DNA from: Gordonia sp. KTR9
GTDB taxonomy: Bacteria; Actinomycetota; Actinomycetes; Mycobacteriales; Mycobacteriaceae
DNA length: 64,000 nt
Reading direction: 5' to 3'
Assembly (NCBI RefSeq): GCF_000143885.2
Contig: NC_018581.1
Coordinates: forward strand, 1-64,000
Position numbers and translations under genes: made by a program. The notes under the pieces were generated by a model, which saw only the letters and a program-made list of their open reading frames with translations, was not told where the DNA came from and did not search any database. Positions 1 through 64,000 of the stretch are shown here, piece after piece; position 1 is the stretch's first letter, and every line of letters starts with the position of its first letter.

Positions 1-4
1 CCCC

Positions 5-1510
5 GTGACTTCAGACCGCGACTCATTCGGCGAGGTGTGGCAGCAGGTCGTCGCCGAACTCAACGACGACGAAGCCGCACGCGACCACGAACCACTGACA
101 CGCCAGCAGAAGGCATGGCTGTCGCTGGTTCGACCCCTCACCCTCACCGAGGGTTTCGCCCTGCTGACCGTGCCGACGGCGCTGGTCCAGGAGCAGATCG
201 AACGCAATCTCCGCGAGACCATCCGCTCGGTCCTGAGCCGTCACCTCGACGAACCCGTCGACCTCGGTGTCCGTATCGCGACCCCGCGCAACGACGAGCC
301 GGCACCCGAGGCGCCGGCTGCCGAAGGTCGGCCCCTCGGTGGACCGGCCGCCGCCGACCACTCCGCGGCCCCGGTGGGCGCCGGGTTGGCCTCGGCCCCG
401 GTGGCGGAGTCCACGCGGCCGTCCGGCGACTGGGCGTCGTATTTCGCCGAGCGGCCCACGTCGACGCCACCGGCAACCGGTGCGAACCTCAACCCCAAGT
501 ACACCTTCGACACCTTCGTCATCGGCGCGTCGAACCGCTTCGCACATGCCTCGGCAGTGGCGGTGTCAGAGGCCCCGGCCCGGGCCTACAACCCGCTGTT
601 CATCTGGGGTGAGTCCGGTCTCGGCAAGACGCACCTGTTGCACGCCGCCGGGCACTACGCGCAGCGTCTGTTCCCCGGTATGCGGGTCAAGTACGTCTCC
701 ACCGAGGAATTCACCAACGACTTCATCAACTCACTTCGTGACGACCGGCGGGTCGCGTTCAAGCGTCGCTATCGCGACGTCGACGTCCTGCTAGTCGACG
801 ACATCCAGTTCCTCGTGGGCAAAGAAGGTATCCAGGAAGAGTTCTTCCACACCTTCAACACGCTGCACAACGCGAGCAAGCAGATTGTCATCTCGTCCGA
901 TCGTCCACCGAAACAGCTTGCAACACTGGAAGATCGGCTCCGCACTCGGTTCGAGTGGGGCTTGATCACCGACGTGCAGCCGCCCGATCTGGAGACCAGG
1001 ATCGCCATCCTGCGCAAGAAGGCGCAGATGGACAACATCGCGGTGCCCGACGACGTCCTCGAGCTCATCGCGTCGAAGATCGAACGCAACATCCGCGAGC
1101 TCGAAGGCGCGCTGATCCGGGTCACGGCTTTTGCCTCGCTCAACGACGCCGCACTCGACAAGTCCCTCGCCGACGTCGTTCTCCAGGCGCTGCTGCCCAA
1201 CTCGGGGACGCTCGAGGTCAGTGCGGCGAGCATCCTCGCGATCACCGCCGAGTACTTCGACATCTCCCTCGAAGAACTGCGCGGTCCCGGTAAGACACGG
1301 TCGATCGCGCAGGCACGTCAGATCTCGATGTATCTGTGCCGGGAGCTCACCGATCTCTCGCTGCCGAAGATCGGTGAGACCTTCGATCGCGACCACACGA
1401 CAGTGATGTACGCCGAACGCAAGATCCGCAAGGAGATGGCCGAGCGGCGACGGGTGTACGACCACGTCCAGGAACTCACCGCGCGCATCAAGCAGCGTGC
1501 CGTCGGCTGA
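5..1510 (+). CDS. dnaA: Chromosomal replication initiator DnaA
   Basis: DnaA binds DnaA boxes at oriC, melts the origin and loads the helicase. The 501-residue protein has the family's four-part build: an N-terminal domain (about 1-85), a variable Pro/Ala-rich linker (about 95-160), an AAA+ core with Walker [14 protein letters not shown] (about 200-212) and Walker [12 protein letters not shown], and a C-terminal helix-turn-helix with the signature [11 protein letters not shown] that reads the DnaA box. The start is GTG at position 5, so the promoter and upstream neighbours lie outside the window. A GC hairpin at 1573-1608 follows, then oriC and dnaN, the usual order. Confidence 0.98.
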
Positions 1511-1572
1511 GGCGTCCTTCTCTCTAGTCTGTGGCCCGGCGTACCTGTGGCCCTGGCGCACATCTCTGGCCC

Positions 1573-1608
1573 CCGCACCCCCGAGCCGGCAACGGCCCGG
1601 GGGTGCGG
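1573..1608 (+). terminator. Hairpin after dnaA
   Basis: CCGCACCCCCG at 1573-1583 is the exact reverse complement of CGGGGGTGCGG at 1598-1608, and a few more pairs form inside. It lies 62 bases after the dnaA stop. There is no T-run, which is common for actinobacterial intrinsic terminators. Confidence 0.6.
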
Positions 1609-1799
1609 TCGTCTCACGGGTTCCCTCGGTGTCTCGTCCCGCTCCCGTGGACCCGAATGGCAACCCTCGACGGCAGACCCGACACCAACCCCCGACAGCG
1701 CCCGGGAATGCCAAGTCTGCTCCTCGGGTCGAGGGTCTCCGGCTCCGAAACGGCGGGTCTCGCGGTCGGATCCGGTCGACGTCTGCCCTGCTCACGAAT

Positions 1800-2055
1800 G
1801 ATCACCAGCTGTGGATGATCCTTGGGATAACCCGTGTCCGGATGTGCACCGACGGTGGACGCCGCGCGAACAACATCGAAACTCCACACCGGCGGCCGGA
1901 TCCGCTCGACGTTGCTCCACCGGTCATACACACGTGTGCACCCGCCCGGACTGGCCCGATGTCATGGTTGTCCACAGATTCCACAGCTCCTATTACTGAG
2001 ATGGATCCCTCTATAAAGAGAATCTTTTGTAAGAAGGTCTGTGCACAGACCGGTG
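1800..2055. other. oriC: Replication origin oriC (dnaA-dnaN intergenic region)
   Basis: The 732-base gap between dnaA and dnaN holds no credible gene. It has a perfect actinobacterial DnaA box TTGTCCACA at 1968-1976 and a one-mismatch box in the opposite orientation, TGTGGATGA, at 1810-1818. Weaker 6-7 of 9 matches lie at 1822-1830 (TTGGGATAA) and 1977-1985 (GATTCCACA). An AT-rich stretch at about 1987-2035 follows the best box and is the likely unwinding element. A 16-base perfect palindrome at 2036-2051 closes the region. Known mycobacterial origins lie in the same place. Exact limits are an estimate. Confidence 0.85.
2036..2051. repeat. 16-bp perfect palindrome at the oriC edge
   Basis: GGTCTGTGCACAGACC reads identically on both strands. 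It directly follows the AT-rich stretch of oriC and lies about 190 bases before dnaN. It could be a protein-binding site for origin control or for the dnaN promoter. No known protein is assigned. Confidence 0.6.
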
Positions 2056-2242
2056 CCGACCGGCCCGGTCGGACATCGCCCCGACGAGGGCCGGACTTGC
2101 CCCCAACCACCCCGGTCCGGGCAGCGGCGTTCTACAGTGGGACTCCCGGATGCGGGATCCCACTCCAGGCCGGCCGACCCACTGCGGCGCCGACCCGGCG
2201 ATCCAGGCGGGAACGAGAACGAGAGAAGGGCAACCTCCCAGC

Positions 2243-3412
2243 ATGAAGTTTCGTGTCGCGCGTGACGAGTTCGCTGATTCCGTCGCCTGGGTCGCCCGCA
2301 GTCTCCCGTCTCGTCCGCCCGTCCCGGTTCTCGGCTGTGTCGTGCTCAACGTCGGTGAGACCGGCCTGACCGTCTCGGGCTTCGACTACGAGGTCTCGGC
2401 GCAGGAGAACCTCGGCGCCGAGGTCGCCGACCCCGGACAGGTCCTGGTCTCCGGCCGGCTCCTCGCCGACATCACCAAGGCCCTCCCGAACAAGCCGGTC
2501 GACGTGACTCTCGACGGTTCTCGCGTCGCCATCACCTGTGGCAGCGCGAAGTTCTCGCTCCCGACGATGCCGGTCGAGGACTACCCGCAGCTGCCCGACG
2601 TCCCCGCCATCACCGGCACGATCCCGTCTCAACTGTTCGCCGAGGCGATCTCCCAGGTGGCCGTGGCGGCGGGCAAGGACGACACGCTGCCCATGCTGAC
2701 CGGCGTGCGCGTCGAGATCGAGGGCAACTCCGTCGTCCTCGCCGCAACCGACCGCTTCCGCTTGGCAGTGCGCGAATTGCAGTGGGAGCCTTCTGATCCC
2801 GACACCAAGGGCGCCGTCCTGGTCCCGGCGAAGACGCTCTCGGAGAGCGCCAAGACCGCTGGTGCCGAGGGCACCGGAGTCGTCTCGCTGGCCTTTGGTG
2901 GCGGCGCGGCCATCGGTTCCGACGGCATCCTCGGCATCCTCGGTGAGACGAAGAAGACCACGACCCGTCTGCTCGACGCGGAGTTCCCGAAGTTCCGTCA
3001 GCTGCTGCCGGCCAGCCACACCGCCGTCGCCACCATCGACAGCGGCCCGCTGATCGAGGCGATCCGTCGTGTGGCCCTCGTCGCCGAGCGCGGCGCACAG
3101 GTCCGGATGGAGTTCTCCGAGGGATCCGTGCTCCTCACCGCTGGCGGTGACGAGGCGGGTAAGGCCGAGGAAGAGCTGCCCGTGTCGTTCCAGGGTGAGC
3201 CCCTCACGATCGCGTTCAATCCCGGGTATCTGCAGGACGGCTTGTCGGCGATCAACGCCGACGCGGTGGACTTCGGGTTCACCACCCCCAGCCGGCCCGC
3301 CGTGCTCCGCCCGGCCAGCGGCGAGGATCCGGTGGCGGACGAGTCCGGCGCATTCGTCGCTCCCGAGAGTGCCTTCAGCTACCTGTTGATGCCCGTCCGC
3401 CTCCCCGGCTGA
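2243..3412 (+). CDS. dnaN: DNA polymerase III beta subunit (sliding clamp)
   Basis: The beta clamp is a ring-shaped dimer that tethers DNA polymerase to DNA. The 389-residue protein begins [20 protein letters not shown] and has the usual length for three consecutive clamp domains. It ends in [10 protein letters not shown], the typical clamp C-terminus (M-P-x-R). ATG 2243 is chosen because the reading frame upstream has no clamp homology and AGAAGGG lies at 2224-2230. It sits between oriC and recF, as expected, with a 43-base gap to recF. Confidence 0.97.
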
Positions 3413-3455
3413 CGGCCGCCGCCGGCCTCGCTGTCACCAGGATCGACGCCGACTC

Positions 3456-4679
3456 GTGTTCGTCCGTGAGCTGCATCTGAGGGATTTCCGATCGTGGCGG
3501 GGCCTGGACCTCGATCTGGCACCCGGCCCGACCGTCTTCACCGGCCGTAACGGCTTCGGCAAGACGAACCTGCTCGAGGCGCTGTTCTACCTGTCGACCC
3601 TCCGGTCGCATCGGGTGAGTTCCGACGCGCCACTCGTCCACGCGGGATCCGCGTCGGCATCGGTGATCGCGACGGTCGAGAACGACGGTCGGGAGCTGAC
3701 CGCCGATCTGCGGATCAACGCCGAGGGGGCCAACAAGGCGGCCATCAACGGGAGCCCGGCACGACGACCCCGCGACCTGCTCGGCATCCTCCGCACGGTG
3801 CTGTTCGCACCGGAGGACCTTTCCCTGGTTCGTGGGGATCCGAGCGACCGACGACGTTTCGTCGACGAGCTCGTCGCACAGCGTGGACCCCGCTTCGCCG
3901 CGGCCCGCGCCGACTACGACCGGGTCCTCCGCCAGCGTTCGGCTTTGCTCAAGACTGCCGCGGCGGCACTGAGACGTGGTGGGGAACAAGCAGATTCGGT
4001 CATCAGCACGCTCGACGTCTGGGACGGTCAGCTCGCGGATCTCGGCGGTCAGGTGATCGCCGCACGGTTGTCGGTGCTCGCCGAGCTCGAGCCCCACTTC
4101 ACGGGTTCGTACGCCTCGATCGCGCCGCATTCGCGGCCGGCCGTGCTCCGCTATCGTCCCGCGGGTGGTGCGGAGATCGAGGAGCGCACCCCGGAGGCCA
4201 TCGCCGACGTGCTGGCGGTGCGCCTGACGGAGTTGCGCGACAAGGAGATCGAGCGCGGCCTGTGCCTGGTCGGGCCGCACCGCGACGACATCGACATCGT
4301 GCTCGGCAACGATGTCGCGAAAGGCTTTGCCTCGCACGGGGAATCGTGGTCGCTGGCGTTGGCCCTGCGGCTGGGATCGGTCGAGCTGACCCGTGCCGAG
4401 GGCGTCGAGCCGGTCATCATGCTCGACGATGTGTTCGCCGAATTGGACGCCAAGCGGCGCGCGCAACTCGTCGAGTTCACCGCCGACGCCGAGCAGCTGC
4501 TCATCACCGCTGCCGTGGCCGAGGACATTCCCGGACAGATCGGTGGCCGGCGGATCGGCGTCGACGTGGTCGACGACGGCGAGGGACGACGGTCACACAT
4601 CGTCGACGACGACGATGATGGAGACGACGCAGACGCAGTCGCCGATGTGGTGGCCGCGGGGGAGGAGACCCATGAGTGA
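3456..4679 (+). CDS. recF: DNA replication and repair protein RecF
   Basis: RecF is an SMC-like ATPase that helps load RecA at gaps. Visible motifs are Walker A GRNGFGKTNLLEAL (about 30-43), the ABC signature region SHGESWSLALALRL and Walker B PVIMLDDVFAELD. The start is GTG 3456 with no strong Shine-Dalgarno. The length is 407 residues. The last 35 or so residues are an unusually acidic tail with a run of Asp, a lineage-specific addition to the usual roughly 370-residue protein. The last codons overlap the start of the DUF721 gene by 8 bases, indicating translational coupling. Confidence 0.97.
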   Translation: MFVRELHLRDFRSWRGLDLDLAPGPTVFTGRNGFGKTNLLEALFYLSTLRSHRVSSDAPLVHAGSASASVIATVENDGRELTADLRINAEGANKAAINGSPARRPRDLLGILRTVLFAPEDLSLVRGDPSDRRRFVDELVAQRGPRFAAARADYDRVLRQRSALLKTAAAALRRGGEQADSVISTLDVWDGQLADLGGQVIAARLSVLAELEPHFTGSYASIAPHSRPAVLRYRPAGGAEIEERTPEAIADVLAVRLTELRDKEIERGLCLVGPHRDDIDIVLGNDVAKGFASHGESWSLALALRLGSVELTRAEGVEPVIMLDDVFAELDAKRRAQLVEFTADAEQLLITAAVAEDIPGQIGGRRIGVDVVDDGEGRRSHIVDDDDDGDDADAVADVVAAGEETHE

Positions 4680-5256
4680 CGATCTCCCGGCCGGATCCTC
4701 CGATCCCGTCGAGCCCGCGCCGCGCCCGACCCCGCCCGGTGAACTGGGCGGGTACGAGCGAGCTCGCAAGGCGCTGGAGGAGGCGCGGGCGCAGGCCCGC
4801 GCCGCGGGGAAGTCCGTCGGCCGGGGCCGGGCCTCGCCCGTCCGTCGTGTGCCGCGCGGATCCCAGGGGCGCCGGCGGTGGTCCGGTTCCGGACCGGATG
4901 CACGGGATCCGCAGCCGTTCGGCCGCCTCGTCGGTGGTCTGGCGAAAGAACGCGGCTGGCAGGAGAAGATCGGCGAGGGCACCCTGTTCGGGATGTGGGA
5001 GCAGATCGTCGGTTCCGACATCGCCGCGCACGCGCAGCCGATTGCACTGCGCGACAACGTACTTCATGTCCAGGCCGAGTCCACGGCGTGGGCGACACAA
5101 CTCCGCTACGTCCAGTCGCAGATCCTCGCCAAGATAGCCGCGGCCATCGGCCACGGCCAGGTCACGTCGTTGCGGATCAGTGGTCCGAAGGGTCCGTCGT
5201 GGCGCAAGGGTGAGCGGCATGTCCGCGGCCGGGGCCCGCGCGACACCTACGGCTGA
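4672..5256 (+). CDS. DUF721 family protein
   Basis: This 194-residue protein corresponds to the conserved gene between recF and gyrB in mycobacteria (Rv0004 type). Residues 1-80 are low-complexity and rich in Arg, Gly and Pro. The conserved part (about 85-165) contains LFGMWEQIVGSDIAAHAQPI and a segment ending QSQILAKI. DUF721 proteins are small basic proteins; some are thought to act with DnaA or at the origin, but no activity is established here. ATG 4672 overlaps recF, so the two are probably co-translated. Confidence 0.9.
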   Translation: MSDDLPAGSSDPVEPAPRPTPPGELGGYERARKALEEARAQARAAGKSVGRGRASPVRRVPRGSQGRRRWSGSGPDARDPQPFGRLVGGLAKERGWQEKIGEGTLFGMWEQIVGSDIAAHAQPIALRDNVLHVQAESTAWATQLRYVQSQILAKIAAAIGHGQVTSLRISGPKGPSWRKGERHVRGRGPRDTYG

Positions 5257-7665
<2,409 letters not shown>

Positions 7666-7709
7666 TCACGGATCGTCTCGATTCGTAGTGATCGCAGAAA
7701 GAACACACA

Positions 7710-10199
7710 ATGACTGACACCACTCTGCCGCCCGCCGGAGGCGAAGGCGATCGCATCGAGCCCGTCGATCTCGGGCAGGAGATGCAGAAGAGCTACATCG
7801 ATTACGCCATGAGCGTGATCGTGGGGCGAGCACTCCCCGAGGTGCGCGACGGCCTGAAGCCGGTGCACCGCCGTCTCCTCTACGCGTCCTTCGATGCCGG
7901 TTTCCGGCCGGACCGCAGTTATGTGAAGTCCGCGAAACCCGTTGCGGAGACGATGGGTAACTATCACCCGCACGGCGACACGGCGATCTACGACGCGCTC
8001 GTCCGACTCGCCCAGCCGTGGTCGATGCGCTACCCGCTCATCGACGGGCAGGGCAACTTCGGCTCGCGCGGCAACGACGGTGCGGCCGCGATGCGGTACA
8101 CCGAGGCGCGTCTCACGCCGCTCGCCATGGAGATGTTGCGTGACATCACCGAGGAGACAGTCGATTTCGTCCCCAACTACGACGGCAAGACGAATGAGCC
8201 GACGGTACTGCCGTCGCGCATCCCGAACCTGCTGATCAATGGCTCCGGCGGTATCGCCGTCGGCATGGCCACCAACATGCCTCCGCACAACCTCAACGAG
8301 GTTGCCGAGGCGGTGTTCTGGGCGCTGGAGAATCACGACGCCGACGACGAGACCACCCTCGCCGCCTGCATGGAGTGCATTAAGGGACCCGACTTCCCCA
8401 CGGCCGGACTGATCGTCGGCAGCCAGGGCATCAAGGACGCCTACACGACCGGTCGCGGCAGCATCCGGATGCGCAGCGTCGTCGACATCGAGGAGAACAA
8501 GGGAGCCACCACGCTGGTGGTAACCGAGTTGCCGTACCAGGTCAACCCGGACAACCTGATCCAGTCGATCGCCGAGCAGGTCAACGAGGGAAAGCTCAAG
8601 GGCATCAGCCGGATCGAGGATCAGTCCTCGGACCGCGTCGGTATGCGCATCGTGGTGACACTGCGTCGTGACGCCGTCGCCAAGGTCGTGCTGAACAACC
8701 TGTACAAGCACAGCCAGCTCCAGACCAGCTTCGGCGCCAACATGCTATCGATCGTCGACGGCGTGCCGCGCACGCTGCGACTCGACCAGATGATCCGCTA
8801 CTACGTGGCGCATCAGATCGACGTCATCGTGCGTCGGACCCGGTACCGGTTGCGCAAGGCCGAGGAGCGCGCGCACATCCTGCGCGGTCTGGTGAAAGCT
8901 CTTGACGCCCTTGACGAAGTGATCGCGCTGATCCGCCGCTCGGCGAACACCGAGACCGCACGCACCGGCCTGATCGACCTCCTCGACATCGACGAGATCC
9001 AGGCCGACGCCATCCTCGCGATGCAGCTGCGCCGGCTGTCGGCATTGGAGCGGCAGAAGATCGTCGACGAGCTCGCCGAGATCGAACTCGAGATCGCCGA
9101 CTACAAGGACATCCTCGACCGGCCGGAGCGTCAGCGCGCGATCGTGCGCGACGAGCTCAAGGAGGTCGTCGACAAGTACGGCGACGAGCGTCGTACGAAG
9201 ATCATCGCGGCCGACGGCGACGTCAGCGACGAGGATCTGATCGCGCGTGAGGACGTTGTCGTCACGATCACCGAGACCGGGTACGCCAAGCGCACCAAGA
9301 CCGACCTGTACCGCAGCCAGCGTCGCGGCGGCAAGGGCGTGCAGGGTGCCGGCCTCAAGCAGGACGACATCGTCAAGCACTTCTTCGTGTGCTCGACCCA
9401 CGACTGGATTCTGTTCTTCACGACCAAGGGACGGGTCTACCGCGCCAAGGCCTACGAGCTGCCCGAGGCCAACCGCACCGCGCGCGGCCAGCACGTCGCC
9501 AACCTCCTCGCCTTCCAGCCGGAGGAGCGCATCGCCCAGGTCATCCAGCTCAAGACCTACGAGGATGCCCCGTACCTGGTGCTCGCCACCCGCAACGGCC
9601 TGGTCAAGAAGTCCCGCCTGGTCGACTTCGACTCGAACCGCTCCGGCGGCATCGCGGCGATCAACCTGCGCGGTGAGGACGAACTGGTCGGCGCCCAGTT
9701 GTGCAGCGCCGACGACGATCTGCTCCTGGTGTCGCAGAAGGGACAGTCGATCCGCTTCCACGCCGACGACGAGGCCCTGCGGCCCATGGGCCGGCAGACC
9801 TCGGGCGTCCAGGGCATGCGGTTCAACACCGACGACACGCTCCTGTCGCTCAACGTCGTCCGCGACGGCACCTACCTCCTGGTCGCGACCTCCGGTGGGT
9901 ACGCCAAGCGGACCGGCATGGACGACTACCCGGTGCAGGGCCGCGGCGGCAAGGGTGTGCTGACGATCGCCCACGATCGACGGCGCGGCGAACTGATCGG
10001 CGCCCTCATCGTCGACGACGACTCCGAGCTCTACGCCATCACCTCGGGCGGCGGCGTCATCCGCACGACGGCGAAGTCGGTCCGCAAGGCCGGTCGCCAG
10101 ACCAAGGGTGTGCGCCTGATGAACATCGACGAGGGAACGACGGTCATCGCGATCGCCCGCAACGCCGACGAGCCGGACGAGACAGAGGTCTCTTCCTAG
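7710..10199 (+). CDS. gyrA: DNA gyrase subunit A
   Basis: GyrA cleaves and rejoins DNA. The 829-residue protein carries the catalytic tyrosine at 130 (AAAMRYTE) and the quinolone-resistance region [15 protein letters not shown], where Thr91 sits at the Escherichia coli Ser83 position and Asp95 at the Asp87 position. The C-terminal half is the DNA-wrapping beta-pinwheel, with a GyrA-box-like [10 protein letters not shown] and a second blade motif [12 protein letters not shown] 7710 follows gyrB closely. The next gene (DUF3566) starts 118 bases later. Confidence 0.98.
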
Positions 10200-10317
10200 G
10201 CGTTAGGGTGAAGACCACTGTTTCTCGGCCCGTCGTCAGCCGGCGGGTCGGGGAGCGATGGGTTCGGACCCGGCGCCGAGCGAGCAACGTCAGCAACGCC
10301 TGAGTGAGGGAATGTCT

Positions 10318-11301
10318 GTGAGCACACCGAACGAGCCGCATCAGGACCAGAACGGGCGCCCCGCCGGGGGGCCGGCGGGCCCCGGGACGGGTACCCCGAC
10401 CGGGGGACTGGTGCCTCCGTGGCAGCGTGGACCGGCCGAGGATTCGTCCGGCGCGCCGACCGAGACGTTCACTCGCGACGACACCCGCCGGCCCGGCCCG
10501 GACGGCAATCCGGGCGGTCCGTCGCAGAACGGTCCGAGTGGCCCGCCGCAGAACAACCCGGGCGGCCCGCCGCAGAACAACCCGGGCGGCCCGCCGCAGA
10601 ACAACCCGGGCGGCCCGCCGCAGAACAACCCGGGCGGCCCGCCGCCGCGCGGCGTCGTGACGAACAGCGGTACCGCTGCCGCCAGCATGAGCGGCCAGCA
10701 GGCGCCGGTCACCAAACTCGAGAGTCCTCGACGCTCGGGTGCGGCGACGGCGACCGAGGAGTCCGGCTTCGTCGAGTCACCCACCAGCACGATCGATCGG
10801 GGACACCTCCCGGCGAACGATCTGCCCGATCTCGATCAGATCCACCACACCGCGGATCTGAAGCGGCCTGAGGCCTCGCAGGCGCCGGGCGGCAAGTCGG
10901 TGCCGCGGTCGGCACCGCGCCAGGTGCTCGCCGCCGGCACCGCGCTGCGCGCGGCGGTGCAGGTCCGTCGGATCGACCCGTGGGCGACGTTCAAGATCGC
11001 GGCCGTGCTGTCGGTCGTCGGCTTCTTCATCTGGATGATCTCCGTCGCGGTGCTGTACCTGATCCTCGACGGCATGGGCGTGTGGGATCAGGTGAACAAC
11101 AGCTTCGGAACGCTCATGGCCGAGGAATCGAGCACGAGTGGAGACGTCGTGGGGGCGGGCACCGTCTTCGGCGCTGCTGCCCTCCTGGGGGCCATCAACG
11201 CCATCCTGCTGACGGCCCTGGCGACGATCGGCAGCTACATCTACAACATCTGCGCCGACCTCGTCGGCGGCGCTGAGGTGACGCTCGCCGACCTCGACTG
11301 A
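10318..11301 (+). CDS. DUF3566 membrane protein with proline-rich N-terminus
   Basis: This is the gene that follows gyrA in Mycobacteriales (Rv0007 type). The first two thirds of the 327-residue protein are disordered and Pro/Gly/Gln-rich, with four copies of an eight-residue repeat (PGGPPQNN type). The DUF3566 core starts at RRIDPWATFKIAAVLSVVGF and has two membrane helices, ending EVTLADLD. Its role is unknown; the position suggests an envelope or division function. GTG 10318 is preferred because GAGGG at 10306-10310 is well spaced. ATG 10312 and ATG 10258 are in-frame alternatives. Confidence 0.85.
   Translation: MSTPNEPHQDQNGRPAGGPAGPGTGTPTGGLVPPWQRGPAEDSSGAPTETFTRDDTRRPGPDGNPGGPSQNGPSGPPQNNPGGPPQNNPGGPPQNNPGGPPQNNPGGPPPRGVVTNSGTAAASMSGQQAPVTKLESPRRSGAATATEESGFVESPTSTIDRGHLPANDLPDLDQIHHTADLKRPEASQAPGGKSVPRSAPRQVLAAGTALRAAVQVRRIDPWATFKIAAVLSVVGFFIWMISVAVLYLILDGMGVWDQVNNSFGTLMAEESSTSGDVVGAGTVFGAAALLGAINAILLTALATIGSYIYNICADLVGGAEVTLADLD
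10541..10643 (+). repeat. 24-bp tandem repeat inside the DUF3566 gene
   Basis: About 4.3 copies of a 24-base unit (GCCCGCCGCAGAACAACCCG plus GGCG) lie head to tail and encode the GGPPQNNP peptide repeat. The copies are virtually identical, which points to recent expansion by slippage and likely length variation between strains. Confidence 0.9.
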
Positions 11302-11322
11302 CCGAGCTCCTGACCAGCCGTT

Positions 11323-11352
11323 TTGTTTGTTGGGGTATCGGTCGGGTAATCT
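11323..11352 (+). promoter_or_regulatory. Promoter of the tRNA-Ile / tRNA-Ala pair
   Basis: A -35 TTGTTT (11323-11328) and a -10 TAATCT (11347-11352) are separated by 18 bases. The predicted start would be about 9 bases before the tRNA-Ile. Confidence 0.6.
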
Positions 11353-11367
11353 CACTCCTCGGTTCAA

Positions 11368-11441
11368 GGGCCTATAGCTCAGGCGGTTAGAGCGCTTCGC
11401 TGATAACGAAGAGGTCGGAGGTTCAAGTCCTCCTAGGCCCA
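11368..11441 (+). tRNA. tRNA-Ile (GAT anticodon)
   Basis: A 74-base cloverleaf with acceptor stem GGGCCTA/TAGGCCC, the D-arm motif AGCTCAGGCGGTTAGAGC, anticodon loop CTGATAA and T-arm GGTTCAAGTCC. No CCA is encoded. It is paired with tRNA-Ala downstream, as in mycobacteria (ileT-alaT). Confidence 0.97.
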
Positions 11442-11502
11442 CTGCGACGGATGTTTTCGGACATTGGAATTCGCATCCCGCCGAACCGATCCGGGACGGC
11501 AC

Positions 11503-11578
11503 GGGGCCTTAGCTCAGTTGGTAGAGCGCTGCCTTTGCAAGGCAGATGTCAGGAGTTCGAATCTCCTAGGCTCCACCA
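11503..11578 (+). tRNA. tRNA-Ala (TGC anticodon)
   Basis: The acceptor stem GGGGCCT pairs with AGGCTCC. The D arm is AGCTCAGTTGGTAGAGC, the anticodon loop CTTTGCAAG reads TGC, and the T arm contains GTTCGAATC. Here the CCA end is encoded (11576-11578). Confidence 0.97.
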
Positions 11579-11620
11579 CGTTCATCTCGAAGCCGGCATC
11601 GGTCGGCGATGTACTGCGAC

Positions 11621-11663
11621 GGCGACGACGCGGCTCCACGAGCCGCTCGTCGCCTTTCGTGTT
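11621..11663 (+). terminator. Intrinsic terminator after the tRNA pair
   Basis: A 15-16 base-pair hairpin (GGCGACGA...GCGGCTC against GAGCCGC...TCGTCGCC, one bulged base, 3-base loop) is followed by TTTCGTGTTT. It ends tRNA transcription and separates it from the convergent XRE gene. Confidence 0.85.
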
Positions 11664-11680
11664 TCCGGCGCACTCCGTGG

Positions 11681-12259
11681 TCACCGCGGTGGATGCTCGT
11701 CCAGGCGCGACACCGGGCGGTCGCCGTGCGGCCCGAAGAGATGCAGGATCTCGACCGGGCTGTCGTCGGCCGGTCCGAACCAATGCGGTGTCGTCGGGTC
11801 GAACTGTGCGGTCTCGCCGGGTTCGAGGATGTGCTCGTCGTCGTTCAGGAGCACGCGCAGTCTGCCGGCGAGCACGTAGAGCCACGCGTGCCCGTCATGG
11901 GTGACCAGGCGCGGCTCGCGCGGGCCCAGGACGTGCTTGAACGCCCGCACGCGTCCCGGGTAGCCGGTGAGCGGAACGATGATGCCTCCCGACGCGATGG
12001 ACCTCGGTTCGAGGTGCACGCGGGGATCACCGGTTGGCGGTGCGTCGACGAGTTGATCCAGGGACACGCGGTAGAGCTTCGCGAGGGGGAGCAGGACGTC
12101 GAGGGTCGGTTGCCGTTTACCGGTCTCCACACGCGAGAGTGTGCTGATCGACAATCCCGACTCCTCGGCCACCGCCGTCAGCGTGAGGTCCCGCCCAAGC
12201 CGGAGGGTGCGCAGCCGCGGGCCGATCGCATCGATCAGGTCGGTGAGCTTCGCGGTCAT
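11681..12259 (-). CDS. XRE-family regulator with C-terminal cupin domain
   Basis: This is a 192-residue transcription regulator. An N-terminal helix-turn-helix (about 12-65) reads LRLGRDLTLTAVAEESGLSI then STLSRVETGKRQPTL. The C-terminal cupin (about 110-185) has GHAWLYVLAGRLRVLL, LEPGETAQFD and the HWFGP strand. XRE-cupin regulators sense small molecules and usually control a neighbouring gene. ATG 12259 gives a complete HTH. The divergent partner at 12360 begins 100 bases away, and the inverted repeat between them (12269-12285) is a likely operator. Confidence 0.88.
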   Translation of the reverse strand: MTAKLTDLIDAIGPRLRTLRLGRDLTLTAVAEESGLSISTLSRVETGKRQPTLDVLLPLAKLYRVSLDQLVDAPPTGDPRVHLEPRSIASGGIIVPLTGYPGRVRAFKHVLGPREPRLVTHDGHAWLYVLAGRLRVLLNDDEHILEPGETAQFDPTTPHWFGPADDSPVEILHLFGPHGDRPVSRLDEHPPR

Positions 12260-12268
12260 GGCGTCATC

Positions 12269-12285
12269 TTTGCAGATCCCGCAAA
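12269..12285. promoter_or_regulatory. Inverted repeat in the XRE / NAD-binding divergent promoter
   Basis: TTTGC (12269-12273) and GCAAA (12281-12285) form an inverted repeat with a 7-base spacer just upstream of the XRE-cupin start. It is a plausible autoregulatory operator; this is inferred from position and symmetry. Confidence 0.5.
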
Positions 12286-12359
12286 AGTCCTCACCGGTCG
12301 CGATCGCTGTCGCCGAGCATGGTCTCCAGGCGATCGGGAAACAGCGAAAGTGGTGTGGG

Positions 12360-13292
12360 ATGGGCGAATCGAACGAGAGCGCGCACCTGCGGGTCCTGCT
12401 CCTCGGCGGGCGCGGTGCGGTGGGCGCCGTCGTCCGGCGCGAACTCGAGGGGGACGGCCACATCGTGACCGGGACGAGTCGCACCGCACCCGGGGATGTC
12501 CGGATCGATCTACGCGACGACCTTGCGGGTCTGCGCACCCTCGCGGCCGAACACGACGTCGTCGTCAACGCCTCCGGCATCGAACGTCCAGACCTCGGTG
12601 CCGCGACGGCTCGGACGCCGCTGGTCGACATCGCGGCGTCCGGTGCTTACCTCGACGAGTTGCGCGCCGCCTCGGTCGGACCGGTCGTCCTGGGCGCCGG
12701 TCTGGCGCCGGGCCTCAGCACCATCTTGGCCGCAGCGCTCGACTCCCACGCCGGCGACGACCTCGACGTCCTCGTACTCCTCGGCGCCGGTGAGAAGCAC
12801 GGCCCGGCCGCCGTGGCCTGGACTGCCGGTCTGGTCGGCACCGATGTCCACTGCCCACCCGAAGGCCGGCCGGTGCGCAATCTGGGTGAGAGCCGCCGCG
12901 CGACCGGTCCGGACGGGCGCACGAGGCGCTACCTGCGCGCGGACTTCCCCGACCATGTCCTCCTCGACGACAAGCCCGGCGTGATCCGCTCGTATCTCAC
13001 CCTCAGCTCGGCACCGATGACGGCGGCACTCGGCCTGGTCGGACGGATGCCCGCATTGCGCAGCACGCTGACGTGGGCACCTCCGCTCGGGTCGGAGGCC
13101 TGGCACGTCGTCGCCGAGAATCGACGCACCGGTGAGCGACGGCAGGCCTCGGGCACCGGACAGTCCGAGGCCACCGGCAGGCTGACCGCACTCGCCGCCA
13201 CGCGTGCAGCGAGAGACCTCCGAGGCACCACGAGGAGTGTGACGATGGCCGACCTCGTCTCACTCGACGACGCGCTCGCGGTCCTGACGTAG
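12360..13292 (+). CDS. NAD(P)-binding saccharopine-dehydrogenase-like protein
   Basis: The 310-residue protein opens with a Rossmann fold (RVLLLGGRGAVGAVVRRELE) followed by the NASG strand end, then substrate-domain-like segments (PVVLGAGLAPGLSTILA, VLLGAGEKHGPAAVAWT). This layout fits saccharopine-dehydrogenase-like oxidoreductases, whose substrates are mostly unknown. Saccharopine itself is not implied. ATG 12360 lies past the divergent promoter; the reading frame extends further upstream but would overlap the XRE gene. It is likely controlled by the adjacent XRE-cupin regulator. Confidence 0.72.
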   Translation: MGESNESAHLRVLLLGGRGAVGAVVRRELEGDGHIVTGTSRTAPGDVRIDLRDDLAGLRTLAAEHDVVVNASGIERPDLGAATARTPLVDIAASGAYLDELRAASVGPVVLGAGLAPGLSTILAAALDSHAGDDLDVLVLLGAGEKHGPAAVAWTAGLVGTDVHCPPEGRPVRNLGESRRATGPDGRTRRYLRADFPDHVLLDDKPGVIRSYLTLSSAPMTAALGLVGRMPALRSTLTWAPPLGSEAWHVVAENRRTGERRQASGTGQSEATGRLTALAATRAARDLRGTTRSVTMADLVSLDDALAVLT

Positions 13293-13300
13293 GTCCGCTT

Positions 13301-13867
13301 CTACGACGCGGCGTACTCGACGATCGACACCCCGGTCTCGAAGTCGCGACCACTGACCCGACGGAACCGTCTGGGGGCGTAGCGGCCGGGAGCCATCAGG
13401 GGAATCCCACTGCCGAACAACACCGGCTGGCGTTTGAGGATGAACCGGTCGATCTCATCCGACAGCTGCATCGCGAGGTTGCCACCCCCGCAGAGCCAGA
13501 TGTCCTTGCCGCCAGCATGTTTGAGCTCGTGGACCACCTCGACCGGGTCACGATCGGTGAACGTCACGCCGTCCACGGGATCGTGTCGGCGGTGGGTGAA
13601 GACGTACTGGTCGAGGTGGCGGTACGGACTCGTCGTCTCGGGCAAGCCGGCGGCGTAGGTACTCGCTCCCATGAGCACGGTGTCGAAGATGCCCGCGCTC
13701 TGGTCGATACCGAGCGCGGCGGCGTGGTCGGTCGGGATCGTGTCGGCGAACCGATCGTTGATGCCGTCCATGTGATCGCCCTCCATGAGGAAGGCGTCGA
13801 ACTGGCCGTCCGGTCCCGCGATGTACCCATCGAGGCTGACGGCCACGTAGTACACGAGTTCACGCAT
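13301..13867 (-). CDS. RibD C-terminal-type (dihydrofolate-reductase-like) reductase
   Basis: The 188-residue protein starts MRELVYYVAVSLDGYIAGPD, the hallmark of stand-alone RibD-C / DHFR-fold proteins. It ends with the conserved block KDIWLCGGGNLAMQL ... VLFGSGIPL. Such proteins reduce pterin-like or unknown substrates with NAD(P)H. ATG 13867 has GGGGA five bases upstream, so it is preferred over 13882. It is divergent from the TetR gene and is its probable target. Two further RibD-like genes occur in this window (38038 and 56415). Confidence 0.88.
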   Translation of the reverse strand: MRELVYYVAVSLDGYIAGPDGQFDAFLMEGDHMDGINDRFADTIPTDHAAALGIDQSAGIFDTVLMGASTYAAGLPETTSPYRHLDQYVFTHRRHDPVDGVTFTDRDPVEVVHELKHAGGKDIWLCGGGNLAMQLSDEIDRFILKRQPVLFGSGIPLMAPGRYAPRRFRRVSGRDFETGVSIVEYAAS

Positions 13868-13888
13868 GCTGTCCCCAATCACTTCAGA

Positions 13889-13924
13889 TGTAGTGGTTAA
13901 GAACCTACAGCACTTGTAGTGGTT
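13889..13924. promoter_or_regulatory. Direct repeat in the RibD/TetR divergent promoter
   Basis: TGTAGTGGTT occurs at 13889-13898 and again at 13915-13924, between the divergent starts at 13867 and 13941. The spacing of 26 bases puts both on similar faces of the helix. It is a likely TetR operator pair. The first copy also forms an imperfect palindrome with AACCTAC at 13902-13908. Confidence 0.55.
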
Positions 13925-13940
13925 GGGCTATCGTTTTCCC

Positions 13941-14510
13941 ATGGTCCGAAATGACGACCGCCGGCGAGCCCTCGCCGACGCGGGTCTCGAAGTCCTCGCC
14001 GACAGCGGAGCGCGAGGACTCACCCACCGCGCGGTCGACCGTGCCGCCGGCGTCCCCGTCGGCACGACGACGAACTACTTCCGTTCTCGCTCAGCACTTC
14101 TGACCGGTCTGGTGGAGCGCATCTACGAGCGGCTCGCACCGAGCGACGACTTCATCGCCGAACGGGCCGGACGCACCCCGACCCGCGATCTGTTCGCCGA
14201 GTACCTTCGCAACATCGTCGAACGCCTGTTGGCCGACCGCGAGGTCACCATCGCGCTCATCGAACTGAGACTCGAGGGAATCCGACGCCCCGAAGTCGCC
14301 GAGATCATCGTCGAATGGCGTCGAACCGGGTTCGCCGGGGACGTCGCTTTCAACGAGCAAGCGGGCCTGCCGGGGTCGGCGCGGGAGATCGCCCTGTTCC
14401 ACTTCGCGGTCGACGGCCTCCTGCTCGACCAGCTGACCGGCCCGTTGCTCCCGGATGTGCCGCTCGACGACATCGTCGACGCACTGGTCGACGGGTTGCT
14501 GCCCGGTTGA
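13941..14510 (+). CDS. TetR-family transcriptional regulator
   Basis: This is a 189-residue regulator. The N-terminal HTH (about 5-50) reads RRRALADAGLEVLADSGARG, then LTHRAVDRAAGVPVGTTTNYFRSR. The remainder is the variable ligand-binding helical domain, close to the TetR_C_6 type. ATG 13941 has no Shine-Dalgarno, but a TANNNT -10 (TATCGT, 13929-13934) sits exactly 6 bases before it, so the mRNA may be leaderless. It probably represses the divergent RibD-like gene and itself through the repeats at 13889-13924. Confidence 0.88.
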   Translation: MVRNDDRRRALADAGLEVLADSGARGLTHRAVDRAAGVPVGTTTNYFRSRSALLTGLVERIYERLAPSDDFIAERAGRTPTRDLFAEYLRNIVERLLADREVTIALIELRLEGIRRPEVAEIIVEWRRTGFAGDVAFNEQAGLPGSAREIALFHFAVDGLLLDQLTGPLLPDVPLDDIVDALVDGLLPG

Positions 14511-14538
14511 GTACGCGGTCCGCACCGGGGTCGGGCCG

Positions 14539-15861
14539 ATGATCGACCGGCGGGGCACCCGCTACCGTGGACAAGTGGACCGCGATCTGCTCGACGGACG
14601 CTATGAGATCCGGGGAGTTCTCGGACGTGGCGGCATGGCGGTGGTGCACGACGGGTGGGACCGGCGGCTCCACCGGTCGGTCGCCATCAAACTGCTGCGG
14701 TCGGCGCCAGAGACCCCGGTAGTCGCTCGTGAACGGTTCGCCGCAGAGGCGCGGGCGGCCGCAGCACTCAACCATCCCAACATCGTTGCCGTTCACGATT
14801 TCGGCGAGCACGACGGGACTCCGTACATCGTGATGGAGCGGCTGAGTGGCACGACGGTCGGAGACCTCATGGTCGACGGACCGATGCCACCCGACCGTGT
14901 TGCCGCGATTCTCGCCGACGTCCTCGCGGCCCTGCACGCCGCCCACGCAGCCGGCGTGTTTCATCGCGACATCAAACCCGCGAATCTGCTGATGTCCGGT
15001 GACCGGGTGAAGGTGGCCGATCTCGGCATCGCCAAGACCGCCGGCACGGCGCACACAGCGACCGGTGAAGTCGTCGGCACCATCTGCTATCTCAGCCCAG
15101 GACGCGTGCTGGGTCAGGCGGCGACACCTGCCGACGATCTCTATGCGGCCGCCGTCGTCGCGTACGAAGCGCTGACGGGCCGTCGCGCGTACGACCAGGA
15201 CAATCCCGCCGCTGTCGCGCATGCGATCCTGCACTCGCCCCCGCCGCCATTGACCGTTGTGCGTCCAGACGTTCCACCGGCCCTGCGCGACACGATCGAT
15301 CGGGCCATCCGCCCCGGTGACGCGGCATCGTTCGCCGACGCCGCGGCGATGCTTGCGGCGCTGTCCGGCCAGGGTGCCGAACCGCTGTCACATCCGGCGA
15401 CGAGCCGGCTCACGTCCCCGCTGTCGATGACACCGTTGTCGGCGACACCGGGGCCCGTACCCCCGGTCGGGGGCGGGTCGCCGACGGCACCTCTCTCCGC
15501 GGGGCGGCCTCGACCACGGAGACGAACCTGGGTCGCGCTGGTCGGCGGATCCGCCGCACTGCTGGCGGCGCTCCTGGTCGCCATCACCGTGGCGGCGACG
15601 AGCTCGGACGAGGACGCGCCGTCGCCGACGAACCCCGCCCCTGCCTCACTGCCCGCCGCAGAGCCCTCGATCCCGGCGAGCACCATCGAGACGCCGCAAC
15701 CGACCCAGACAGAACTGCCGCAGACCGGTGTGCCCCAGACGGGGCCGACTCCAACCGAGAACGATCGGAACGGTAGGGGAAACTCCGGAGGAAATGGCGG
15801 CAACGGGAACAGCGGCAACGGGAACAGCGGAAACGGGAAACCGAAGGACGACAAGAACTGA
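14539..15861 (+). CDS. Transmembrane Ser/Thr protein kinase with altered APE motif
   Basis: A 440-residue kinase of PknA/B type. The glycine loop is GRGGMAVVHDG, the ATP lysine is Lys51 (VAIKLL), the catalytic loop is HRDIKPAN (142-149), and the DFG position reads DLG (161-163). The APE position reads SPG instead of SPE (186-188), a loss of the usual Glu. A membrane helix (about 340-362) is followed by an outer tail of Pro/Thr and a Gly-Asn run. No PASTA or other sensor domain is seen. ATG 14539 has GGGG upstream; GTG 14575 is an alternative. It stands apart from the pknAB cluster, and its substrates are unknown. Confidence 0.85.
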   Translation: MIDRRGTRYRGQVDRDLLDGRYEIRGVLGRGGMAVVHDGWDRRLHRSVAIKLLRSAPETPVVARERFAAEARAAAALNHPNIVAVHDFGEHDGTPYIVMERLSGTTVGDLMVDGPMPPDRVAAILADVLAALHAAHAAGVFHRDIKPANLLMSGDRVKVADLGIAKTAGTAHTATGEVVGTICYLSPGRVLGQAATPADDLYAAAVVAYEALTGRRAYDQDNPAAVAHAILHSPPPPLTVVRPDVPPALRDTIDRAIRPGDAASFADAAAMLAALSGQGAEPLSHPATSRLTSPLSMTPLSATPGPVPPVGGGSPTAPLSAGRPRPRRRTWVALVGGSAALLAALLVAITVAATSSDEDAPSPTNPAPASLPAAEPSIPASTIETPQPTQTELPQTGVPQTGPTPTENDRNGRGNSGGNGGNGNSGNGNSGNGKPKDDKN

Positions 15862-15905
15862 TTGCCACAGCGAGGCAATCGAACCCGGATGGCCGCTGAC
15901 TCGGG

Positions 15906-16157
15906 TCAGCGCTCGAGGTGCGCGTAGCGGCGGCGGAACTTCTCGACCCGGCCGGCGACGTCGGGAATCGTGTTGACCCCGGTGTAGAACGGGTGCGAAT
16001 CGCTGGTGACGTCGACGGTGATGAGCGGGTACTCATTGCCGTCGGACCACGTGACGGTGGTCGGCGACGTCGCGGTCGAGCGGGTGAGGAACTCCTTGCC
16101 CGTTGAACCGTCGCGGATGACGACGGGGTGGTAATCGGGGTGGATGCCCTTCTTCAT
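15906..16157 (-). CDS. rpmE2: Zinc-independent ribosomal protein L31 (type B)
   Basis: The 83-residue protein starts [20 protein letters not shown] and contains HPFYTG and the C-terminal [10 protein letters not shown], the type B pattern. It lacks the CxxC pairs of zinc-binding L31. It replaces the zinc-containing paralogue during zinc starvation, freeing zinc. It lies 38 bases downstream of mrf on the same strand, so it is probably under the same Zur-type control. Confidence 0.93.
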
Positions 16158-16195
16158 GATGAGTGCCTTCCGGTGAGATGGGTGTCGGCGAGGGG

Positions 16196-17551
16196 TCAGT
16201 TGTCCCGAGGGTCCGAGGTGTCGAGCCCCGGCACCGCGTCCACGGTCGACTCGGCGACGTCGAGGTCGTCGCAGGGGTCGGCGTGGAACTCGCCGAAGGG
16301 ATCGTCGAAGGTCGACCAGAACTGTTGGCCCGCAGCAAATTCGACTTCGTTGAGGCAGGCGCTGCGGAGCGCCTCCTCGATCTCGGCGGGGTCGCCTTGA
16401 TGGACGAGCGCGACCAGCGACGTGTGCCGGTCGCCGAAGGTCTCGTCCCAGCGCAGTGCGCCGAGAGCACGACGTTCGGCGGGTACCTGCGCGAGGTCGT
16501 CGTCGGACATCGAGGCCAACCAGGGACCTCCGTGGGCCACGCGCAGCCCACCGCCGGCCGACTCGAGCCAGAGTGCCTCGTCGGGTTGGGTGGCGATCCA
16601 GACTCGCCCGCGCGCACAGACGACCCCGTCGAGCAGTGCGTCGATCGCCTCGTGGAATCGGCCCGGATGCAGCGGCCGATCGCTGTGGAACTCGACCCAC
16701 GTGACGCCGCAGTCGGACTCCAACGGGGGTTCGCCGGCGAGGAGGGGGTCGTGCGGTCCGTCGATGCGACCTCGTCGTGAGCGCGGCGGCACCGCGGCGA
16801 GCAACTGTTCGGCGAGGGTGGGGGTGATCGGGCGCTGGGGCAGCTCGAACATCATGGGGACGTTGGGTGCGAGCCGTTTGAGGACGGCCACGAGTCGCGC
16901 CGATGCCCAGGCGTCGCGGACGGTCGGGTCGCACGCCGCGACCACCAGTGCGTCGGCGAAGGAAACTTGCCCGACCGCCACCTGCGCGAGCGTGCGGTCG
17001 TCGTCCAGTGCGACGTGCCCACCCTCGGCGAGAGAGAGGTCGCCGGTCGCCGACGTCAGCCAATCGTCCTCGGCCACACAGGCAACCGTGAGGTCGATGC
17101 GAACGTCGACCGCTGCCGGGGCGTCGTCGAACCCCGGCATGTCGGCGACGATGACGTTCTCGATCGACCACGCGACCTGCTCGGGTTCGAGGACCGGGTC
17201 CAGGGTGAGAATGATCCGGTTCACCGACGGTCGACGATGAAGTCGGCGGAGCAGCGGGAGCAGGTCTTCTCTCAGCGTGCACGAGATGCATCCGTGGGCC
17301 AATTCGACGATGCAGACGTCATGTCGGCTGCGTCCGTCGGGTCCCCGCCAGCTCACGGTCCGGACGACGCGGCCGTCCTCGACCTGGGTCAGGTCGTGGT
17401 GCACCTGGACGCTACCGGCGCCCCCGCCCTCCAACGCGTCGCCGACCCGGTGGATCGACGACGCGTCGAGTCCGGTGACCACGACGATCGGGGTTCGACG
17501 GTCGGTCGGTCCGGCGCCATCCGGGCGGTTCGCGAGTCCATCGTCGAGCAC
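16196..17551 (-). CDS. mrf: CobW/COG0523-family GTPase-like protein, Mrf type
   Basis: The 451-residue protein matches the Mrf (Mpy recruitment factor) type of mycobacteria, which is encoded with zinc-independent ribosomal proteins and helps place a hibernation factor on alternative ribosomes. The key metal motif is GCISC (Cys88, Cys91) in [17 protein letters not shown]. The P-loop is degenerate: [10 protein letters not shown] lacks the GKT of true GTPases. GTG 17551 is chosen because GGAGTGGAG lies just upstream and the Zur-type box at 17570-17584 must be promoter DNA. It is divergent from rpmB and upstream of rpmE2. Confidence 0.87.
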
Positions 17552-17569
17552 GACTCCACTCCGATCTAT

Positions 17570-17584
17570 TGAGAATGATTTCCA
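17570..17584. promoter_or_regulatory. Zur-type zinc box upstream of mrf
   Basis: TGAGAATGATTTCCA has the dyad pattern of actinobacterial Zur sites (TGAAAATGATTTTCA-like). It lies 18 bases before the mrf start, in the divergent mrf/rpmB promoter. Binding would repress the block while zinc is plentiful. Confidence 0.7.
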
Positions 17585-17622
17585 TTTGTGCTCCGGCGAC
17601 GGTACCGTGGCCGAACAGTTAA

Positions 17623-17637
17623 TGCCAATCATTGTCG
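17623..17637. promoter_or_regulatory. Zur-type zinc box upstream of rpmB
   Basis: TGCCAATCATTGTCG keeps the AATCATT core and partial dyad of the Zur consensus. It lies 16 bases before rpmB. Two boxes, one per divergent unit, support coordinated zinc control. Confidence 0.6.
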
Positions 17638-17653
17638 ATAAGGGAGGGGCAGC

Positions 17654-17890
17654 ATGTCCAAGAGGTGCCAGGTCACCGGTCGGGTACCGGGCTTCGGCAA
17701 GCAGGTGTCGCATTCGCACAAGCGGACCTCGCGCCGTTGGGACCCGAACATCCAGCGACGCCGCTACTTCGTGCCCGGTGAGGGCCGGTACGTGACGCTG
17801 CGTGTGAGCGCCAAGGGGATCTCGACGATCGACAAGCACGGCATCGAGTCGGTGCTGCGCACCATCCGTGCGCGCGGAGAGAAAGTCTGA
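17654..17890 (+). CDS. rpmB: Zinc-independent ribosomal protein L28
   Basis: A 78-residue L28 protein of the large subunit. It starts [20 protein letters not shown] and ends [17 protein letters not shown]. It has one Cys only, so the zinc-binding CxxC pairs of the housekeeping form are absent. A strong Shine-Dalgarno GGGAGGGG precedes ATG 17654. It is first in the rpmB-rpmG-rpsN-rpsR operon, with a four-base TGATG overlap into rpmG. Confidence 0.95.
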
Positions 17891-18054
17891 TGGCGCGCAA
17901 CGAGATCCGGCCGATCGTCAAACTGCGTTCCACCGCCGGGACCGGATACACGTACGTGACGCGGAAGAACCGCCGAAACGATCCCGACCGCATGGTGCTC
18001 CGCAAGTACGACCCGATTGCCCGTGCCCACGTCGATTTCAAGGAGGACCGCTGA
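17890..18054 (+). CDS. rpmG: Zinc-independent ribosomal protein L33
   Basis: A 54-residue L33 protein starting [20 protein letters not shown] and ending [10 protein letters not shown]. It lacks the CxxC motifs of zinc-binding L33. The start overlaps the rpmB stop and its own stop overlaps the rpsN start (TGATG both times), a tight translational coupling within the zinc-starvation operon. Confidence 0.95.
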
Positions 18055-18359
18055 TGGCCAAGAAGTCCAAGATCGTCCGGAACGAGCAGCGTCGGGAGGT
18101 CGTCGCGCGGTATGCCGACCTCCGCGCCGAACTGAAGCGCGCAAGTGTGGCGCCCGATTCGACGCCCGAGGAGCGGATGACGGCTTTACGTCGCCTACAG
18201 CGGTTGCCGCGCAATGCAAGTCCGACGCGTCTGCGCAACCGGGACGCGGTCGACGGCCGCCCCCGTGGGTACATCGGCAAGGCGGGTCTGTCCCGCGTGC
18301 GGTTCCGCGAACTCGCGCACAGGGGTGAGCTGCCCGGAATCCAGAAGTCCAGCTGGTGA
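18054..18359 (+). CDS. rpsN: Zinc-independent ribosomal protein S14
   Basis: The 101-residue long form of S14. It starts [20 protein letters not shown], and the conserved end contains [20 protein letters not shown] and [15 protein letters not shown]. The zinc-binding CxxC pairs of the short form are replaced by residues that cannot bind zinc. It is third gene in the Zur-type operon, coupled to rpmG by a four-base overlap. Confidence 0.95.
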
Positions 18360-18387
18360 GACGGCTCCACGAGAACAAGGAATGGTG

Positions 18388-18651
18388 ATGGCCAACAAGA
18401 GAACCCGTCGGCGCGACGACGAACCGGTCAAACGCAAACGGAACCTGCTCGTCGCACAGGGCGTGCGCGTGGACGGGCGTACTCCCGTCGACTACAAGGA
18501 TGTCGCGCTGCTGCGACAGTTCCTGTCCGACAAAGGCCGTATCCGCAGCCGGCGGCTCACCGGATTGAGCCCGCAGGAGCAGCGTCAGGTCGCCACGGCG
18601 ATCCGCAACGCGCGCGAAATGGCCCTGCTGCCGTACGACTCACGACACTGA
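18388..18651 (+). CDS. rpsR: Ribosomal protein S18, alternative form
   Basis: An 87-residue S18 starting [20 protein letters not shown]. Conserved parts are [19 protein letters not shown] and [20 protein letters not shown]. No Cys is present, in line with the zinc-independent set. ATG 18388 has AAGGA at 18377-18381; ATG 18382 is an alternative. It ends the operon, and repeat copy A (18685-18794) forms a large hairpin 33 bases later that could terminate the transcript. Confidence 0.94.
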
Positions 18652-18684
18652 CGTCCGGTACTCGTGTTCGCGAACGAGCGCGAC

Positions 18685-18794
18685 CCCCTGCTCCCTGAGG
18701 TGTGAGGAGCGCAAGCGACGAGCCTCGAAGGGTCTGGTGAGACGCCTTGCGACCCTTCGTGACGCTCGCAAGCTCGCTCCTCAGGGAGCAGGGG
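18685..18794. repeat. 3'-end hairpin repeat, copy A
   Basis: Outer arms CCCCTGCTCCCTGAGG (18685-18700) and CCTCAGGGAGCAGGGG (18779-18794) are perfect 16-base reverse complements. Inner arms of the CTCGAAGGGT / ACCCTTCGTG type also pair. It lies between the convergent rpsR and DJ-1/PfpI genes and could terminate both. It is one of about seven related elements in the window. Confidence 0.9.
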
Positions 18795-18813
18795 TGACGC
18801 TCAGCAGCGGGCG

Positions 18814-19533
18814 CTACTTGGAGCCCTGCGGCACGTTCTCGAGCCGATCGAGCAGAGTGCGCGCCAGCGATTCCGACGACGCGGGATTCTGACCGGTCAG
18901 CAGGTTGCCGTCGGCCTCGGTGTGGACCGCCCACGGCTCACCCAGGGTGACCTTGAACCCTGCCTGGGTGAGCCGGTCCTGCAGGAGCCAGGGTGCCTTG
19001 TCGGCGAGCCCGGCCTGTTCCTCCTCGGCGTTGCTGAAGCCGGTCACCGTGCGACCGGCGAAGGCGTTGACACCGTCGGAGTTGGTGGCGGCGAGCAGGA
19101 TCGCCGGTCCGTGGCACACGATCCCGAGCGGCAGTTTCGCCTCGTCGGCCGCTATCAGGAGGCCACCTGCGTCCGAGTCCACGGCCAGGTCCTCCATGGG
19201 ACCGTGTCCGCCCGGGACGAACACCGCGTCGTAGTCGGCGATGCGAACGTCGGTGAGGGCGATCGGCTTCTTCAGTTCGGGTGCGGTCTCCACGACGTGA
19301 CGGATCTCGGCCGCACGCTCGGGGGTGCCGATGCTCTCGACCGCGAGACTGGTCTCGTCGACCGGCGGCTGGACACCGTTGGGGGTGGCCACGGTCACCT
19401 TGTAACCGGCCGCACGGAACACCTCCAGCGGCGCGACGGCCTCTTCGGCCCAGAATCCGGTCTTGTGAGTCGAGCCGTCGTTCAGCGTCCAGCTTCCGGC
19501 GCCGGTCATGATGAAGAGGATGTTTCGTGTCAT
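18814..19533 (-). CDS. DJ-1/PfpI (type 1 glutamine amidotransferase-like) protein
   Basis: The 239-residue protein shows the DJ-1/PfpI fold: MTRNILFIMTGAGSW, VFVPGGHGPMEDL, and the nucleophile elbow GIVCHGPAILLAA with the reactive Cys. Family members include glyoxalase III/chaperone Hsp31-like proteins that detoxify methylglyoxal-type damage; the length and the GHGPM motif fit that group. ATG 19533 has a perfect AGGAGG nearby. It is a single gene between repeat copy A and the SDR. Confidence 0.9.
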   Translation of the reverse strand: MTRNILFIMTGAGSWTLNDGSTHKTGFWAEEAVAPLEVFRAAGYKVTVATPNGVQPPVDETSLAVESIGTPERAAEIRHVVETAPELKKPIALTDVRIADYDAVFVPGGHGPMEDLAVDSDAGGLLIAADEAKLPLGIVCHGPAILLAATNSDGVNAFAGRTVTGFSNAEEEQAGLADKAPWLLQDRLTQAGFKVTLGEPWAVHTEADGNLLTGQNPASSESLARTLLDRLENVPQGSK

Positions 19534-19620
19534 CTGAACCTCCTGTGCCCAGGTAGTCGGTGTGGTCGTCGTCCGCCAACGTAGAGACAAACCGCGGTGT
19601 CGGCCACGACGCAGGTCAGG

Positions 19621-20469
19621 TCAGGCGAGACCGGTGAGCTCGGCGGAGCGCTGCCACAGGCCGTCGATCAGTTTCTGGTCGTGGGCCTGACGGTTCTCCC
19701 GGCCGTTGGCCTTGTGGCGGTTGAAGTACACCCCGTTGACGCTCGGGTCGGCGCCGCGTTCGGCGAGGGCGATGAGCGGGGCGGCTCCCTGCTCGGGGGT
19801 GATGGTCACCAGGCGCGTCAGCGGAGACCGGTAGGCCAGTCCGACGAACCGCGAGTCGCGGCCGAAACTCGTAGCCGCGGGTCCGGGATGGACTGCGGCG
19901 GAGTAGATCTTGTCAGCGGTCCAGCGCTGGGCGATCCCGCGTGTGAACAGGATGTTCATCAGCTTGGCGGTGCCGTAGGGCCGCATCCCCAGCGTGCGAC
20001 GTTTCTCGAAGTCGAGGTCGTCGAGGTCGACCTGGCCGAAGAGGTTGCCCACGCTGGAGGTGTTCAGGACGAGGGACTGCGGGGCCGCGGCCAACCGATC
20101 CCGGAGGAGGTGGGTCAGGAGGAACGGGGCCAGGTGGTTGATCTGGAAGTTGAGCTCGTGCCCGTCCGCGGAGCGTTGCGACGAGTCGAACGTCCCGCCC
20201 GCGTTGTTCATCAGGACGTCGATCGTCCCCACGGCGGAATTGATCTCCGCGGCCAGGTCCCGCACCTGCGACAGATCCGAGAAATCCGCGGTGAACGGGG
20301 TCGCACCGGTCTCCGCCGCGATCGGCGCGAGCTTCTTCGGTGAGCGTCCGACGAGGATGAGCTCGGTCTCGGGTCCGGCCAGGGATCGCGCCGCGATCGC
20401 GCCGATCCCGTCGCTGGCACCGGTGAGGACGATCGTGCGCTTCTGTCCGGACGGGGTTTCACTGGCCAT
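19621..20469 (-). CDS. Short-chain dehydrogenase/reductase (SDR)
   Basis: A 282-residue SDR oxidoreductase. Its cofactor motif is TGASDGIG (TGxxxGxG), followed by NNAG, an active-site Ser in NTSSVG and YxxxK as YGTAK. The late region with HPGPAATSFGRDSR and NRHKANGR resembles the retinol-dehydrogenase-like group. The substrate cannot be read from sequence. ATG 20469 overlaps the end of the small acidic ORF by 11 bases, so the two are co-transcribed. Confidence 0.9.
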   Translation of the reverse strand: MASETPSGQKRTIVLTGASDGIGAIAARSLAGPETELILVGRSPKKLAPIAAETGATPFTADFSDLSQVRDLAAEINSAVGTIDVLMNNAGGTFDSSQRSADGHELNFQINHLAPFLLTHLLRDRLAAAPQSLVLNTSSVGNLFGQVDLDDLDFEKRRTLGMRPYGTAKLMNILFTRGIAQRWTADKIYSAAVHPGPAATSFGRDSRFVGLAYRSPLTRLVTITPEQGAAPLIALAERGADPSVNGVYFNRHKANGRENRQAHDQKLIDGLWQRSAELTGLA

Positions 20470-20710
20470 CGGTCGTGCCCTCCGATCCGCCGACCGCGTG
20501 ACCCTCATCGGTGTGGTCGGCCGGTGGCTGCGCGCCGTCGTAGGACGCCTTGTCTTCCCGGATTCGGTCGGTCTCGCCGATCTCCGTGTCACCGGCGGCC
20601 GGCAGAACCGACTCGGGGCCGTTCTCCTCGTCGGGATCGTCGCGCAGATCGGGATCGGTCTTCAGTTCGTCTTCGTTCGTCGTCCAGGTGGGCTTCTCGT
20701 TGTCCGGCAT
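20459..20710 (-). CDS. Small acidic hypothetical protein
   Basis: An 83-residue protein that is very rich in Asp and Glu (MPDNEKPTWTTNEDELKTDP) with no Cys, no membrane segment and no recognised domain; it is probably disordered. ATG 20710 has a GGTGGAGAG Shine-Dalgarno. It overlaps the SDR start, which argues for a real, translationally coupled gene. I do not recognise its function. Confidence 0.65.
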   Translation of the reverse strand: MPDNEKPTWTTNEDELKTDPDLRDDPDEENGPESVLPAAGDTEIGETDRIREDKASYDGAQPPADHTDEGHAVGGSEGTTDGQ

Positions 20711-20753
20711 CTCTCCACCTTGCCCGAAGACGCGCCTTTTCACACCGGCCTTG

Positions 20754-20773
20754 ACTTCAAGTTGACTTGAGGT
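20754..20773. promoter_or_regulatory. MerR-type operator before the MFS pump
   Basis: ACTTCAAGTTGACTTGAGGT is a near-perfect 20-base palindrome of the kind bound by MerR-family activators. It overlaps a TTGACT -35 (20751-20756) and lies about 15 bases before the GTG start of the pump. No merR gene is in the window. Confidence 0.6.
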
Positions 20774-20788
20774 TGTCTGCTCGTCGTC

Positions 20789-22270
20789 GTGACCACACTC
20801 GACCCGGCCAGCCGGCGCATCGGCCTCATCCTCGTCGTCCCGACCCTCATGGTGATGCTCGACGTGACGGTGGTGACCGTCGCGCTCCCACAACTGACCA
20901 CCGAGTTCGACGCACCGCTGTCGAGCGTGCAGTGGGTGACCACCGCGTACGCACTGGCTCTCGTCGCGGTCATGCCGCTGTCCGCCTACGCCAGCAACCG
21001 ATTCGGCGGCCGGCGGGTCTATTGCGCGGCGCTCATGGTCTTCGTTCTCGGATCACTTCTCACCGCGCTGTCCTGGAACATCGGCAGTCTCATCGTCTTT
21101 CGGGCCCTTCAGGGCCTCGGCGGCGGAATGCTGCAACCCGTGGGCATGGCCATCGCGCTGCAGGCGGTACCGGAAGCACTGCGAGGACGGATGATGGCCA
21201 TCCTGGGACTGCCCACGCTCGTGGGCCCCGTGCTCGGTCCGGTTTTGGGCGGTGTTCTCGTCGACCACGGCAGCTGGCGCGTCATCTTCGCGGTCAACGT
21301 TCCCCTCGGTCTGATCGCGGCGGCACTGGCGTGGCGGTTCTTCCCCCGGACCGCTTCTCGCCGCATGCCGCGTATCGACCTGCGAGCGGTGGCCGCACTG
21401 TCACCGGGCGGTGCGTTCCTGGTCCTCGGCCTGTCCCGCGCCGGGGACACCGGCTCGCTGCTGGAGGCGTCGATTCTGGTCCCGGTGGGCGTCGGCCTGA
21501 TGTTGTTGGGCTACTTCGTCCGACGGTCGCTGCGCAGCCGAACACCCGTCCTGGATCTGCGACTGCTGGCACATGCGCGCCTGCGCGGTGGCGTGGTGGT
21601 GATGATCTTCTTCGCCGGGGCGTACTTCGGCTCGATGACGATCCTGCCCATCTATGTCCAGTCGGTCCGGTCCGATTCGGCCACCACCGCCGGCATGCTG
21701 TTCGTCCTTCCCGCGCTGCTGAGCGGCATCACTCTTCAGATCGCCACGCGGGTGGCCGATTCAGTGGACCCGCGCCGGGTCGCGATCTGCGGGATCGTGA
21801 TGTCCACGGCGGCGATGACGTCGATGGCCGCGGTGCTCGACGACGCGACCCCGTACCCTGTCATCGTCGCGATCCTCGCTCTCATGGGGATCGGGGTCGG
21901 CGCGACGATGCTGCCCACGATGACCGCCGCCACCCGCGACCTCGAAGGTGCGGACACCCCCGGGGGCACGACCATCCTGACGACCTCGAACCAGTTCGCC
22001 GTCGCGCTGGCGTCGGCCGCGGTCACGGCCACGATTGCGGCGCTGATGAATTCGCGCAGTGCGGTCGTCGAGGGCCGGGGAGTGGCGGGTGCGATGTCGC
22101 TGAGCTCGGCCGAACGCGTCGAGGCCATGCCCGAACTCGCGTCCGCGGTCGCCGACACGTACTACCTCACCGCCGGGCTCCTCGGGTGTGCCCTCCTCGC
22201 GGCGGTGTTCGTCATGCCCGCGCGGCGTGCCCTTCGAGACGCTCGCAAGCTCGCCCGAACGGCCCCCTGA
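20789..22270 (+). CDS. MFS drug-efflux transporter (DHA2 / EmrB-QacA type)
   Basis: A 493-residue proton-driven exporter with 14 predicted membrane helices. Family signatures are LDVTVVTVALPQL in helix 1 and the motif C region LPTLVGPVLGPVLGG in helix 5. GTG 20789 gives a complete first helix; there is no clear Shine-Dalgarno. The MerR-type palindrome upstream suggests drug- or stress-induced expression. The last residues (ALRDARKLARTAP) and the stop are encoded by repeat copy B, so the natural C-terminus has been replaced or extended by the element. Confidence 0.92.
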   Translation: MTTLDPASRRIGLILVVPTLMVMLDVTVVTVALPQLTTEFDAPLSSVQWVTTAYALALVAVMPLSAYASNRFGGRRVYCAALMVFVLGSLLTALSWNIGSLIVFRALQGLGGGMLQPVGMAIALQAVPEALRGRMMAILGLPTLVGPVLGPVLGGVLVDHGSWRVIFAVNVPLGLIAAALAWRFFPRTASRRMPRIDLRAVAALSPGGAFLVLGLSRAGDTGSLLEASILVPVGVGLMLLGYFVRRSLRSRTPVLDLRLLAHARLRGGVVVMIFFAGAYFGSMTILPIYVQSVRSDSATTAGMLFVLPALLSGITLQIATRVADSVDPRRVAICGIVMSTAAMTSMAAVLDDATPYPVIVAILALMGIGVGATMLPTMTAATRDLEGADTPGGTTILTTSNQFAVALASAAVTATIAALMNSRSAVVEGRGVAGAMSLSSAERVEAMPELASAVADTYYLTAGLLGCALLAAVFVMPARRALRDARKLARTAP

Positions 22271-22304
22271 GGTGCGAGGAGCGATAGCGAGGAGCCTCGA
22301 AGGG
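22230..22304. repeat. 3'-end hairpin repeat, copy B (partial)
   Basis: CCCTTCGAG (22230-22238) pairs with CTCGAAGGG (22296-22304). The internal CCCTGAGGTGCGAGGAGCG block matches the other copies. It overlaps the end of the MFS gene, whose TGA lies in the element. Confidence 0.85.
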
Positions 22305-22450
22305 AGCTGGATGAGACGTTCGCACAGAAATCAGTCCCGCTGACGCAGGAGCGCTGTCTGAATAAGGTTGCGCTGGTTGCAAATAGCGCGAGTGGCGAGA
22401 TAGCGCTCTGTGTTCTGCCGTCCTCACCCACGGGAGCGACTACGCCGACG

Positions 22451-23560
22451 TCAGGCGATGAACAAGATCCACCCGTAGACCAGCAACCCGAAGACGAAGA
22501 CGCCGAGGTAGGCCCAGCCGACCCAGATCGCGGCCGTGGCGAAGGGCAGACCGAGCTCGCGCCGTTGCCGGATCTGCGTGCGCGCCCGGTATCCGAGGAC
22601 GAGCCCCACGATGAAGGTGATCCCGAGGATGGACAACGCCAAGGCCCACAACGCCATCCGATTGACACGCGGACCGGCACCGGACTGGGGAGCCACGCTG
22701 TCCTCCGAACTTCTGGTGGGATCGACTGCTGAATAGGCCTGGGTGGCGGGGGAGACCGGCCCCGGACCGTCGGTGTCGGGACGGTCGGCGACACGAGGTG
22801 TGCTCGCCGCGCCGGGACTGTTCACGACGCGGGTGTCCGACGCCGGATCATCGGACTGACCGACGAGCACGCCCGCGCCGACCACCTTCGCCGTGCGGTT
22901 GTCGCGGTCCGAATCCGAAGTGGGAGAGTCGGGTCGCCCACCCGGCGCGGCGCCGGGACGGGGGCCGGCGACCGGAGGACGCCCACCCTCCGGGGGGCGA
23001 TTGTTCTGGGGCGGAACACCTTTGCCGAGCGGTGGCCCACCGGGACCCGGACGCTGACCGGGTGGGGGTCGATGCCCCGGAGGACCGGGAGGCGACATCG
23101 GCGGGCGTTGACCCGGCGCGGTGGTGTTTCCGCCCGCTCGCGGGGCGGGCACGGGACCATTCGGCCCCGGTCGCTGCGCTCCCGGCGCGGTGGTGTTGCC
23201 ACCCGCTCGCTGCGCTCCCGAGGGCGGGCGCGGTCCAGGCGGACCCGCCGTCGGCCCGGACGTGTCGCCGCGCGGTGGGGCCGGTCGTTGGCCAGGAGGC
23301 GGACCGGGTCTGGCCGCAGGCCTGCCGCCCGGAGGGGGAGTGAATCCCCCGCGCGGTGCTTGCCGGCCGGCGTCGGGACGCTCGGGGGTGTCTGCTGACC
23401 GCGACGGCGCGCTGACCGGCCTCGCGGGAGCCCGTTCCCATGGCGCCGGACTGCTCGTCGGCGCAGAGCTCTCGGGCGTCGACCAGGACTCGTGGGTCCG
23501 GTCGTCAGCGCCGCCGGACCCCGGCGGCGGGTTCGGGGAGCGCTCGTCGTCTGAGGTCAC
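22451..23560 (-). CDS. DUF4190 membrane protein with long proline-rich N-terminus
   Basis: The 369-residue protein has about 290 disordered residues rich in Pro, Gly and Arg, including repeated [10 protein letters not shown] and PPGQRP segments. It ends in a DUF4190 module ([20 protein letters not shown] ... [17 protein letters not shown]) with two membrane helices. Its function is unknown. It is next to cwsA and ppiA, so a cell-envelope role is plausible. GTG 23560 has a TAATTT -10 six bases upstream and no Shine-Dalgarno, suggesting leaderless mRNA. Confidence 0.82.
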
Positions 23561-23616
23561 GAGTCCAAATTACCCGTGCGCGACGTGCGGCCCGGTGCCG
23601 AGGCCGACGCGGCGGG

Positions 23617-23796
23617 TCACGAAGCCTGCGTCTCGGTGCTCTCGGCGAGCGCCTCGCGAACCTCCTCGATCCGCGGGACGGTCGGAGACACCGGGGCCAC
23701 CACGCGTCGTGCGCGACGCAGAGAGCCGACGACGATGACGGCGGTGACGGACGCGGCGACCACACCGAGCGCGGCGAAAAGGTAATTCTTGGACAT
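23617..23796 (-). CDS. cwsA: Short membrane protein, CwsA-like
   Basis: A 59-residue protein with one membrane helix (about 5-24, [20 protein letters not shown]) and a basic SLRRARRV stop-transfer stretch. In Mycobacterium the gene at this place, immediately before ppiA on the opposite strand, is cwsA, a partner of Wag31/CrgA in polar growth. The similarity is limited to the C-terminal membrane helix and the following Pro-rich tail, and this protein is much shorter than mycobacterial CwsA. The assignment rests mainly on synteny. Confidence 0.55.
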
Positions 23797-23907
23797 GGGC
23801 TCAAGACTGCCAGTCGGTGCCCGCCGCTGCCACCCCGCCCGTCGCATATCCGCACCTCGGGACCATCACCGGGTCATCGATGCAGAGGCAAGTGGTTGGA
23901 TGGAGAC

Positions 23908-24429
23908 ATGACTACACAGAAAACCTCCGCAGTCATCCACACCAATCGCGGCGACATCAAGGTCGACCTGTTCCCGAACCACGCGCCGAAGACGGTCGAG
24001 AACTTCGTCGGCCTGGCCGACGGCAGCAAGGAGTACAGCAAGCCCAACGCATCCGGCGGCAACTCCGGCCCGTTCTTCGACGGCTCTGTCTTCCACCGCG
24101 TCATCTCCGGGTTCATGATCCAGGGCGGCGACCCGACCGGAACCGGCATGGGCGGCCCCGGTTACCAGTTCGGTGACGAGTTCCACCCCGAACTGCAGTT
24201 CGACCGTCCGTACCTGCTCGCGATGGCCAATGCCGGACCGGGCACCAACGGCTCGCAGTTCTTCATCACCGTCGGCCCGACCCCGCACCTCAACCGTCGC
24301 CACACCATCTTCGGTGAGGTCACCGATCCGGCGTCGCAGCAGGTCGTCGACGCGATCGCCACCACCTCGACCGACCGCAGCGACCGTCCGCTCGACGAGG
24401 TCGTCATCGAGAAGATCGAGGTCAACTGA
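23908..24429 (+). CDS. ppiA: Cyclophilin-type peptidyl-prolyl cis-trans isomerase
   Basis: A 173-residue cytosolic cyclophilin that speeds proline isomerisation in protein folding. Family motifs are [39 protein letters not shown] (active-site Arg, Phe, Met, Gln), [16 protein letters not shown] and a [11 protein letters not shown] segment. ATG 23908 has GGAG upstream. It sits at the M. tuberculosis ppiA (Rv0009) position. A GC hairpin follows at 24439-24468. Confidence 0.96.
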
Positions 24430-24438
24430 CCTCTCCGG

Positions 24439-24468
24439 AGCACACCGCCCCGCAGCGGGCGGTGTGCT
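24439..24468 (+). promoter_or_regulatory. 12-bp hairpin spanning the rhomboid start
   Basis: AGCACACCGCCC (24439-24450) and GGGCGGTGTGCT (24457-24468) pair perfectly with a 6-base loop. It lies 10 bases after the ppiA stop and buries the GTG at 24462. It may terminate ppiA mRNA or limit translation of the rhomboid gene. Confidence 0.6.
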
Positions 24469-25352
24469 ACCGGCATCCCGACCGTCCCACCGGCCTGTCG
24501 TGCAGCCGGTGCGGACGTCCGGCATGTCCTGAGTGCCTGCGCCCGGCGTCGGTCGGCCAGCACTGCCTGGACTGCCTACGCGACGACGGAGTGCAGCGGT
24601 CGCCGTCACTCGGCGGACCGGGACGCGGCGTCCGCAGGATGGCGCCCACCCGCGCGGCGGCGACGCAGCCGTACGCCACCTATGCGCTCATCGCCGTGAA
24701 CCTGCTCGTCTTCGCGCTGTGTGTTCTCCAGTCCGGGGTCGGCGATCCCGGCGGCGCGTCGATCTTCAGCGCCGGCGACCTCCTCAAGAGCGACGTCGCC
24801 TCGGGTGAGTACTGGCGGCTCCTCACCGCGGGCTTCCTGCATTTCAGCGTCATGCACGTGGCCGTCAACATGCTCTCGCTGTACATCCTCGGACGTGACC
24901 TCGAACTCGCACTCGGTATCGGGCGCTATCTGGCCGTCTACGGCATCGCGCTCCTCGGCGGCAGTGCCGCGGTCATGCTCTTCGAGGACGACCGAGCCCT
25001 CACCGCCGGAGCCTCCGGGGCGATCTACGGACTCATGGGCGCGATGCTCGTGATCGTCCTCAAGGCCCGTGTGTCCCCGGTCCCGGTTCTGCTCATCATC
25101 GGGTTCAACGTGGTGCTGTCGTTCTCGCTCCCCGGGATCTCGGTCCTGGGGCATCTCGGCGGCCTGTTCTTCGGAGCGGCCGCCACCGCGGCCATCGTCT
25201 ATCTCCCCGACGCGGTGCTGCCCGCGGGTCGCAGAAATCCCCGGGCCGCGAGCCGCCTCGGCTGGATCGCGCTCGCCGCGCTGGCCGTCATCGCGCTCGG
25301 GCTGGGCATCGGCGCGGGCCTCGCCTACGACGGGCTGACCTACATCCGCTGA
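24462..25352 (+). CDS. Rhomboid intramembrane serine protease with N-terminal zinc finger
   Basis: A 296-residue membrane protease. Residues 2-37 form a B-box-like zinc finger (CYRHPDRPTGLSCSRCGRPA then CPECLRP, HCLDC). The rhomboid domain has six or more membrane helices with the catalytic Ser in GASGAIYGLMGA and the His in VLGHLGGLFFG. It cleaves single-span proteins within the membrane; substrates are unknown. Only GTG 24462 is a standard start, and it lies in a hairpin. The frame remains open back to a CTG at 24426 overlapping the ppiA stop, which would add [12 protein letters not shown]. Confidence 0.9.
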   Translation: MCYRHPDRPTGLSCSRCGRPACPECLRPASVGQHCLDCLRDDGVQRSPSLGGPGRGVRRMAPTRAAATQPYATYALIAVNLLVFALCVLQSGVGDPGGASIFSAGDLLKSDVASGEYWRLLTAGFLHFSVMHVAVNMLSLYILGRDLELALGIGRYLAVYGIALLGGSAAVMLFEDDRALTAGASGAIYGLMGAMLVIVLKARVSPVPVLLIIGFNVVLSFSLPGISVLGHLGGLFFGAAATAAIVYLPDAVLPAGRRNPRAASRLGWIALAALAVIALGLGIGAGLAYDGLTYIR

Positions 25353-25431
25353 CGCCCGGCTTGCAGGAGTCGAGCGAGCCATTTCAGGGAGCGGCAGTGC
25401 TTCGGTCCGCTCTGCTCAGCGAGCGAGGCGC
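25353..25431. other. Convergent gap between rhomboid and PH-domain genes
   Basis: This short gap holds a fragment resembling the right arm of the hairpin repeats (TTTCAGGGAGCGGCAG, about 25381-25396). No gene is seen. Confidence 0.3.
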
Positions 25432-25932
25432 CTACCCCTCGTCGACGACGAACCCCGCCTCGCGCAGTGCGTCGACGACGGTTGGCAGGTCGGTCCCCAG
25501 GTCCCAGCGGCTGAGCACGACCAGGCGGGTGTCGTCGCGAGGACCCGCGTCGTGAGCGTCCGGCGGCGAAGCGACTGCCTCGTCGTCGAGCACGTCGATC
25601 TCCAGCTGCCCGACGCGGCGTCCGACGCGGCGGATCGACAGCACGCGGATCCGCTCGATGCGTTCCCGCGGGTAGGCCCGTGGCCCGCGAAGGGTTCGGA
25701 TGACCAGCACGGGCGACGGTCCGGACGAGATGGCCAGACGGGGACGCACCAGCAGGGTGTAGGCGCCGAGGGCGAGAAGAAGGATCCCGGCGACACCCAT
25801 CAGGACCGATCCGGCCGGGTCGCCGGCGACGACCACGGCCGCCACGACCAGGATGACGCCACCGACGCAGCCCGCGACGCCGGCGCCGACGGGCGTCGCC
25901 CAGGCATGTGTGTAGTCCTCAGAGTTATCCAC
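25432..25932 (-). CDS. PH-domain membrane protein
   Basis: This 166-residue protein is the counterpart of Rv0010c. Two membrane helices (about 13-36 and 40-61) are followed by a PH-like domain with YPRERIERIRVLSIRRVGRR and LEIDVLDDE. The function is unknown; such proteins occur beside crgA in Mycobacteriales. The GTG start at 25932 lies inside a perfect TTATCCACA sequence (25925-25933), so a DnaA-box-like site overlaps its translation start. There is no clear Shine-Dalgarno. Confidence 0.85.
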   Translation of the reverse strand: MDNSEDYTHAWATPVGAGVAGCVGGVILVVAAVVVAGDPAGSVLMGVAGILLLALGAYTLLVRPRLAISSGPSPVLVIRTLRGPRAYPRERIERIRVLSIRRVGRRVGQLEIDVLDDEAVASPPDAHDAGPRDDTRLVVLSRWDLGTDLPTVVDALREAGFVVDEG

Positions 25933-25995
25933 AGGAGTTACTCACAGTGGGGATGACTTACACACATGTGATTTCCACAGTGGGGATAACTTACA
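25925..25995. promoter_or_regulatory. DnaA-box-like cluster and 20-bp direct repeat by crgA
   Basis: TTATCCACA (25925-25933) matches the DnaA consensus. CACAGTGGGGATGACTTACA (25943-25962) is repeated with one change (GATAAC) at 25976-25995. Both copies carry a TGGGGATRA core, a near match to the reverse box TGTGGATAA. ATTTCCACA precedes the second copy. It lies in the divergence-free gap between crgA and the PH-domain gene, about 24 kb from oriC. Confidence 0.6.
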
Positions 25996-26047
25996 AGCGT
26001 GTGTTTCAGCAGCTCAGCGCATTCGACACGCGAACGACCGACGGCGC

Positions 26048-26338
26048 TTACCGCCAACGCATCGTCATCAACAGGCCCGCCACCATCAGCGAGAAGCCGA
26101 TCAGGAAGTTCCACGAGTTGAGCTCGGCCATCCAGTGCAGGACCTGTCCCTCGCCGCCGTACGCGGTGGGGGTGGCGGCCAGGTAGTAGACGACGAGCCA
26201 GGCGAGGCCGAGCACCATCAGGCCGAGCATGACGCCCACGTAAATGGTGCTCGAAGGGCCTGCCTTGACCTTGACCGGCGTCCGGCTGGCCGGGTTGATC
26301 GTGTAATCGGTCTTCTTCCGGACTTTTGACTTCGGCAT
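26048..26338 (-). CDS. crgA: Cell-division protein CrgA
   Basis: A 96-residue septum protein that interacts with FtsZ, FtsI and FtsQ partners and with CwsA. It starts [20 protein letters not shown], the family signature. Two membrane helices follow, [20 protein letters not shown] and [20 protein letters not shown] 26338 has AGAGGAAG upstream. The place between the PH-domain gene and trpG matches M. tuberculosis Rv0011c. Confidence 0.95.
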
Positions 26339-26475
26339 GACTTCCTCTGTTGTGCGGCACCGCCGGAGCGGTCGTACGCGAGCGGGAGGCGACAACACAC
26401 GTCCCCGCCAGTGGCAAACACTCGAGATCTACGGTATCTCACCAGGTCGCCGACGCCGACCACCCGCTTCGGCGG

Positions 26476-26490
26476 TAGCCTTTTTGCGTG
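26476..26490 (+). promoter_or_regulatory. Leaderless promoter of trpG/pabA
   Basis: A -10 TAGCCT (26476-26481) sits exactly 6 bases before GTG 26488, and no Shine-Dalgarno exists. Transcription would begin at the start codon. Confidence 0.5.
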
Positions 26491-27147
26491 AGTCGCATCC
26501 TGGTAGTCGACAACTACGACAGCTTCGTCTACAACCTGGTCCAGTACCTGGGCCAGCTCGGTGTCGAGGCCGTCGTGTGGCGCAACGACGACCCGCAACT
26601 CTCCCCGGCCGATCCCGACCGTCTGCGCGAGGCCGTCGCCGGATTTGACGGGGTGCTCCTCAGTCCCGGCCCCGGCACCCCGCAGCGGGCCGGCGCGACG
26701 ATGCCGATGGTCCGCGTCGCCGCTGACGAACAACTGCCGCTACTGGGAGTGTGCCTGGGCCACCAGGCCATCGGCGCGGCCTTCGGTGGCACGGTCGACC
26801 GCGCACCCGAACTCCTGCACGGCAAGACCTCGCTGGTGTTCCACGACGACGCCGGTGTTCTCGAAGGACTTCCCGATCCGTTCACCGCCACCCGCTACCA
26901 CTCGCTGACGGTGCTGCCCCAGACGATCCCCGACGAACTGGTCGTCACCGGACGCACCGAGTCGGGCATCGTGATGGCGATGGCGCACCGCGAACTCCCG
27001 ATCCACGGCGTGCAGTTCCACCCGGAGAGCGTTCTGACCCAGGGCGGGCACCGGATGCTCGCCAACTGGCTCAAGACCTGCGGGATCGAGATCGACGAGG
27101 CCCGGGTGGCCGCCCTCGAAGCGGAGATGGCCACCGCGATCGGCTGA
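26488..27147 (+). CDS. trpG: Glutamine amidotransferase component (anthranilate / aminodeoxychorismate synthase II)
   Basis: The 219-residue class I amidotransferase supplies ammonia from glutamine to a chorismate-using partner, for tryptophan or folate. It starts MSRILVVDNYDSFVYNLVQY. The oxyanion motif is LLSPGPGTP, the nucleophile Cys is in LLGVCLGHQAIG and the His/Glu pair is in IHGVQFHPESVLTQ. The synthase I partner is not in the window. This is the Rv0013 position, where the mycobacterial gene is called trpG or pabA; which pathway it serves cannot be read. Confidence 0.94.
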   Translation: MSRILVVDNYDSFVYNLVQYLGQLGVEAVVWRNDDPQLSPADPDRLREAVAGFDGVLLSPGPGTPQRAGATMPMVRVAADEQLPLLGVCLGHQAIGAAFGGTVDRAPELLHGKTSLVFHDDAGVLEGLPDPFTATRYHSLTVLPQTIPDELVVTGRTESGIVMAMAHRELPIHGVQFHPESVLTQGGHRMLANWLKTCGIEIDEARVAALEAEMATAIG

Positions 27148-27193
27148 CCCGCGCCGCGACCGGGTGTCGGTCCGCGACCGGAGGCGGGTTCGC

Positions 27194-29140
27194 TCAGTTG
27201 GGCAGCAGGCTCGCCTGGCCGACGACAATCGTGATCGAACCACTCTTGCGGGCCTGCGAACCCGGATTCGGTTCCTGTCCGACGACCCGACCGTCGTCGG
27301 GACTGCCGAGCGGCACGTTCCGGGTCTGTCGCGTCAGGGTCGACCGTTCCCAGCCGGCCCGTTCGAGATCGGCCTGGGCCTCGGCAGGAGTCTTGCCCCG
27401 CAGGTTCGGCACGGTGAACAGGTTGCCTCGCGACACGCTGATCTGGACGGTGCTGCCCTGTTCGGCGGTGGACCCCGGACCCGGTGAGGTGCTGATGACC
27501 TCGCCGGCCGGACGGTCGGAATCGGCGGCGACGACCACGACCGTCATGCCGAGCTCTTCCAGCACCGACCGTGCCCGGTCCTCGGACATGCCGACGACGT
27601 CGCGAACCGTGACCTCGCGCGGCCCGTTGCCGACGTTGACCACCACCGCACCGTTGACGGGTACCTCGCTACCGATCGCGGGCGCGGTGGAGACCACCTT
27701 GTCCTTCATCTCGGCCGTCGAATCGACGCGGTCCGTCCTGACGTTGGTGAACCCGAGCACCTTGAGCGAGTCGAGCGCTTCGGCCGGTGACTTGCCGACC
27801 AGGTCCGACGGCAGCCGCACCCGCTCGGGACCCGTCGAGACGTACAGCGCGATCTCGGATCCCTCGGCCGCCATCACCCCCTCGCCCGGCGTCGACCGGG
27901 TGGCGACACCCGCGGCGACGTCGAGGCTCGGTTCCTCGAGCACGCGGACCTCGAAGCCGGCGCGTTCCAGGGAGGCCCGGGCGTCGTCCGAGCTGAGTCC
28001 CGAGACCGCCGGCACCGACACCTCCGGAGCGGACCCCGAACTCCACGGCGACCACAGGAACAGCGTGCCGACCAACAGCACGACGACGGCCACCGCGCCG
28101 GCCATGAGCACCCGGGACCGGCGTCGTGGTGTCCCCGCGTCTTCGTCGTCGCGGCGGTGATTGCCCCCGTTGCCGTTCGTGGCGCGGGCGGGAACGGCCC
28201 GACGCGGACCGGTCGTCTCCGACCGTGTCGGACGGCGCGGCCCGGTGTCGATGAACTCGGTGCGCTCTTCGTCGGTCAGGAGCATCGGCGCCGACGGTTT
28301 CCCGCCTGCGAGGACCCGGATCAGGTCGGCGCGCAGGTCGCCCGCCGACTGATAGCGGTTGTCCTTGTTCTTGCTCATCGCCTTGAGGACGACGGAGTCG
28401 AGTTCGCGCGGGATCTCGGGCCGGACGTGCGACGGCCACGGCGGATCCTCGTGCACGTGCTGATGTGCGACCGCCACCGGTGAGTCACCGGTGAACGGCG
28501 GCTCGCCGGTGAGGAGCTCGAAGAGCACGCATCCCATCGAGTAGATGTCGCTGCGCGGGTCGACCTTGATGCCCCGGGCCTGCTCGGGCGAGAGGTACTG
28601 GGCGGTGCCCATCACCGCGGATGTCTGGGTCATCGTCGACGTCGCGTCACTCATCGCGCGCGCGATGCCGAAGTCCATGACCTTGACGGCGCCGGACTTG
28701 TCGATCATCACGTTCGCCGGCTTCATGTCGCGGTGGACGATCCCGTTCCGATGCGAGAAGTCCATCGCGGCGGCGACGTCGGCCATCCAGGTCATCGCCT
28801 GACGCGGGGAGATGGGACCGTTGGCGCGCAACACATCTCGCAAGGTGTCGCCGTCGACGTACTCCATCACGATGAACGGCAGCGGACCGTCCTCGGTCTC
28901 GGCCTCGCCGGTGTCGAAGACCTGCACGATCGTCGGGTGATTCAGCTTCGCCGCGTTCTGCGCCTCACGGCGGAACCGGAGGTAGAACGACGGGTCACGA
29001 GCGAGGTCGGCACGCAGCACCTTGACCGCGACGTCGCGGTGGAGCAACAGGTCGCGCGCGTAGTGCACCTCGGACATGCCACCGAAACCCAGCGTTTCGC
29101 CGAGTTCGTAGCGGTCGGAGAGGTGGTGTGGTGTCGACAT
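27194..29140 (-). CDS. pknB: PASTA-domain Ser/Thr protein kinase PknB
   Basis: A 648-residue membrane kinase controlling peptidoglycan synthesis and growth. The kinase domain (about 11-275) has GFGGMSEVHYARD, VAVKVLRAD, HRDMKPANV, DFG and the activation loop TMTQTSAVMGTAQYLSPEQ. A membrane helix (about 345-365) is followed by four PASTA repeats (from about 375; for example VPAVSGLSSDDARASLERAG), which bind muropeptides. It begins the 3' end of the pknA-pbpA-rodA-pstP-fhaB unit, 82 bases downstream of pknA. Confidence 0.97.
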   Translation of the reverse strand: MSTPHHLSDRYELGETLGFGGMSEVHYARDLLLHRDVAVKVLRADLARDPSFYLRFRREAQNAAKLNHPTIVQVFDTGEAETEDGPLPFIVMEYVDGDTLRDVLRANGPISPRQAMTWMADVAAAMDFSHRNGIVHRDMKPANVMIDKSGAVKVMDFGIARAMSDATSTMTQTSAVMGTAQYLSPEQARGIKVDPRSDIYSMGCVLFELLTGEPPFTGDSPVAVAHQHVHEDPPWPSHVRPEIPRELDSVVLKAMSKNKDNRYQSAGDLRADLIRVLAGGKPSAPMLLTDEERTEFIDTGPRRPTRSETTGPRRAVPARATNGNGGNHRRDDEDAGTPRRRSRVLMAGAVAVVVLLVGTLFLWSPWSSGSAPEVSVPAVSGLSSDDARASLERAGFEVRVLEEPSLDVAAGVATRSTPGEGVMAAEGSEIALYVSTGPERVRLPSDLVGKSPAEALDSLKVLGFTNVRTDRVDSTAEMKDKVVSTAPAIGSEVPVNGAVVVNVGNGPREVTVRDVVGMSEDRARSVLEELGMTVVVVAADSDRPAGEVISTSPGPGSTAEQGSTVQISVSRGNLFTVPNLRGKTPAEAQADLERAGWERSTLTRQTRNVPLGSPDDGRVVGQEPNPGSQARKSGSITIVVGQASLLPN

Positions 29141-29222
29141 CGGCCTCGGTGGTTCGCCCCTCAGGATCTCTGGTCGGAATTATCGGTCACGGGCATTGCG
29201 GGTCCATCAGCACAGCAAACCA

Positions 29223-30599
29223 TCAGCACAGCGGTGAGAACGGAACGCCGGGGAAACACGGGGTCCCGGTGGCGGCACCGGGGTCCGGCGGCGAGTCGGG
29301 GGGCCCCGACGGCGCGAGCGTGCCCGTCTCCTCGCTGGTCTCGGTGGTCGTCGTGGTCTCTTCGGTGGTCGTCGTGGTGGTGCGTGGCGGTCGCCGGGTC
29401 GTGGTCGGCTCGTCGGGCTCGTCGGTCGGTTCCACGGTGGTCGTGGTCTCGGTGGTCGTCGACGATGGCGGGGGTGGCGTCGCCGCCCCACCGTTCCCGC
29501 TGTTCACCAGGTAGAACCCGATGAGTCCGATGGCACCGACGAGCAGCGCGGCCGCGATGCCGGCCAGGACCTTCTGGCCCGTTGTCCAACTGTTGTCCGG
29601 CGGTGGCGGTGCCACCGCGGTGCGAGAGGTCGGTCGGGGTGTGACCGGCCGCGAGGCGGCCCCGGTCGGCGGGGTGGCACCACGCGCGACCGCGGCACCG
29701 AGCGCAGCGGCTCCGGCTGCTCCCGCCGCGGCACCGGCGATCGCCCCCGGACGCGGTGGGCGCCGCCCGGCGCGCACGGCGGCCACCGCGTCGGCGAACT
29801 CGCCGCCGTTGGCATAACGCTGCCGCGGATCCTTGGCCATCGTGATCTCGATGAGCTCACGGACGCCCGACGGCAGGTTGGACGGCAGTGGTGGCGGAGC
29901 CTCCCGGATGTGCTTCATCGCCACGGTGATCGCACCGTCGCCGAGGAACGGCCGTCGACCGGTGAGGGCCTCGTAGCCGACGACGCCGAGCGAGTAGACA
30001 TCCGAGGCCGCGGTCGCCTCGTCGCCGGTGGCCTGCTCCGGGGAGATGTACTGCGCGGTCCCCATGACCATCCCGGTCTTGGTCACCGGGGCGGAGTCGA
30101 CGGCCTTCGCGATACCGAAGTCGGTGATCTTCACCTGGCCGACGGGGGTGATCAGGATGTTGCCGGGCTTGACGTCCCGGTGCACGAGTCCCTGGTTGTG
30201 CGCGGCCTGCAGGGCGCGGCCGGTCTGCTCGAGCATGTCGAGGGTGTTGGTCAGCGACAGTCGCCCGAGCCGGGAGATCACCGAGTTCAACGGTTCACCG
30301 TCGACGAGTTCCATCACCAGGTACGCCAGCGGGTCGCCGCCGTTGTAGTCCGGGGTCTCGCCGTAGTCGAAGACGTTCGCGATCCCCGGGTTGTTCAGCT
30401 TCGCGGTGGTCTGTGCCTCCGCCCGGAACCGGGCGATGAACTCCGGATCGCTGGTGTACTCGGCCTTGAGGACCTTCACCGCGACGCGACGATTGAGACG
30501 CGTGTCGAGCGCCTCCCACACCTGCCCCATGCCGCCTGTGGCGATCAGGCGGATGAGCCGGTACCGATCGCCGATGGTGGTGCCGTTCTGCAGGGTCAT
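29223..30599 (-). CDS. pknA: Ser/Thr protein kinase PknA
   Basis: A 458-residue kinase that works with PknB on cell shape and division. It shows [37 protein letters not shown] and [10 protein letters not shown]. The kinase domain ends near 275. An Ala/Gly-rich juxtamembrane part, one membrane helix (about 345-367) and an outer Thr/Pro-rich tail ([11 protein letters not shown] type) follow. No PASTA domain is present. Its start overlaps the pbpA stop by four bases (ATGA), so they are translationally coupled. Confidence 0.96.
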
Positions 30600-32095
30600 C
30601 GACTGCCACCTCCCACCAGTGAGTTGATCACTTCTCGTCCGATCGGCGCCGCGACGGTCCCACCGACCGAGTCCGCGCCGAATTGTCCATTCTCCACCAC
30701 GACGGCGACCGCGATCTGCGCGTTCGACGACGGCCCGAAGGCGATGTACCAGGAGAACGGGGTGTCCGTACTGGACCCGCTCTCCGCGGTACCGGTCTTC
30801 GACGCGATCGACACCGGACCGCCGGCGCCGGCCGTCGACCGTTCCGACTCGATCATCATCGACGTCAGCTCGGCGGCCTGCTCGGGCGTGATCGGCTTGT
30901 TGGCCGTCGTCGGCGGGGTGGTCTGCAGTGTGCGCAGGTCCGCGGCCTGCAGCTTGTCCACCAGGTACGGCTGCATGCGCACACCTCCGTTCGCCACGGT
31001 CGCGGCGATCATCGCGTTCTGTAACGGGGTGAGCCGGACGTCACGCTGACCGATCGAGGCCTGCGCGAGGACGTCGAGGGACGGGATCGGACCCACCGTC
31101 GAGTCGACGACGGGCATCGGGATGTCCGGGCCCGGCTGATCGAGGCCGAACAGGCTCGCGGTCTCGGTGAACTTCGGGATCGCGTCGGACATCTTCTCGG
31201 TCACCAGCTCGGCGAAGGCGGTGTTGCACGAGTACTTGAACGCCGTCTCCAGGGACACGGTTCCACCCGACGACCCGGGGCAGGTCTCGCCGCCGTAGTT
31301 CGGCAGCGAGACATCGGTGCCCGGCAACGGAAAGGTCGGCGCGGCGGTGAGGCGGATACCCGGGGTGATGTTGTCGCGCAGGGCTGCGGCCGAGGTCACG
31401 ACCTTGAAGGTCGATCCGGGCGGGTACAGCTGGCTGATCGCGCGGTTCAGCATCGGCTGCGCGGTGTCACCGGGACGATTCCACGCCTCCCAGCTGCCCT
31501 CGCGGACCTCCTGGTCGTGGCTAGCCAGCTTGTTGGGGTCGTAGCTCGGGGTCGAGACCATCGCGAGGATCTTGCCGGTGTTCGGCTGCAGGGCCACGAC
31601 GGCGCCGCGGCACGGCCCGTCGCACGGCCCGTTGAGCATGGCCTGGTACGCGGCCTGCTGCACCTTCGGGTTGATCGTCGTGACGACGTTGCCGCCACGC
31701 GGGTCGCGGCCGGAGAACATGTCCATGAACCGCTGGCCGAAGAGCCGGTCGTCGGATCCGTTGAGGATGCTGTTCTCGTAGTGCTCGATCTGGCTGGCGA
31801 GGTACTGGAACGAGTAGTAACCGGTGACCGGGGCGAACGCCTCGGCGCCCTCCCTCGGGTACTGCCGGAGGAACTTCAGGCGGCTGTCGATCGGTACCGA
31901 CAGGGCGATGACCGTGCCGTCGGCCGTGGTGATCAGACCGCGCTGGCGGGAGTACTCGTCGAGCAGCACCCGGTTGTTGCGGGTGTCGGTCTTCAGCGCG
32001 TCGGCCTTGAACACCTGCACATAGGTGGCGTTGGCGAGCAGCGCGATGATCATCACGACCACCGCCATCGACACATTGCGGATCGGCTTGTTCAT
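30596..32095 (-). CDS. pbpA: Penicillin-binding protein PbpA (class B transpeptidase)
   Basis: A 499-residue transpeptidase that cross-links peptidoglycan at growth or division sites. One N-terminal membrane helix (about 8-28) is followed by the dimerisation region and the catalytic domain with SxxK as STFK (about 228), SxN as SCN and KTG as KTGTAESG. It overlaps rodA by four bases upstream and pknA by four downstream. This is the M. tuberculosis pbpA (Rv0016c) place. Confidence 0.96.
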
Positions 32096-33528
32096 CGGCG
32101 CTTCACCACCTGCGTCGGCAGTGCCTCGACGGGCTTCGCCGGGGGGCGCTTCTTCCCGGGATCGGGTTCGCGCGCGGCGTTCGAGATCCGGATGAGCAAC
32201 GCGACCAGGATGTAGTTGGCCAGCAGCGACGACCCGCCGTAGGAGAGGAAGGGCGTCGTGAGACCGGTCAGCGGGATCAGCTTGGTGACGCCGCCGACGA
32301 CGACGAAGATCTGCATCGCGATGGTGAACGCGAGTCCGGTCGCGAGAAGTTTGCCGAAGCTGTCGCGCACGGCGATGCCGGTCCGCAGTCCGCGGTGGAT
32401 GAAGATCATGTACAGCAGCAGGATCGCGGTGAGCCCGGCCAGGCCGAGTTCCTCACCGATGGTCGAGATGATGAAGTCGGTGTTGGCGAACGGCACGATG
32501 TTGGGTCGGCCCGAACCGAGTCCGGTGCCGAACAATCCGCCGGTGGCCAGGCCGAACAGGCTCTGTCCGATCTGGTATCCCGAGCCGTCGAAGTCCTCGA
32601 AGGGGTTCAGCCACACCGAAACCCGTGTCTGCAGGTGCGAGAAGATCGACCACGCGAACACCGCGCCGATCGCGAACAACCCGATACCCAGCACCAGCCA
32701 CTCGACGCGTGAGGTCGCCACGTAGAGCATCGTCAGGATGGTCGCGAAGATCAGCAGGGACGTACCCAGGTCCTTCTGGACCACCATCACCGCGATGGCG
32801 ATCGCCCAGGCGGCCAGGAGCGGGCCGAGGTCCCGGGCGCGCGGGAGGTCGACGCCGAGCACGTGCGGACCCGCGGTGATGAACAGATCGCGCTTCGACA
32901 CCAGCACAGCCGCGGCGAAGATGATGATCAGGATCTTGGAGAACTCGCTGGGCTGGATCGAGAAGAACGGCGTGATGATCCAGTTCTTCGAGCCGTTGAT
33001 CTCCGAGAACGCGCTGGGCAGGATCGCCGGGATGATCAGGAACACCAGACCGCCGAGGCCGAGGGTGTAGGCGTAGCGCGAGAGCGTGCGGTGATCGCGG
33101 ATCAGGATGAGGACCGCGGAGAACGCCACGATGCCCAGCACCGCCCACAGCAACTGCTGGTCGGCGTTGCGGGTCGCCTCGGTGGCGTTCACCGACTCCC
33201 CGGTGTTCCCCGTGCCGAGGTCGAGCCGGTGGATCAGCACCAGCCCCAGCCCGTTCAGGACCGCGACGACGGGCAGCATGATCGGATCGGCATGAGGTGC
33301 GTAGCGGCGGACCACGAGATGGGCGACGCCGAACAGCGCCGTGTAGGCGGCCACGTACTTGAGGATGTCCCAGGTCAGGTTCTGACCCTGGGCGGCCTGG
33401 ACGATGAGCAACGCCACCGTCACCAGACCGATGGCGAATCCCAGCAGCAACAGTTCGGTGTTGCGGCCGGTACTCGTGGCGGGTGGGCGTGGCGGGGCGT
33501 GCGGTGCGGGCGCGGCGGCTTGAGTCAT
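32092..33528 (-). CDS. rodA: Lipid II polymerase RodA (SEDS family)
   Basis: A 478-residue multi-pass glycosyltransferase that polymerises lipid II and pairs with the neighbouring PBP. Family segments include [20 protein letters not shown] and [11 protein letters not shown]. Others are [25 protein letters not shown], and the C-terminal [20 protein letters not shown]. Its stop overlaps the pbpA start by four bases, and pstP's stop overlaps its own start in the same way. Residues 1-25 are Pro/Ala-rich and cytosolic. Confidence 0.96.
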
Positions 33529-35042
33529 CTCACCTGCTGCCGGCAGCTCGTGCCGGCGTCCTGGTCAGGTGCGGGCGTGTCGGAAGGTCCGGCGTTGCCG
33601 GTGGGCGGTGCGACCGACTCGGTCGCACCCTGCTGCGGGATGCCCGGTGCGGGCGCGGCGGTGGCGCGGGGCGCGGGTGCGGACGGGTCGGTTCTCGGGG
33701 TCGACTCCGACGGCGCCGGTGGCGGGGGAGTCGGTGTGGGTGACGTCGACGAGGGGGCGTTGTCGCAGCGGAACGTGAGCTCGTCGGTCACGACGCCCTG
33801 GATCTGCTGCTCGCTCTTGTCCCGGATCATCACGTTCTTGACCGACTGCGCGGGCCCCGACACCAGATCGTCGACGTTGAGCGGGAACTCGCAGGCGCCG
33901 CCGTCGTAGGAGATGAACGTGTACGTCGGTTCGGCCTGGTCGAGGTCCTCGACACAGACGCGCTGGACGGGATTGCTCATCGACAGGAAGAACACCTTCT
34001 CCGGCGAACCCTGATAAACGAGGACATCGCCGTTGTCGTCGGCGGCCACGTAGTAGTTGCTGCGCACGACCGCGCGGACGACGAAGATGCCCACGACGAG
34101 CGCGGCCACCACGGCCAGCGCGACACCGGCGACGATCCAGCGGCGGTACTTGCTCTTGGGCTTGGTCGCGGGCTCTGCCTCGGTCAGTACCGTCGGGCGC
34201 TGCGGCTCGGAGGGCGGCGGACGCAGCGCCGCGGCCCGTCCCGCGGCAGTCGCCGGATCGGGCGTGTAGATCTCCTCGTTGCCGCCGGCGGCGCCGCCGA
34301 CGATCGGGCGCGAGTCGCCGTACTCGGTGTCGACGACATCGGCGAGGACGACGGTCACGTTGTCGGGGCCGCCGCCGCGCAATGCGAGCTCGATGAGACG
34401 GTCGGCGCATTCCTTGGGGTCGGCAATGGAACCCAGGGTCTCGGCGAGGGTCTCCTCGGTCACGACGTCGGACAGGCCGTCGCTGCAGAGCATGTACCGG
34501 TCGCCGGCGCGCGCCTCACGCATCGTCAGGGTCGGTTCGACCTCGGTGCCGGTCAGCGCGCGCATGATCAGCGAACGCTGCGGGTGGGTGTGCGCCTGTT
34601 CGGCGGTGATACGACCTTCGTCGACGAGGGTCTGGACGAAGGTGTCGTCGCGGGTGATCTGGGTCAGGACGCCGTCGCGGAACATGTAGCCGCGGGAGTC
34701 GCCGATGTGACACAGACCGATTCGGCTGCCGGCGAAGAGGATCGCGGTCAGCGTGGTGCCCATGCCGTCGAGTTCGGGTGATTCCTGCACCTGCGCGGCG
34801 ATGGCCTCGTTGCCGACGCGGGTCGCGCCGTCGAGCTGGGCGAGCAGGTCGCCGCCCGGCTCGTCGTCGTCGAGTGAGCTGAGTGCGCGGATGACCAGCT
34901 GACTGGCGACCTCACCCGCCGCGTGCCCGCCCATGCCGTCGGCAAGCGCGAGCAGGCGGGGACCCGCGTAGAACGAATCCTCGTTGTTGGACCGAACGAG
35001 ACCCCGGTCGCTGCGCGCGATGTAGCGCAACACAAGGGTCAC
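33525..35042 (-). CDS. pstP: PP2C-type Ser/Thr phosphatase PstP
   Basis: A 505-residue membrane phosphatase that reverses PknA/PknB phosphorylation. The PP2C domain (1-about 240) has metal-binding motifs [11 protein letters not shown] (Asp22), [14 protein letters not shown] (Asp35), CSDGLSDVV and [14 protein letters not shown] membrane helix lies at about 308-330, with an outer domain and a Pro/Thr-rich tail. Four-base overlaps join it to rodA and to fhaB, so kinase, phosphatase and adaptor are made together. Confidence 0.97.
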
Positions 35043-35503
35043 GGGCGCAACTCGATCACGGTCTTGCCGATGCGGATCGGCGTGTTCAGCGGGACCTTGA
35101 CCGCGGTCGTCACCTTGGAACGGTCCAGGTAGGTGCCGTTGGTGGAGCCGAGGTCTTCGACGTACCAGTCGTCGCCGCGCCGGGAGAGTCGCGCATGTCG
35201 TTCCGAGGCGTAGTCGTCGGTCAGCACGAGTGTCGAATCGTCGGCGCGGCCGAGCAGGACCGGCTGCTGGCCGAGGCTGATCCGCGTGTTCGCCAGCGCG
35301 CCGTGGGTGACGACGAGATAGCGGGCCGACCCGCGCACGCCGCCGCTGCGGCGTCGCTTCTCCGAACCGCCCGAGTACCGGGGAATGCGCAGGCCACCGG
35401 CAGTCGCGATGTCGGCGCGCAGCGTGCGGATCACGGCGAAGACGAACAACCAGAGCAACAACAGGAAACCGATGCGGGTCAGCTGCAGCACCAAGCCCTG
35501 CAT
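35039..35503 (-). CDS. fhaB: FHA-domain protein FhaB (FipA)
   Basis: A 154-residue adaptor. An N-terminal membrane helix (MQGLVLQLTRIGFLLLLWLF) is followed by a linker and a C-terminal FHA domain with VLLGRADDSTLVLTDDYASE, RHARLS and DLGSTNGTYLDRSKV. FHA domains bind phosphothreonine, here made by PknA/PknB, linking signalling to division proteins. ATG 35503 has GGAGGTG upstream; a longer frame exists but lacks homology. M. tuberculosis FhaB is of the same size. Confidence 0.95.
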   Translation of the reverse strand: MQGLVLQLTRIGFLLLLWLFVFAVIRTLRADIATAGGLRIPRYSGGSEKRRRSGGVRGSARYLVVTHGALANTRISLGQQPVLLGRADDSTLVLTDDYASERHARLSRRGDDWYVEDLGSTNGTYLDRSKVTTAVKVPLNTPIRIGKTVIELRP

Positions 35504-35730
35504 GTCGTGTTCACCTCCAGCGCGTTCCGTCTCGGTCGGTCGTATCCATCGCGGCAACGATCGTCGGACCGCCGATCGAAACTCTGCGCGGACCCGACTG
35601 CATCTTATGGGCACTTCCGCCGAACTCGGTCATTCGGATATGACAGTTCAGTATCAACCGGCCGGAATGGTCTCGCGCCAGTGTCGATCGACGCCCGCGT
35701 TCGGTGGGCGTGTACTCGGCGTATGCGGGT

Positions 35731-37071
35731 CTACTGGAACCGGACGGTGATGTCGGAATGTCCCACGCGGATGCGATCGCCGTCGGCGAGTTCCCAGGTG
35801 TTCACCTGGAGATCGTTGACCGTGGTGCCGTTGGTCGAGTTGAGATCGGTGAGCATGGCGGTGGCGCCATCCCACCGGATCTCCACATGGCGACGCGAGA
35901 CGCCGGTATCGGGCAGCCGGAACTGCGCATCCTGTCCGCGGCCGATCACGTTGGAGCCCTCGTGCAGCTGGAACGTGCGGTTGCTGCCGTCTTCGAGGAG
36001 CAGCGTGATCGACGACGGGGCGTACCCGGCTGCCGGACGACCCGCGCCGTAGCCCTGGTCGTAGCCGCCCTGGTAGTCGTAACCCGCGGGTTGCTGGCTG
36101 TAACCCTGCTGGCCGTAGCCCTGGTCGTAACCGGGTTGTTGACCGTAGCCCTGCTGGCCGTAGCCCTGGTCGTACCCGGGTTGCTGGTTGTAGCCCTGCT
36201 GCTCGTAGCCGGGCTGCTGGCCGTATCCCTGGTCGTAACCGGGCTGTTGCCCGTAACCCTGCTGTTCATAGCCGGGTTGTTGGCTGTAACCCTGCTGGCC
36301 GTAGCCCTGGTCGTAGCCGGGCTGCTGGCCGTAGCCCTGCTGGCCGTAGCCGGGTTGCTGGTTGTAACCCTGCTGGTCGTAGGCCTGCTGGTCGTAACCC
36401 TGTTGGCCGTAGGCCTGCTGGTCGTATGCCTGGTCGTAGCCGGGCTGCTGACCGTACTGGTCGTAGCCCTGCTGTCCGTAGCCCTGATCTCCCGGCTGTC
36501 CCGATCCCTGTCCGTACTGGTCGTACGCGGGATCGGCGCCCCTGCGCTGGTCGTATCCGGGATTCTGAGTCATCTTGGGGGCTCCTTGGTCGGGGGCGTT
36601 GGGAAGTGGATGAACAGGGGCCGGGCGACCGGCCGGCGGGCCGGGGACCGGTGCAGGGTGCGGCTGCTCCGAACGCGCCCCCACCGGGCGGGGCCGCGCG
36701 TCCGGGTTGACCGTGCCTCGTGCGCGGAACATCCCCGTGTGCAAGGACGGCGATTGCTCGAACTCTACGACGACGTTGCCGTAGGTCTGCCACCCGTTGT
36801 CTTTGATGAAGTTTTCCAAATGCTTCGAGAAAGTCTTGCGGTTCAGCTCGTATTCCGCAGCGATGTGCTGATGATCGGTGGGACTGAACAGCAACGTGTA
36901 GCTGTTGGCCGCAAGGACCGTACCGTCACCGAGGTTCTCGAGCGACTCCTCGGCTTCTCGCTGCAGCCCGTTCTCGATCTCCTGCGGGGCCACCTGACCA
37001 CCGAAGACGCGGGCAAAACCGTCGTCAACTGCACCTTCGAGCTTGCGTTCCAGTCGTTGCAGGATCCCCAC
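35731..37071 (-). CDS. fhaA: FHA-domain protein FhaA
   Basis: A 446-residue adaptor that, in mycobacteria, binds phosphorylated MviN/MurJ-like protein and regulates cell-wall synthesis. Residues 1-115 form the conserved DUF3662/FhaA N-terminal domain ([20 protein letters not shown]). Residues about 180-340 are a Tyr/Gly/Gln-rich repeat. The last 90 residues are the FHA domain ([36 protein letters not shown]). GTG 37071 is chosen for the AGGAGG five bases upstream. A 227-base gap separates it from fhaB. Confidence 0.94.
36040..36530 (-). repeat. Tandem [13 protein letters not shown] repeat in fhaA
   Basis: About 490 bases encode imperfect repeats such as [10 protein letters not shown] and [10 protein letters not shown]. 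The repeat units on the + strand read as GTAGCCCTGCTGGCCGTAGC variants, so the opposite strand is falsely read as a hydrophobic protein. Such low-complexity Tyr/Gln tracts often support protein clustering. Confidence 0.85.
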
Positions 37072-37260
37072 CGAGACCTCCTTTCGCGGCAATAGAGCGT
37101 GTCGCCGTGCATCTGGCCTTGTTTGATGATAGCGACATCAGCGGCCAACTGTGCCACCAAGGCAACTGGTGCACCGTCTGCAACACCCGCCTCATTGGTG
37201 TGTATTCGGCCTCTGACGTAACCCGACGTACTGCACAGATGCAACGTACGAGATCGAGTT

Positions 37261-37289
37261 TTGTTTCGGTGGCGGCGTGCTGCTATCGT
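37261..37289 (+). promoter_or_regulatory. Promoter of tRNA-Leu
   Basis: A -35 TTGTTT (37261-37266) and a -10 TATCGT (37284-37289) are 17 bases apart. The predicted transcript would start about 53 bases before the tRNA. Confidence 0.6.
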
Positions 37290-37348
37290 CGTCCAGTCGC
37301 CGGACACACCCAGTCCGACGGCACGCCCACCGGAACTTCGGTGGCCAC

Positions 37349-37434
37349 GGGCGAGTGGCGGAATGGCAGACGCGCTGGCTTCAGGTGCCAGTGTCCTTCG
37401 GGACGTGGGGGTTCAAGTCCCCCTTCGCCCACCA
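37349..37434 (+). tRNA. tRNA-Leu (CAG anticodon)
   Basis: An 86-base class II tRNA. The acceptor stem GGGCGAG pairs with TTCGCCC, the anticodon loop is CTTCAGG, a long variable arm follows (GTGTCCTTCGGGACGT), and the T arm is GGTTCAAGTCC. CCA is encoded (37432-37434). It follows fhaA divergently, as leuT does in M. tuberculosis. Confidence 0.97.
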
Positions 37435-37445
37435 GAGTGGAGATG

Positions 37446-37484
37446 AGACCAGGTTGCACACGGCAACCTGGTCTTCTTCGTTTC
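37446..37484 (+). terminator. Intrinsic terminator of tRNA-Leu
   Basis: AGACCAGGTTGC (37446-37457) pairs perfectly with GCAACCTGGTCT (37463-37474) across a 5-base loop. TTCTTCGTTT follows. Confidence 0.9.
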
Positions 37485-37595
37485 CGGACCCGGTCGATGG
37501 GTACCGTTCTGCTGGTCCCGCGTGAGGTCCGGTCTCACGGCTGTGAATCGTGGCCGACTGTGCGGCAGGCGACCATTCGACCAGGAGGTGAGCCG

Positions 37596-38030
37596 GTGCC
37601 CGACGCCCGCGATCGCGACCCCGACGGTCGAGCCCGCCAGGCCCGGCCGCGTGATGAGTTGGGACGGCCGCTTCCGTATGGAGAGCGGGGCGTCGAACCC
37701 GTTTCCGAGGAACCGTTGCCGCCCGACGAGACGATCGCGCTCGCGTGGCAACTGCTCGAGGAGGGGCGGCCGTTCTCCGCGCACGAGGTGTTCGAGACCC
37801 GGTGGAAGTCGTGTCCGCCGGCCGAGCGGCCGCTGTGGCAGGGACTCGCGCAGCTCTGCGTCGGTCTCACCCACCATCGTCGTGGCAACGCCGTCGGTGC
37901 CCGACGTCTCTATGACCGTGCCGCCGCGCGCCTGGAGGAGTACGAACAGTCCCGCGGGCTGACGTACGGGATGGACCTCGCGGCGATCCGCGCCCGGGCG
38001 CTCGCCGAGATCGACTCCGATCCGACCTGA
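37596..38030 (+). CDS. DUF309 family protein
   Basis: A 144-residue protein. The DUF309 core covers about 45-130 with ALAWQLLEEGRPFSAHEVFE and LWQGLAQLCVGLTHHRRGNA. The His-Glu pair (AHEVFE) and the following Trp are family hallmarks; the function is unknown, and hydrolase activity is only suggested by the conserved residues. GTG 37596 has AGGAGG at 37583-37588. It is a single gene convergent with the RibD-like gene at 38038. Confidence 0.88.
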   Translation: MPDARDRDPDGRARQARPRDELGRPLPYGERGVEPVSEEPLPPDETIALAWQLLEEGRPFSAHEVFETRWKSCPPAERPLWQGLAQLCVGLTHHRRGNAVGARRLYDRAAARLEEYEQSRGLTYGMDLAAIRARALAEIDSDPT

Positions 38031-38037
38031 AAGCCCG

Positions 38038-38586
38038 TCACACCGCCCGATAGCGCAGCAGCGAGACACCGAGCTCGAAGCTCTTCGTGTCCACCAGGCG
38101 CAGCGTCGGGATCTCCAGGCCGTCCGGGAACAGGCGACGCCCCGATCCTTGGACGGCCGGGTAGACGAACAGCCGGTACTCGTCGACCAGCCCGGCGTCG
38201 ATCAGCGTGTGGCACAGGCTGATGCTGCCGGTCACGACGATGTCCTTGCCCGCGGCGTTCTTCAACGCGGTCACTTGCTCGATGACGTCCCCGTTCAGCA
38301 CCGTCGAGTTCTGCCACTCCGGGTCGGTCATCGTGCTCGACACCACGTACTTGTCGACGGTGTTGAGATAGTCGGTGATCCCGGTGGCGTCGTCGGTCTG
38401 GTGTGGCCAGAAGCCGCGGAAGTCCTCGAAGGTCTGCCGACCGACGAGCAGGGCGTCGGCCTCGGCGTCCTGCCGGTGCGACTCGGCCATGAGATCCGGC
38501 GCCTCGACGGTCGGGTCGAACCAGTCGGTCAACATCTCGATCGAACCGTCGAGCGTCATGTTCTGGGTGATCGCCAGCGTTCGCAT
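38038..38586 (-). CDS. RibD C-terminal-type (dihydrofolate-reductase-like) reductase
   Basis: A 182-residue protein starting MRTLAITQNMTLDGSIEM. It has LLVGRQTFEDFRGFWP, the KYVVSSTMTDPEWQNSTVL strand typical of this family, DIVVTGSISLCHTLI and VYPAVQGSGRRLF. It is a predicted NAD(P)H-dependent reductase with unknown substrate. ATG 38586 has GAGGAG just upstream. It is closely similar in motif order to the gene at 56415 (WQNSTV, VYPVVLGSGARLF), so the two look like paralogues. Confidence 0.9.
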   Translation of the reverse strand: MRTLAITQNMTLDGSIEMLTDWFDPTVEAPDLMAESHRQDAEADALLVGRQTFEDFRGFWPHQTDDATGITDYLNTVDKYVVSSTMTDPEWQNSTVLNGDVIEQVTALKNAAGKDIVVTGSISLCHTLIDAGLVDEYRLFVYPAVQGSGRRLFPDGLEIPTLRLVDTKSFELGVSLLRYRAV

Positions 38587-38670
38587 GCTTCTCCTCAGGA
38601 GTCGTTGCGGTGTGCTCCCAGATACCGACCGGCGAGCCGGGCGAATGTCATCGGCAAGCGCGCGAGCCCC

Positions 38671-39099
38671 CTACCGCGGCATCAGTTCGACGATCGCGAG
38701 TGGGCGTGTCGTCTTCTTCTGGTAACCGGCGTAGCGGCCGCGGTTGACCTCGTCGACGAGCACGAAGCGCCGGGCGTAGTCAGGGTCGTCGGGGTAGGTC
38801 GCCCGCGCGGTGACCTGAATCCGCCGTCGGCCGACCTGGATCTCGACATTGGGGTGGGCCTTCAGGTTGGCGAGCCACCCCGGTGGTCGCGGCGATCCGC
38901 CATTCGACGCGACCACGAGGTAGGCCTCACCGTCGCGCGCGTAGGTGAGCGCGTTGCACCTCGCCTCACCGGTGCGGCGTCCGATCGTCTGGAGCAGCAG
39001 CGTGGGATTGCCCATGAGCAGTCGGTGGCCGACGAGGCCGCCCGAATGTTCGTAGAGCCACTGATGTGTCTGAAGTGCTCGGATGAACAGCGACGTCAT
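38671..39099 (-). CDS. F420-dependent nitroreductase/quinone reductase (Ddn family)
   Basis: A 142-residue split-barrel protein of the deazaflavin-dependent nitroreductase family. Signature parts are LLLQTIGRRTGEARCNALTY, YLVVASNGGSPRPPGWLANL and PNVEIQVGRRRIQV, then YQKKTTRPLAIVEL. It reduces quinones or nitro compounds with cofactor F420, which fits an F420-making actinobacterium. It is a single gene downstream of the divergent repeat region 39100-39430. Confidence 0.92.
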   Translation of the reverse strand: MTSLFIRALQTHQWLYEHSGGLVGHRLLMGNPTLLLQTIGRRTGEARCNALTYARDGEAYLVVASNGGSPRPPGWLANLKAHPNVEIQVGRRRIQVTARATYPDDPDYARRFVLVDEVNRGRYAGYQKKTTRPLAIVELMPR

Positions 39100-39430
39100 G
39101 GGTCCACTATTGCTGCTCTGACCGTCGGCCGAAAGGTCGCCGAACCCTACGTGACGCTCGATCCTCAGGGAGCGGAGGCCTTTTGTGGTCCACGGCGGCC
39201 AAGCCGCAGAAACTGCGACTCCCAGACTTCAAGTCGACTCCCAGACCTCGATCGAAGTCTGGGAGTCGAGTTGAAGTCTGTCGGTCACGAGACGGGCCAG
39301 ATGCACGCGGACAAGCGGTCACCTCCCTGCTCCCTGAGGGGCGAGGAGCGCAAGCGACGAGCCACGAAGGGTCCCGCTACCCGTCACCAGGACCCTTCGT
39401 GACGGGGCCTCCGCAAGCTCCGGCCGCTCC
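39100..39430. other. Repeat-filled gap between Ddn-like and FBP genes
   Basis: No gene is supported. It holds a partial hairpin-repeat arm (39145-39178), the long inverted repeat at 39223-39280 and most of repeat copy C. Confidence 0.7.
39223..39280. repeat. 24-bp inverted repeat
   Basis: Arms at 39223-39246 and 39257-39280 are 24 bases long with one mismatch and a 10-base loop. The left arm begins CAGACTTCAAGTCGACTCCC. RNA from either strand would form a very stable hairpin. It is unrelated to the CTGCTCCCTGAGG family. Confidence 0.85.
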
Positions 39431-39446
39431 TCAGGGAGCGGAGGGG
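39323..39446. repeat. 3'-end hairpin repeat, copy C
   Basis: The left arm (CCCTGCTCCCTGAGGGGCGA) and right arm (CCGCTCCTCAGGGAGCGGAG) flank inner GCCACGAAGGGTCC / GGACCCTTCGTG arms. Its right arm runs over the last codons and stop of the FBP gene. A partial extra right arm lies at 39145-39178. Confidence 0.88.
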
Positions 39447-39937
39447 CTGTCTCCGCTCGCCACTCGCTGGGCGAATCCGGCGAGGTGGGTCCGCAACGCC
39501 CGGATGCGCTGTTGCCGCACGGTCTCGGGGTCGTCGGTGGAGAAGATGGCCGACGGCTTGGCGCGGACGTTCGCCGAACATTCGAAGTTCGAGCAGATCA
39601 ACGTCCCGACCGTGTTGCCCTTGCGCCCCGCGGCGCCGGCGAACTTCGCGCTGAAGAAGACGACCTCGTTGGGGAGGTGGACGTCCTCGCAGAACGAGCA
39701 CAGCGGACGGTTCCGGGGCTGGCGGCCACCGAGTCGCAACATGATCCCGACGACGTCGTCGTCGGTCGGGATGACCACGTAACCGACCATCGGGAGCTTC
39801 GGGTCGCGCCAGCCGGCGAAATCGAGCTGCTCCCAGTCGAAGTCGTCGAAGTCGGGTGGGAGTGTCACGCTCTTCCGTTCGCGCAGCGAGGCGTTGACGA
39901 ACGACGAACGGATCTGGGCTTCGGTCAATGAATGCAT
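39431..39937 (-). CDS. FBP (elongation-factor-G-binding-like) treble-clef protein
   Basis: A 168-residue protein of the FBP type, related in its C-terminal treble-clef zinc finger to FusB-like EF-G-binding proteins. Residues are PLCSFCEDVHLPNEVVFFSA (first CxxC) and GTLICSNFECSANVR (CxxxxC). The mid part DPKLPMVGYVVIP is conserved. ATG 39937 has GAGGTG upstream. The C-terminal SPSAP and the stop are encoded by hairpin repeat copy C, so the natural end has been altered. The ribosome role is inferred from family. Confidence 0.85.
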   Translation of the reverse strand: MHSLTEAQIRSSFVNASLRERKSVTLPPDFDDFDWEQLDFAGWRDPKLPMVGYVVIPTDDDVVGIMLRLGGRQPRNRPLCSFCEDVHLPNEVVFFSAKFAGAAGRKGNTVGTLICSNFECSANVRAKPSAIFSTDDPETVRQQRIRALRTHLAGFAQRVASGDSPSAP

Positions 39938-40159
39938 GGGTGTGTACACCTCAGGTGTCGGAGGAGGAAAAGAGAGCACAGATCGACCGGCGCGGTCCTC
40001 GACTGAGATGGACGCGCGCCGATCGGGGCGGGGTGCTCAACCGTCGGCGCGCACGACGCCGACGACCTCCTCACGCCCGGTGGGCGACACACTGACAGAC
40101 ACGAGGACCGATGGTGAACCCCCGGGCCATTGCTGTCAACTCCGATTCCGGCCCCCTCA

Positions 40160-40221
40160 CGCTCACAGGTTCCGTTCCCGCTCACACAGTTCCGGCTGAG
40201 CGGGAACGGAACCGGTGAGCG
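40160..40221. repeat. Second hairpin repeat family, copy 1
   Basis: Arms 40160-40184 and 40197-40221 are 25 bases with one mismatch; the core is GGTTCCGTTCCCGCTCA and its complement. It lies just after the wrbA stop and may terminate it. A diverged copy is at 63262-63323. Confidence 0.85.
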
Positions 40222-40227
40222 ACACCG

Positions 40228-40827
40228 TCAGGCAGAAAGGAGTCCAGCGATTCGCACCACACGCTCGGCCATGTGCGCGAGCGCGGCCTTCGTAGCGTCG
40301 TCGAGCGGGTTCTTGTTCTCCGGACCGGTGACGTGGGAGACACCGTAGGGATTGCCGTCGGCGAACTTCAACCCGTCGGTGTAACCGGGCGGGACGAGGA
40401 TGCCGCCGAAGTGCATCAGCGAGGTGTACAACCCGATGAGCGTGGTCTCCTGCCCGCCGTGGGCGGTGTTGCTGGAGGTGTATCCGGCGTAGACCTTGTC
40501 GGCCAACTTGCCGTCGGCCCACAGGCCGCCGAGCGAGTCGATGAACGTCTGGAACGGCGAGGCCGTGCTGCCGAACCGCGTCGGGCTGCCGAAGATCACC
40601 GCGTCGGCCCAGACGATGTCGTCTCCGCTCGCGGCGGGCAGGTCCTTGGTGGCCTCGTAGTTGGCCGACCACGCCGGATTGTCGGCGAACGTCTGCGGAT
40701 CCCGGGTCTCGGCGATGTGGCGGACCCGGACCTCGGCACCCGCGGATTCGCCGGCATCCGACAGCGCCTGCGCCATCGCCGTGCCGTGTCCGGTGGCCGA
40801 GTAGTAGATGATCGCCAGCTTGGTCAT
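40228..40827 (-). CDS. wrbA: NAD(P)H:quinone oxidoreductase, WrbA type
   Basis: A 199-residue flavodoxin-like FMN enzyme that reduces quinones by two electrons, protecting from redox stress. Motifs are IIYYSATGHGTAMAQALSD (FMN phosphate loop), FGSPTRFGSTASPFQTFID, and TAHGGQETTLIGLYTSLMHF, then VPPGYTD. ATG 40827 has GGGAG upstream. It stands alone, with a hairpin directly after the stop. Confidence 0.95.
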   Translation of the reverse strand: MTKLAIIYYSATGHGTAMAQALSDAGESAGAEVRVRHIAETRDPQTFADNPAWSANYEATKDLPAASGDDIVWADAVIFGSPTRFGSTASPFQTFIDSLGGLWADGKLADKVYAGYTSSNTAHGGQETTLIGLYTSLMHFGGILVPPGYTDGLKFADGNPYGVSHVTGPENKNPLDDATKAALAHMAERVVRIAGLLSA

Positions 40828-40961
40828 ATGTCACTCCCGTCTCGGTGATTGGCATGTGCCACCGACGGGTACCCGAAGCGCGTGAGCCGACACCCACACG
40901 CCTGCCGAGTACTCGTCGTGGACGGGATTCGTAGCCCCGTCGCGAAAGGATAGTTGCAACG

Positions 40962-41711
40962 ATGTTGTTCATCGGCACCTCCGGCTGGCAGTACCGGGAT
41001 TGGCGCGGTGCGTTCTACCCCGAGAAGCTCCCCCAGCGACTGTGGCTGGACTATTACGCCCAACGGTTCCCGACCGCCGAGGTCAACAACACCTTCTACC
41101 GGCTGCCGGAGAAGGAGGCGTTCGAGAACTGGGCCGAGACCGTCCCCGCCGACTTCCGGATGGCGGCGAAGATGAGTCGCTACCTGACGCACATCAAGCG
41201 CCTCAAGGAGCCCGCCGAACCGGTCCAGCGCTTTCTCGATCGATCGGCGGGGCTCGACGGTCGGTTGGGGCCGGTGCTCCTCCAGTTGCCTCCCAACCTC
41301 CGCGCGACACCCGACGCCCTGGACGAGACGCTCGCGCTGTTCCCGAAGACGGTCCAGGTCGCCGTCGAACCCCGGCACGAGTCCTGGTGGACCGACGAGA
41401 CCAGGTCGGTCCTCGAACGGCACAACGCGGCGCTGTGTTGGGCCGACCGGAAGAACCGCATTCTCAATCCACTGTGGCGCACAGCCGATTTCGGGTACCT
41501 GCGACTCCATGACGGGACGTCGCGGCGACCGATGAGTTATGGGTCACGCGCGATCGACAGCTGGCTGCGCCGCCTGACGGAGGCCTACGACGACTCGTGC
41601 GATGTCTACGTGTACTTCAACAACGACCCGGGATGCGCGGCGATCGACAACGCGGTCACCATGATTCGCCGCGCCCAGCGGATGGGGATACCCGTCAAGA
41701 CCGTGGGATGA
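40962..41711 (+). CDS. DUF72 family protein
   Basis: A 249-residue TIM-barrel-like protein. Signature parts are MLFIGTSGWQYRDWRGAFYP, EVNNTFYRLP, FRMAAKMSRYLTHIKRL, LGPVLLQLPPN and VAVEPRHESWW. DUF72 proteins are widespread and have no settled function; a nuclease or hydrolase fold has been proposed. ATG 40962 has AAAGGA upstream. It is the last housekeeping-like gene before the AT-richer island. Confidence 0.92.
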   Translation: MLFIGTSGWQYRDWRGAFYPEKLPQRLWLDYYAQRFPTAEVNNTFYRLPEKEAFENWAETVPADFRMAAKMSRYLTHIKRLKEPAEPVQRFLDRSAGLDGRLGPVLLQLPPNLRATPDALDETLALFPKTVQVAVEPRHESWWTDETRSVLERHNAALCWADRKNRILNPLWRTADFGYLRLHDGTSRRPMSYGSRAIDSWLRRLTEAYDDSCDVYVYFNNDPGCAAIDNAVTMIRRAQRMGIPVKTVG

Positions 41712-41866
41712 CGTTGTGTGCTTCGAGATATGAGCACATCTTCCATGTACGCGGAACTGACAAACTGCCCTAGTACTGACCCGACACAAATAGTTAATTG
41801 CAGCCAGCGAACCACAGCGATTCCCGATCTCTTAACAACTCTAAGCAGAAAAATGCTCGCACTACT
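41712..41866. other. AT-rich left edge of the island
   Basis: This 155-base gap shows a sharp fall in GC compared with the DUF72 gene. It ends at the TIR gene stop. I found no tRNA, integrase or clear attachment repeat. Confidence 0.5.
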
Positions 41867-42466
41867 CTAAGAGCAGGAGGCGCTTCTGAGCCGACGCGGG
41901 CGAGTGTTGTTAATGAGATCACGGCGAGTGGTCCGCGCGTCATATGCATCGCTAATCCAAGCTCTCAGCGAAGTTTTAGTGGCAGGATACGAGAACCATC
42001 GTGCATACCCGGTATCCGTACCAGAGGCGTTACGACTAACATTGTCTTCTACCCGAGCCTGTAAGTCGCCCCCGCTCGGCAATTGAATAGCCAGGAGACC
42101 GTTGACCTTACTCAGTTTGCTATCGCGCAGCGAGGAATAGATCTCCCAGTCCACGTACCGGCGTGCCCACGTACACTTTCCCATCAATGCGATTGTGACT
42201 GTCGAATCGCCCAGGTACTTGGTGCGTATCTGATTCATGACGTAGTCAGTGTCCTGACTATCAATGAAGTCATCCTCGTCGGTAACACCTACGGTTTTGG
42301 CAATAAACTCGGTACCGAACTGCTCGATGAACTCCGCGACCTCGGAGGAGTCTTCGGCATGGTACGACACAAAACACTTGTGACGAGTCGAGTCGAGCTT
42401 CCTGGCTGCCACGCTGGCAGCGAACTGCTCGAGCTGGCGTTGCTGATAGTGCCCGTAATACCCCAC
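41867..42466 (-). CDS. ThsB-like TIR protein (DUF1863/MTH538 type)
   Basis: A 199-residue TIR-like protein. The first strand is KCFVSYHAEDSSEVAEFIEQ (30-49), then a D-rich loop (DEDDFIDSQDTDYVMNQIRT), TVTIALMGKCTWARRYVDWE and IYSSL. Glu108, in the DWEI motif, is the likely NAD-cleaving residue. Family members in Thoeris systems make a NAD-derived signal upon phage infection. GTG 42466 has AGAGAGGA eight bases upstream. It is divergent (59-base region) from the SLATT-type gene. AT-rich codons set it apart from the core genes. No ThsA is nearby. Confidence 0.82.
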   Translation of the reverse strand: MGYYGHYQQRQLEQFAASVAARKLDSTRHKCFVSYHAEDSSEVAEFIEQFGTEFIAKTVGVTDEDDFIDSQDTDYVMNQIRTKYLGDSTVTIALMGKCTWARRYVDWEIYSSLRDSKLSKVNGLLAIQLPSGGDLQARVEDNVSRNASGTDTGYARWFSYPATKTSLRAWISDAYDARTTRRDLINNTRPRRLRSASCS

Positions 42467-42539
42467 CGTGAGATCCTCTCTGCGCTAAGTTCACACACAG
42501 TATGGCGCACAAGACCGACAACGGGTGATGATTGCTCCC

Positions 42540-43433
42540 ATGACGGTTGTTGCTCAAGTTGCAGACTCAGACATGCCGCACCTCTTCCAGGCTGCGGACC
42601 AAGCCTCTCTTGAGGCGCAGAAGTCGTACGTTGGCGGTACCCGCAAGCGACTACTCCTGCTGTCGGCCGCGGCCGTGGCTGGCTTGAGCTCCTGGCGCGT
42701 GGGTACAAGCGGCGTCGATGTGTGGGGTGTTCTAGGCGTGATCACCTTCGTGGGGGCTCTTATTCTTGAACTTAGCGCGTGGCGAACCAGGCCAGATAAG
42801 GCGTGGTATGACGGACGAGCCGTCGCCGAGTCGTCCAAGACTCTAGCTTGGAAATTCGCGGTTTGCGCTCTTCCCTTTCCACGAGAAATCGAATTGGATG
42901 ACGCGCGTGTCGCGCTAATGGAACGGTTCGAAGCGATACAGCATTCGTTTCGAGGACTGGAACTTTCACCAATCGTCGCTCCGGCAATCTCTAGCTGGAT
43001 GATCGAGCAGCGAACATCCTCGTTAGAGGACCGACGCAGTAGCTATCTCGAAGCTAGAATCGCAGATCAAAAGAAGTGGTACATGACCAAGGCTACTTTC
43101 AACAGGAAGAGAGCTACTGCATGGCGGCGCGTCCTCGTTTCCTGCGAATTTCTAGGGGTGGTAACTGCTCTATTCGCAGCTTTAATGCAGGGGTTCGCGC
43201 AAGTGTCGCCAGCAATTGCCGCGGTAGTTGTAGCGATAGTGGCCTGGACTGAGACTAAACAGTACGACTTCAATGCACGCGCGTATGCAGCTGCTGTGAA
43301 CGATCTCACCAATGCCGAGGAGAAACTACGGTTGGCAGTAGATGAGTCATCGTGGGCCAAAGAAGTAGATGACGCAGAAGAAGCTATCAGTCGAGAGCAT
43401 GTTGTGTGGTGGGCGACTCGATCTCGAGTGTGA
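42540..43433 (+). CDS. SLATT/DUF4231-type membrane protein with two 2TM units
   Basis: The protein has two pairs of membrane helices, about 38-80 and 199-240, separated by a helical region with YDGRAVAESSKTLAWKFAVC. The WY..RA..E..K..AW pattern and the paired helices fit SLATT (SMODS- and SLOG-associated 2TM) domains in tandem. SLATT proteins are predicted membrane-damaging effectors fired by nucleotide signals. No signal-binding domain (SLOG, macro) is seen. Start is uncertain: GTG 42525, ATG 42528 and ATG 42540 are in frame. It lies divergent from the TIR gene and convergent with the AAA-TIR gene. Confidence 0.75.
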   Translation: MTVVAQVADSDMPHLFQAADQASLEAQKSYVGGTRKRLLLLSAAAVAGLSSWRVGTSGVDVWGVLGVITFVGALILELSAWRTRPDKAWYDGRAVAESSKTLAWKFAVCALPFPREIELDDARVALMERFEAIQHSFRGLELSPIVAPAISSWMIEQRTSSLEDRRSSYLEARIADQKKWYMTKATFNRKRATAWRRVLVSCEFLGVVTALFAALMQGFAQVSPAIAAVVVAIVAWTETKQYDFNARAYAAAVNDLTNAEEKLRLAVDESSWAKEVDDAEEAISREHVVWWATRSRV

Positions 43434-43504
43434 CCTCACCTTGATCGCTGAGGTCGATCCTCACCCCAGCGCAAGGGGCGGATGTCACGCGACCAATACT
43501 TAAG

Positions 43505-45109
43505 TCAGTCGATTCCCACACTGACGCAGCAGTCTTCGCAGATATTGTACCGGGCGGGAGCCTTCCTGGAATTCGCAAGAACCAAATTGCATCTCGAGCA
43601 GTAGAATTCACCCGCTCGAACCTGGGGTCTAGCCCTCATCCGGGCAATTTTCTTCGCCAAATTATCAGCGAGATCACTAATTTGAGGTTCAATGGGCTGG
43701 TTATCAACAACGAGCCACGAACCTACTTTGTCATGACCGGCCAACAGTGTCTCATTGCTGGCGTCTGAAAACTGGACAGGTATGACATTCTCGGAACCAA
43801 ATCTAGCATGAAACTGTCGGCTTTCAAACTTCGTCCATACCCGTTTTGGGTACTCATTAGACAGAAAGCAGACAACGAAGCTGGCTTGCGATCTATAAAT
43901 TGGGGCCAGGTACTCTTCGAGATTTGTAGCCAGGATCCGATCCTGCTCGTCGTTATCGTAAAAGACACTAATCTCGCGTTCTTTTAAACGGTCGGCCAAG
44001 TAACTAGCAGCGTGCCTTCGGTCCCCTGCGAAAGACAAGGCAAAATCGTATTTCGTATCAAAGTCGATGTTCAGGAATCCGACCATAGCCGCGAACTTGT
44101 CCCAATGCAAATTCCGAAGATAGAATGCGAACTGTGGATCCTCAATGGTTAGAAACTTATTTCGTGAGTCGTAGTGCAAAAGGTGTCCGAATTTGTCATC
44201 GCTGCGAATGTGATCCGATAGGTGGTCACCGTAGACCACCCCGGACACACTAGCCGCGACGTCCGGATGCTTAGCAATTTCTGTGGTAAGTCTTATCGAC
44301 CATTCGTCAGCGGCTGCTAACCATCGGAGCAAATGTAGATATGGAGCCCTTCCTTCGGGATTCAATCGCGGTCCTGCCGCGAATCGTATGGCAACGTCCG
44401 CAAACGTTTCCGCTAGACCGTCTGCGACGTTCTCTAAGACAACTTCGAATGGCACTGAGGGGAGCTGCCTGTCAGGTCGCTGCTTCAAGATGTCGGAGAG
44501 TAGGCAGCACCTGTAAGAAAGCATCTGAGCCAGTTGGAAGCTCCCATGGGCGGCGCGTACGATTTCCTCTACGGGAAGCTCGGCATTCATCACAGCGCAT
44601 CCTTCACGGACGAGACTGGTAACCTTTTGATCAGAGTTCCGGCCAAATTTAATGATATCGACTCGACCAGAGAGGTCGCGTCCGAAGTTCATGAGGGACT
44701 TTCCCGCATCGGTGATTCCCAGCACGACGAGCTTGGTGTCCTCGACGCCTTCGTCCGCAAGAACTTTCATTCTGTCGGCAACACTGCGTTGAACTTCAAT
44801 TGGCAATCGGTGATAGTCGTCGATCACAACTATTCCGATCCCGTCGACTTCAAGAACTGCATCAAGGAGGTCCCTATCTGCCTTCTTCCTTGCACTCAAG
44901 AGCTCTACATGGATATCTGAGTCAAGTTCTTCGTCGATAGCCTTCTGTAGAGCCGTCGTCTTTCCAACACCGGTCGGACCCTCGATAACGACGCATCGTC
45001 CTGGCGTTCGCAGTGCCACAATAAGCGCGTTGAATTCGGCGGGTCTCACGAAAGTATGTTTGGGTATGCCGGATGAGGTGAAGACCTCCTCCAACCGTGG
45101 CGCAGTCAT
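43505..45109 (-). CDS. AAA ATPase-TIR fusion protein with C-terminal zinc ribbon
   Basis: A 534-residue protein. The AAA/STAND-like part (about 20-330) has Walker A GPTGVGKT (44-51) and Walker B VVIDDY (94-99). The TIR domain (about 353-490) has KYDFALSFAGDRRHAASYLA, FYDND, VVCFLSNEYPKRVWTKFES and the probable catalytic Glu429. The end carries CSRC and CEDCC, a zinc-ribbon-like tail. This build matches bacterial anti-phage TIR-NADases controlled by an ATPase sensor. There is no Shine-Dalgarno; TAACCT seven bases upstream of ATG 45109 suggests leaderless mRNA. Confidence 0.85.
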   Translation of the reverse strand: MTAPRLEEVFTSSGIPKHTFVRPAEFNALIVALRTPGRCVVIEGPTGVGKTTALQKAIDEELDSDIHVELLSARKKADRDLLDAVLEVDGIGIVVIDDYHRLPIEVQRSVADRMKVLADEGVEDTKLVVLGITDAGKSLMNFGRDLSGRVDIIKFGRNSDQKVTSLVREGCAVMNAELPVEEIVRAAHGSFQLAQMLSYRCCLLSDILKQRPDRQLPSVPFEVVLENVADGLAETFADVAIRFAAGPRLNPEGRAPYLHLLRWLAAADEWSIRLTTEIAKHPDVAASVSGVVYGDHLSDHIRSDDKFGHLLHYDSRNKFLTIEDPQFAFYLRNLHWDKFAAMVGFLNIDFDTKYDFALSFAGDRRHAASYLADRLKEREISVFYDNDEQDRILATNLEEYLAPIYRSQASFVVCFLSNEYPKRVWTKFESRQFHARFGSENVIPVQFSDASNETLLAGHDKVGSWLVVDNQPIEPQISDLADNLAKKIARMRARPQVRAGEFYCSRCNLVLANSRKAPARYNICEDCCVSVGID

Positions 45110-46183
45110 GAGGAGTAGGTTAGAGCAACCGAGTTCGACTTGGCGGGCAAGTTCCTATCCGGCGCAGTGTCGGAGGACCTTAGGTGAGACTCGGGAATCT
45201 TTGACCGGTCTGGGCTGCCCGATGCGCAGATGATGGGATCGAGACGAGTCGGAGCATCCTCGCAAAGACGTAGCATGCGTTCGCGGGGGCGCCCTGCTAT
45301 AGAGGTCAGCGATGCGCATGGTCGACTTGGCACAGCGGCCCACGTATCAACCTCACGTTTTAGCGATGAGATCCCGGGGTGCGGCCAGTTGTCCTGAAAC
45401 TGTGCTGCATCCATGCTTGGCCATCGGCCCGTTGCCGTGGTTGGTGCGATCGCGGGCTCACCGAAATCGGCGCACGTCAGTGCCGACGGCGACGGGGAGG
45501 GAACTTCGATGCCGTGCAGGATCGGCGCATGGGACGCCACGGCGCCGCCCCACTCACCGGCTAGTTCGAGGTGTGCGACGGGCCAACATTGGCCTGACTG
45601 GCTGGCGCCTACCCGCACCGTCCGGTTCTAGGTTAGCGAAGCGGCATTTGGAGTCGCTTCGCGGCGGTGCTCCGATCCAATCCACGCTCGCGGAGGTCGA
45701 GGCGTCGAATTGGCGAGCCGCGCGCGGACGAACGGCGCGACGCCCTTCACAGAGGACACCACGGTCATGACTCGAAACGGGGTCTGAAAGTGCGCTCGGC
45801 CGAAGGTCCACTATCCCCGAGAACCGTCACCGCGGCGCCGTCTTGGGTCGTCGGTCTCGTAGCAGGCGGCAGTTGTCGCCGGTAGATGTTGATCGAAGCG
45901 AGTCATTCCGGCCGCGTAACAGAGCGGGTTCGCGCTCTGGGCCCCCATCCTGGTGGGGGCACTGGCCTCGGCACGCGGTTGCCCTCCGATACGAGTTGCG
46001 CGCCGAGTTTGGAGGCCGAGCACGCGCCGGACGCCGGACGGCGTGACACGGGTCGCGCCCATCACCCGGTGACCCTCCCCGGCCGTCGACGTAGGATCGG
46101 GAGCGCCGGGTCGGGGTGACTCCACGATTTCCGGCTCGGTATCCGGGCCAACCCCTCACGCGAACATCGAAACGGAGACGAAC
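45110..46183. other. 1.07-kb region without convincing genes
   Basis: Several short frames exist on both strands but none shows a domain, a strong RBS or consistent codon use. The minus-strand frame 45106-45618 ends in an ATGA overlap with the AAA-TIR start and could be a coupled upstream gene, but its composition looks random. Possible remnants of deleted island genes or a regulatory RNA cannot be excluded. TAGGAT at 46092-46097 is a candidate -10 for the small ORF that follows. Confidence 0.5.
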
Positions 46184-46270
46184 ATGGTGGACACCATCTT
46201 GTGGCAGGCGATCCAGGACAACGAATTGGCACTGGCCGTGCTGCAGTACGTGTTCTCGGGCGTCAAGTAA
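46184..46270 (+). CDS. 28-residue small protein
   Basis: A short ORF with strong expression signals: GGAG (46174-46177) six bases before ATG 46184, and a perfect hairpin 26 bases after the TAA. The peptide starts MVDTILWQAIQDNELALAVL and ends YVFSGVK; it could form one amphipathic helix. It has no Cys and no signal peptide. I do not recognise a family. It lies at the right edge of the TIR/SLATT island, so a toxin, pore peptide or regulator are all possible. Confidence 0.6.
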   Translation: MVDTILWQAIQDNELALAVLQYVFSGVK

Positions 46271-46296
46271 CCGCCTGCGAACATTCGTGATCGACG

Positions 46297-46337
46297 TTGC
46301 GGCAGTTTGGTCCCTGAATTGGAACAAACTGCCGCAA
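46297..46337 (+). terminator. Hairpin after the 28-residue ORF
   Basis: TTGCGGCAGTTTG (46297-46309) and CAAACTGCCGCAA (46325-46337) are perfect 13-base complements with a 15-base loop. It probably ends the small ORF transcript. Confidence 0.75.
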
Positions 46338-46425
46338 CAAACAATTTGAGACCTATTTTCGAAATGAATCCGGCGAATTCGCCGGCAGATCTGGCAGTGT
46401 CTGAAATGTCCGCTAGTGTTTAGCG

Positions 46426-47997
46426 ATGCTCACAGGCACGCGCGGTTCTCGACTGTTGAATCGTCTCTCGGTGGCGGTACTGGTGCTGGCAGTGGCCGCC
46501 GGCCTGTCGATCGTCTCCTCCGGTCCGTCCCAGGCGGCGCCGGTGGTGAATCCCCAGGCCGGAAAGCTGGTCGCGCAGGCGGACTTTAAGGTCAAGCGAG
46601 ACGGCTTCTCGTTCGAGAACTGGGGACCGAACGACGCTCTGCACACTCGCGGCCTGACCATCGATGGCATGCGTGCGGTATTCGGCGACGAGGTCTGCGC
46701 GCGCCTCGTATTGGGTGTGTGCTCGCCGACCACGGTCGCCGAGGTGGTGCAACAGGAATTCAACGAGTCGATGGCGGGCGGGCACTGCTTCGGGATGGCC
46801 GCGCTGGCCGGACTCTATGCCACCAAGCGCCTGAACCCGTTCCCGCTGGCACTGCCCTGGCAGCCGGTCTACAGCATCCGGCCGTCGGCGCCCCTCGATG
46901 AACTCATCGCCCGGATGTTCATCACGCAGGGCTTTCCGCCCACCGACCTCGTCCAATCGGAGGTCACGGTCACACAGGCGTTGTCCCGACTGCGGTCGGC
47001 GTGGGCCCGCAACGACAATTACGTCCTGGCGATCTACACCGACGAGGAGCAGAGCGCCGGACACGCGATCAACCCGATCGCCATTCGCGACCTGGGACAG
47101 GGCAAACGCGGCATCGTCGTCTACGACAACAACTTCCCCGGTGTCGAGAAGATGATCGTCGCCGACCCCGCGGCCAACAGCTGGTACTACTCGACGGCCA
47201 CCAACCCGTCCGAGCCGACGCTGCTGTTCCAGGGGTCGCCGGCCAACAAGATGATGCTCGTGCCGCTGGCACCCATCCTGGCGCGTCACCAGGACCCCGA
47301 CCTGCGCGACGACGAGACCGTGGTCATCGTGTCGGACACCAACGGCGGCGCCCGCGGTGCCGGCGACGTCGACTGGGATGTGCGGGTCACGGATCCGGCC
47401 GGCCGCGCGATCCCGGGCGTCGACCGAAAGATCCTGTTCAACAACGACAACACCGCCACCTTCACGGTGCCCGCGAACCGCGCCTTCCGGATCATCGTCG
47501 ACGGGGTGGAAGCCGGTCGTTCCGCGGACATCGATGCGACGGTGCTCAGCGCGGGCGGCGTGGTCGCGATGGGTGATCTGGAGGTGCCCGCGGGTGCCGT
47601 CGCGGTCGTCGACGCCGACCCGGCGCGACATGGGATGCGGGTGACCTCGTCAGCAGCGTCGACCGCGGAATTCGAGGTTGCGACCGAGAACTCGCTGCGT
47701 TCGCTGTCGACCGAGACCACACAGCTCGCAATCGGCCCGAACTCGGCGGTCTCGGTGGGTGCCACGTCCCCGGCCGGTGTCACCATCCGCTCCGAGGGGC
47801 GCGCGCAGCGGCTCCGACTGGAGGTCGAGCGAAGCGACACCTTCACCGATCGGATCGCGGTCAGCCCCGGGCAGATCTCGCTGCCCGCCGGCGCGACGAT
47901 CACGGTGCCGGTGAATCTCTGGCCGGGATTCGGACCGCTCCCCGCGACCGTTCGTAGCGGCCCGTCGATCACCGCAGTTCCCCTCAGCGCGCGGTGA
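46426..47997 (+). CDS. Secreted papain-like-fold protein
   Basis: A 523-residue protein with a Sec signal peptide (cleavage near PSQAA-PVVN, about 38). The first domain has an ordered Cys-His-Asp set: Cys121 in GGHCFGMAALAGL, His213 in SAGHAINPIAI and Asp234 in VYDNNFPG, the pattern of papain-like cysteine proteases or acyltransferases. The rest is beta-rich and probably extracellular. The substrate is unknown. ATG 46426 has TAGTGT exactly six bases upstream and no Shine-Dalgarno, so leaderless mRNA is likely. It overlaps the next gene by four bases (GTGA). Confidence 0.72.
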   Translation: MLTGTRGSRLLNRLSVAVLVLAVAAGLSIVSSGPSQAAPVVNPQAGKLVAQADFKVKRDGFSFENWGPNDALHTRGLTIDGMRAVFGDEVCARLVLGVCSPTTVAEVVQQEFNESMAGGHCFGMAALAGLYATKRLNPFPLALPWQPVYSIRPSAPLDELIARMFITQGFPPTDLVQSEVTVTQALSRLRSAWARNDNYVLAIYTDEEQSAGHAINPIAIRDLGQGKRGIVVYDNNFPGVEKMIVADPAANSWYYSTATNPSEPTLLFQGSPANKMMLVPLAPILARHQDPDLRDDETVVIVSDTNGGARGAGDVDWDVRVTDPAGRAIPGVDRKILFNNDNTATFTVPANRAFRIIVDGVEAGRSADIDATVLSAGGVVAMGDLEVPAGAVAVVDADPARHGMRVTSSAASTAEFEVATENSLRSLSTETTQLAIGPNSAVSVGATSPAGVTIRSEGRAQRLRLEVERSDTFTDRIAVSPGQISLPAGATITVPVNLWPGFGPLPATVRSGPSITAVPLSAR

Positions 47998-48944
47998 GGG
48001 TCTCGGTCGGCGGACGCATCGCACTGGGAGTCCTCGTCGCGAGCATGGTCGGGCTGTCCGCGTGTTCCAGCGGAACGACGCCCACGACGACGACCAGCAG
48101 TGCCACGGCCGCGCCGGTCGAGTACCTGGACGAGGTGACCATCCAACGGTTCGACTATCCGACACCGGATGACGGTGACTCGGAACAGAATTGGGCCGAG
48201 CTGTACCTGCCCGAGGGAGAACAGCGGGTCGATTCGATCCCGCTCGTGGTCCTCATCCACGGCGGCGCGTGGCAGAGCGCCCTCGGCGCCGACATCTTCG
48301 AACCGCTCGCGCGAGACCTCGCCGGCCGGGGCATGGCCGTCTACAACATCGAGTACCGCCGCGTCGGTTCGGGCGGCGGGTGGCCGACGACGTTCCGCGA
48401 TGTCGCGAGCGCGCTGGACCACGTCGTCGTCGTCGACCGGCAGTTCCCGCAGATCGACACCGACGACGAACTGATCGTCGGGCACAGTGCGGGTGCCCAG
48501 CTCGCGGTGTGGGGCGGGACGAGGCACAAGCTGGAGGACGACGAGGTCGGTGCGCGGCCGTTGTTCCGCCCAACACGCGTCGTCTCACTCGCCGGTCCAC
48601 TCGACATGACCTACGCGGCAACGCATGGCGACGACCGCATCGTCACCGCCCTCGGTGGCACACCGGCGCAGGTCCCGCAGCGGTACACGATGGTCGACCC
48701 CATCCAGAACATCGATCCCGACACCCCCGTGGTCGCCGTCCACGGAACCGCCGACCGTATGGTCGCGCCGGCGAACTCCCAGCGTTACGTCGCCGCCGTC
48801 GTCCGCGAAGGCGGCGAGGCCGAGGCCGTTCTCATCCGCGGCGGAAACCACGGTTCGGTGGTCACCTCGGACGCGCCCGAGTACCCACGAGTCCTCGACA
48901 TCATCACGGGCGCGTCGGCGGCCGATGTGGAAGACGTGGCCTGA
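47994..48944 (+). CDS. Lipoprotein alpha/beta hydrolase
   Basis: A 316-residue lipoprotein. The lipobox LSAC puts the lipid-bearing Cys at about 24. The alpha/beta-hydrolase fold shows HGGAW (oxyanion hole), GHSAGAQLAVW (nucleophile Ser), DRMV after HGTA (Asp) and GGNHGS (His). The HGGAW pattern fits the esterase/kynurenine-formamidase-like group; the substrate is unknown. GTG 47994 overlaps the stop of the secreted papain-like gene, so they act in the same transcript. Confidence 0.88.
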   Translation: MRVSVGGRIALGVLVASMVGLSACSSGTTPTTTTSSATAAPVEYLDEVTIQRFDYPTPDDGDSEQNWAELYLPEGEQRVDSIPLVVLIHGGAWQSALGADIFEPLARDLAGRGMAVYNIEYRRVGSGGGWPTTFRDVASALDHVVVVDRQFPQIDTDDELIVGHSAGAQLAVWGGTRHKLEDDEVGARPLFRPTRVVSLAGPLDMTYAATHGDDRIVTALGGTPAQVPQRYTMVDPIQNIDPDTPVVAVHGTADRMVAPANSQRYVAAVVREGGEAEAVLIRGGNHGSVVTSDAPEYPRVLDIITGASAADVEDVA

Positions 48945-48953
48945 GCGGCCGAT

Positions 48954-49979
48954 TCACGGCGCCACGAGAGTCGCGGCCGGCGTGTACTTCTCGCGCTTGA
49001 TCCGCCGCGGGGCCATGCGTCGCCGTTTGAGCGCGCGGACCCCGGCCTCGACCATCGCGGGCGGACCGCAGAGGTAGGCGGCGTGGTCACGGCAGGAGTC
49101 GAAGTCGTCCATCATCGCGTCACCGACGTAACAGGTTCGGCCGCACCACTCTTGGCGACTGAGGCAGGGCGTGTAGCGGACGTTGGGGTGCTCGGCCGAG
49201 AGTGAGCGCCAGAAGTCGACGTCGTACAACTCGGCTTCGGTGCGAACGCCGTGGTAGAGGTGCACCTCGCGATCGGGGTCGATCTCGAGGGCGGCTCTCG
49301 CGATCGCCTTCAGCGGAGCGAGGCCCGTGCCCCCGGCGAGCAGGATGAGTCCGACGCCGGGCTCATCCTGCCGATGACAGAAGTCGCCCCACGGTCCCGT
49401 CATGGACAGCGAGGCCCCGACGGCCAGCGTGTCGAAGATCCACCGGTCGGTGGCGAGACCGTCGGGCTGCCGGCGGATGTGGAACTCGAGGGTGTCGGCT
49501 TCGCTGGGTGGGTTGGCCATCGAGTACGGACGCGTCTGGTCGGTACCCGGGATCGACAACTCGACGTACTGTCCGGCGATGAACTCGAACGGTTCGTCGA
49601 GTGACACCGTGACGGACACGGTGTCATCGGCCACCGTGGTGATCGAGCTGACGGTTCCGGCGACATCGCGCAACACATGGTGGTGTGCGCCGGATTCGTC
49701 CGCCTGCGTTTCGACGGCGACGTCGGTGAGGGGTGTCGACTGGCACGACAATACGTATCCCTGCTGCCGTTCGGCTTCGGACAGGACCGTGTCGGGGGCC
49801 GGCGGTGCGTCCACCATCCCGTCGATCACGCGCACCTTGCAGGTGCCGCAGGTCCCCTGGTTGCAGGAGTTGGGAATCCACATCCCCTGACGCAACAGGG
49901 CATCGAGAATTCGCTGCCCGGCCCCGCAGGTCGCCGAGTCGGCGCCGGTGTCGATACGGAACGTCGTCGGATCAGTCAT
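48954..49979 (-). CDS. 2Fe-2S ferredoxin-reductase fusion (P450 electron donor)
   Basis: A 341-residue electron-transfer protein. The N-terminal 2Fe-2S domain has Cys39, Cys44, Cys47 and Cys79 (SCNQGTCGTC). An FAD domain (RPYSMANPP) and a NAD(P)H domain (LLAGGTGLAPL, YLCGPPAMVEAG) follow. It matches the reductase of oxygenase systems. ATG 49979 starts two bases after the P450 stop, so it very probably supplies electrons to that enzyme. Confidence 0.92.
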   Translation of the reverse strand: MTDPTTFRIDTGADSATCGAGQRILDALLRQGMWIPNSCNQGTCGTCKVRVIDGMVDAPPAPDTVLSEAERQQGYVLSCQSTPLTDVAVETQADESGAHHHVLRDVAGTVSSITTVADDTVSVTVSLDEPFEFIAGQYVELSIPGTDQTRPYSMANPPSEADTLEFHIRRQPDGLATDRWIFDTLAVGASLSMTGPWGDFCHRQDEPGVGLILLAGGTGLAPLKAIARAALEIDPDREVHLYHGVRTEAELYDVDFWRSLSAEHPNVRYTPCLSRQEWCGRTCYVGDAMMDDFDSCRDHAAYLCGPPAMVEAGVRALKRRRMAPRRIKREKYTPAATLVAP

Positions 49980-49981
49980 GG

Positions 49982-51193
49982 TCACACCTCCCACACCGTG
50001 TGCAGTGACGTCGGACCACGGAAACCCCAACCCCAGAACTCGACGTCGCTGCTGTGATCGCGTTCGAGGTTCGGGATGGACTCGAACAGCTCCTCGAGTG
50101 CGATCCGGCACACGTGGTTCGCGAAGTAGATGCCGGCGCATGCGTGGTCACCGGCACCGAATGCCAGATGCGGCAACGGAGGTCGGGTGATGTCGTACTC
50201 CGACGGTGCCTCGTAGACCGAGTCGTCGTGGTTGGCCGAGCCGTACGACATCAGGACCACCGAGCCCTCGGGCAGGTCGACGCCGGCGACCTCGACGTCT
50301 CTTGTACTGATCCGGGCCGTCGCCGACCAGATCGGCGACGTCCACCGCATGCCTTCCGAGATCGCGCGCGGGATCAAGGTCGGCTCGTCGACGACCTGCT
50401 CGAACTGATCCGGGCGGCTGAACAGCCCTACCAGCGTGGAGGCCATGGCGTGACCCGGCTCCTGCATCGCGCCGAGGAGGTAGACGTACAGCGTGGGGTA
50501 GATGTAGTCGCGGTCGCGGGTCTGTCCCTCGGGCATCCCGTCGTGCAGCCAGTGCGAGATCGCGCTGTCGTCGGGATTCTCGATCCAGTTGTCGATCAGC
50601 GGATTGACGATGGACTGGATCTCCAGCTTCGCTGCGTCGGCCTCGGCGAAGCCGTCGGGATTGGTGAACTCGCCGTCCTCGTCGACTCCCGCATTGGTGA
50701 ACGACACCGACAGCTTGTGGAACCATTCGCGCAACTTGTCCGAGCCCACCGACTGCAGACCGAGCAGGTCGCCGAGAGCCCGAACGCTGACGGGTTCGCA
50801 GTACTGGGCCACGAGCTCGGCGCGTCCCACGTCCTCGAAGTCGGTCAGGTACCGGCGGGCGATGGGCCGGACGAGGTCGTCGATCCACCGGTCGACCTCT
50901 TGGGGCTGCAGTGCGGGGTCGACCATCGAGCGCAGGTCCTCGTGGATCGGCCCGTTGACTCCGATCACCGCCGGGTGTCCGAAGGTCCGGCCCCCGGCCT
51001 TGGTGATCACCGCTTCGAAGTCGGGGCTGGTGGCGATCGACCGGCAGATGTCGGCGGTCGTCGCGACGTAGGAGCCGAGAACCGGAACATAGGCGAGCGG
51101 CGCCTCGGCGCGGAGTCGCTCGTAGACGGGATAGGGGTTGCGTTCCAGTTCGGTCATCGTGATGTCGTCGATCCACGACATGGTGCTGGTCAT
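49982..51193 (-). CDS. Cytochrome P450
   Basis: A 403-residue heme monooxygenase. The heme loop is [10 protein letters not shown] (the Cys binds iron), and the ExxR motif is EGMR. The oxygen-activation I helix reads [10 protein letters not shown] in place of the common AG-D/E-T-T, as in some rhodococcal P450s. ATG 51193 has CGGAGGAA upstream. The reductase gene follows two bases after its stop. An AraC gene is divergent. The substrate is unknown; neighbours suggest a catabolic or lactone-related compound. Confidence 0.93.
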
Positions 51194-51438
51194 GGGTTCC
51201 TCCGCGGTGTTCGTGTCGAGATCCGGGGTGGGCTTCTGCGGTCGGCGGGTGCCGACCATCCGGTGCGTCGTGACACTAGGGACCTCGGGTGCCGGCGGGC
51301 GATACGCTTCGCGCGCTGCCGGCACCGATCGCGCGACGATGTGACTGCAGTCTCTGAATCGGGTGGCGAGTGTGGTGGGTCACCGGGTTGAATCGAGACG
51401 CGGGACCTGGGCATGACCGGAGTACGAGGAAGAAGTCC

Positions 51439-52371
51439 ATGCGGAGCACGACATCGACCAGCGACTGGGACACGGCACATCGTGCAGTCGAAGAGGTGTA
51501 TTTCCCGCACGAGCTGACCGCGCTCTCCTCGCCGGATCAGCTCGATCTGACGCTGCAGACCGTCGAGTTGGGTCCGGTGACGATCGGCAGACTCAACTGG
51601 GGCACCGATGTTTCCATCTCCTGCGACTATCCGGGCGCCTACGAGATCAACATCCCGATCCGCGGTGTCCTCGACTCACGCGCCGGGTCGGTGCAGACCA
51701 CGTCGGCCGCAGGTGAGGCCACGGTCTTCACCGCGGACCGGCCGTCGACGATCACGAGGTGGTCCGCGGACTGTGTCGTCGTGGGGGTGAAGTTCGACGC
51801 CGAGTATCTCGAACGCGAGGCCGACCGGGTCCGGGCTTCGGCGCTGCGTTCGCAGTTGCACCTGCCGGACCAGCTGGATCTCGCCGGGCCCGACCAGCAG
51901 GCGTGGTTCGGGCTCGTGCGGGCGCTCTCCGCCCAGGTGCGGGAGCCCGCCGATCTCCTGTCGAACCCACTGGTCGGACCTCAGTTGGCGAGCGCGATCA
52001 GCAGTGCCTTCCTCCTCGCGGTGTCGCCCGACGAGGTGGGCACCGGTCTGCGCCCGCGCATGGTCAAACGGGTGCTCGACGCGCTGCACGACGATCCCGG
52101 AAGGGACTGGCGCCTGGCCGACATGGCCGAACTCGGCGGATCGAGCCTCCGACGCCTGCAGGAGGGCTTCGCCGAACACGTCGGTTCGAGTCCGACCCAG
52201 ACGCTGCGCGACATCCGACTCGGCCGAGCACACCACGACCTCACATCACCGGACAACACCGATACGGTCGCGGAAGTCGCTGCGCGCTGGGGTTTCTCCA
52301 GCCCGAGCCGCCTGGCGGCGGCTTACAAGAAGCGGTACGGAGTCGCGCCGTCGGAACATCGTCGGCTGTAG
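51439..52371 (+). CDS. AraC-family transcriptional regulator
   Basis: A 310-residue regulator. The N-terminal half is an AraC-binding-like (cupin) domain; the C-terminal HTH (about 215-310) reads RDWRLADMAELGGSSLRRLQ, then GSSPTQTLRDIRLGRAH and the second helix AARWGFSSPSRLAAAYKKRY. ATG 51439 has AGGA upstream. It is divergent from the P450 gene (245-base region) and likely activates the P450-reductase unit, and perhaps the permease downstream. A hairpin follows at 52411-52447. Confidence 0.9.
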   Translation: MRSTTSTSDWDTAHRAVEEVYFPHELTALSSPDQLDLTLQTVELGPVTIGRLNWGTDVSISCDYPGAYEINIPIRGVLDSRAGSVQTTSAAGEATVFTADRPSTITRWSADCVVVGVKFDAEYLEREADRVRASALRSQLHLPDQLDLAGPDQQAWFGLVRALSAQVREPADLLSNPLVGPQLASAISSAFLLAVSPDEVGTGLRPRMVKRVLDALHDDPGRDWRLADMAELGGSSLRRLQEGFAEHVGSSPTQTLRDIRLGRAHHDLTSPDNTDTVAEVAARWGFSSPSRLAAAYKKRYGVAPSEHRRL

Positions 52372-52410
52372 TCGGGTCCGGCGCGATTCACCGTGCGGGC
52401 CTCTGGTCCC

Positions 52411-52447
52411 GTTGCGATTTCGCCCGGTTCCCGGGACAAATCGCAAC
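52411..52447 (+). terminator. Hairpin after the AraC gene
   Basis: GTTGCGATTT (52411-52420) and AAATCGCAAC (52438-52447) are perfect complements, and the inner CCCGG/CCGGG also pairs. Confidence 0.65.
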
Positions 52448-52641
52448 CTGATCTCTCCCGTGCGCGCTGCCTGCCGAGGTGACCGGCCCGACATCCTGTC
52501 CGTCGCCGACCGAGTGAATGCGGACGTTCTGTAGGTATCGCAGCCGCGGCGACCGGACCACGATGGATGCACTGCGCATCGTCGCGCGCCATGCCCGACC
52601 GCACCCCGACCCCTCGGGCCGATCTCTCTGGGACGGACACA

Positions 52642-54081
52642 ATGACCGCACTCGACGCCGCGACCCCGTCGGCACCCGGACCGAAGCACTCGGTCCCGGA
52701 GGCCGAGGCCGAGCTCGAACTCATCCCCGAATCCGCCAAGACCCACGATGTGCGCGGACAGTTCTGGATCTGGGCCGGTGCGAACATCGCGCCGATCAAC
52801 TGGGTGCTGGGTGCACTCGGCGTCACCATGGGCCTCGGGTTGTGGGAGACGGTGGCCGTCCTCGTCGTCGGCAACGCCATCGGCATGACGATCTTCGGCG
52901 TCTTCGTGGTCATCGGTCAGCGCACCGGGGTCACCGGGATGGTGCTCTCGCGGGCCGTCTTCGGACGCCGCGGCGCCTATGTTCCCGCGGCCGTTCAGGC
53001 ACTGGTCTGTATGGGCTGGTGCGCGGTCAACACCTGGATCGTCCTCGACCTGGTGATGGCGCTGCTCGGTGAGATGGGACTCGTCGACCCGGACCTCGAC
53101 AACAACGCCGCGCGGATCGTCGTGGCGGCGATCATCATGGGGATGCAGGTGACGATCGCCTGGTTCGGGTACCGGGTGATCTCCGCCTTCGAACGGTGGA
53201 CGGTGCCGCCGACGGTCGCGATCCTGCTCGTCATGACCGTCGTCGCGTGGGTCGGTCTGGACGTGAACTGGGGACAGACGACCTCGCCAGAGCTCACGGG
53301 ATCGGCGCACATCGGTGCGATCACCGCGGTGATGACCGCGATCGGCATCGGGTGGGGCCTGACGTGGATCGGTTACGCCGGCGACTACTCGCGCTTCGTG
53401 TCCCGGGACGTGCCGTCGCGCAAGCTGTTCCTCGCGAGCGCACTCGGGCAGTTCATTCCGGTCGTCTGGCTCGGCGTGCTGGGTGCGTCGCTGGCCACCC
53501 TGAGCGACTCCGCCGATCCGGGCGAGATCATCGTCGATGCCTATGGCGTTCTCGCACTGCCGGTTCTGTTGCTGGTGATCCACGGACCGCTCGCGACCAA
53601 CATCCTCAACATCTACACGTGCACGGTGTCGACGCAGGCGCTCGACATCCGCGTCGACCGCCGCGTGCTGAACATGGTCATCGGCGTCGTGGCGATGGCG
53701 ATCGTCGTCTACTTCGTGCTCAACAGCGACTTCGCCACCACGATCGACTTCTGGCTGGTGTCGATCGTCGGCTGGCTGAGCCCGTGGGGCAGCGTCGTTC
53801 TCGTGCACTGGTTCCTGATCGCACGCCAACAGATCGACGCCGAGAGTCTGTTCGGCACACCGGCGGACAGCGTCCTGCCGATGGTGCGGCCGACCGCCCT
53901 CGTCGCACTCGCTCTCGGTGTCACGGCGACCTGGATGTTCATGTACGGCATGCTGCCGGCGCTGCAGGGTCCGGTTGCGGTCGCACTGGGTGGCATCGAC
54001 CTGTCCTGGCTTGCCGGTGCGGTGGTCGCCGGCACGTCCTACTGGGTCATGGAGAAGCTCACCGCGCCGCGCGCCGCGTGA
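52642..54081 (+). CDS. NCS1-family cytosine/purine-type permease
   Basis: A 479-residue membrane transporter with 12 predicted helices. Family parts are FWIWAGANIAPINWVLGALG, MVLSRAVFGRRGAYVPAAVQ, and WIGYAGDYSRFV. Known NCS1 substrates are nucleobases, hydantoins, allantoin and vitamin precursors; the exact one here is not readable. ATG 52642 has a GGGACGG-like site upstream. It sits between the AraC gene and the lactonase, which suggests uptake of the compound degraded by this locus. Confidence 0.9.
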   Translation: MTALDAATPSAPGPKHSVPEAEAELELIPESAKTHDVRGQFWIWAGANIAPINWVLGALGVTMGLGLWETVAVLVVGNAIGMTIFGVFVVIGQRTGVTGMVLSRAVFGRRGAYVPAAVQALVCMGWCAVNTWIVLDLVMALLGEMGLVDPDLDNNAARIVVAAIIMGMQVTIAWFGYRVISAFERWTVPPTVAILLVMTVVAWVGLDVNWGQTTSPELTGSAHIGAITAVMTAIGIGWGLTWIGYAGDYSRFVSRDVPSRKLFLASALGQFIPVVWLGVLGASLATLSDSADPGEIIVDAYGVLALPVLLLVIHGPLATNILNIYTCTVSTQALDIRVDRRVLNMVIGVVAMAIVVYFVLNSDFATTIDFWLVSIVGWLSPWGSVVLVHWFLIARQQIDAESLFGTPADSVLPMVRPTALVALALGVTATWMFMYGMLPALQGPVAVALGGIDLSWLAGAVVAGTSYWVMEKLTAPRAA

Positions 54082-54208
54082 CGCGCCACGACGAACCCTG
54101 CGGGAGCGGCCGACGAGAACGACGGACGAAAGTCGCCTGTCACGCCGGGGGAATCGACTAGGGTTCGCCGCAGTGGGAGGCAACGCCGCCTCCTGATGAG
54201 GAGGCTCC

Positions 54209-55168
54209 ATGGCCACCGTCCACACCGCGACCGGCCCGATCGATTCCGCAGACCTCGGAAACGTGTTGGTACACGAGCACGTCTTCATCGTCGGCGAAGA
54301 ATTCCGGCAGAACTACCAGGATGATTGGGACGAGGACGAGAAGGTCGCCGAAGCGGTCCGTGATCTGACGGAACTGAAGGAGCTCGGGATCGACACGATC
54401 CTCGACCCGACGGTTCTCGGCCTCGGCCGGTACATCCCGCGTATCCAACGGATCGCCGAACAGATCGACCTCAACATCGTCGTCGCGACCGGCCTCTACA
54501 CCTACAACGACATCCCGTTCCAATTCCACTATGCGGGCCCGGGAATGCTGTTCGACGTGCCGGAGCCATTGGTCACGCTCTTCACCAAGGACCTCACCGA
54601 GGGTATCGCGGACACCGGTGTGCGAGCGGCCTTCCTGAAGTGCGCCATCGAATCCCAGGGCCTCACACCGGGTGTCGAGCGCGTGATGCGCGCGGTGGGA
54701 CAGACCAGCGCCCAGACCGGCGCGCCCATCACCGTGCACACCGATCCGCACAGCCAGTCGGGACTGGTCGCCCAGAAGGTGTTCGCCGAGGAGGGGGCCG
54801 ACCTGACGAAGGTGGTCATCGGTCACTCCGGCGACAGCGTCGACCTCGACTACCTGATGAAACTCGCCGACGCCGGTTCGATCCTCGGCATGGACCGCTT
54901 CGGTCTCGACCTCCTCCTGCCGTTCGAGGAGCGCGTGAACACGGTCGCCGAACTGTGCAGGCGCGGATACGCCGACCGCATGGCCCTCGCGCACGATGCC
55001 GCCTGCTTCATCGACTGGTTCGACCACGAGGCCAAGAAACAGGCACTCCCCAAATGGAACTACCGACACATCAGCGAAGAGGTGCTGCCGGCGCTGCGAG
55101 AGCGCGGAGTCAGCGAGGCCGACATCACGACGATGCTCGTCGACGTGCCGCGACGCTACTTCGAGTAG
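54209..55168 (+). CDS. Phosphotriesterase-like lactonase (QsdA/PLL type)
   Basis: A 319-residue binuclear metal hydrolase. Metal ligands are HEHVF (two His), a carboxylated Lys in FLKCAIE, VHTDPH, IGHSGDS and Asp in HDAAC. GLGRYIPRIQRIA and MDRFGLD match phosphotriesterase-like lactonases, such as rhodococcal QsdA, which open N-acyl-homoserine lactones. Lactone hydrolysis is thus more likely than phosphotriesterase action. ATG 54209 has GAGGAGG. It stands in the P450/permease locus, convergent with the SDR. Confidence 0.9.
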   Translation: MATVHTATGPIDSADLGNVLVHEHVFIVGEEFRQNYQDDWDEDEKVAEAVRDLTELKELGIDTILDPTVLGLGRYIPRIQRIAEQIDLNIVVATGLYTYNDIPFQFHYAGPGMLFDVPEPLVTLFTKDLTEGIADTGVRAAFLKCAIESQGLTPGVERVMRAVGQTSAQTGAPITVHTDPHSQSGLVAQKVFAEEGADLTKVVIGHSGDSVDLDYLMKLADAGSILGMDRFGLDLLLPFEERVNTVAELCRRGYADRMALAHDAACFIDWFDHEAKKQALPKWNYRHISEEVLPALRERGVSEADITTMLVDVPRRYFE

Positions 55169-55192
55169 CAACCGCGACACGTCGGCGCGGGA

Positions 55193-55990
55193 TCATCGCA
55201 GGCTGGTCTGGTACCGGCGCATCCCGCGCAGCCACCGGTCGTAGTCGGCGCCCTTCTGGCGGTACATGTCAAGGACCTCGGGGTGGGGGAGGATGAGGAA
55301 GCGTTCGTCGGCGACGGCTTCCAGCACGATCGCGGCCACCGCCCCGGGAGTCAGCACCGCGCCCGCGCTCTCCACGGCGCGCTGCATCAGCCGCTGCTCT
55401 TCGCTCGCGGAATCACCGTCCGGCCGAAGCAATTTGGTGTCGACGCCCATGGGGCAGAGGCAACTGACCCGGACGCCGTCGTCGAAGTGGGTGATGTTGA
55501 GCCACTCCGCGAAGCCGACCGCGGCGTGTTTGGTGACCGAGTACGGTGCGTTGCCGATCTGGGTGAGCAGGCCCGCGGCCGACGCGGTGCTGACGAAGTA
55601 TCCCGTTCGGCGCTCCACCCAGTCCGGGATGAGGCGTCGGGTCGCTCGGATGTGGGCGCGGAGGTTGACGTCGACAGCGAGATCCCACACCGCCTCGTCG
55701 GTGTCGACCCCGCCGCCCAGGCCGACGCCGGCGTTGGCGAAGTACAGGTCGACCGGACCGAAGGTGCTCTCCGCCAGCCGAACCGCGGCATCGATGTGGT
55801 CGTCGGACGAGGCATCACCGCCGAGCGCGGTCGCCGCATCCCCGAACGACCCGGCGACGTCCCGGGCACCGGACTCGTCGAGGTCGGTGACGACGACCCT
55901 GGCGCCCGCATCGACCAGCGCATGCGCGATCGCCGCGCCGATACCCCCACCGCCACCCGTGACGATGGCCACCTTGCCTGCGACGTCCAT
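55193..55990 (-). CDS. Short-chain dehydrogenase/reductase (SDR)
   Basis: A 265-residue SDR. The cofactor loop is TGGGGGIG, with Asp at TDLD suggesting NAD. NAG, an active-site Ser in STASAAG and YSVTK (YxxxK) are all present. The C-terminal DMYRQKGADYDRWLRGMRRY is typical of a mycobacterial/Gordonia SDR group. It probably acts on an alcohol or ketone product of the P450/lactonase locus. ATG 55990 has a GGAGAT site. Confidence 0.92.
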   Translation of the reverse strand: MDVAGKVAIVTGGGGGIGAAIAHALVDAGARVVVTDLDESGARDVAGSFGDAATALGGDASSDDHIDAAVRLAESTFGPVDLYFANAGVGLGGGVDTDEAVWDLAVDVNLRAHIRATRRLIPDWVERRTGYFVSTASAAGLLTQIGNAPYSVTKHAAVGFAEWLNITHFDDGVRVSCLCPMGVDTKLLRPDGDSASEEQRLMQRAVESAGAVLTPGAVAAIVLEAVADERFLILPHPEVLDMYRQKGADYDRWLRGMRRYQTSLR

Positions 55991-56079
55991 GGATCTCCTT
56001 CGATCGCCGATGTGTGGGTCCAGAGTTACCAGACGGGGGACTTCGACAGGCTCAGCCTGCGGGAACGGGGCTCAGCCCA

Positions 56080-56314
56080 CTGCTCCCTAATCCGAAAGAA
56101 CCGCAAAACCACTGCTCCCTGAGGTGCGAGGAGCGATAGCGACGAGCCACGAAGGGCCCAGTGAGACACGTCGCCAACCCTTCGTGGCTCGCTTCGCTCG
56201 CACCTCAGGGAGCAGAAAATTCGGCACTCGCACGCGGTTCTTTCGTGATCCACGACGGCCGCCAGGCCGCAGGTACTGAGGTGCGAGGAGCGCTAGCGAC
56301 GAGCCACGAAGGGC
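56080..56314. repeat. Repeat block: inverted sequence, copy D and half copy E
   Basis: It starts with CTGCTCCCTAATCCGAAAGA (56080), which returns inverted at 57108-57138. Copy D (56112-56215) has perfect 19-base outer arms, CTGCTCCCTGAGGTGCGAG and its complement. A half copy, E, lies at 56275-56314. No gene is supported in 55991-56414. Confidence 0.9.
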
Positions 56315-56414
56315 CACTCGCCACAGTTCTCCGAACTCTTCGACGCCGATGAGTTTCCCGGCGACGCCCGGTCTGACATCGTGACGTTCACCGCGAAGAG
56401 ACGAGAGGCACACC

Positions 56415-56957
56415 ATGGGAAAGATCCACGTCCACGAGTTCATCACCCTCGACGGCAGCTACGAGGACCCGAGCTTCACGATGCCGTACGGATTCGCCGA
56501 CGGGATGGGCGAGCTCCTTGGGTCCTTCATGTCCGACTGCACAGGAATCCTGCTTGGGCGCAACACGTTCGAGATGTTCGCCCCGGCCTGGTCGACCCGG
56601 ACCGTCGACGACGACCCCGGCGCCCCGTTCTTCAACGACACCACCAAGTACGTGGTGTCGTCGACTCTCGACGACACGAGCGCGTGGCAGAACTCGACGG
56701 TCATCGGTGCCTATGACGCCGACCGGATTCGCGAACTCAAGCACGAGCGCGATCTCTACATCAGCGGCAGCGGCACGCTCGTGCGAGCGTTGCTGCGCGA
56801 CAAGCTGATCGACGAGCTGCACCTGCTGGTCTATCCGGTGGTCTTGGGAAGCGGTGCCCGCCTCTTCGACGGTCTGGCCGATCTGCCGCTCACGCTCGTC
56901 GGCACCGACGTCTTCGACAACGGAGTCGTGCACCTCTCGTACAGCTCCGCCGACTGA
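56415..56957 (+). CDS. RibD C-terminal-type (dihydrofolate-reductase-like) reductase
   Basis: A 180-residue protein starting MGKIHVHEFITLDGSYEDPS. Family parts are LLGRNTFEMFAPAWSTR, KYVVSSTLDDTSAWQNSTVI, LYISGSGTLVRALL and LVYPVVLGSGARLFDGL. It is a predicted NAD(P)H-dependent reductase, paralogous to 38038. ATG 56415 follows AGACGAGAGG. It is flanked on both sides by inverted hairpin repeats, and looks like an isolated cassette. Confidence 0.9.
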   Translation: MGKIHVHEFITLDGSYEDPSFTMPYGFADGMGELLGSFMSDCTGILLGRNTFEMFAPAWSTRTVDDDPGAPFFNDTTKYVVSSTLDDTSAWQNSTVIGAYDADRIRELKHERDLYISGSGTLVRALLRDKLIDELHLLVYPVVLGSGARLFDGLADLPLTLVGTDVFDNGVVHLSYSSAD

Positions 56958-56980
56958 GCGGCTCCGGCCGGCCTCGGCCC

Positions 56981-57162
56981 CAGAGATGCGAGCGAAGCGA
57001 GCCTCGAAGGGCTCGCGAGGTGTCTCACCACGCCCTTCGTGGCTCGTCGCTTTCGCTCCTCGCACCTCAGGGACCAGGGGTGCGGCTATTTCGGATTAGG
57101 GACCAGGGGTTATGCGGTTCATTCGGATTAGGGAGCAGAAGGCGCCCCGTCGTCAGGGAGCG
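56981..57162. repeat. Repeat block: copy F, inverted sequences and stub G
   Basis: Copy F (about 56981-57080) has CTCGAAGGGC / GCCCTTCG inner arms. TTTCGGATTAGGGACCAGGGG (57090-57110, shown in part) and the 57108-57138 segment are the inverse of the 56080 sequence. A short stub, TCAGGGAGCGG (57153-57163), overlaps the stop of the TY-Chap gene. Confidence 0.85.
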
Positions 57163-58466
57163 GAAGGCGCCCCGCCGGCAAGGTCCATGGCGGTGAGGAG
57201 CAACCGGGCGACCCGGGCGTAGGCCTGGTGCTCGGCCTCGCACAGTGCGATCTCCTCCTCGCCGAGTTCTGCTTTGCGGGCGGCGGTGAGGTTGTCCATC
57301 CACTCGCGCATCTCGGCGGCGCAGATGTCGAAGAACTCGTGCACGCGCTCCCGGTCCTGGTGACAGGCCGCGAGAACGGTCGTCGGGGAGAGCGTGTTGT
57401 CGAGTTTCTGGTTGACCCGAAGAAGCCCCAGCAATGCGCCGGGGAGCCGGTCGCCGCGTCGTCGGCGTTCCAGTTTCGGGCTGCTGTCGAGCCGTCTGAT
57501 CATCTCGCCGCGGGCCGTCCGGGCGAAGTCGTCCCAGCGTCGGAGCGCGGCATCGAGATTCGCGGGGTTGAAGACCGCGACATCGATGCGGCGCTGGGCG
57601 TAGACGAGCCCGTTGCGCACGACCACCGCGACTTCGGGCCACCGCGGGGAGAATTCGGCGACGACCATACCGAGCAGTGAGGGTGCGGGCACCGAGGAGC
57701 TGAGGATGGTCACGATCTCCAGTGAGCGGGCGTCGCGGGTGGGTCGCAACAGCGAGGTGCCGGTCGATCGCAGGAAGATGGCCTTGCGCGGGCTGACCAC
57801 CGCGGGACGTCCGGCCGCGGTCATCGCGGCGCGGACCAGTTCGACGAGATGGTCCTTCGACTGCGGGACCACACCGCCCTCGACCGCGGCGTCGACGAAC
57901 CGGGCCGGTGCGGTGAAGCGGAGGGTGTCGGCGTCGGTGATGCGGACGGTGTCGTCGAGATCCTCTCCGACCGCTCGACCCGATTCCGACGGCCGGAGCC
58001 GGTCCCGATCGGTGTCGAGATCGTCCGCGGGCACCGGTGAGTGGTGGCGGGCGAACGACGGGTCGCCGATGCTGACGAACGACGGATGGATGACGCCCCA
58101 CACCTCGCGCAACGCTCGCACGGCGGCGTCGGCGAGGTCGCTGGACCGAAGGGGATCGACCTCGAAGCAGAAGGCACTGCGACCCTCGAGCCGACACCAG
58201 CCGCGGTCGACGATGTAGGTGGCCTGACGCATCCACCGGTCCTTGTCGGTCCAGGTGAGGTCGCCCGCGGAGATGGTGCAGCGAAGGCGGTCGGTCGACC
58301 CGGGGGTCCCGGTCATCGCAAAGGTCATCCGCCGGCGCCAGCCCCCGGCCGCCGCCTCGACGATGGCCAGGCTCTGACCCGGCAGGAGGCGTGGCACCCG
58401 GACCGCGAGGGTGTCGGCGAAGTCCCGCCAGGCCGCCTCGAGGACGGCGTCGAAATCGGGGGACAT
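57153..58466 (-). CDS. TY-Chap-like protein (YbjN/CesT-type chaperone fold), paralogue 1
   Basis: A 437-residue soluble protein. It starts MSPDFDAVLEAAWRDFADTL. Repeated alpha-beta units are typical of TY-Chap proteins (T3SS CesT- and YbjN-like peptide-binding chaperones): LPGQSLAIVEAA, LRCTISAGDL, GWCRLEGRSAFCFEV, AVRALREVWGVIHPSF. No catalytic site is seen. ATG 58466 has AGGAGGAG. The GAPSAP end and the stop come from the hairpin-repeat stub. It resembles the gene at 59509, suggesting duplication. Confidence 0.7.
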   Translation of the reverse strand: MSPDFDAVLEAAWRDFADTLAVRVPRLLPGQSLAIVEAAAGGWRRRMTFAMTGTPGSTDRLRCTISAGDLTWTDKDRWMRQATYIVDRGWCRLEGRSAFCFEVDPLRSSDLADAAVRALREVWGVIHPSFVSIGDPSFARHHSPVPADDLDTDRDRLRPSESGRAVGEDLDDTVRITDADTLRFTAPARFVDAAVEGGVVPQSKDHLVELVRAAMTAAGRPAVVSPRKAIFLRSTGTSLLRPTRDARSLEIVTILSSSVPAPSLLGMVVAEFSPRWPEVAVVVRNGLVYAQRRIDVAVFNPANLDAALRRWDDFARTARGEMIRRLDSSPKLERRRRGDRLPGALLGLLRVNQKLDNTLSPTTVLAACHQDRERVHEFFDICAAEMREWMDNLTAARKAELGEEEIALCEAEHQAYARVARLLLTAMDLAGGAPSAP

Positions 58467-58553
58467 GCGGCTCCTCCTGGGCGGGACGTACGCGGACCGG
58501 ATCCGAATAGTACGACGCGGAGCGGACACCCGGGGCCGACACCCGCGACAGAT

Positions 58554-59366
58554 CTACAGGGGGGCCGAGTGCTCGACCGTCTCGTCGTAGACGGGGTACC
58601 AGGGGAGGTCGTGTGCGGCGTAGTCGGCGCTCGTCAGCGCGGCGCGCGGCACCGGTTCTCCGGTCAGGGACTTCCACGCGACCGAGTTGACGATCCGGAC
58701 CGCGGCGGTGTCGAACGTCGTCGGATGCCAGGTGTCCGCGGACTCGAGTGGACCTGTCACGCGAGGCGCGGTGAGGCGGGGACGGGCACGGGATTGTTCG
58801 GCTCGTGAGATGTCGCAGAGCACGCACGTTCCCGGAGCCGAGGGCAGGTGGCGGCGTCGCCGGGCCCAGGCGTCGGCGCGCATCGGGATGACCGTCAGCT
58901 GCACGAGCGTCCCGGTGCGACCGCCGTCCGCGACGGTGTGGGTCGAGGGAGCGATGAACTGGCGGTCGTCGAGCCCGTCGCCGGTCGGGCCCCGGTGGGA
59001 GGCGAGTGACGGTTGTGTGGGGACCTCGAGGTAGTCGTCGGCGTCGAAGTCGGGCATACCGGTGAAGACGTCACCGCTGATCGCGTTCACGCCGTCGACG
59101 CCGACCATCACGAGGAAGGGATGCATGTGCGGCGAGGAGAAGTCCAGCCAGGTGGCCTCGGACTGCCACATGGGGATGGTTGCGTGCGCATCGCCGTCGG
59201 GTGAGCCCTGAGCGAGACGAAGCGCGCCGTCGTCACCGACCGGGCCGTACCGTCCGACCGGGTCGGGGGTGCGCAGAGTCCGCTGGAAGGTGACGTGCAA
59301 CCGCGCGTCGCGACCCAGTTCGGGAAAGGTGAACGTGAGCGCGCCGCGATCCGTGGTGATGGCCAT
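58554..59366 (-). CDS. Hypothetical protein between the two TY-Chap genes
   Basis: A 270-residue protein that I do not recognise. It starts MAITTDRGALTFTFPELGRD. It has no signal peptide, membrane helix or known catalytic motif. A Cys pair, TCVLCDIS, and many strands suggest a beta-rich, perhaps metal-binding fold. Being set between two related chaperone-like genes on the same strand, it may be a client or partner of them. Confidence 0.6.
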   Translation of the reverse strand: MAITTDRGALTFTFPELGRDARLHVTFQRTLRTPDPVGRYGPVGDDGALRLAQGSPDGDAHATIPMWQSEATWLDFSSPHMHPFLVMVGVDGVNAISGDVFTGMPDFDADDYLEVPTQPSLASHRGPTGDGLDDRQFIAPSTHTVADGGRTGTLVQLTVIPMRADAWARRRRHLPSAPGTCVLCDISRAEQSRARPRLTAPRVTGPLESADTWHPTTFDTAAVRIVNSVAWKSLTGEPVPRAALTSADYAAHDLPWYPVYDETVEHSAPL

Positions 59367-59508
59367 GCGAGGGCTCCGATCGACGACGCGAACCGCTGAG
59401 GGTTACCTAACAATTGAACGCCTCGGCTGGCGCCGGCGCGATGCCCGGCGTCGAAAATCGTCCGCGCAGACTACGTGCACCGGTGATTCGGAGCCCGATT
59501 TGCCCGGA

Positions 59509-60678
59509 TCACTTGGCCGGCGAGTTCCGGTCCGCGGTGTCGTCGTCGGACAGCACGACGACGCGCAGCGCGGCCCGCAGGTTGTGCGTGGTCGCCTTCC
59601 AGGCGTCGGCCTCGTGGCGGCAGGCGTCGGCCTCCACCGAGTCCGACGCCGCGGCCGCGTCGACCGCCGACCGCCGCCACGTGAGGTGCTGCTCCTCGCT
59701 GGTGTTGATGAAGGAGAGGATGTCGGCCTGGTTGTAGCGGCAGATCTTCGCGACCTCGCGGGCACTGAGCGACCGCCCGTCGGGGTCGAGTTCGAGCAGG
59801 GTCTGCAGCGCGTCCGGGAGTCGGCCGCCGTTCCGCGCGGTCATCGGTGCGTCCTCACCGACCTTGGCGATGACGGACGGGGCACAGTCGGCCAGGAACG
59901 AGAACCACTCGGCCAGGGCGGAACTGAGGTTGTGCGGGTGGAAGACGGCGCATTCCACGGTCAGCGTCGCGAAGACCTCGTCCTCGAGGAGGTGCACCCG
60001 CACCGCCGAACCCATGGTCGGCTGGGCGGCGACGATGTCGGCGGCGCGGCGACGGTCGGTGATGTCGCCGGCCAGTCGCGCGAAGAACTCGAGACGCGGT
60101 GCGTCGCTGCGCGGACTCAGCCAGGACGAGACGGGCTTGGTGGGCAGGGCGATGTCGCCGTCGGCGTCGGTCTGGATGCGGCAGCCGGTGAGGTCCTCGA
60201 GGGAGCCGACTAGCAACGCACGCAGATGGTCGGCGTCGAAGGGCTGGACCGCGACCTCGATCTGGGGTTCGGGGCGTGCGGCGGGGGAATGGTCGAGGAA
60301 CGCGGGGTGCACGACCTCCCAGACCTGACGAAGCGTCTGCACCGTCACGTGCGCGAGCTGGTCCACGCGGCGTCGGCCGACCTCGAAGATGTGGGTGCCG
60401 TTGCGCAGGCGCCGCCATCCGAGGGAGGCGAGCAGTGCCAGGTGCTCGGCGAAGTACTCGGCGGTCGGATGCAGGTCGGTGTCGTCGATGGTGCAGCGCA
60501 ACCGACGTGACCCGGTGATCGTGAACCGCAGCGTCCCGTGCGGACCCTCCGGGATCATCGGGTCCTGCTGGATCGTGAGGGTTTGGCCCGGCTCGAGATG
60601 CGACAGCCGATCACCGACGTGCAAGGCGAACGTGCGCCAGGCGTCGTCGATGTTCGAGTCCACGGTGAAGTCGGTCAT
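59509..60678 (-). CDS. TY-Chap-like protein, paralogue 2
   Basis: A 389-residue protein with the same build as 57153: DDAWRTFALHVGDRLSHLEP then GQTLTIQQ, RRLRCTIDDTDL, GWRRLRNGTHIFEVGRRR and TVQTLRQVWEVVHPAFL. A further Ala-rich helical C-terminal part ends in an acidic DDDTADRNS tail. The lack of catalytic residues fits a chaperone role. A secreted or toxic client cannot be identified. GGGAGTC lies before ATG 60678. Confidence 0.7.
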   Translation of the reverse strand: MTDFTVDSNIDDAWRTFALHVGDRLSHLEPGQTLTIQQDPMIPEGPHGTLRFTITGSRRLRCTIDDTDLHPTAEYFAEHLALLASLGWRRLRNGTHIFEVGRRRVDQLAHVTVQTLRQVWEVVHPAFLDHSPAARPEPQIEVAVQPFDADHLRALLVGSLEDLTGCRIQTDADGDIALPTKPVSSWLSPRSDAPRLEFFARLAGDITDRRRAADIVAAQPTMGSAVRVHLLEDEVFATLTVECAVFHPHNLSSALAEWFSFLADCAPSVIAKVGEDAPMTARNGGRLPDALQTLLELDPDGRSLSAREVAKICRYNQADILSFINTSEEQHLTWRRSAVDAAAASDSVEADACRHEADAWKATTHNLRAALRVVVLSDDDTADRNSPAK

Positions 60679-60962
60679 GTCGACTCCCTTCCTCGTGCGC
60701 TGACGTGCATGCGCATTGTGCAGCGATGTCAGGATCGGGAGTACGCTCCACCGAGCTTCTTCGACGGCCGGCCCCGAACCCGCCTTCGGAGATCAGGTTA
60801 GGTGACTCGGCCGACAGACTTGGTCGGTTGAACAGACCCACGACGAACTCCTGTCCGAACCGTACCCCTCGGTCGGTGACCTGGCTGTGTCAGGCAGGGG
60901 TTGTGAACCGACATCGAGCGCCTGTGTCCCCAGCGCTGGGGACATGCTCGCGGAGGTGGGCC
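60679..60962. other. 284-bp gap after the anti-sigma-like gene
   Basis: This gap holds the TY-Chap paralogue-2 promoter and the 3' region of the anti-sigma-like gene. No small gene or strong hairpin was recognised. Confidence 0.4.
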
Positions 60963-61430
60963 TCAGACGCCGAGCCGCTCGTGCCAGCGCAGTGTCACCG
61001 AGGTCCCGTCCGGCCCGCTGGTGACGTCCGACGCGTCGCTGAGCGCCGAGATCAGGGCGAGTCCGCGCCCGCGGTACGGCGACGACGAGGCATCGGATTT
61101 CCAGCGCCCTCCGTCCGTGACGGTGACCTCCAGCGACTCCTCACGCGTCAGGCGTGCCCGTACCTCGATGGCACCGGGTCGTGTGCCCGACGGCTGCGTG
61201 CTCGAAGACTGCGTGCCGGCGGCGTACGCGTGCTCGGCCGCGTTTGCCACCGCCTCGTAGACCGCGAGGACGATGTCGCTGCGACGTTCTGCGTCCACGC
61301 TGACCGTCGCGTCCAGCCACTGCGCGAAGTGCTGCCGGAAGCGGAAGGCGGCCTCGGGGGTGGCCGTGACCGAGAGCGCGAGGCCACCGTCCGGGTCTGC
61401 GCGGCGGTGGGCCGACGAAATCCACACCAT
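60963..61430 (-). CDS. RsbW-like anti-sigma factor / histidine-kinase ATPase domain
   Basis: A 155-residue GHKL ATPase of RsbW type. It has EAVANAAEHAYAAG (N box), VTVTDGGRWKS (G1 box) and RGRGLALISALSD (G2 box). Such proteins bind sigma factors or phosphorylate STAS partners. It is 6 bases downstream of the STAS gene, so the pair forms a partner-switch module. No sigma factor is adjacent, so the target is unknown. Confidence 0.87.
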   Translation of the reverse strand: MVWISSAHRRADPDGGLALSVTATPEAAFRFRQHFAQWLDATVSVDAERRSDIVLAVYEAVANAAEHAYAAGTQSSSTQPSGTRPGAIEVRARLTREESLEVTVTDGGRWKSDASSSPYRGRGLALISALSDASDVTSGPDGTSVTLRWHERLGV

Positions 61431-61436
61431 CGGGGT

Positions 61437-61868
61437 CTATCCAGCCGGACGGTCGGCCAGCCCCTCTGTGGTGGTCATGGCCGTGACCGCGTCGTCCAGT
61501 GTCGGGTAGAGCACCATCGTCTGATCGAGCCCCATCACGGTGAGGGGACGGGTGGTCGCCGGTCCGGCGGCCACGACCCCGAACATGCCCCTGGGCGCGA
61601 TGGCCTCGTGTGCGGCGACGAGCGCCGCCATCCCGGCCGAGGCCAGGAACTCGGTGGTGGTCAGGTCGATGATGAGACCGTCCGGTTGACCGCTCAGCGC
61701 CTCGGACACCGCCTCGGACAACTGCGGAGCGGTGAGGACGTCGATGCTGCCCTCGACGGTCAGGATCACCAGTTGCTCGTGTGCTGCCGACACCACCGTC
61801 ATCAGGGCGCGGCCGGCGCTCAGGCCGGAGTCGTCGACGATCACAGCGTCAGGATGTTCTGCCTGCAT
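61437..61868 (-). CDS. STAS-domain anti-anti-sigma factor
   Basis: A 143-residue SpoIIAA/RsbV-like protein. The STAS core has ILTVEGSIDVLTAPQLSEAV, LIIDLTTTEFLASAGMAALV (with the regulatory Ser in ASAG) and GVVAAGPATTRPLTVMGLDQ. Dephosphorylated, it would bind the adjacent RsbW-like protein and free a sigma factor. ATG 61868 has GAGGG upstream, chosen over a longer frame that lacks STAS homology. Confidence 0.88.
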   Translation of the reverse strand: MQAEHPDAVIVDDSGLSAGRALMTVVSAAHEQLVILTVEGSIDVLTAPQLSEAVSEALSGQPDGLIIDLTTTEFLASAGMAALVAAHEAIAPRGMFGVVAAGPATTRPLTVMGLDQTMVLYPTLDDAVTAMTTTEGLADRPAG

Positions 61869-62032
61869 CGGTTGATGGCCCTCTCCACGGGGGACGCGGC
61901 AGGCCGACACGCGGCCGCCCGTCCCGGCAAATGTGTGACGGCAGCTGCTCAACCGGTGCTGTCCATCGTGCCACGAGACGACGCCGCGTCGGAACCGGGG
62001 TGCGCGAGAATTTCGGCGGAGTCGATGAGCGG

Positions 62033-63232
62033 CTACTTGCCGAACAGCCGGTTGAGGAACGGGATGGTGTCGGCCTGCGAACGGACCAGGGTGCCACTGT
62101 GGTCACTCGGATACGTCCGGAAGGTCACCGGCTGGCCGTTGGCCGTCAGCGTCGCCGCGTACGCAGCGGTGGTGGCATACGGCACGTCCGTGTCCAGCAG
62201 GCCGTGGCCCATGAAAAACGGCTTGTCGAACCCCTTTTCGGGCATCGCAAGGTAGTCGGCGAGGGTTGCGGAGAACCTCGGGAGGCTGTTCAGCGGGGCG
62301 GTGAAGTAGTCACCGACGGAGACTCCCCGGAGTTGTTCCTCGAAGTCGCCGACGCACCGGGTCTCGGCGAGCCCCACGAACTTGCGGCCCGTCGGGGTGA
62401 GGATGCGGTCTATGCCGAGTTCGGGATGTGCGTACCGGAGGCCGGCGGTGATGTAGCTGAGGTAGGCGGTCAGTGCCGGCGTGATCGCCACCGGGGGTAC
62501 GCCCGGGCCGGCGATCTGGACGAGCCGTTCGATGTAGGCCGGCGTGCCGGTGCCCACGGCGCCCCGGTAGTCGAGTTCGGGACCGCCGAACTCGGTGGCA
62601 TGGCGCGCGGTGTAGATCGCCGCGCCGCCGCCCTGGGACTGTCCGACCGCCGCCCACGAGCGCGACAACCGTTGTGTGACAGGGAGAGTTGCGGAGAACT
62701 CGCGACCCGCGCGCACCATGTCGACGACGTTGTGGGCCGTCGTCCGGCCGTCGAGGTAGGCGTGCAGACCGGAGGTGCCCAGCCCGGCGTAGTCGCTCGC
62801 GACGATGGCGTAGCCCTGCTGCATCCACTTCGCCAGGTACGGCAGGTCGCGCTCGGGTAGGCCCGGTCCCCGGACCGAGGGTGCGCAGTCGTCGCCGAGC
62901 CCGGAGGTCCCGTGGGCCCACGAGATCACCGGCCAGCCGCCGGCCGGGGCGGTGCCCCGAGGGATGAAGACGGTCCCGGTGCTCAGTGCCCTGTTGCCGA
63001 ACGTGTCGGTGGTGACGTAGGTCAGGACGGAGGCGTCGGCGGAACCGGGCACCCAGTACTGCGGCGGCAGCGGTCTCGACGAGACGACGGAACCGGCTTC
63101 GCCGGCGGGCGACGGTGAACCGGTCGCCGGACCGGCGGCGAGGGTGCCGGCCGCACCGGAACTCCCGAGCACGACCGCCGCACATGCGGCGAGTGTCAGA
63201 ACCTTGCGATGCCATCGGGTCACGGTCCACAC
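62033..63232 (-). CDS. Secreted triacylglycerol lipase-family protein
   Basis: A 399-residue secreted alpha/beta hydrolase of the LIP type. It has an N-terminal signal peptide (about 1-32). HGTSGLGDDCAPS gives the oxyanion region, GQSQGGGAAIY the nucleophile Ser, GLLDTDVPY the Asp and DHSG the His. It likely hydrolyses acylglycerols outside the cell. ATG 63232 precedes a second-family hairpin (63262-63323). Confidence 0.9.
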   Translation of the reverse strand: MWTVTRWHRKVLTLAACAAVVLGSSGAAGTLAAGPATGSPSPAGEAGSVVSSRPLPPQYWVPGSADASVLTYVTTDTFGNRALSTGTVFIPRGTAPAGGWPVISWAHGTSGLGDDCAPSVRGPGLPERDLPYLAKWMQQGYAIVASDYAGLGTSGLHAYLDGRTTAHNVVDMVRAGREFSATLPVTQRLSRSWAAVGQSQGGGAAIYTARHATEFGGPELDYRGAVGTGTPAYIERLVQIAGPGVPPVAITPALTAYLSYITAGLRYAHPELGIDRILTPTGRKFVGLAETRCVGDFEEQLRGVSVGDYFTAPLNSLPRFSATLADYLAMPEKGFDKPFFMGHGLLDTDVPYATTAAYAATLTANGQPVTFRTYPSDHSGTLVRSQADTIPFLNRLFGK

Positions 63233-63261
63233 CGTACTGCGAACGCGTCCTGGTCTTCGAT

Positions 63262-63323
63262 CCGCTCACATATCCCGTTCCCGCTCAGACGCATTCGGTG
63301 ATCGGAAACGGATCCGGTGAGCG
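63262..63323. repeat. Second hairpin repeat family, copy 2
   Basis: CCGCTCACATATCCCGTTCC at its left edge and ACGGATCCGGTGAGCG at its right match the copy at 40160-40221. The arms are more diverged than in copy 1. It lies in the divergent gap upstream of the lipase gene and the last gene. Confidence 0.75.
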
Positions 63324-63393
63324 CGGCGGGTGGCTCCGGCAATACGCTGGCGGCGTGCGGGTCCGGACAATCCGGACAGAGAGGTGTCAGGCC

Positions 63394-64000
63394 ATGACGT
63401 TGAAGACGGTCGAGCTGCCGGCTCCCGCGGAGATGAGACCGAGGTGGGCTGCCTACGCGGCCCTACTGGCGGTGCGAGGCGAGCGCTGGGCGCAGGGCGC
63501 GCGTGCGACCCCTGACGGGTGGCACTACGACGACGGCGGCGGCAACTGGGCCGACATGGTGCTGGTCGGTGACGACCGGGCGGTGCTCGTCGGGCATGAC
63601 CATGAGTACTCCGAGACGTACTTCCGGGAGGGCGCGGCGTACTTCGGCGAGCCGGAGACCGACCTGCTCGACGGCGCGCCACCGTGGTGGGAGCCGGCCA
63701 TCGCGCCCCACCTCGAGAGGCAGCGCACCGAGGGGATGTGGATCGGGTTCGTCTACGGCTTCGACGGCCGGTGGACCCGGTCCGGCTACGACCTCGAGGA
63801 CGGCTTCACCGGTGTCGGTCTGCCGTTCGTCGACAGCCAGAAGACCGTCGACGCGCTGGCCGATCTGCTGGGGAACTGGTTCGGCGAGCTGCGACTCCCG
63901 CCTCCTGCCGATCTGGCTACCCGGGTACGGGCGATGATCGAACCCGCAGGTGAGGTGACCGAGGCCGGTTTGCGGCGGATACTCGGCCCGGCGGCCGCCC
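63394..64000 (+). CDS. Hypothetical protein, truncated by the window end
   Basis: An open frame without stop, at least 202 residues. It starts MTLKTVELPAPAEMRPRWAA. It is rich in Trp, Gly and acidic residues (WHYDDGGGNWADMVLVGDDR, DGAPPWWEPAIAPH, WIGFVYGFDGRWTRSGYDLE). No known domain or catalytic motif was recognised. GAGGTG lies before ATG 63394. Its full extent and function lie outside the window. Confidence 0.7.
   Translation, partial: MTLKTVELPAPAEMRPRWAAYAALLAVRGERWAQGARATPDGWHYDDGGGNWADMVLVGDDRAVLVGHDHEYSETYFREGAAYFGEPETDLLDGAPPWWEPAIAPHLERQRTEGMWIGFVYGFDGRWTRSGYDLEDGFTGVGLPFVDSQKTVDALADLLGNWFGELRLPPPADLATRVRAMIEPAGEVTEAGLRRILGPAAA

What the first reader, a model, noticed from the sequence alone, without database searches (positions are those of the whole stretch)
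41867..45109. Candidate anti-phage system: ThsB-like TIR, SLATT 2TM effector and AAA-TIR
Three immune-type genes lie in one AT-richer island: a DUF1863/ThsB-like TIR protein, a tandem SLATT/DUF4231 membrane protein divergent from it, and an AAA-TIR protein with a zinc ribbon. In Thoeris, TIR proteins make a NAD-derived signal that triggers an effector. Here a SLATT membrane protein without a recognisable SLOG or macro sensor takes the effector place, and a second TIR enzyme is added. I do not know of a described system with this set. That the genes work together is inferred from adjacency.
Basis: partly seen in the sequence, partly recalled or inferred. Interest (0 to 1): 0.85.

Follow-up and report, generated by a model that had tools for sequence, protein, structure and literature searches.

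The report
Thoeris-like TIR–SLATT pair plus AAA-TIR gene
An island in an actinobacterial genome carries a TIR enzyme beside a membrane protein, a linked pair seen in many bacteria that probably kills the cell during virus attack through a TIR-made signal; the third gene looks like an exchangeable extra, and nothing was tested at the bench.

Summary
The three genes are real and intact: a ThsB-like TIR (41867-42466 -), a tandem SLATT_3-SLATT_1 membrane protein (42525-43433 +) and an AAA-TIR protein (43505-45109 -), in the only AT-rich stretch of the window. TIR and SLATT form a conserved pair: 22 of 79 related TIR loci have SLATT overlapping or within 40 bp, in three gene orders, and the two proteins diverge in step (r = 0.88). 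AAA-TIR is not a core member: 0 of those 79 loci have it, and its relatives on five plasmids have no SLATT nearby. Yet in the window's closest clade, 4 of 4 TIR–SLATT loci carry a further, mutually unrelated TIR, SEFIR or weakly TIR-like gene in the same convergent slot. Members of the same TIR clade also sit beside SIR2-SLOG (the canonical Thoeris effector), SLOG, TPR-S or single-TM proteins. Best reading: a two-gene Thoeris-like abortive-infection module with SLATT as membrane effector, plus an optional TIR-type accessory gene. TIR–SLATT association is already in print as a prediction (PMC9503650), so this is a new variant of a known kind. No function was tested; no structure model could be made.

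The parts
41867..42466 (-). ThsB-like TIR-domain protein, 199 aa (candidate NAD-consuming signal maker; Glu108 in an invariant D-W-E)
   Evidence: Pfam PF08937 E 4e-16; profile matches solved ThsB chains 6lhy/9b7d E 2e-6 with this Glu aligned; invariant in 63 rows
42467..42524 (.). 58-bp gap between the divergent start codons of TIR and SLATT; possibly a shared regulatory region (inference)
   Evidence: coordinates; no consensus promoter found there
42525..43433 (+). tandem SLATT_3-SLATT_1 membrane protein, 302 aa; hydrophobic stretches at about 61-88 and 201-245; candidate membrane-disrupting effector
   Evidence: Pfam E 5e-39 and 2e-30; hydropathy; adjacent to the same TIR clade in 22 of 79 loci
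43505..45109 (-). AAA P-loop + TIR_2 protein, 534 aa, with C-terminal Cys-rich tail; accessory, separately inherited TIR-type gene convergent with SLATT
   Evidence: Pfam; homologues on plasmids of unrelated taxa; 0 of 79 TIR loci; slot filled by other genes in nearest relatives
41712..45109 (.). AT-rich island holding the three genes, between two genes conserved in the genus (40962-41711 and 46426-47997)
   Evidence: GC profile; flanks matched in relatives but 4-41 kb apart there; no flanking direct repeats

Best explanation
The TIR and SLATT genes form a two-gene, Thoeris-like abortive-infection module. Inferred mechanism: on phage infection the ThsB-like TIR is activated and turns NAD+ into an ADP-ribose-type signal; the signal opens or assembles the tandem SLATT membrane protein, which breaks the membrane barrier so that the cell dies or stops growing before phage release. 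The AAA-TIR is an accessory, separately inherited TIR-type defence gene placed in a slot beside the pair. Shown here: domains, invariant catalytic-type residues, adjacency, co-divergence, and different partners around one TIR clade. Inferred: NAD+ use, signal, ligand, pore, phage restriction.
For: SLATT overlapping or within 40 bp in 22 of 79 TIR loci. Adjacency kept in three arrangements (23 loci with the window: 5 divergent, 3 SLATT>TIR, 15 TIR>SLATT); mirror correlation 0.88, 0 of 10000 permutations as high. In a survey not selected for TIR, 7 of 19 full-length SLATT_3-1 loci, window included, touch a ThsB-like TIR and 3 more have a TIR_2 gene within 1 kb. One TIR of the clade sits beside SIR2-STALD, the architecture of the canonical Thoeris effector (L070), others beside SLOG proteins, as expected of a signal maker. 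TIR profile matches solved ThsB. On plasmids, the 4 SLATT hits that I opened (of 79 records) all have an annotated TIR gene within 60 bp. In print (passages): a SLATT gene is required for defence in DRT10 (PMC12632851; its SLATT family was not compared here); SLATT is predicted to be an ADPr-derivative-regulated membrane effector (PMC9503650).
Against: 9 of 19 full-length SLATT loci have no TIR match within 1 kb; five of these are g22 genomes with a lone SLATT of host-like GC, so SLATT has TIR-independent uses. 57 of 79 TIR loci lack a strict SLATT match (some contigs are short). A Klebsiella 5-kb plasmid has the TIR but no SLATT-profile match. No ligand-binding domain is recognised in SLATT, no convincing solved homologue, no structure model could be made. 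PADLOC gives no match for the SLATT. No activity data.
Confidence: 0.66

Rival explanations
1. Plug-in sensor model: SLATT is a shared effector driven by either of two TIR-family enzymes, the ThsB-like TIR and whichever TIR-type gene fills the convergent slot (here AAA-TIR), each recognising different phage triggers.
For: In the closest clade 4 of 4 SLATT loci have a TIR, SEFIR or weakly TIR-like gene convergent with SLATT, with unrelated architectures: AAA-TIR, SEFIR, 305-aa TIR_2, and a 353-aa protein with weak matches. A Rhodococcus plasmid keeps SLATT plus the same 305-aa TIR (80% identical) but no ThsB-like TIR beside SLATT. G111, G109 and G583 have SLATT within 1 kb of a TIR_2 gene and no match to the window TIR profile; G583's TIR also passes the ThsB_TIR cut-off narrowly.
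Against: n is small and there is no control for how often defence islands hold TIR genes anyway. 11 of 15 TIR>SLATT loci have no second TIR in the stretch fetched, and divergent L064 has none in the slot. The SEFIR gene matches PADLOC bSEFIR, recalled as a stand-alone system. The 353-aa gene had no Pfam match at 0.05, only PF05014 E 0.24 and a PADLOC TIR-effector E 1e-5.
Confidence: 0.2
2. AAA-TIR is an independent single-gene defence (AAA sensor, TIR NADase) that merely sits in the same island.
For: Homologues at 31-46% identity on plasmids of Gloeothece, Azospirillum, Curtobacterium, Acetobacter and Pantoea and at 40% in G070; no SLATT-profile match in the stretches fetched around these six. 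Conserved P-loop and TIR Glu. Absent from 79 TIR loci.
Against: In 3 of the 5 plasmids a ThsB_TIR gene lies within 4 kb (Curtobacterium with a caspase gene, Pantoea with patatin-SLOG2, Gloeothece with Nmad2), so it may be a recurrent companion of Thoeris-like modules; no background rate was measured.
Confidence: 0.6
3. The TIR kills by NAD+ depletion itself and SLATT is an immunity or regulatory membrane protein (toxin-antitoxin-like pair).
For: Two-gene compact cassette on a small plasmid; divergent arrangement in the window clade.
Against: The same TIR clade has SLATT, SIR2-SLOG, SLOG, TPR-S and single-TM partners, which fits an effector slot better than one conserved antitoxin; lone SLATT genes exist.
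Confidence: 0.12

Closest known systems
TIR-SLATT gene pairs of firmicute phages (PMC9503650; passages read)
   Same: TIR gene directly beside a SLATT gene. In Streptococcus satellite phage Javan281 the window TIR matches at 36% over 53% of its length, that gene carries PF08937, and the gene before it matches the window-type SLATT profile (E 3e-8)
   Different: Actinobacterial chromosome, tandem SLATT_3-SLATT_1 of 302 aa against a phage SLATT ORF of about 144 aa, divergent order, AAA-TIR accessory; the single window SLATT finds no match in the phage records
Thoeris type I (ThsB TIR + SIR2-SLOG ThsA)
   Same: PF08937 TIR; a member of the same TIR clade is paired with SIR2-STALD (L070)
   Different: Effector here is SLATT, with no SIR2 or STALD; no STALD found in the genome, though that search had no positive control
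Thoeris type II (TIR + TM-macro; His-ADPR; passages of PMC12847820 and PMC11204291)
   Same: TIR plus membrane effector
   Different: No macro domain in the window effector
Thoeris type IV (TIR + caspase; N7-cADPR; passage of PMC12847820)
   Same: PF08937 TIR; an AAA-TIR homologue lies near a caspase-TIR pair in Curtobacterium
   Different: No protease domain in the three window proteins
DRT10 (PMC12632851, passages read)
   Same: A SLATT protein required for phage defence
   Different: Partner is a reverse transcriptase and ncRNA, not TIR; its SLATT family was not compared

Membership tests
Thoeris (any type) | ThsB-type TIR protein | tested here: met
   PF08937 E 4e-16 over cut-off; match to solved ThsB
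Thoeris type I | SIR2-SLOG (STALD) ThsA effector next to the TIR | tested here: not met
   Neighbour is SLATT; PF18185 gave no match in the genome, but no control genome rang either
Thoeris type II | TM-macro effector next to the TIR | tested here: not met
   No macro domain in the adjacent protein; rest of the genome not searched for it
Thoeris type IV | caspase-like protease next to the TIR | tested here: not met
   No such domain in the two other island proteins; rest of the genome not searched for it
Thoeris (any type) | TIR makes a signal that activates the effector | not testable with these tools
   biochemistry needed
TIR-SLATT pair (predicted in PMC9503650) | TIR and SLATT genes adjacent and conserved as neighbours | tested here: met
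   22 of 79 TIR loci; co-divergence r 0.88; the phage named in the paper has both by profile
   0 of 79 TIR loci; no SLATT match around six AAA-TIR relatives
CBASS | CD-NTase (SMODS) gene | tested here: not met
   No such domain in the three proteins; flanking ORFs were not scanned

The most novel reading that the evidence does not exclude
The SLATT membrane protein is a common effector onto which TIR-family sensor genes are exchanged: the ThsB-like TIR on one side and, on the other, a slot that takes AAA-TIR, SEFIR, TIR_2 or weakly TIR-like enzymes, all converging on one ADP-ribose-type signal. More widely, one TIR clade would have swapped its effector among SIR2-SLOG, SLATT, SLOG, TPR-S and an unnamed single-TM protein.
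Probability: 0.2. Interest if true: 0.75.

Novelty: new variant of a known kind. Interest (0 to 1): 0.52.

Why it matters
SLATT proteins are predicted in print to answer nucleotide or ADP-ribose signals, but I saw no tested TIR-SLATT system or ligand in the passages read or in the listings. A compact two-gene TIR-SLATT cassette, in a TIR clade that also holds a SIR2-SLOG pairing, makes it directly testable whether a TIR product opens a SLATT membrane protein and whether one TIR family can drive several effector types.

Tried and rejected
Rejected: a conserved three-gene system. Rejected: chance adjacency. Rejected: SLATT homology of the single-TM partner family A6 (hhalign probability 0.2%). 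Looked for and not found: direct repeats at the island borders; a match to the single window SLATT in phage records; TIR or AAA-TIR relatives in viral contigs (one SLATT relative, L148, was not followed up). AAA-TIR in phage records: one partial match. AAA-TIR profile in 396 phylum genomes: only the window full length, four partial. Partial SLATT_3 matches (under 100 bits) were left aside; G345 was fetched but not counted. Of 148 plasmid records with a TIR match I opened two, of 79 with a SLATT match four. Gene calls are rough: one search failed to place the TIR gene in 21 of 79 loci and one search missed the island's own genes, so counts rest on six-frame profile searches.

Not possible: structure models; the 2015 SLATT paper is not held.
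Full report
What is there. The window comes from an actinobacterium whose genus group g1 also holds G372; that genome's contig has the same length (79317) as the Gordonia effusa contig of L085, so the genus is very probably Gordonia (inference). Three intact ORFs fill 41867-45109. The first (minus strand, 199 aa) is a ThsB-type TIR (PF08937 E 4e-16). The second (plus strand, 302 aa) is a tandem SLATT_3-SLATT_1 protein (E 5e-39 and 2e-30). The third (minus strand, 534 aa) has a P-loop AAA part and a C-terminal TIR_2 domain. TIR and SLATT are divergent with 58 bp between their starts; SLATT and AAA-TIR are convergent with 71 bp between their ends. The genes have 0.51-0.55 GC in a window of 0.668, and every 1-kb window under 0.58 GC starts between 41301 and 44601. 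The genome has one ThsB_TIR, one SLATT_3 and one SLATT_1 match and two TIR_2 matches, one of them here.

Setting. The left flanking gene (40962-41711; DUF72-like, name recalled) was matched in 13 of 31 genomes of the genus and the right one (46426-47997, 523 aa) in 8 of 31, the window's own counted in both. In the five other genomes where both lie on one contig they are 4.0, 15.4, 15.9, 17.4 and 41.4 kb apart; in the window 4.7 kb. What lies between them there looks different from the window (rough gene calls, not annotated further). No direct repeats mark the ends of the island.

Do TIR and SLATT belong together? A scan of genome contigs with a five-sequence TIR alignment gave 79 loci (115 stretches, 92 relatives, 80 kept). 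SLATT matched at E < 1e-30 in 22 of 79; one more, L107, has a weak 2e-7 match. Several contigs are short, so 22 is a lower bound. In these 22 loci the two genes overlap or lie at most 39 bp apart (start codons chosen by script), in the window 58 bp, in three arrangements: divergent (5, window included), SLATT before TIR (3), TIR before SLATT (15). Pairwise distances of TIR and SLATT correlate with r = 0.88, and 0 of 10000 permutations reach this. Shared descent explains part of that, but adjacency kept through rearrangement is the mark of a working unit.

A survey that did not select for TIR: PF18184 matched in 22 of 401 family genomes and 12 of 396 phylum genomes, the window's genome counted in both. 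I took the full-length matches (over 100 bits): 16 plus 3, window included; the other matches were left aside (G345 was fetched but not counted). Of these, some touch a ThsB-like TIR, 3 more have a TIR_2 gene within 1 kb (G111 470 bp, G583 overlapping, G109 992 bp) and 9 have no TIR match within 1 kb (Pfam). ThsB_TIR itself matched in 53 of 401 family genomes; that search missed two TIR genes (G256, G012) that Pfam scores at 1e-9, so it is a lower bound.

Plasmids and phages. 79 of 72,556 plasmid records have a SLATT match. I opened four: in all four a TIR gene is annotated within 60 bp of SLATT (Rhodococcus, Klebsiella twice, Vibrio vulnificus), one of them a 5.2-kb plasmid whose pair Pfam confirms as SLATT_3-SLATT_1 and ThsB_TIR. 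Of 148 plasmid records with a TIR match I opened two: Vibrio harveyi has SLATT 109 bp away, a 5-kb Klebsiella plasmid has no SLATT-profile match. In phage records the window SLATT found nothing and the window TIR found 10 records. One of these is Javan281, where the gene directly before the TIR matches the SLATT profile (E 3e-8 in a small search).

Is AAA-TIR part of it? With the window AAA-TIR as query 0 of 79 TIR loci had a relative; with a six-sequence profile only L096 gave a weak match, 5e-5, in another TIR protein. In 301 family genomes only the window and G070 (40% identity over residues 6-447, at a contig end) had long strong matches; eleven further genomes had weak partial ones. In 396 phylum genomes only the window had a full-length match. 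Among 72,556 plasmid records 8 matched, 5 over at least 80% of the protein: Gloeothece, Azospirillum, Curtobacterium, Acetobacter and Pantoea. No SLATT-profile match lies in the stretches fetched around these five and G070. Yet in 3 of the 5 a ThsB_TIR gene lies within 4 kb: with a caspase gene in Curtobacterium, with patatin-SLOG2 in Pantoea, and beside Nmad2 in Gloeothece. It is an independently inherited TIR-type gene that may favour the company of Thoeris-like modules; no background rate was measured.

The third slot. In the six-row clade that holds the window TIR (SH-aLRT 99) four loci have SLATT, and in all four a TIR, SEFIR or weakly TIR-like gene is convergent with SLATT: AAA-TIR (window); a 305-aa TIR_2 protein (Rhodococcus L059/L048); a SEFIR protein with an FtsK-type match, PADLOC bSEFIR E 1e-29 (Mycobacterium L058); and a 353-aa protein with only weak support (no Pfam match at 0.05, Nuc_deoxyrib_tr E 0.24, PADLOC TIR effector E 1e-5; Nocardia L060/L043). 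The other two of the six lack a SLATT match: L057 has other neighbours and L061 is a 3.2-kb contig. A Rhodococcus erythropolis plasmid has SLATT at 63.5% identity with the same 305-aa TIR at 80% identity, but an IS3 transposase and another TIR_2 gene where the ThsB-like TIR would be. Against a general rule: Actinomadura L064 is divergent but has no second TIR, and 11 of 15 TIR>SLATT loci have no second TIR match in the stretch fetched.

Other partners of the same TIR clade. Among the loci without SLATT, neighbour clusters and Pfam on representatives show: a single-TM family, mostly 180-280 aa, without Pfam match in three tested members (cluster of 21 loci, counted on raw ORFs; not SLATT by profile comparison); TIR_2 plus SLOG cluster3; TIR_2-SLOG cluster2 fusions; TPR-S proteins; and in L070 a SIR2-STALD protein, the architecture of the Thoeris type I effector (that STALD marks ThsA is recalled). 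On a tree of 63 TIR rows (the window and 62 rows chosen by me from the 79 loci; short, truncated and some similar ones left out; partner labels assigned by me from the calls named) partner classes need 20 changes against a shuffled mean of 35.5: clustered, but exchanged several times. SLATT alone needs 8 changes, of which well-supported branches force at least 3; the SLOG2 label is not clustered at all. Pfam was not run on all 57 non-SLATT loci.

Mechanism. The simplest reading is a signal-maker and membrane-effector pair. The TIR matches solved ThsB proteins, with the conserved Glu aligned. In print (passages seen): TIR-made cyclic ADP-ribose isomers and His-ADPR drive Thoeris effectors; SLATT is predicted to be an ADPr-derivative-regulated membrane effector; and a SLATT gene is needed for DRT10 defence. 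What remains inferred is that this TIR consumes NAD+, that SLATT senses the product, and that it breaks the membrane.

Novelty. TIR beside SLATT is in print as a gene-neighbourhood prediction for firmicute phages, with Javan281 named (PMC9503650, passages), and both genes of Javan281 are related to the window's by profile. I found no paper in the library that describes a tested TIR-SLATT system or a Thoeris type with SLATT (searches; listings and the passages named; the library lacks most subscription papers, and the founding SLATT paper is not held). PADLOC of 2023 recognises the TIR as ThsB-like but gives no match for the SLATT. Hence a new variant of a known kind, with an exchangeable accessory slot as the freshest element.

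Noticed in passing
L070:5877-7745 with TIR at 7950-8537: A TIR of the window's clade in an Armatimonadota genome sits about 250 bp after a SIR2-STALD gene, the canonical Thoeris I effector architecture.
   Followed up: partly
L113:8537-9199, L100:3874-4530, L069:7205-8005 and others (alignment A6): A single-TM protein family, mostly 180-280 aa, without Pfam match in three tested members is a frequent partner of this TIR clade, in several loci with a further TIR_2 gene nearby; a candidate unnamed effector.
   Followed up: partly
L066, L067, L071, L074, L079, L080, L083, L094: ThsB-like TIR followed by a second TIR and, as read by Pfam in L067, a SLOG cluster3 protein: a repeated three-gene order in Actinobacteria.
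   Followed up: partly
L075, L084, L134: The same TIR clade next to TIR_2-SLOG cluster2 fusion proteins, an effector design parallel to SIR2-SLOG.
   Followed up: no
L152:8082-9445, L154:7844-10145, L150:690-1823: AAA-TIR homologues lie within 4 kb of ThsB_TIR genes whose neighbours are a caspase, a patatin-SLOG2 protein and an Nmad2 protein.
   Followed up: partly
L159:3338-4632: A 5.2-kb Klebsiella plasmid carries SLATT_3-SLATT_1 with a convergent 134-aa ThsB_TIR gene: the pair in minimal form.
   Followed up: partly
L169:2561-3582: In Streptococcus satellite phage Javan281 the ORF directly before the ThsB_TIR gene matches the window-type SLATT profile, E 3e-8.
   Followed up: partly
L048:9460-10326: A DUF4062-like gene (E 1e-4, just under cut-off) follows the ThsB-like TIR in Rhodococcus sp. 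ARC_M6; the listed abstract of PMC13174449 calls DUF4062 a TIR-like NADase family.
   Followed up: no
L040, L041, L042, L045, L046: A lone tandem SLATT gene of host-like GC without a TIR match within the stretch, in five g22 genomes with neighbours of similar length.
   Followed up: no
window 35731-37092: FHA-type protein with a long PGYGQQ/YDQQ low-complexity repeat between its ends (sequence; domain name recalled).
   Followed up: no
window 46296-46338: 18-nt inverted repeat (94% complementary, 7-nt loop) upstream of the conserved 523-aa gene.
   Followed up: no
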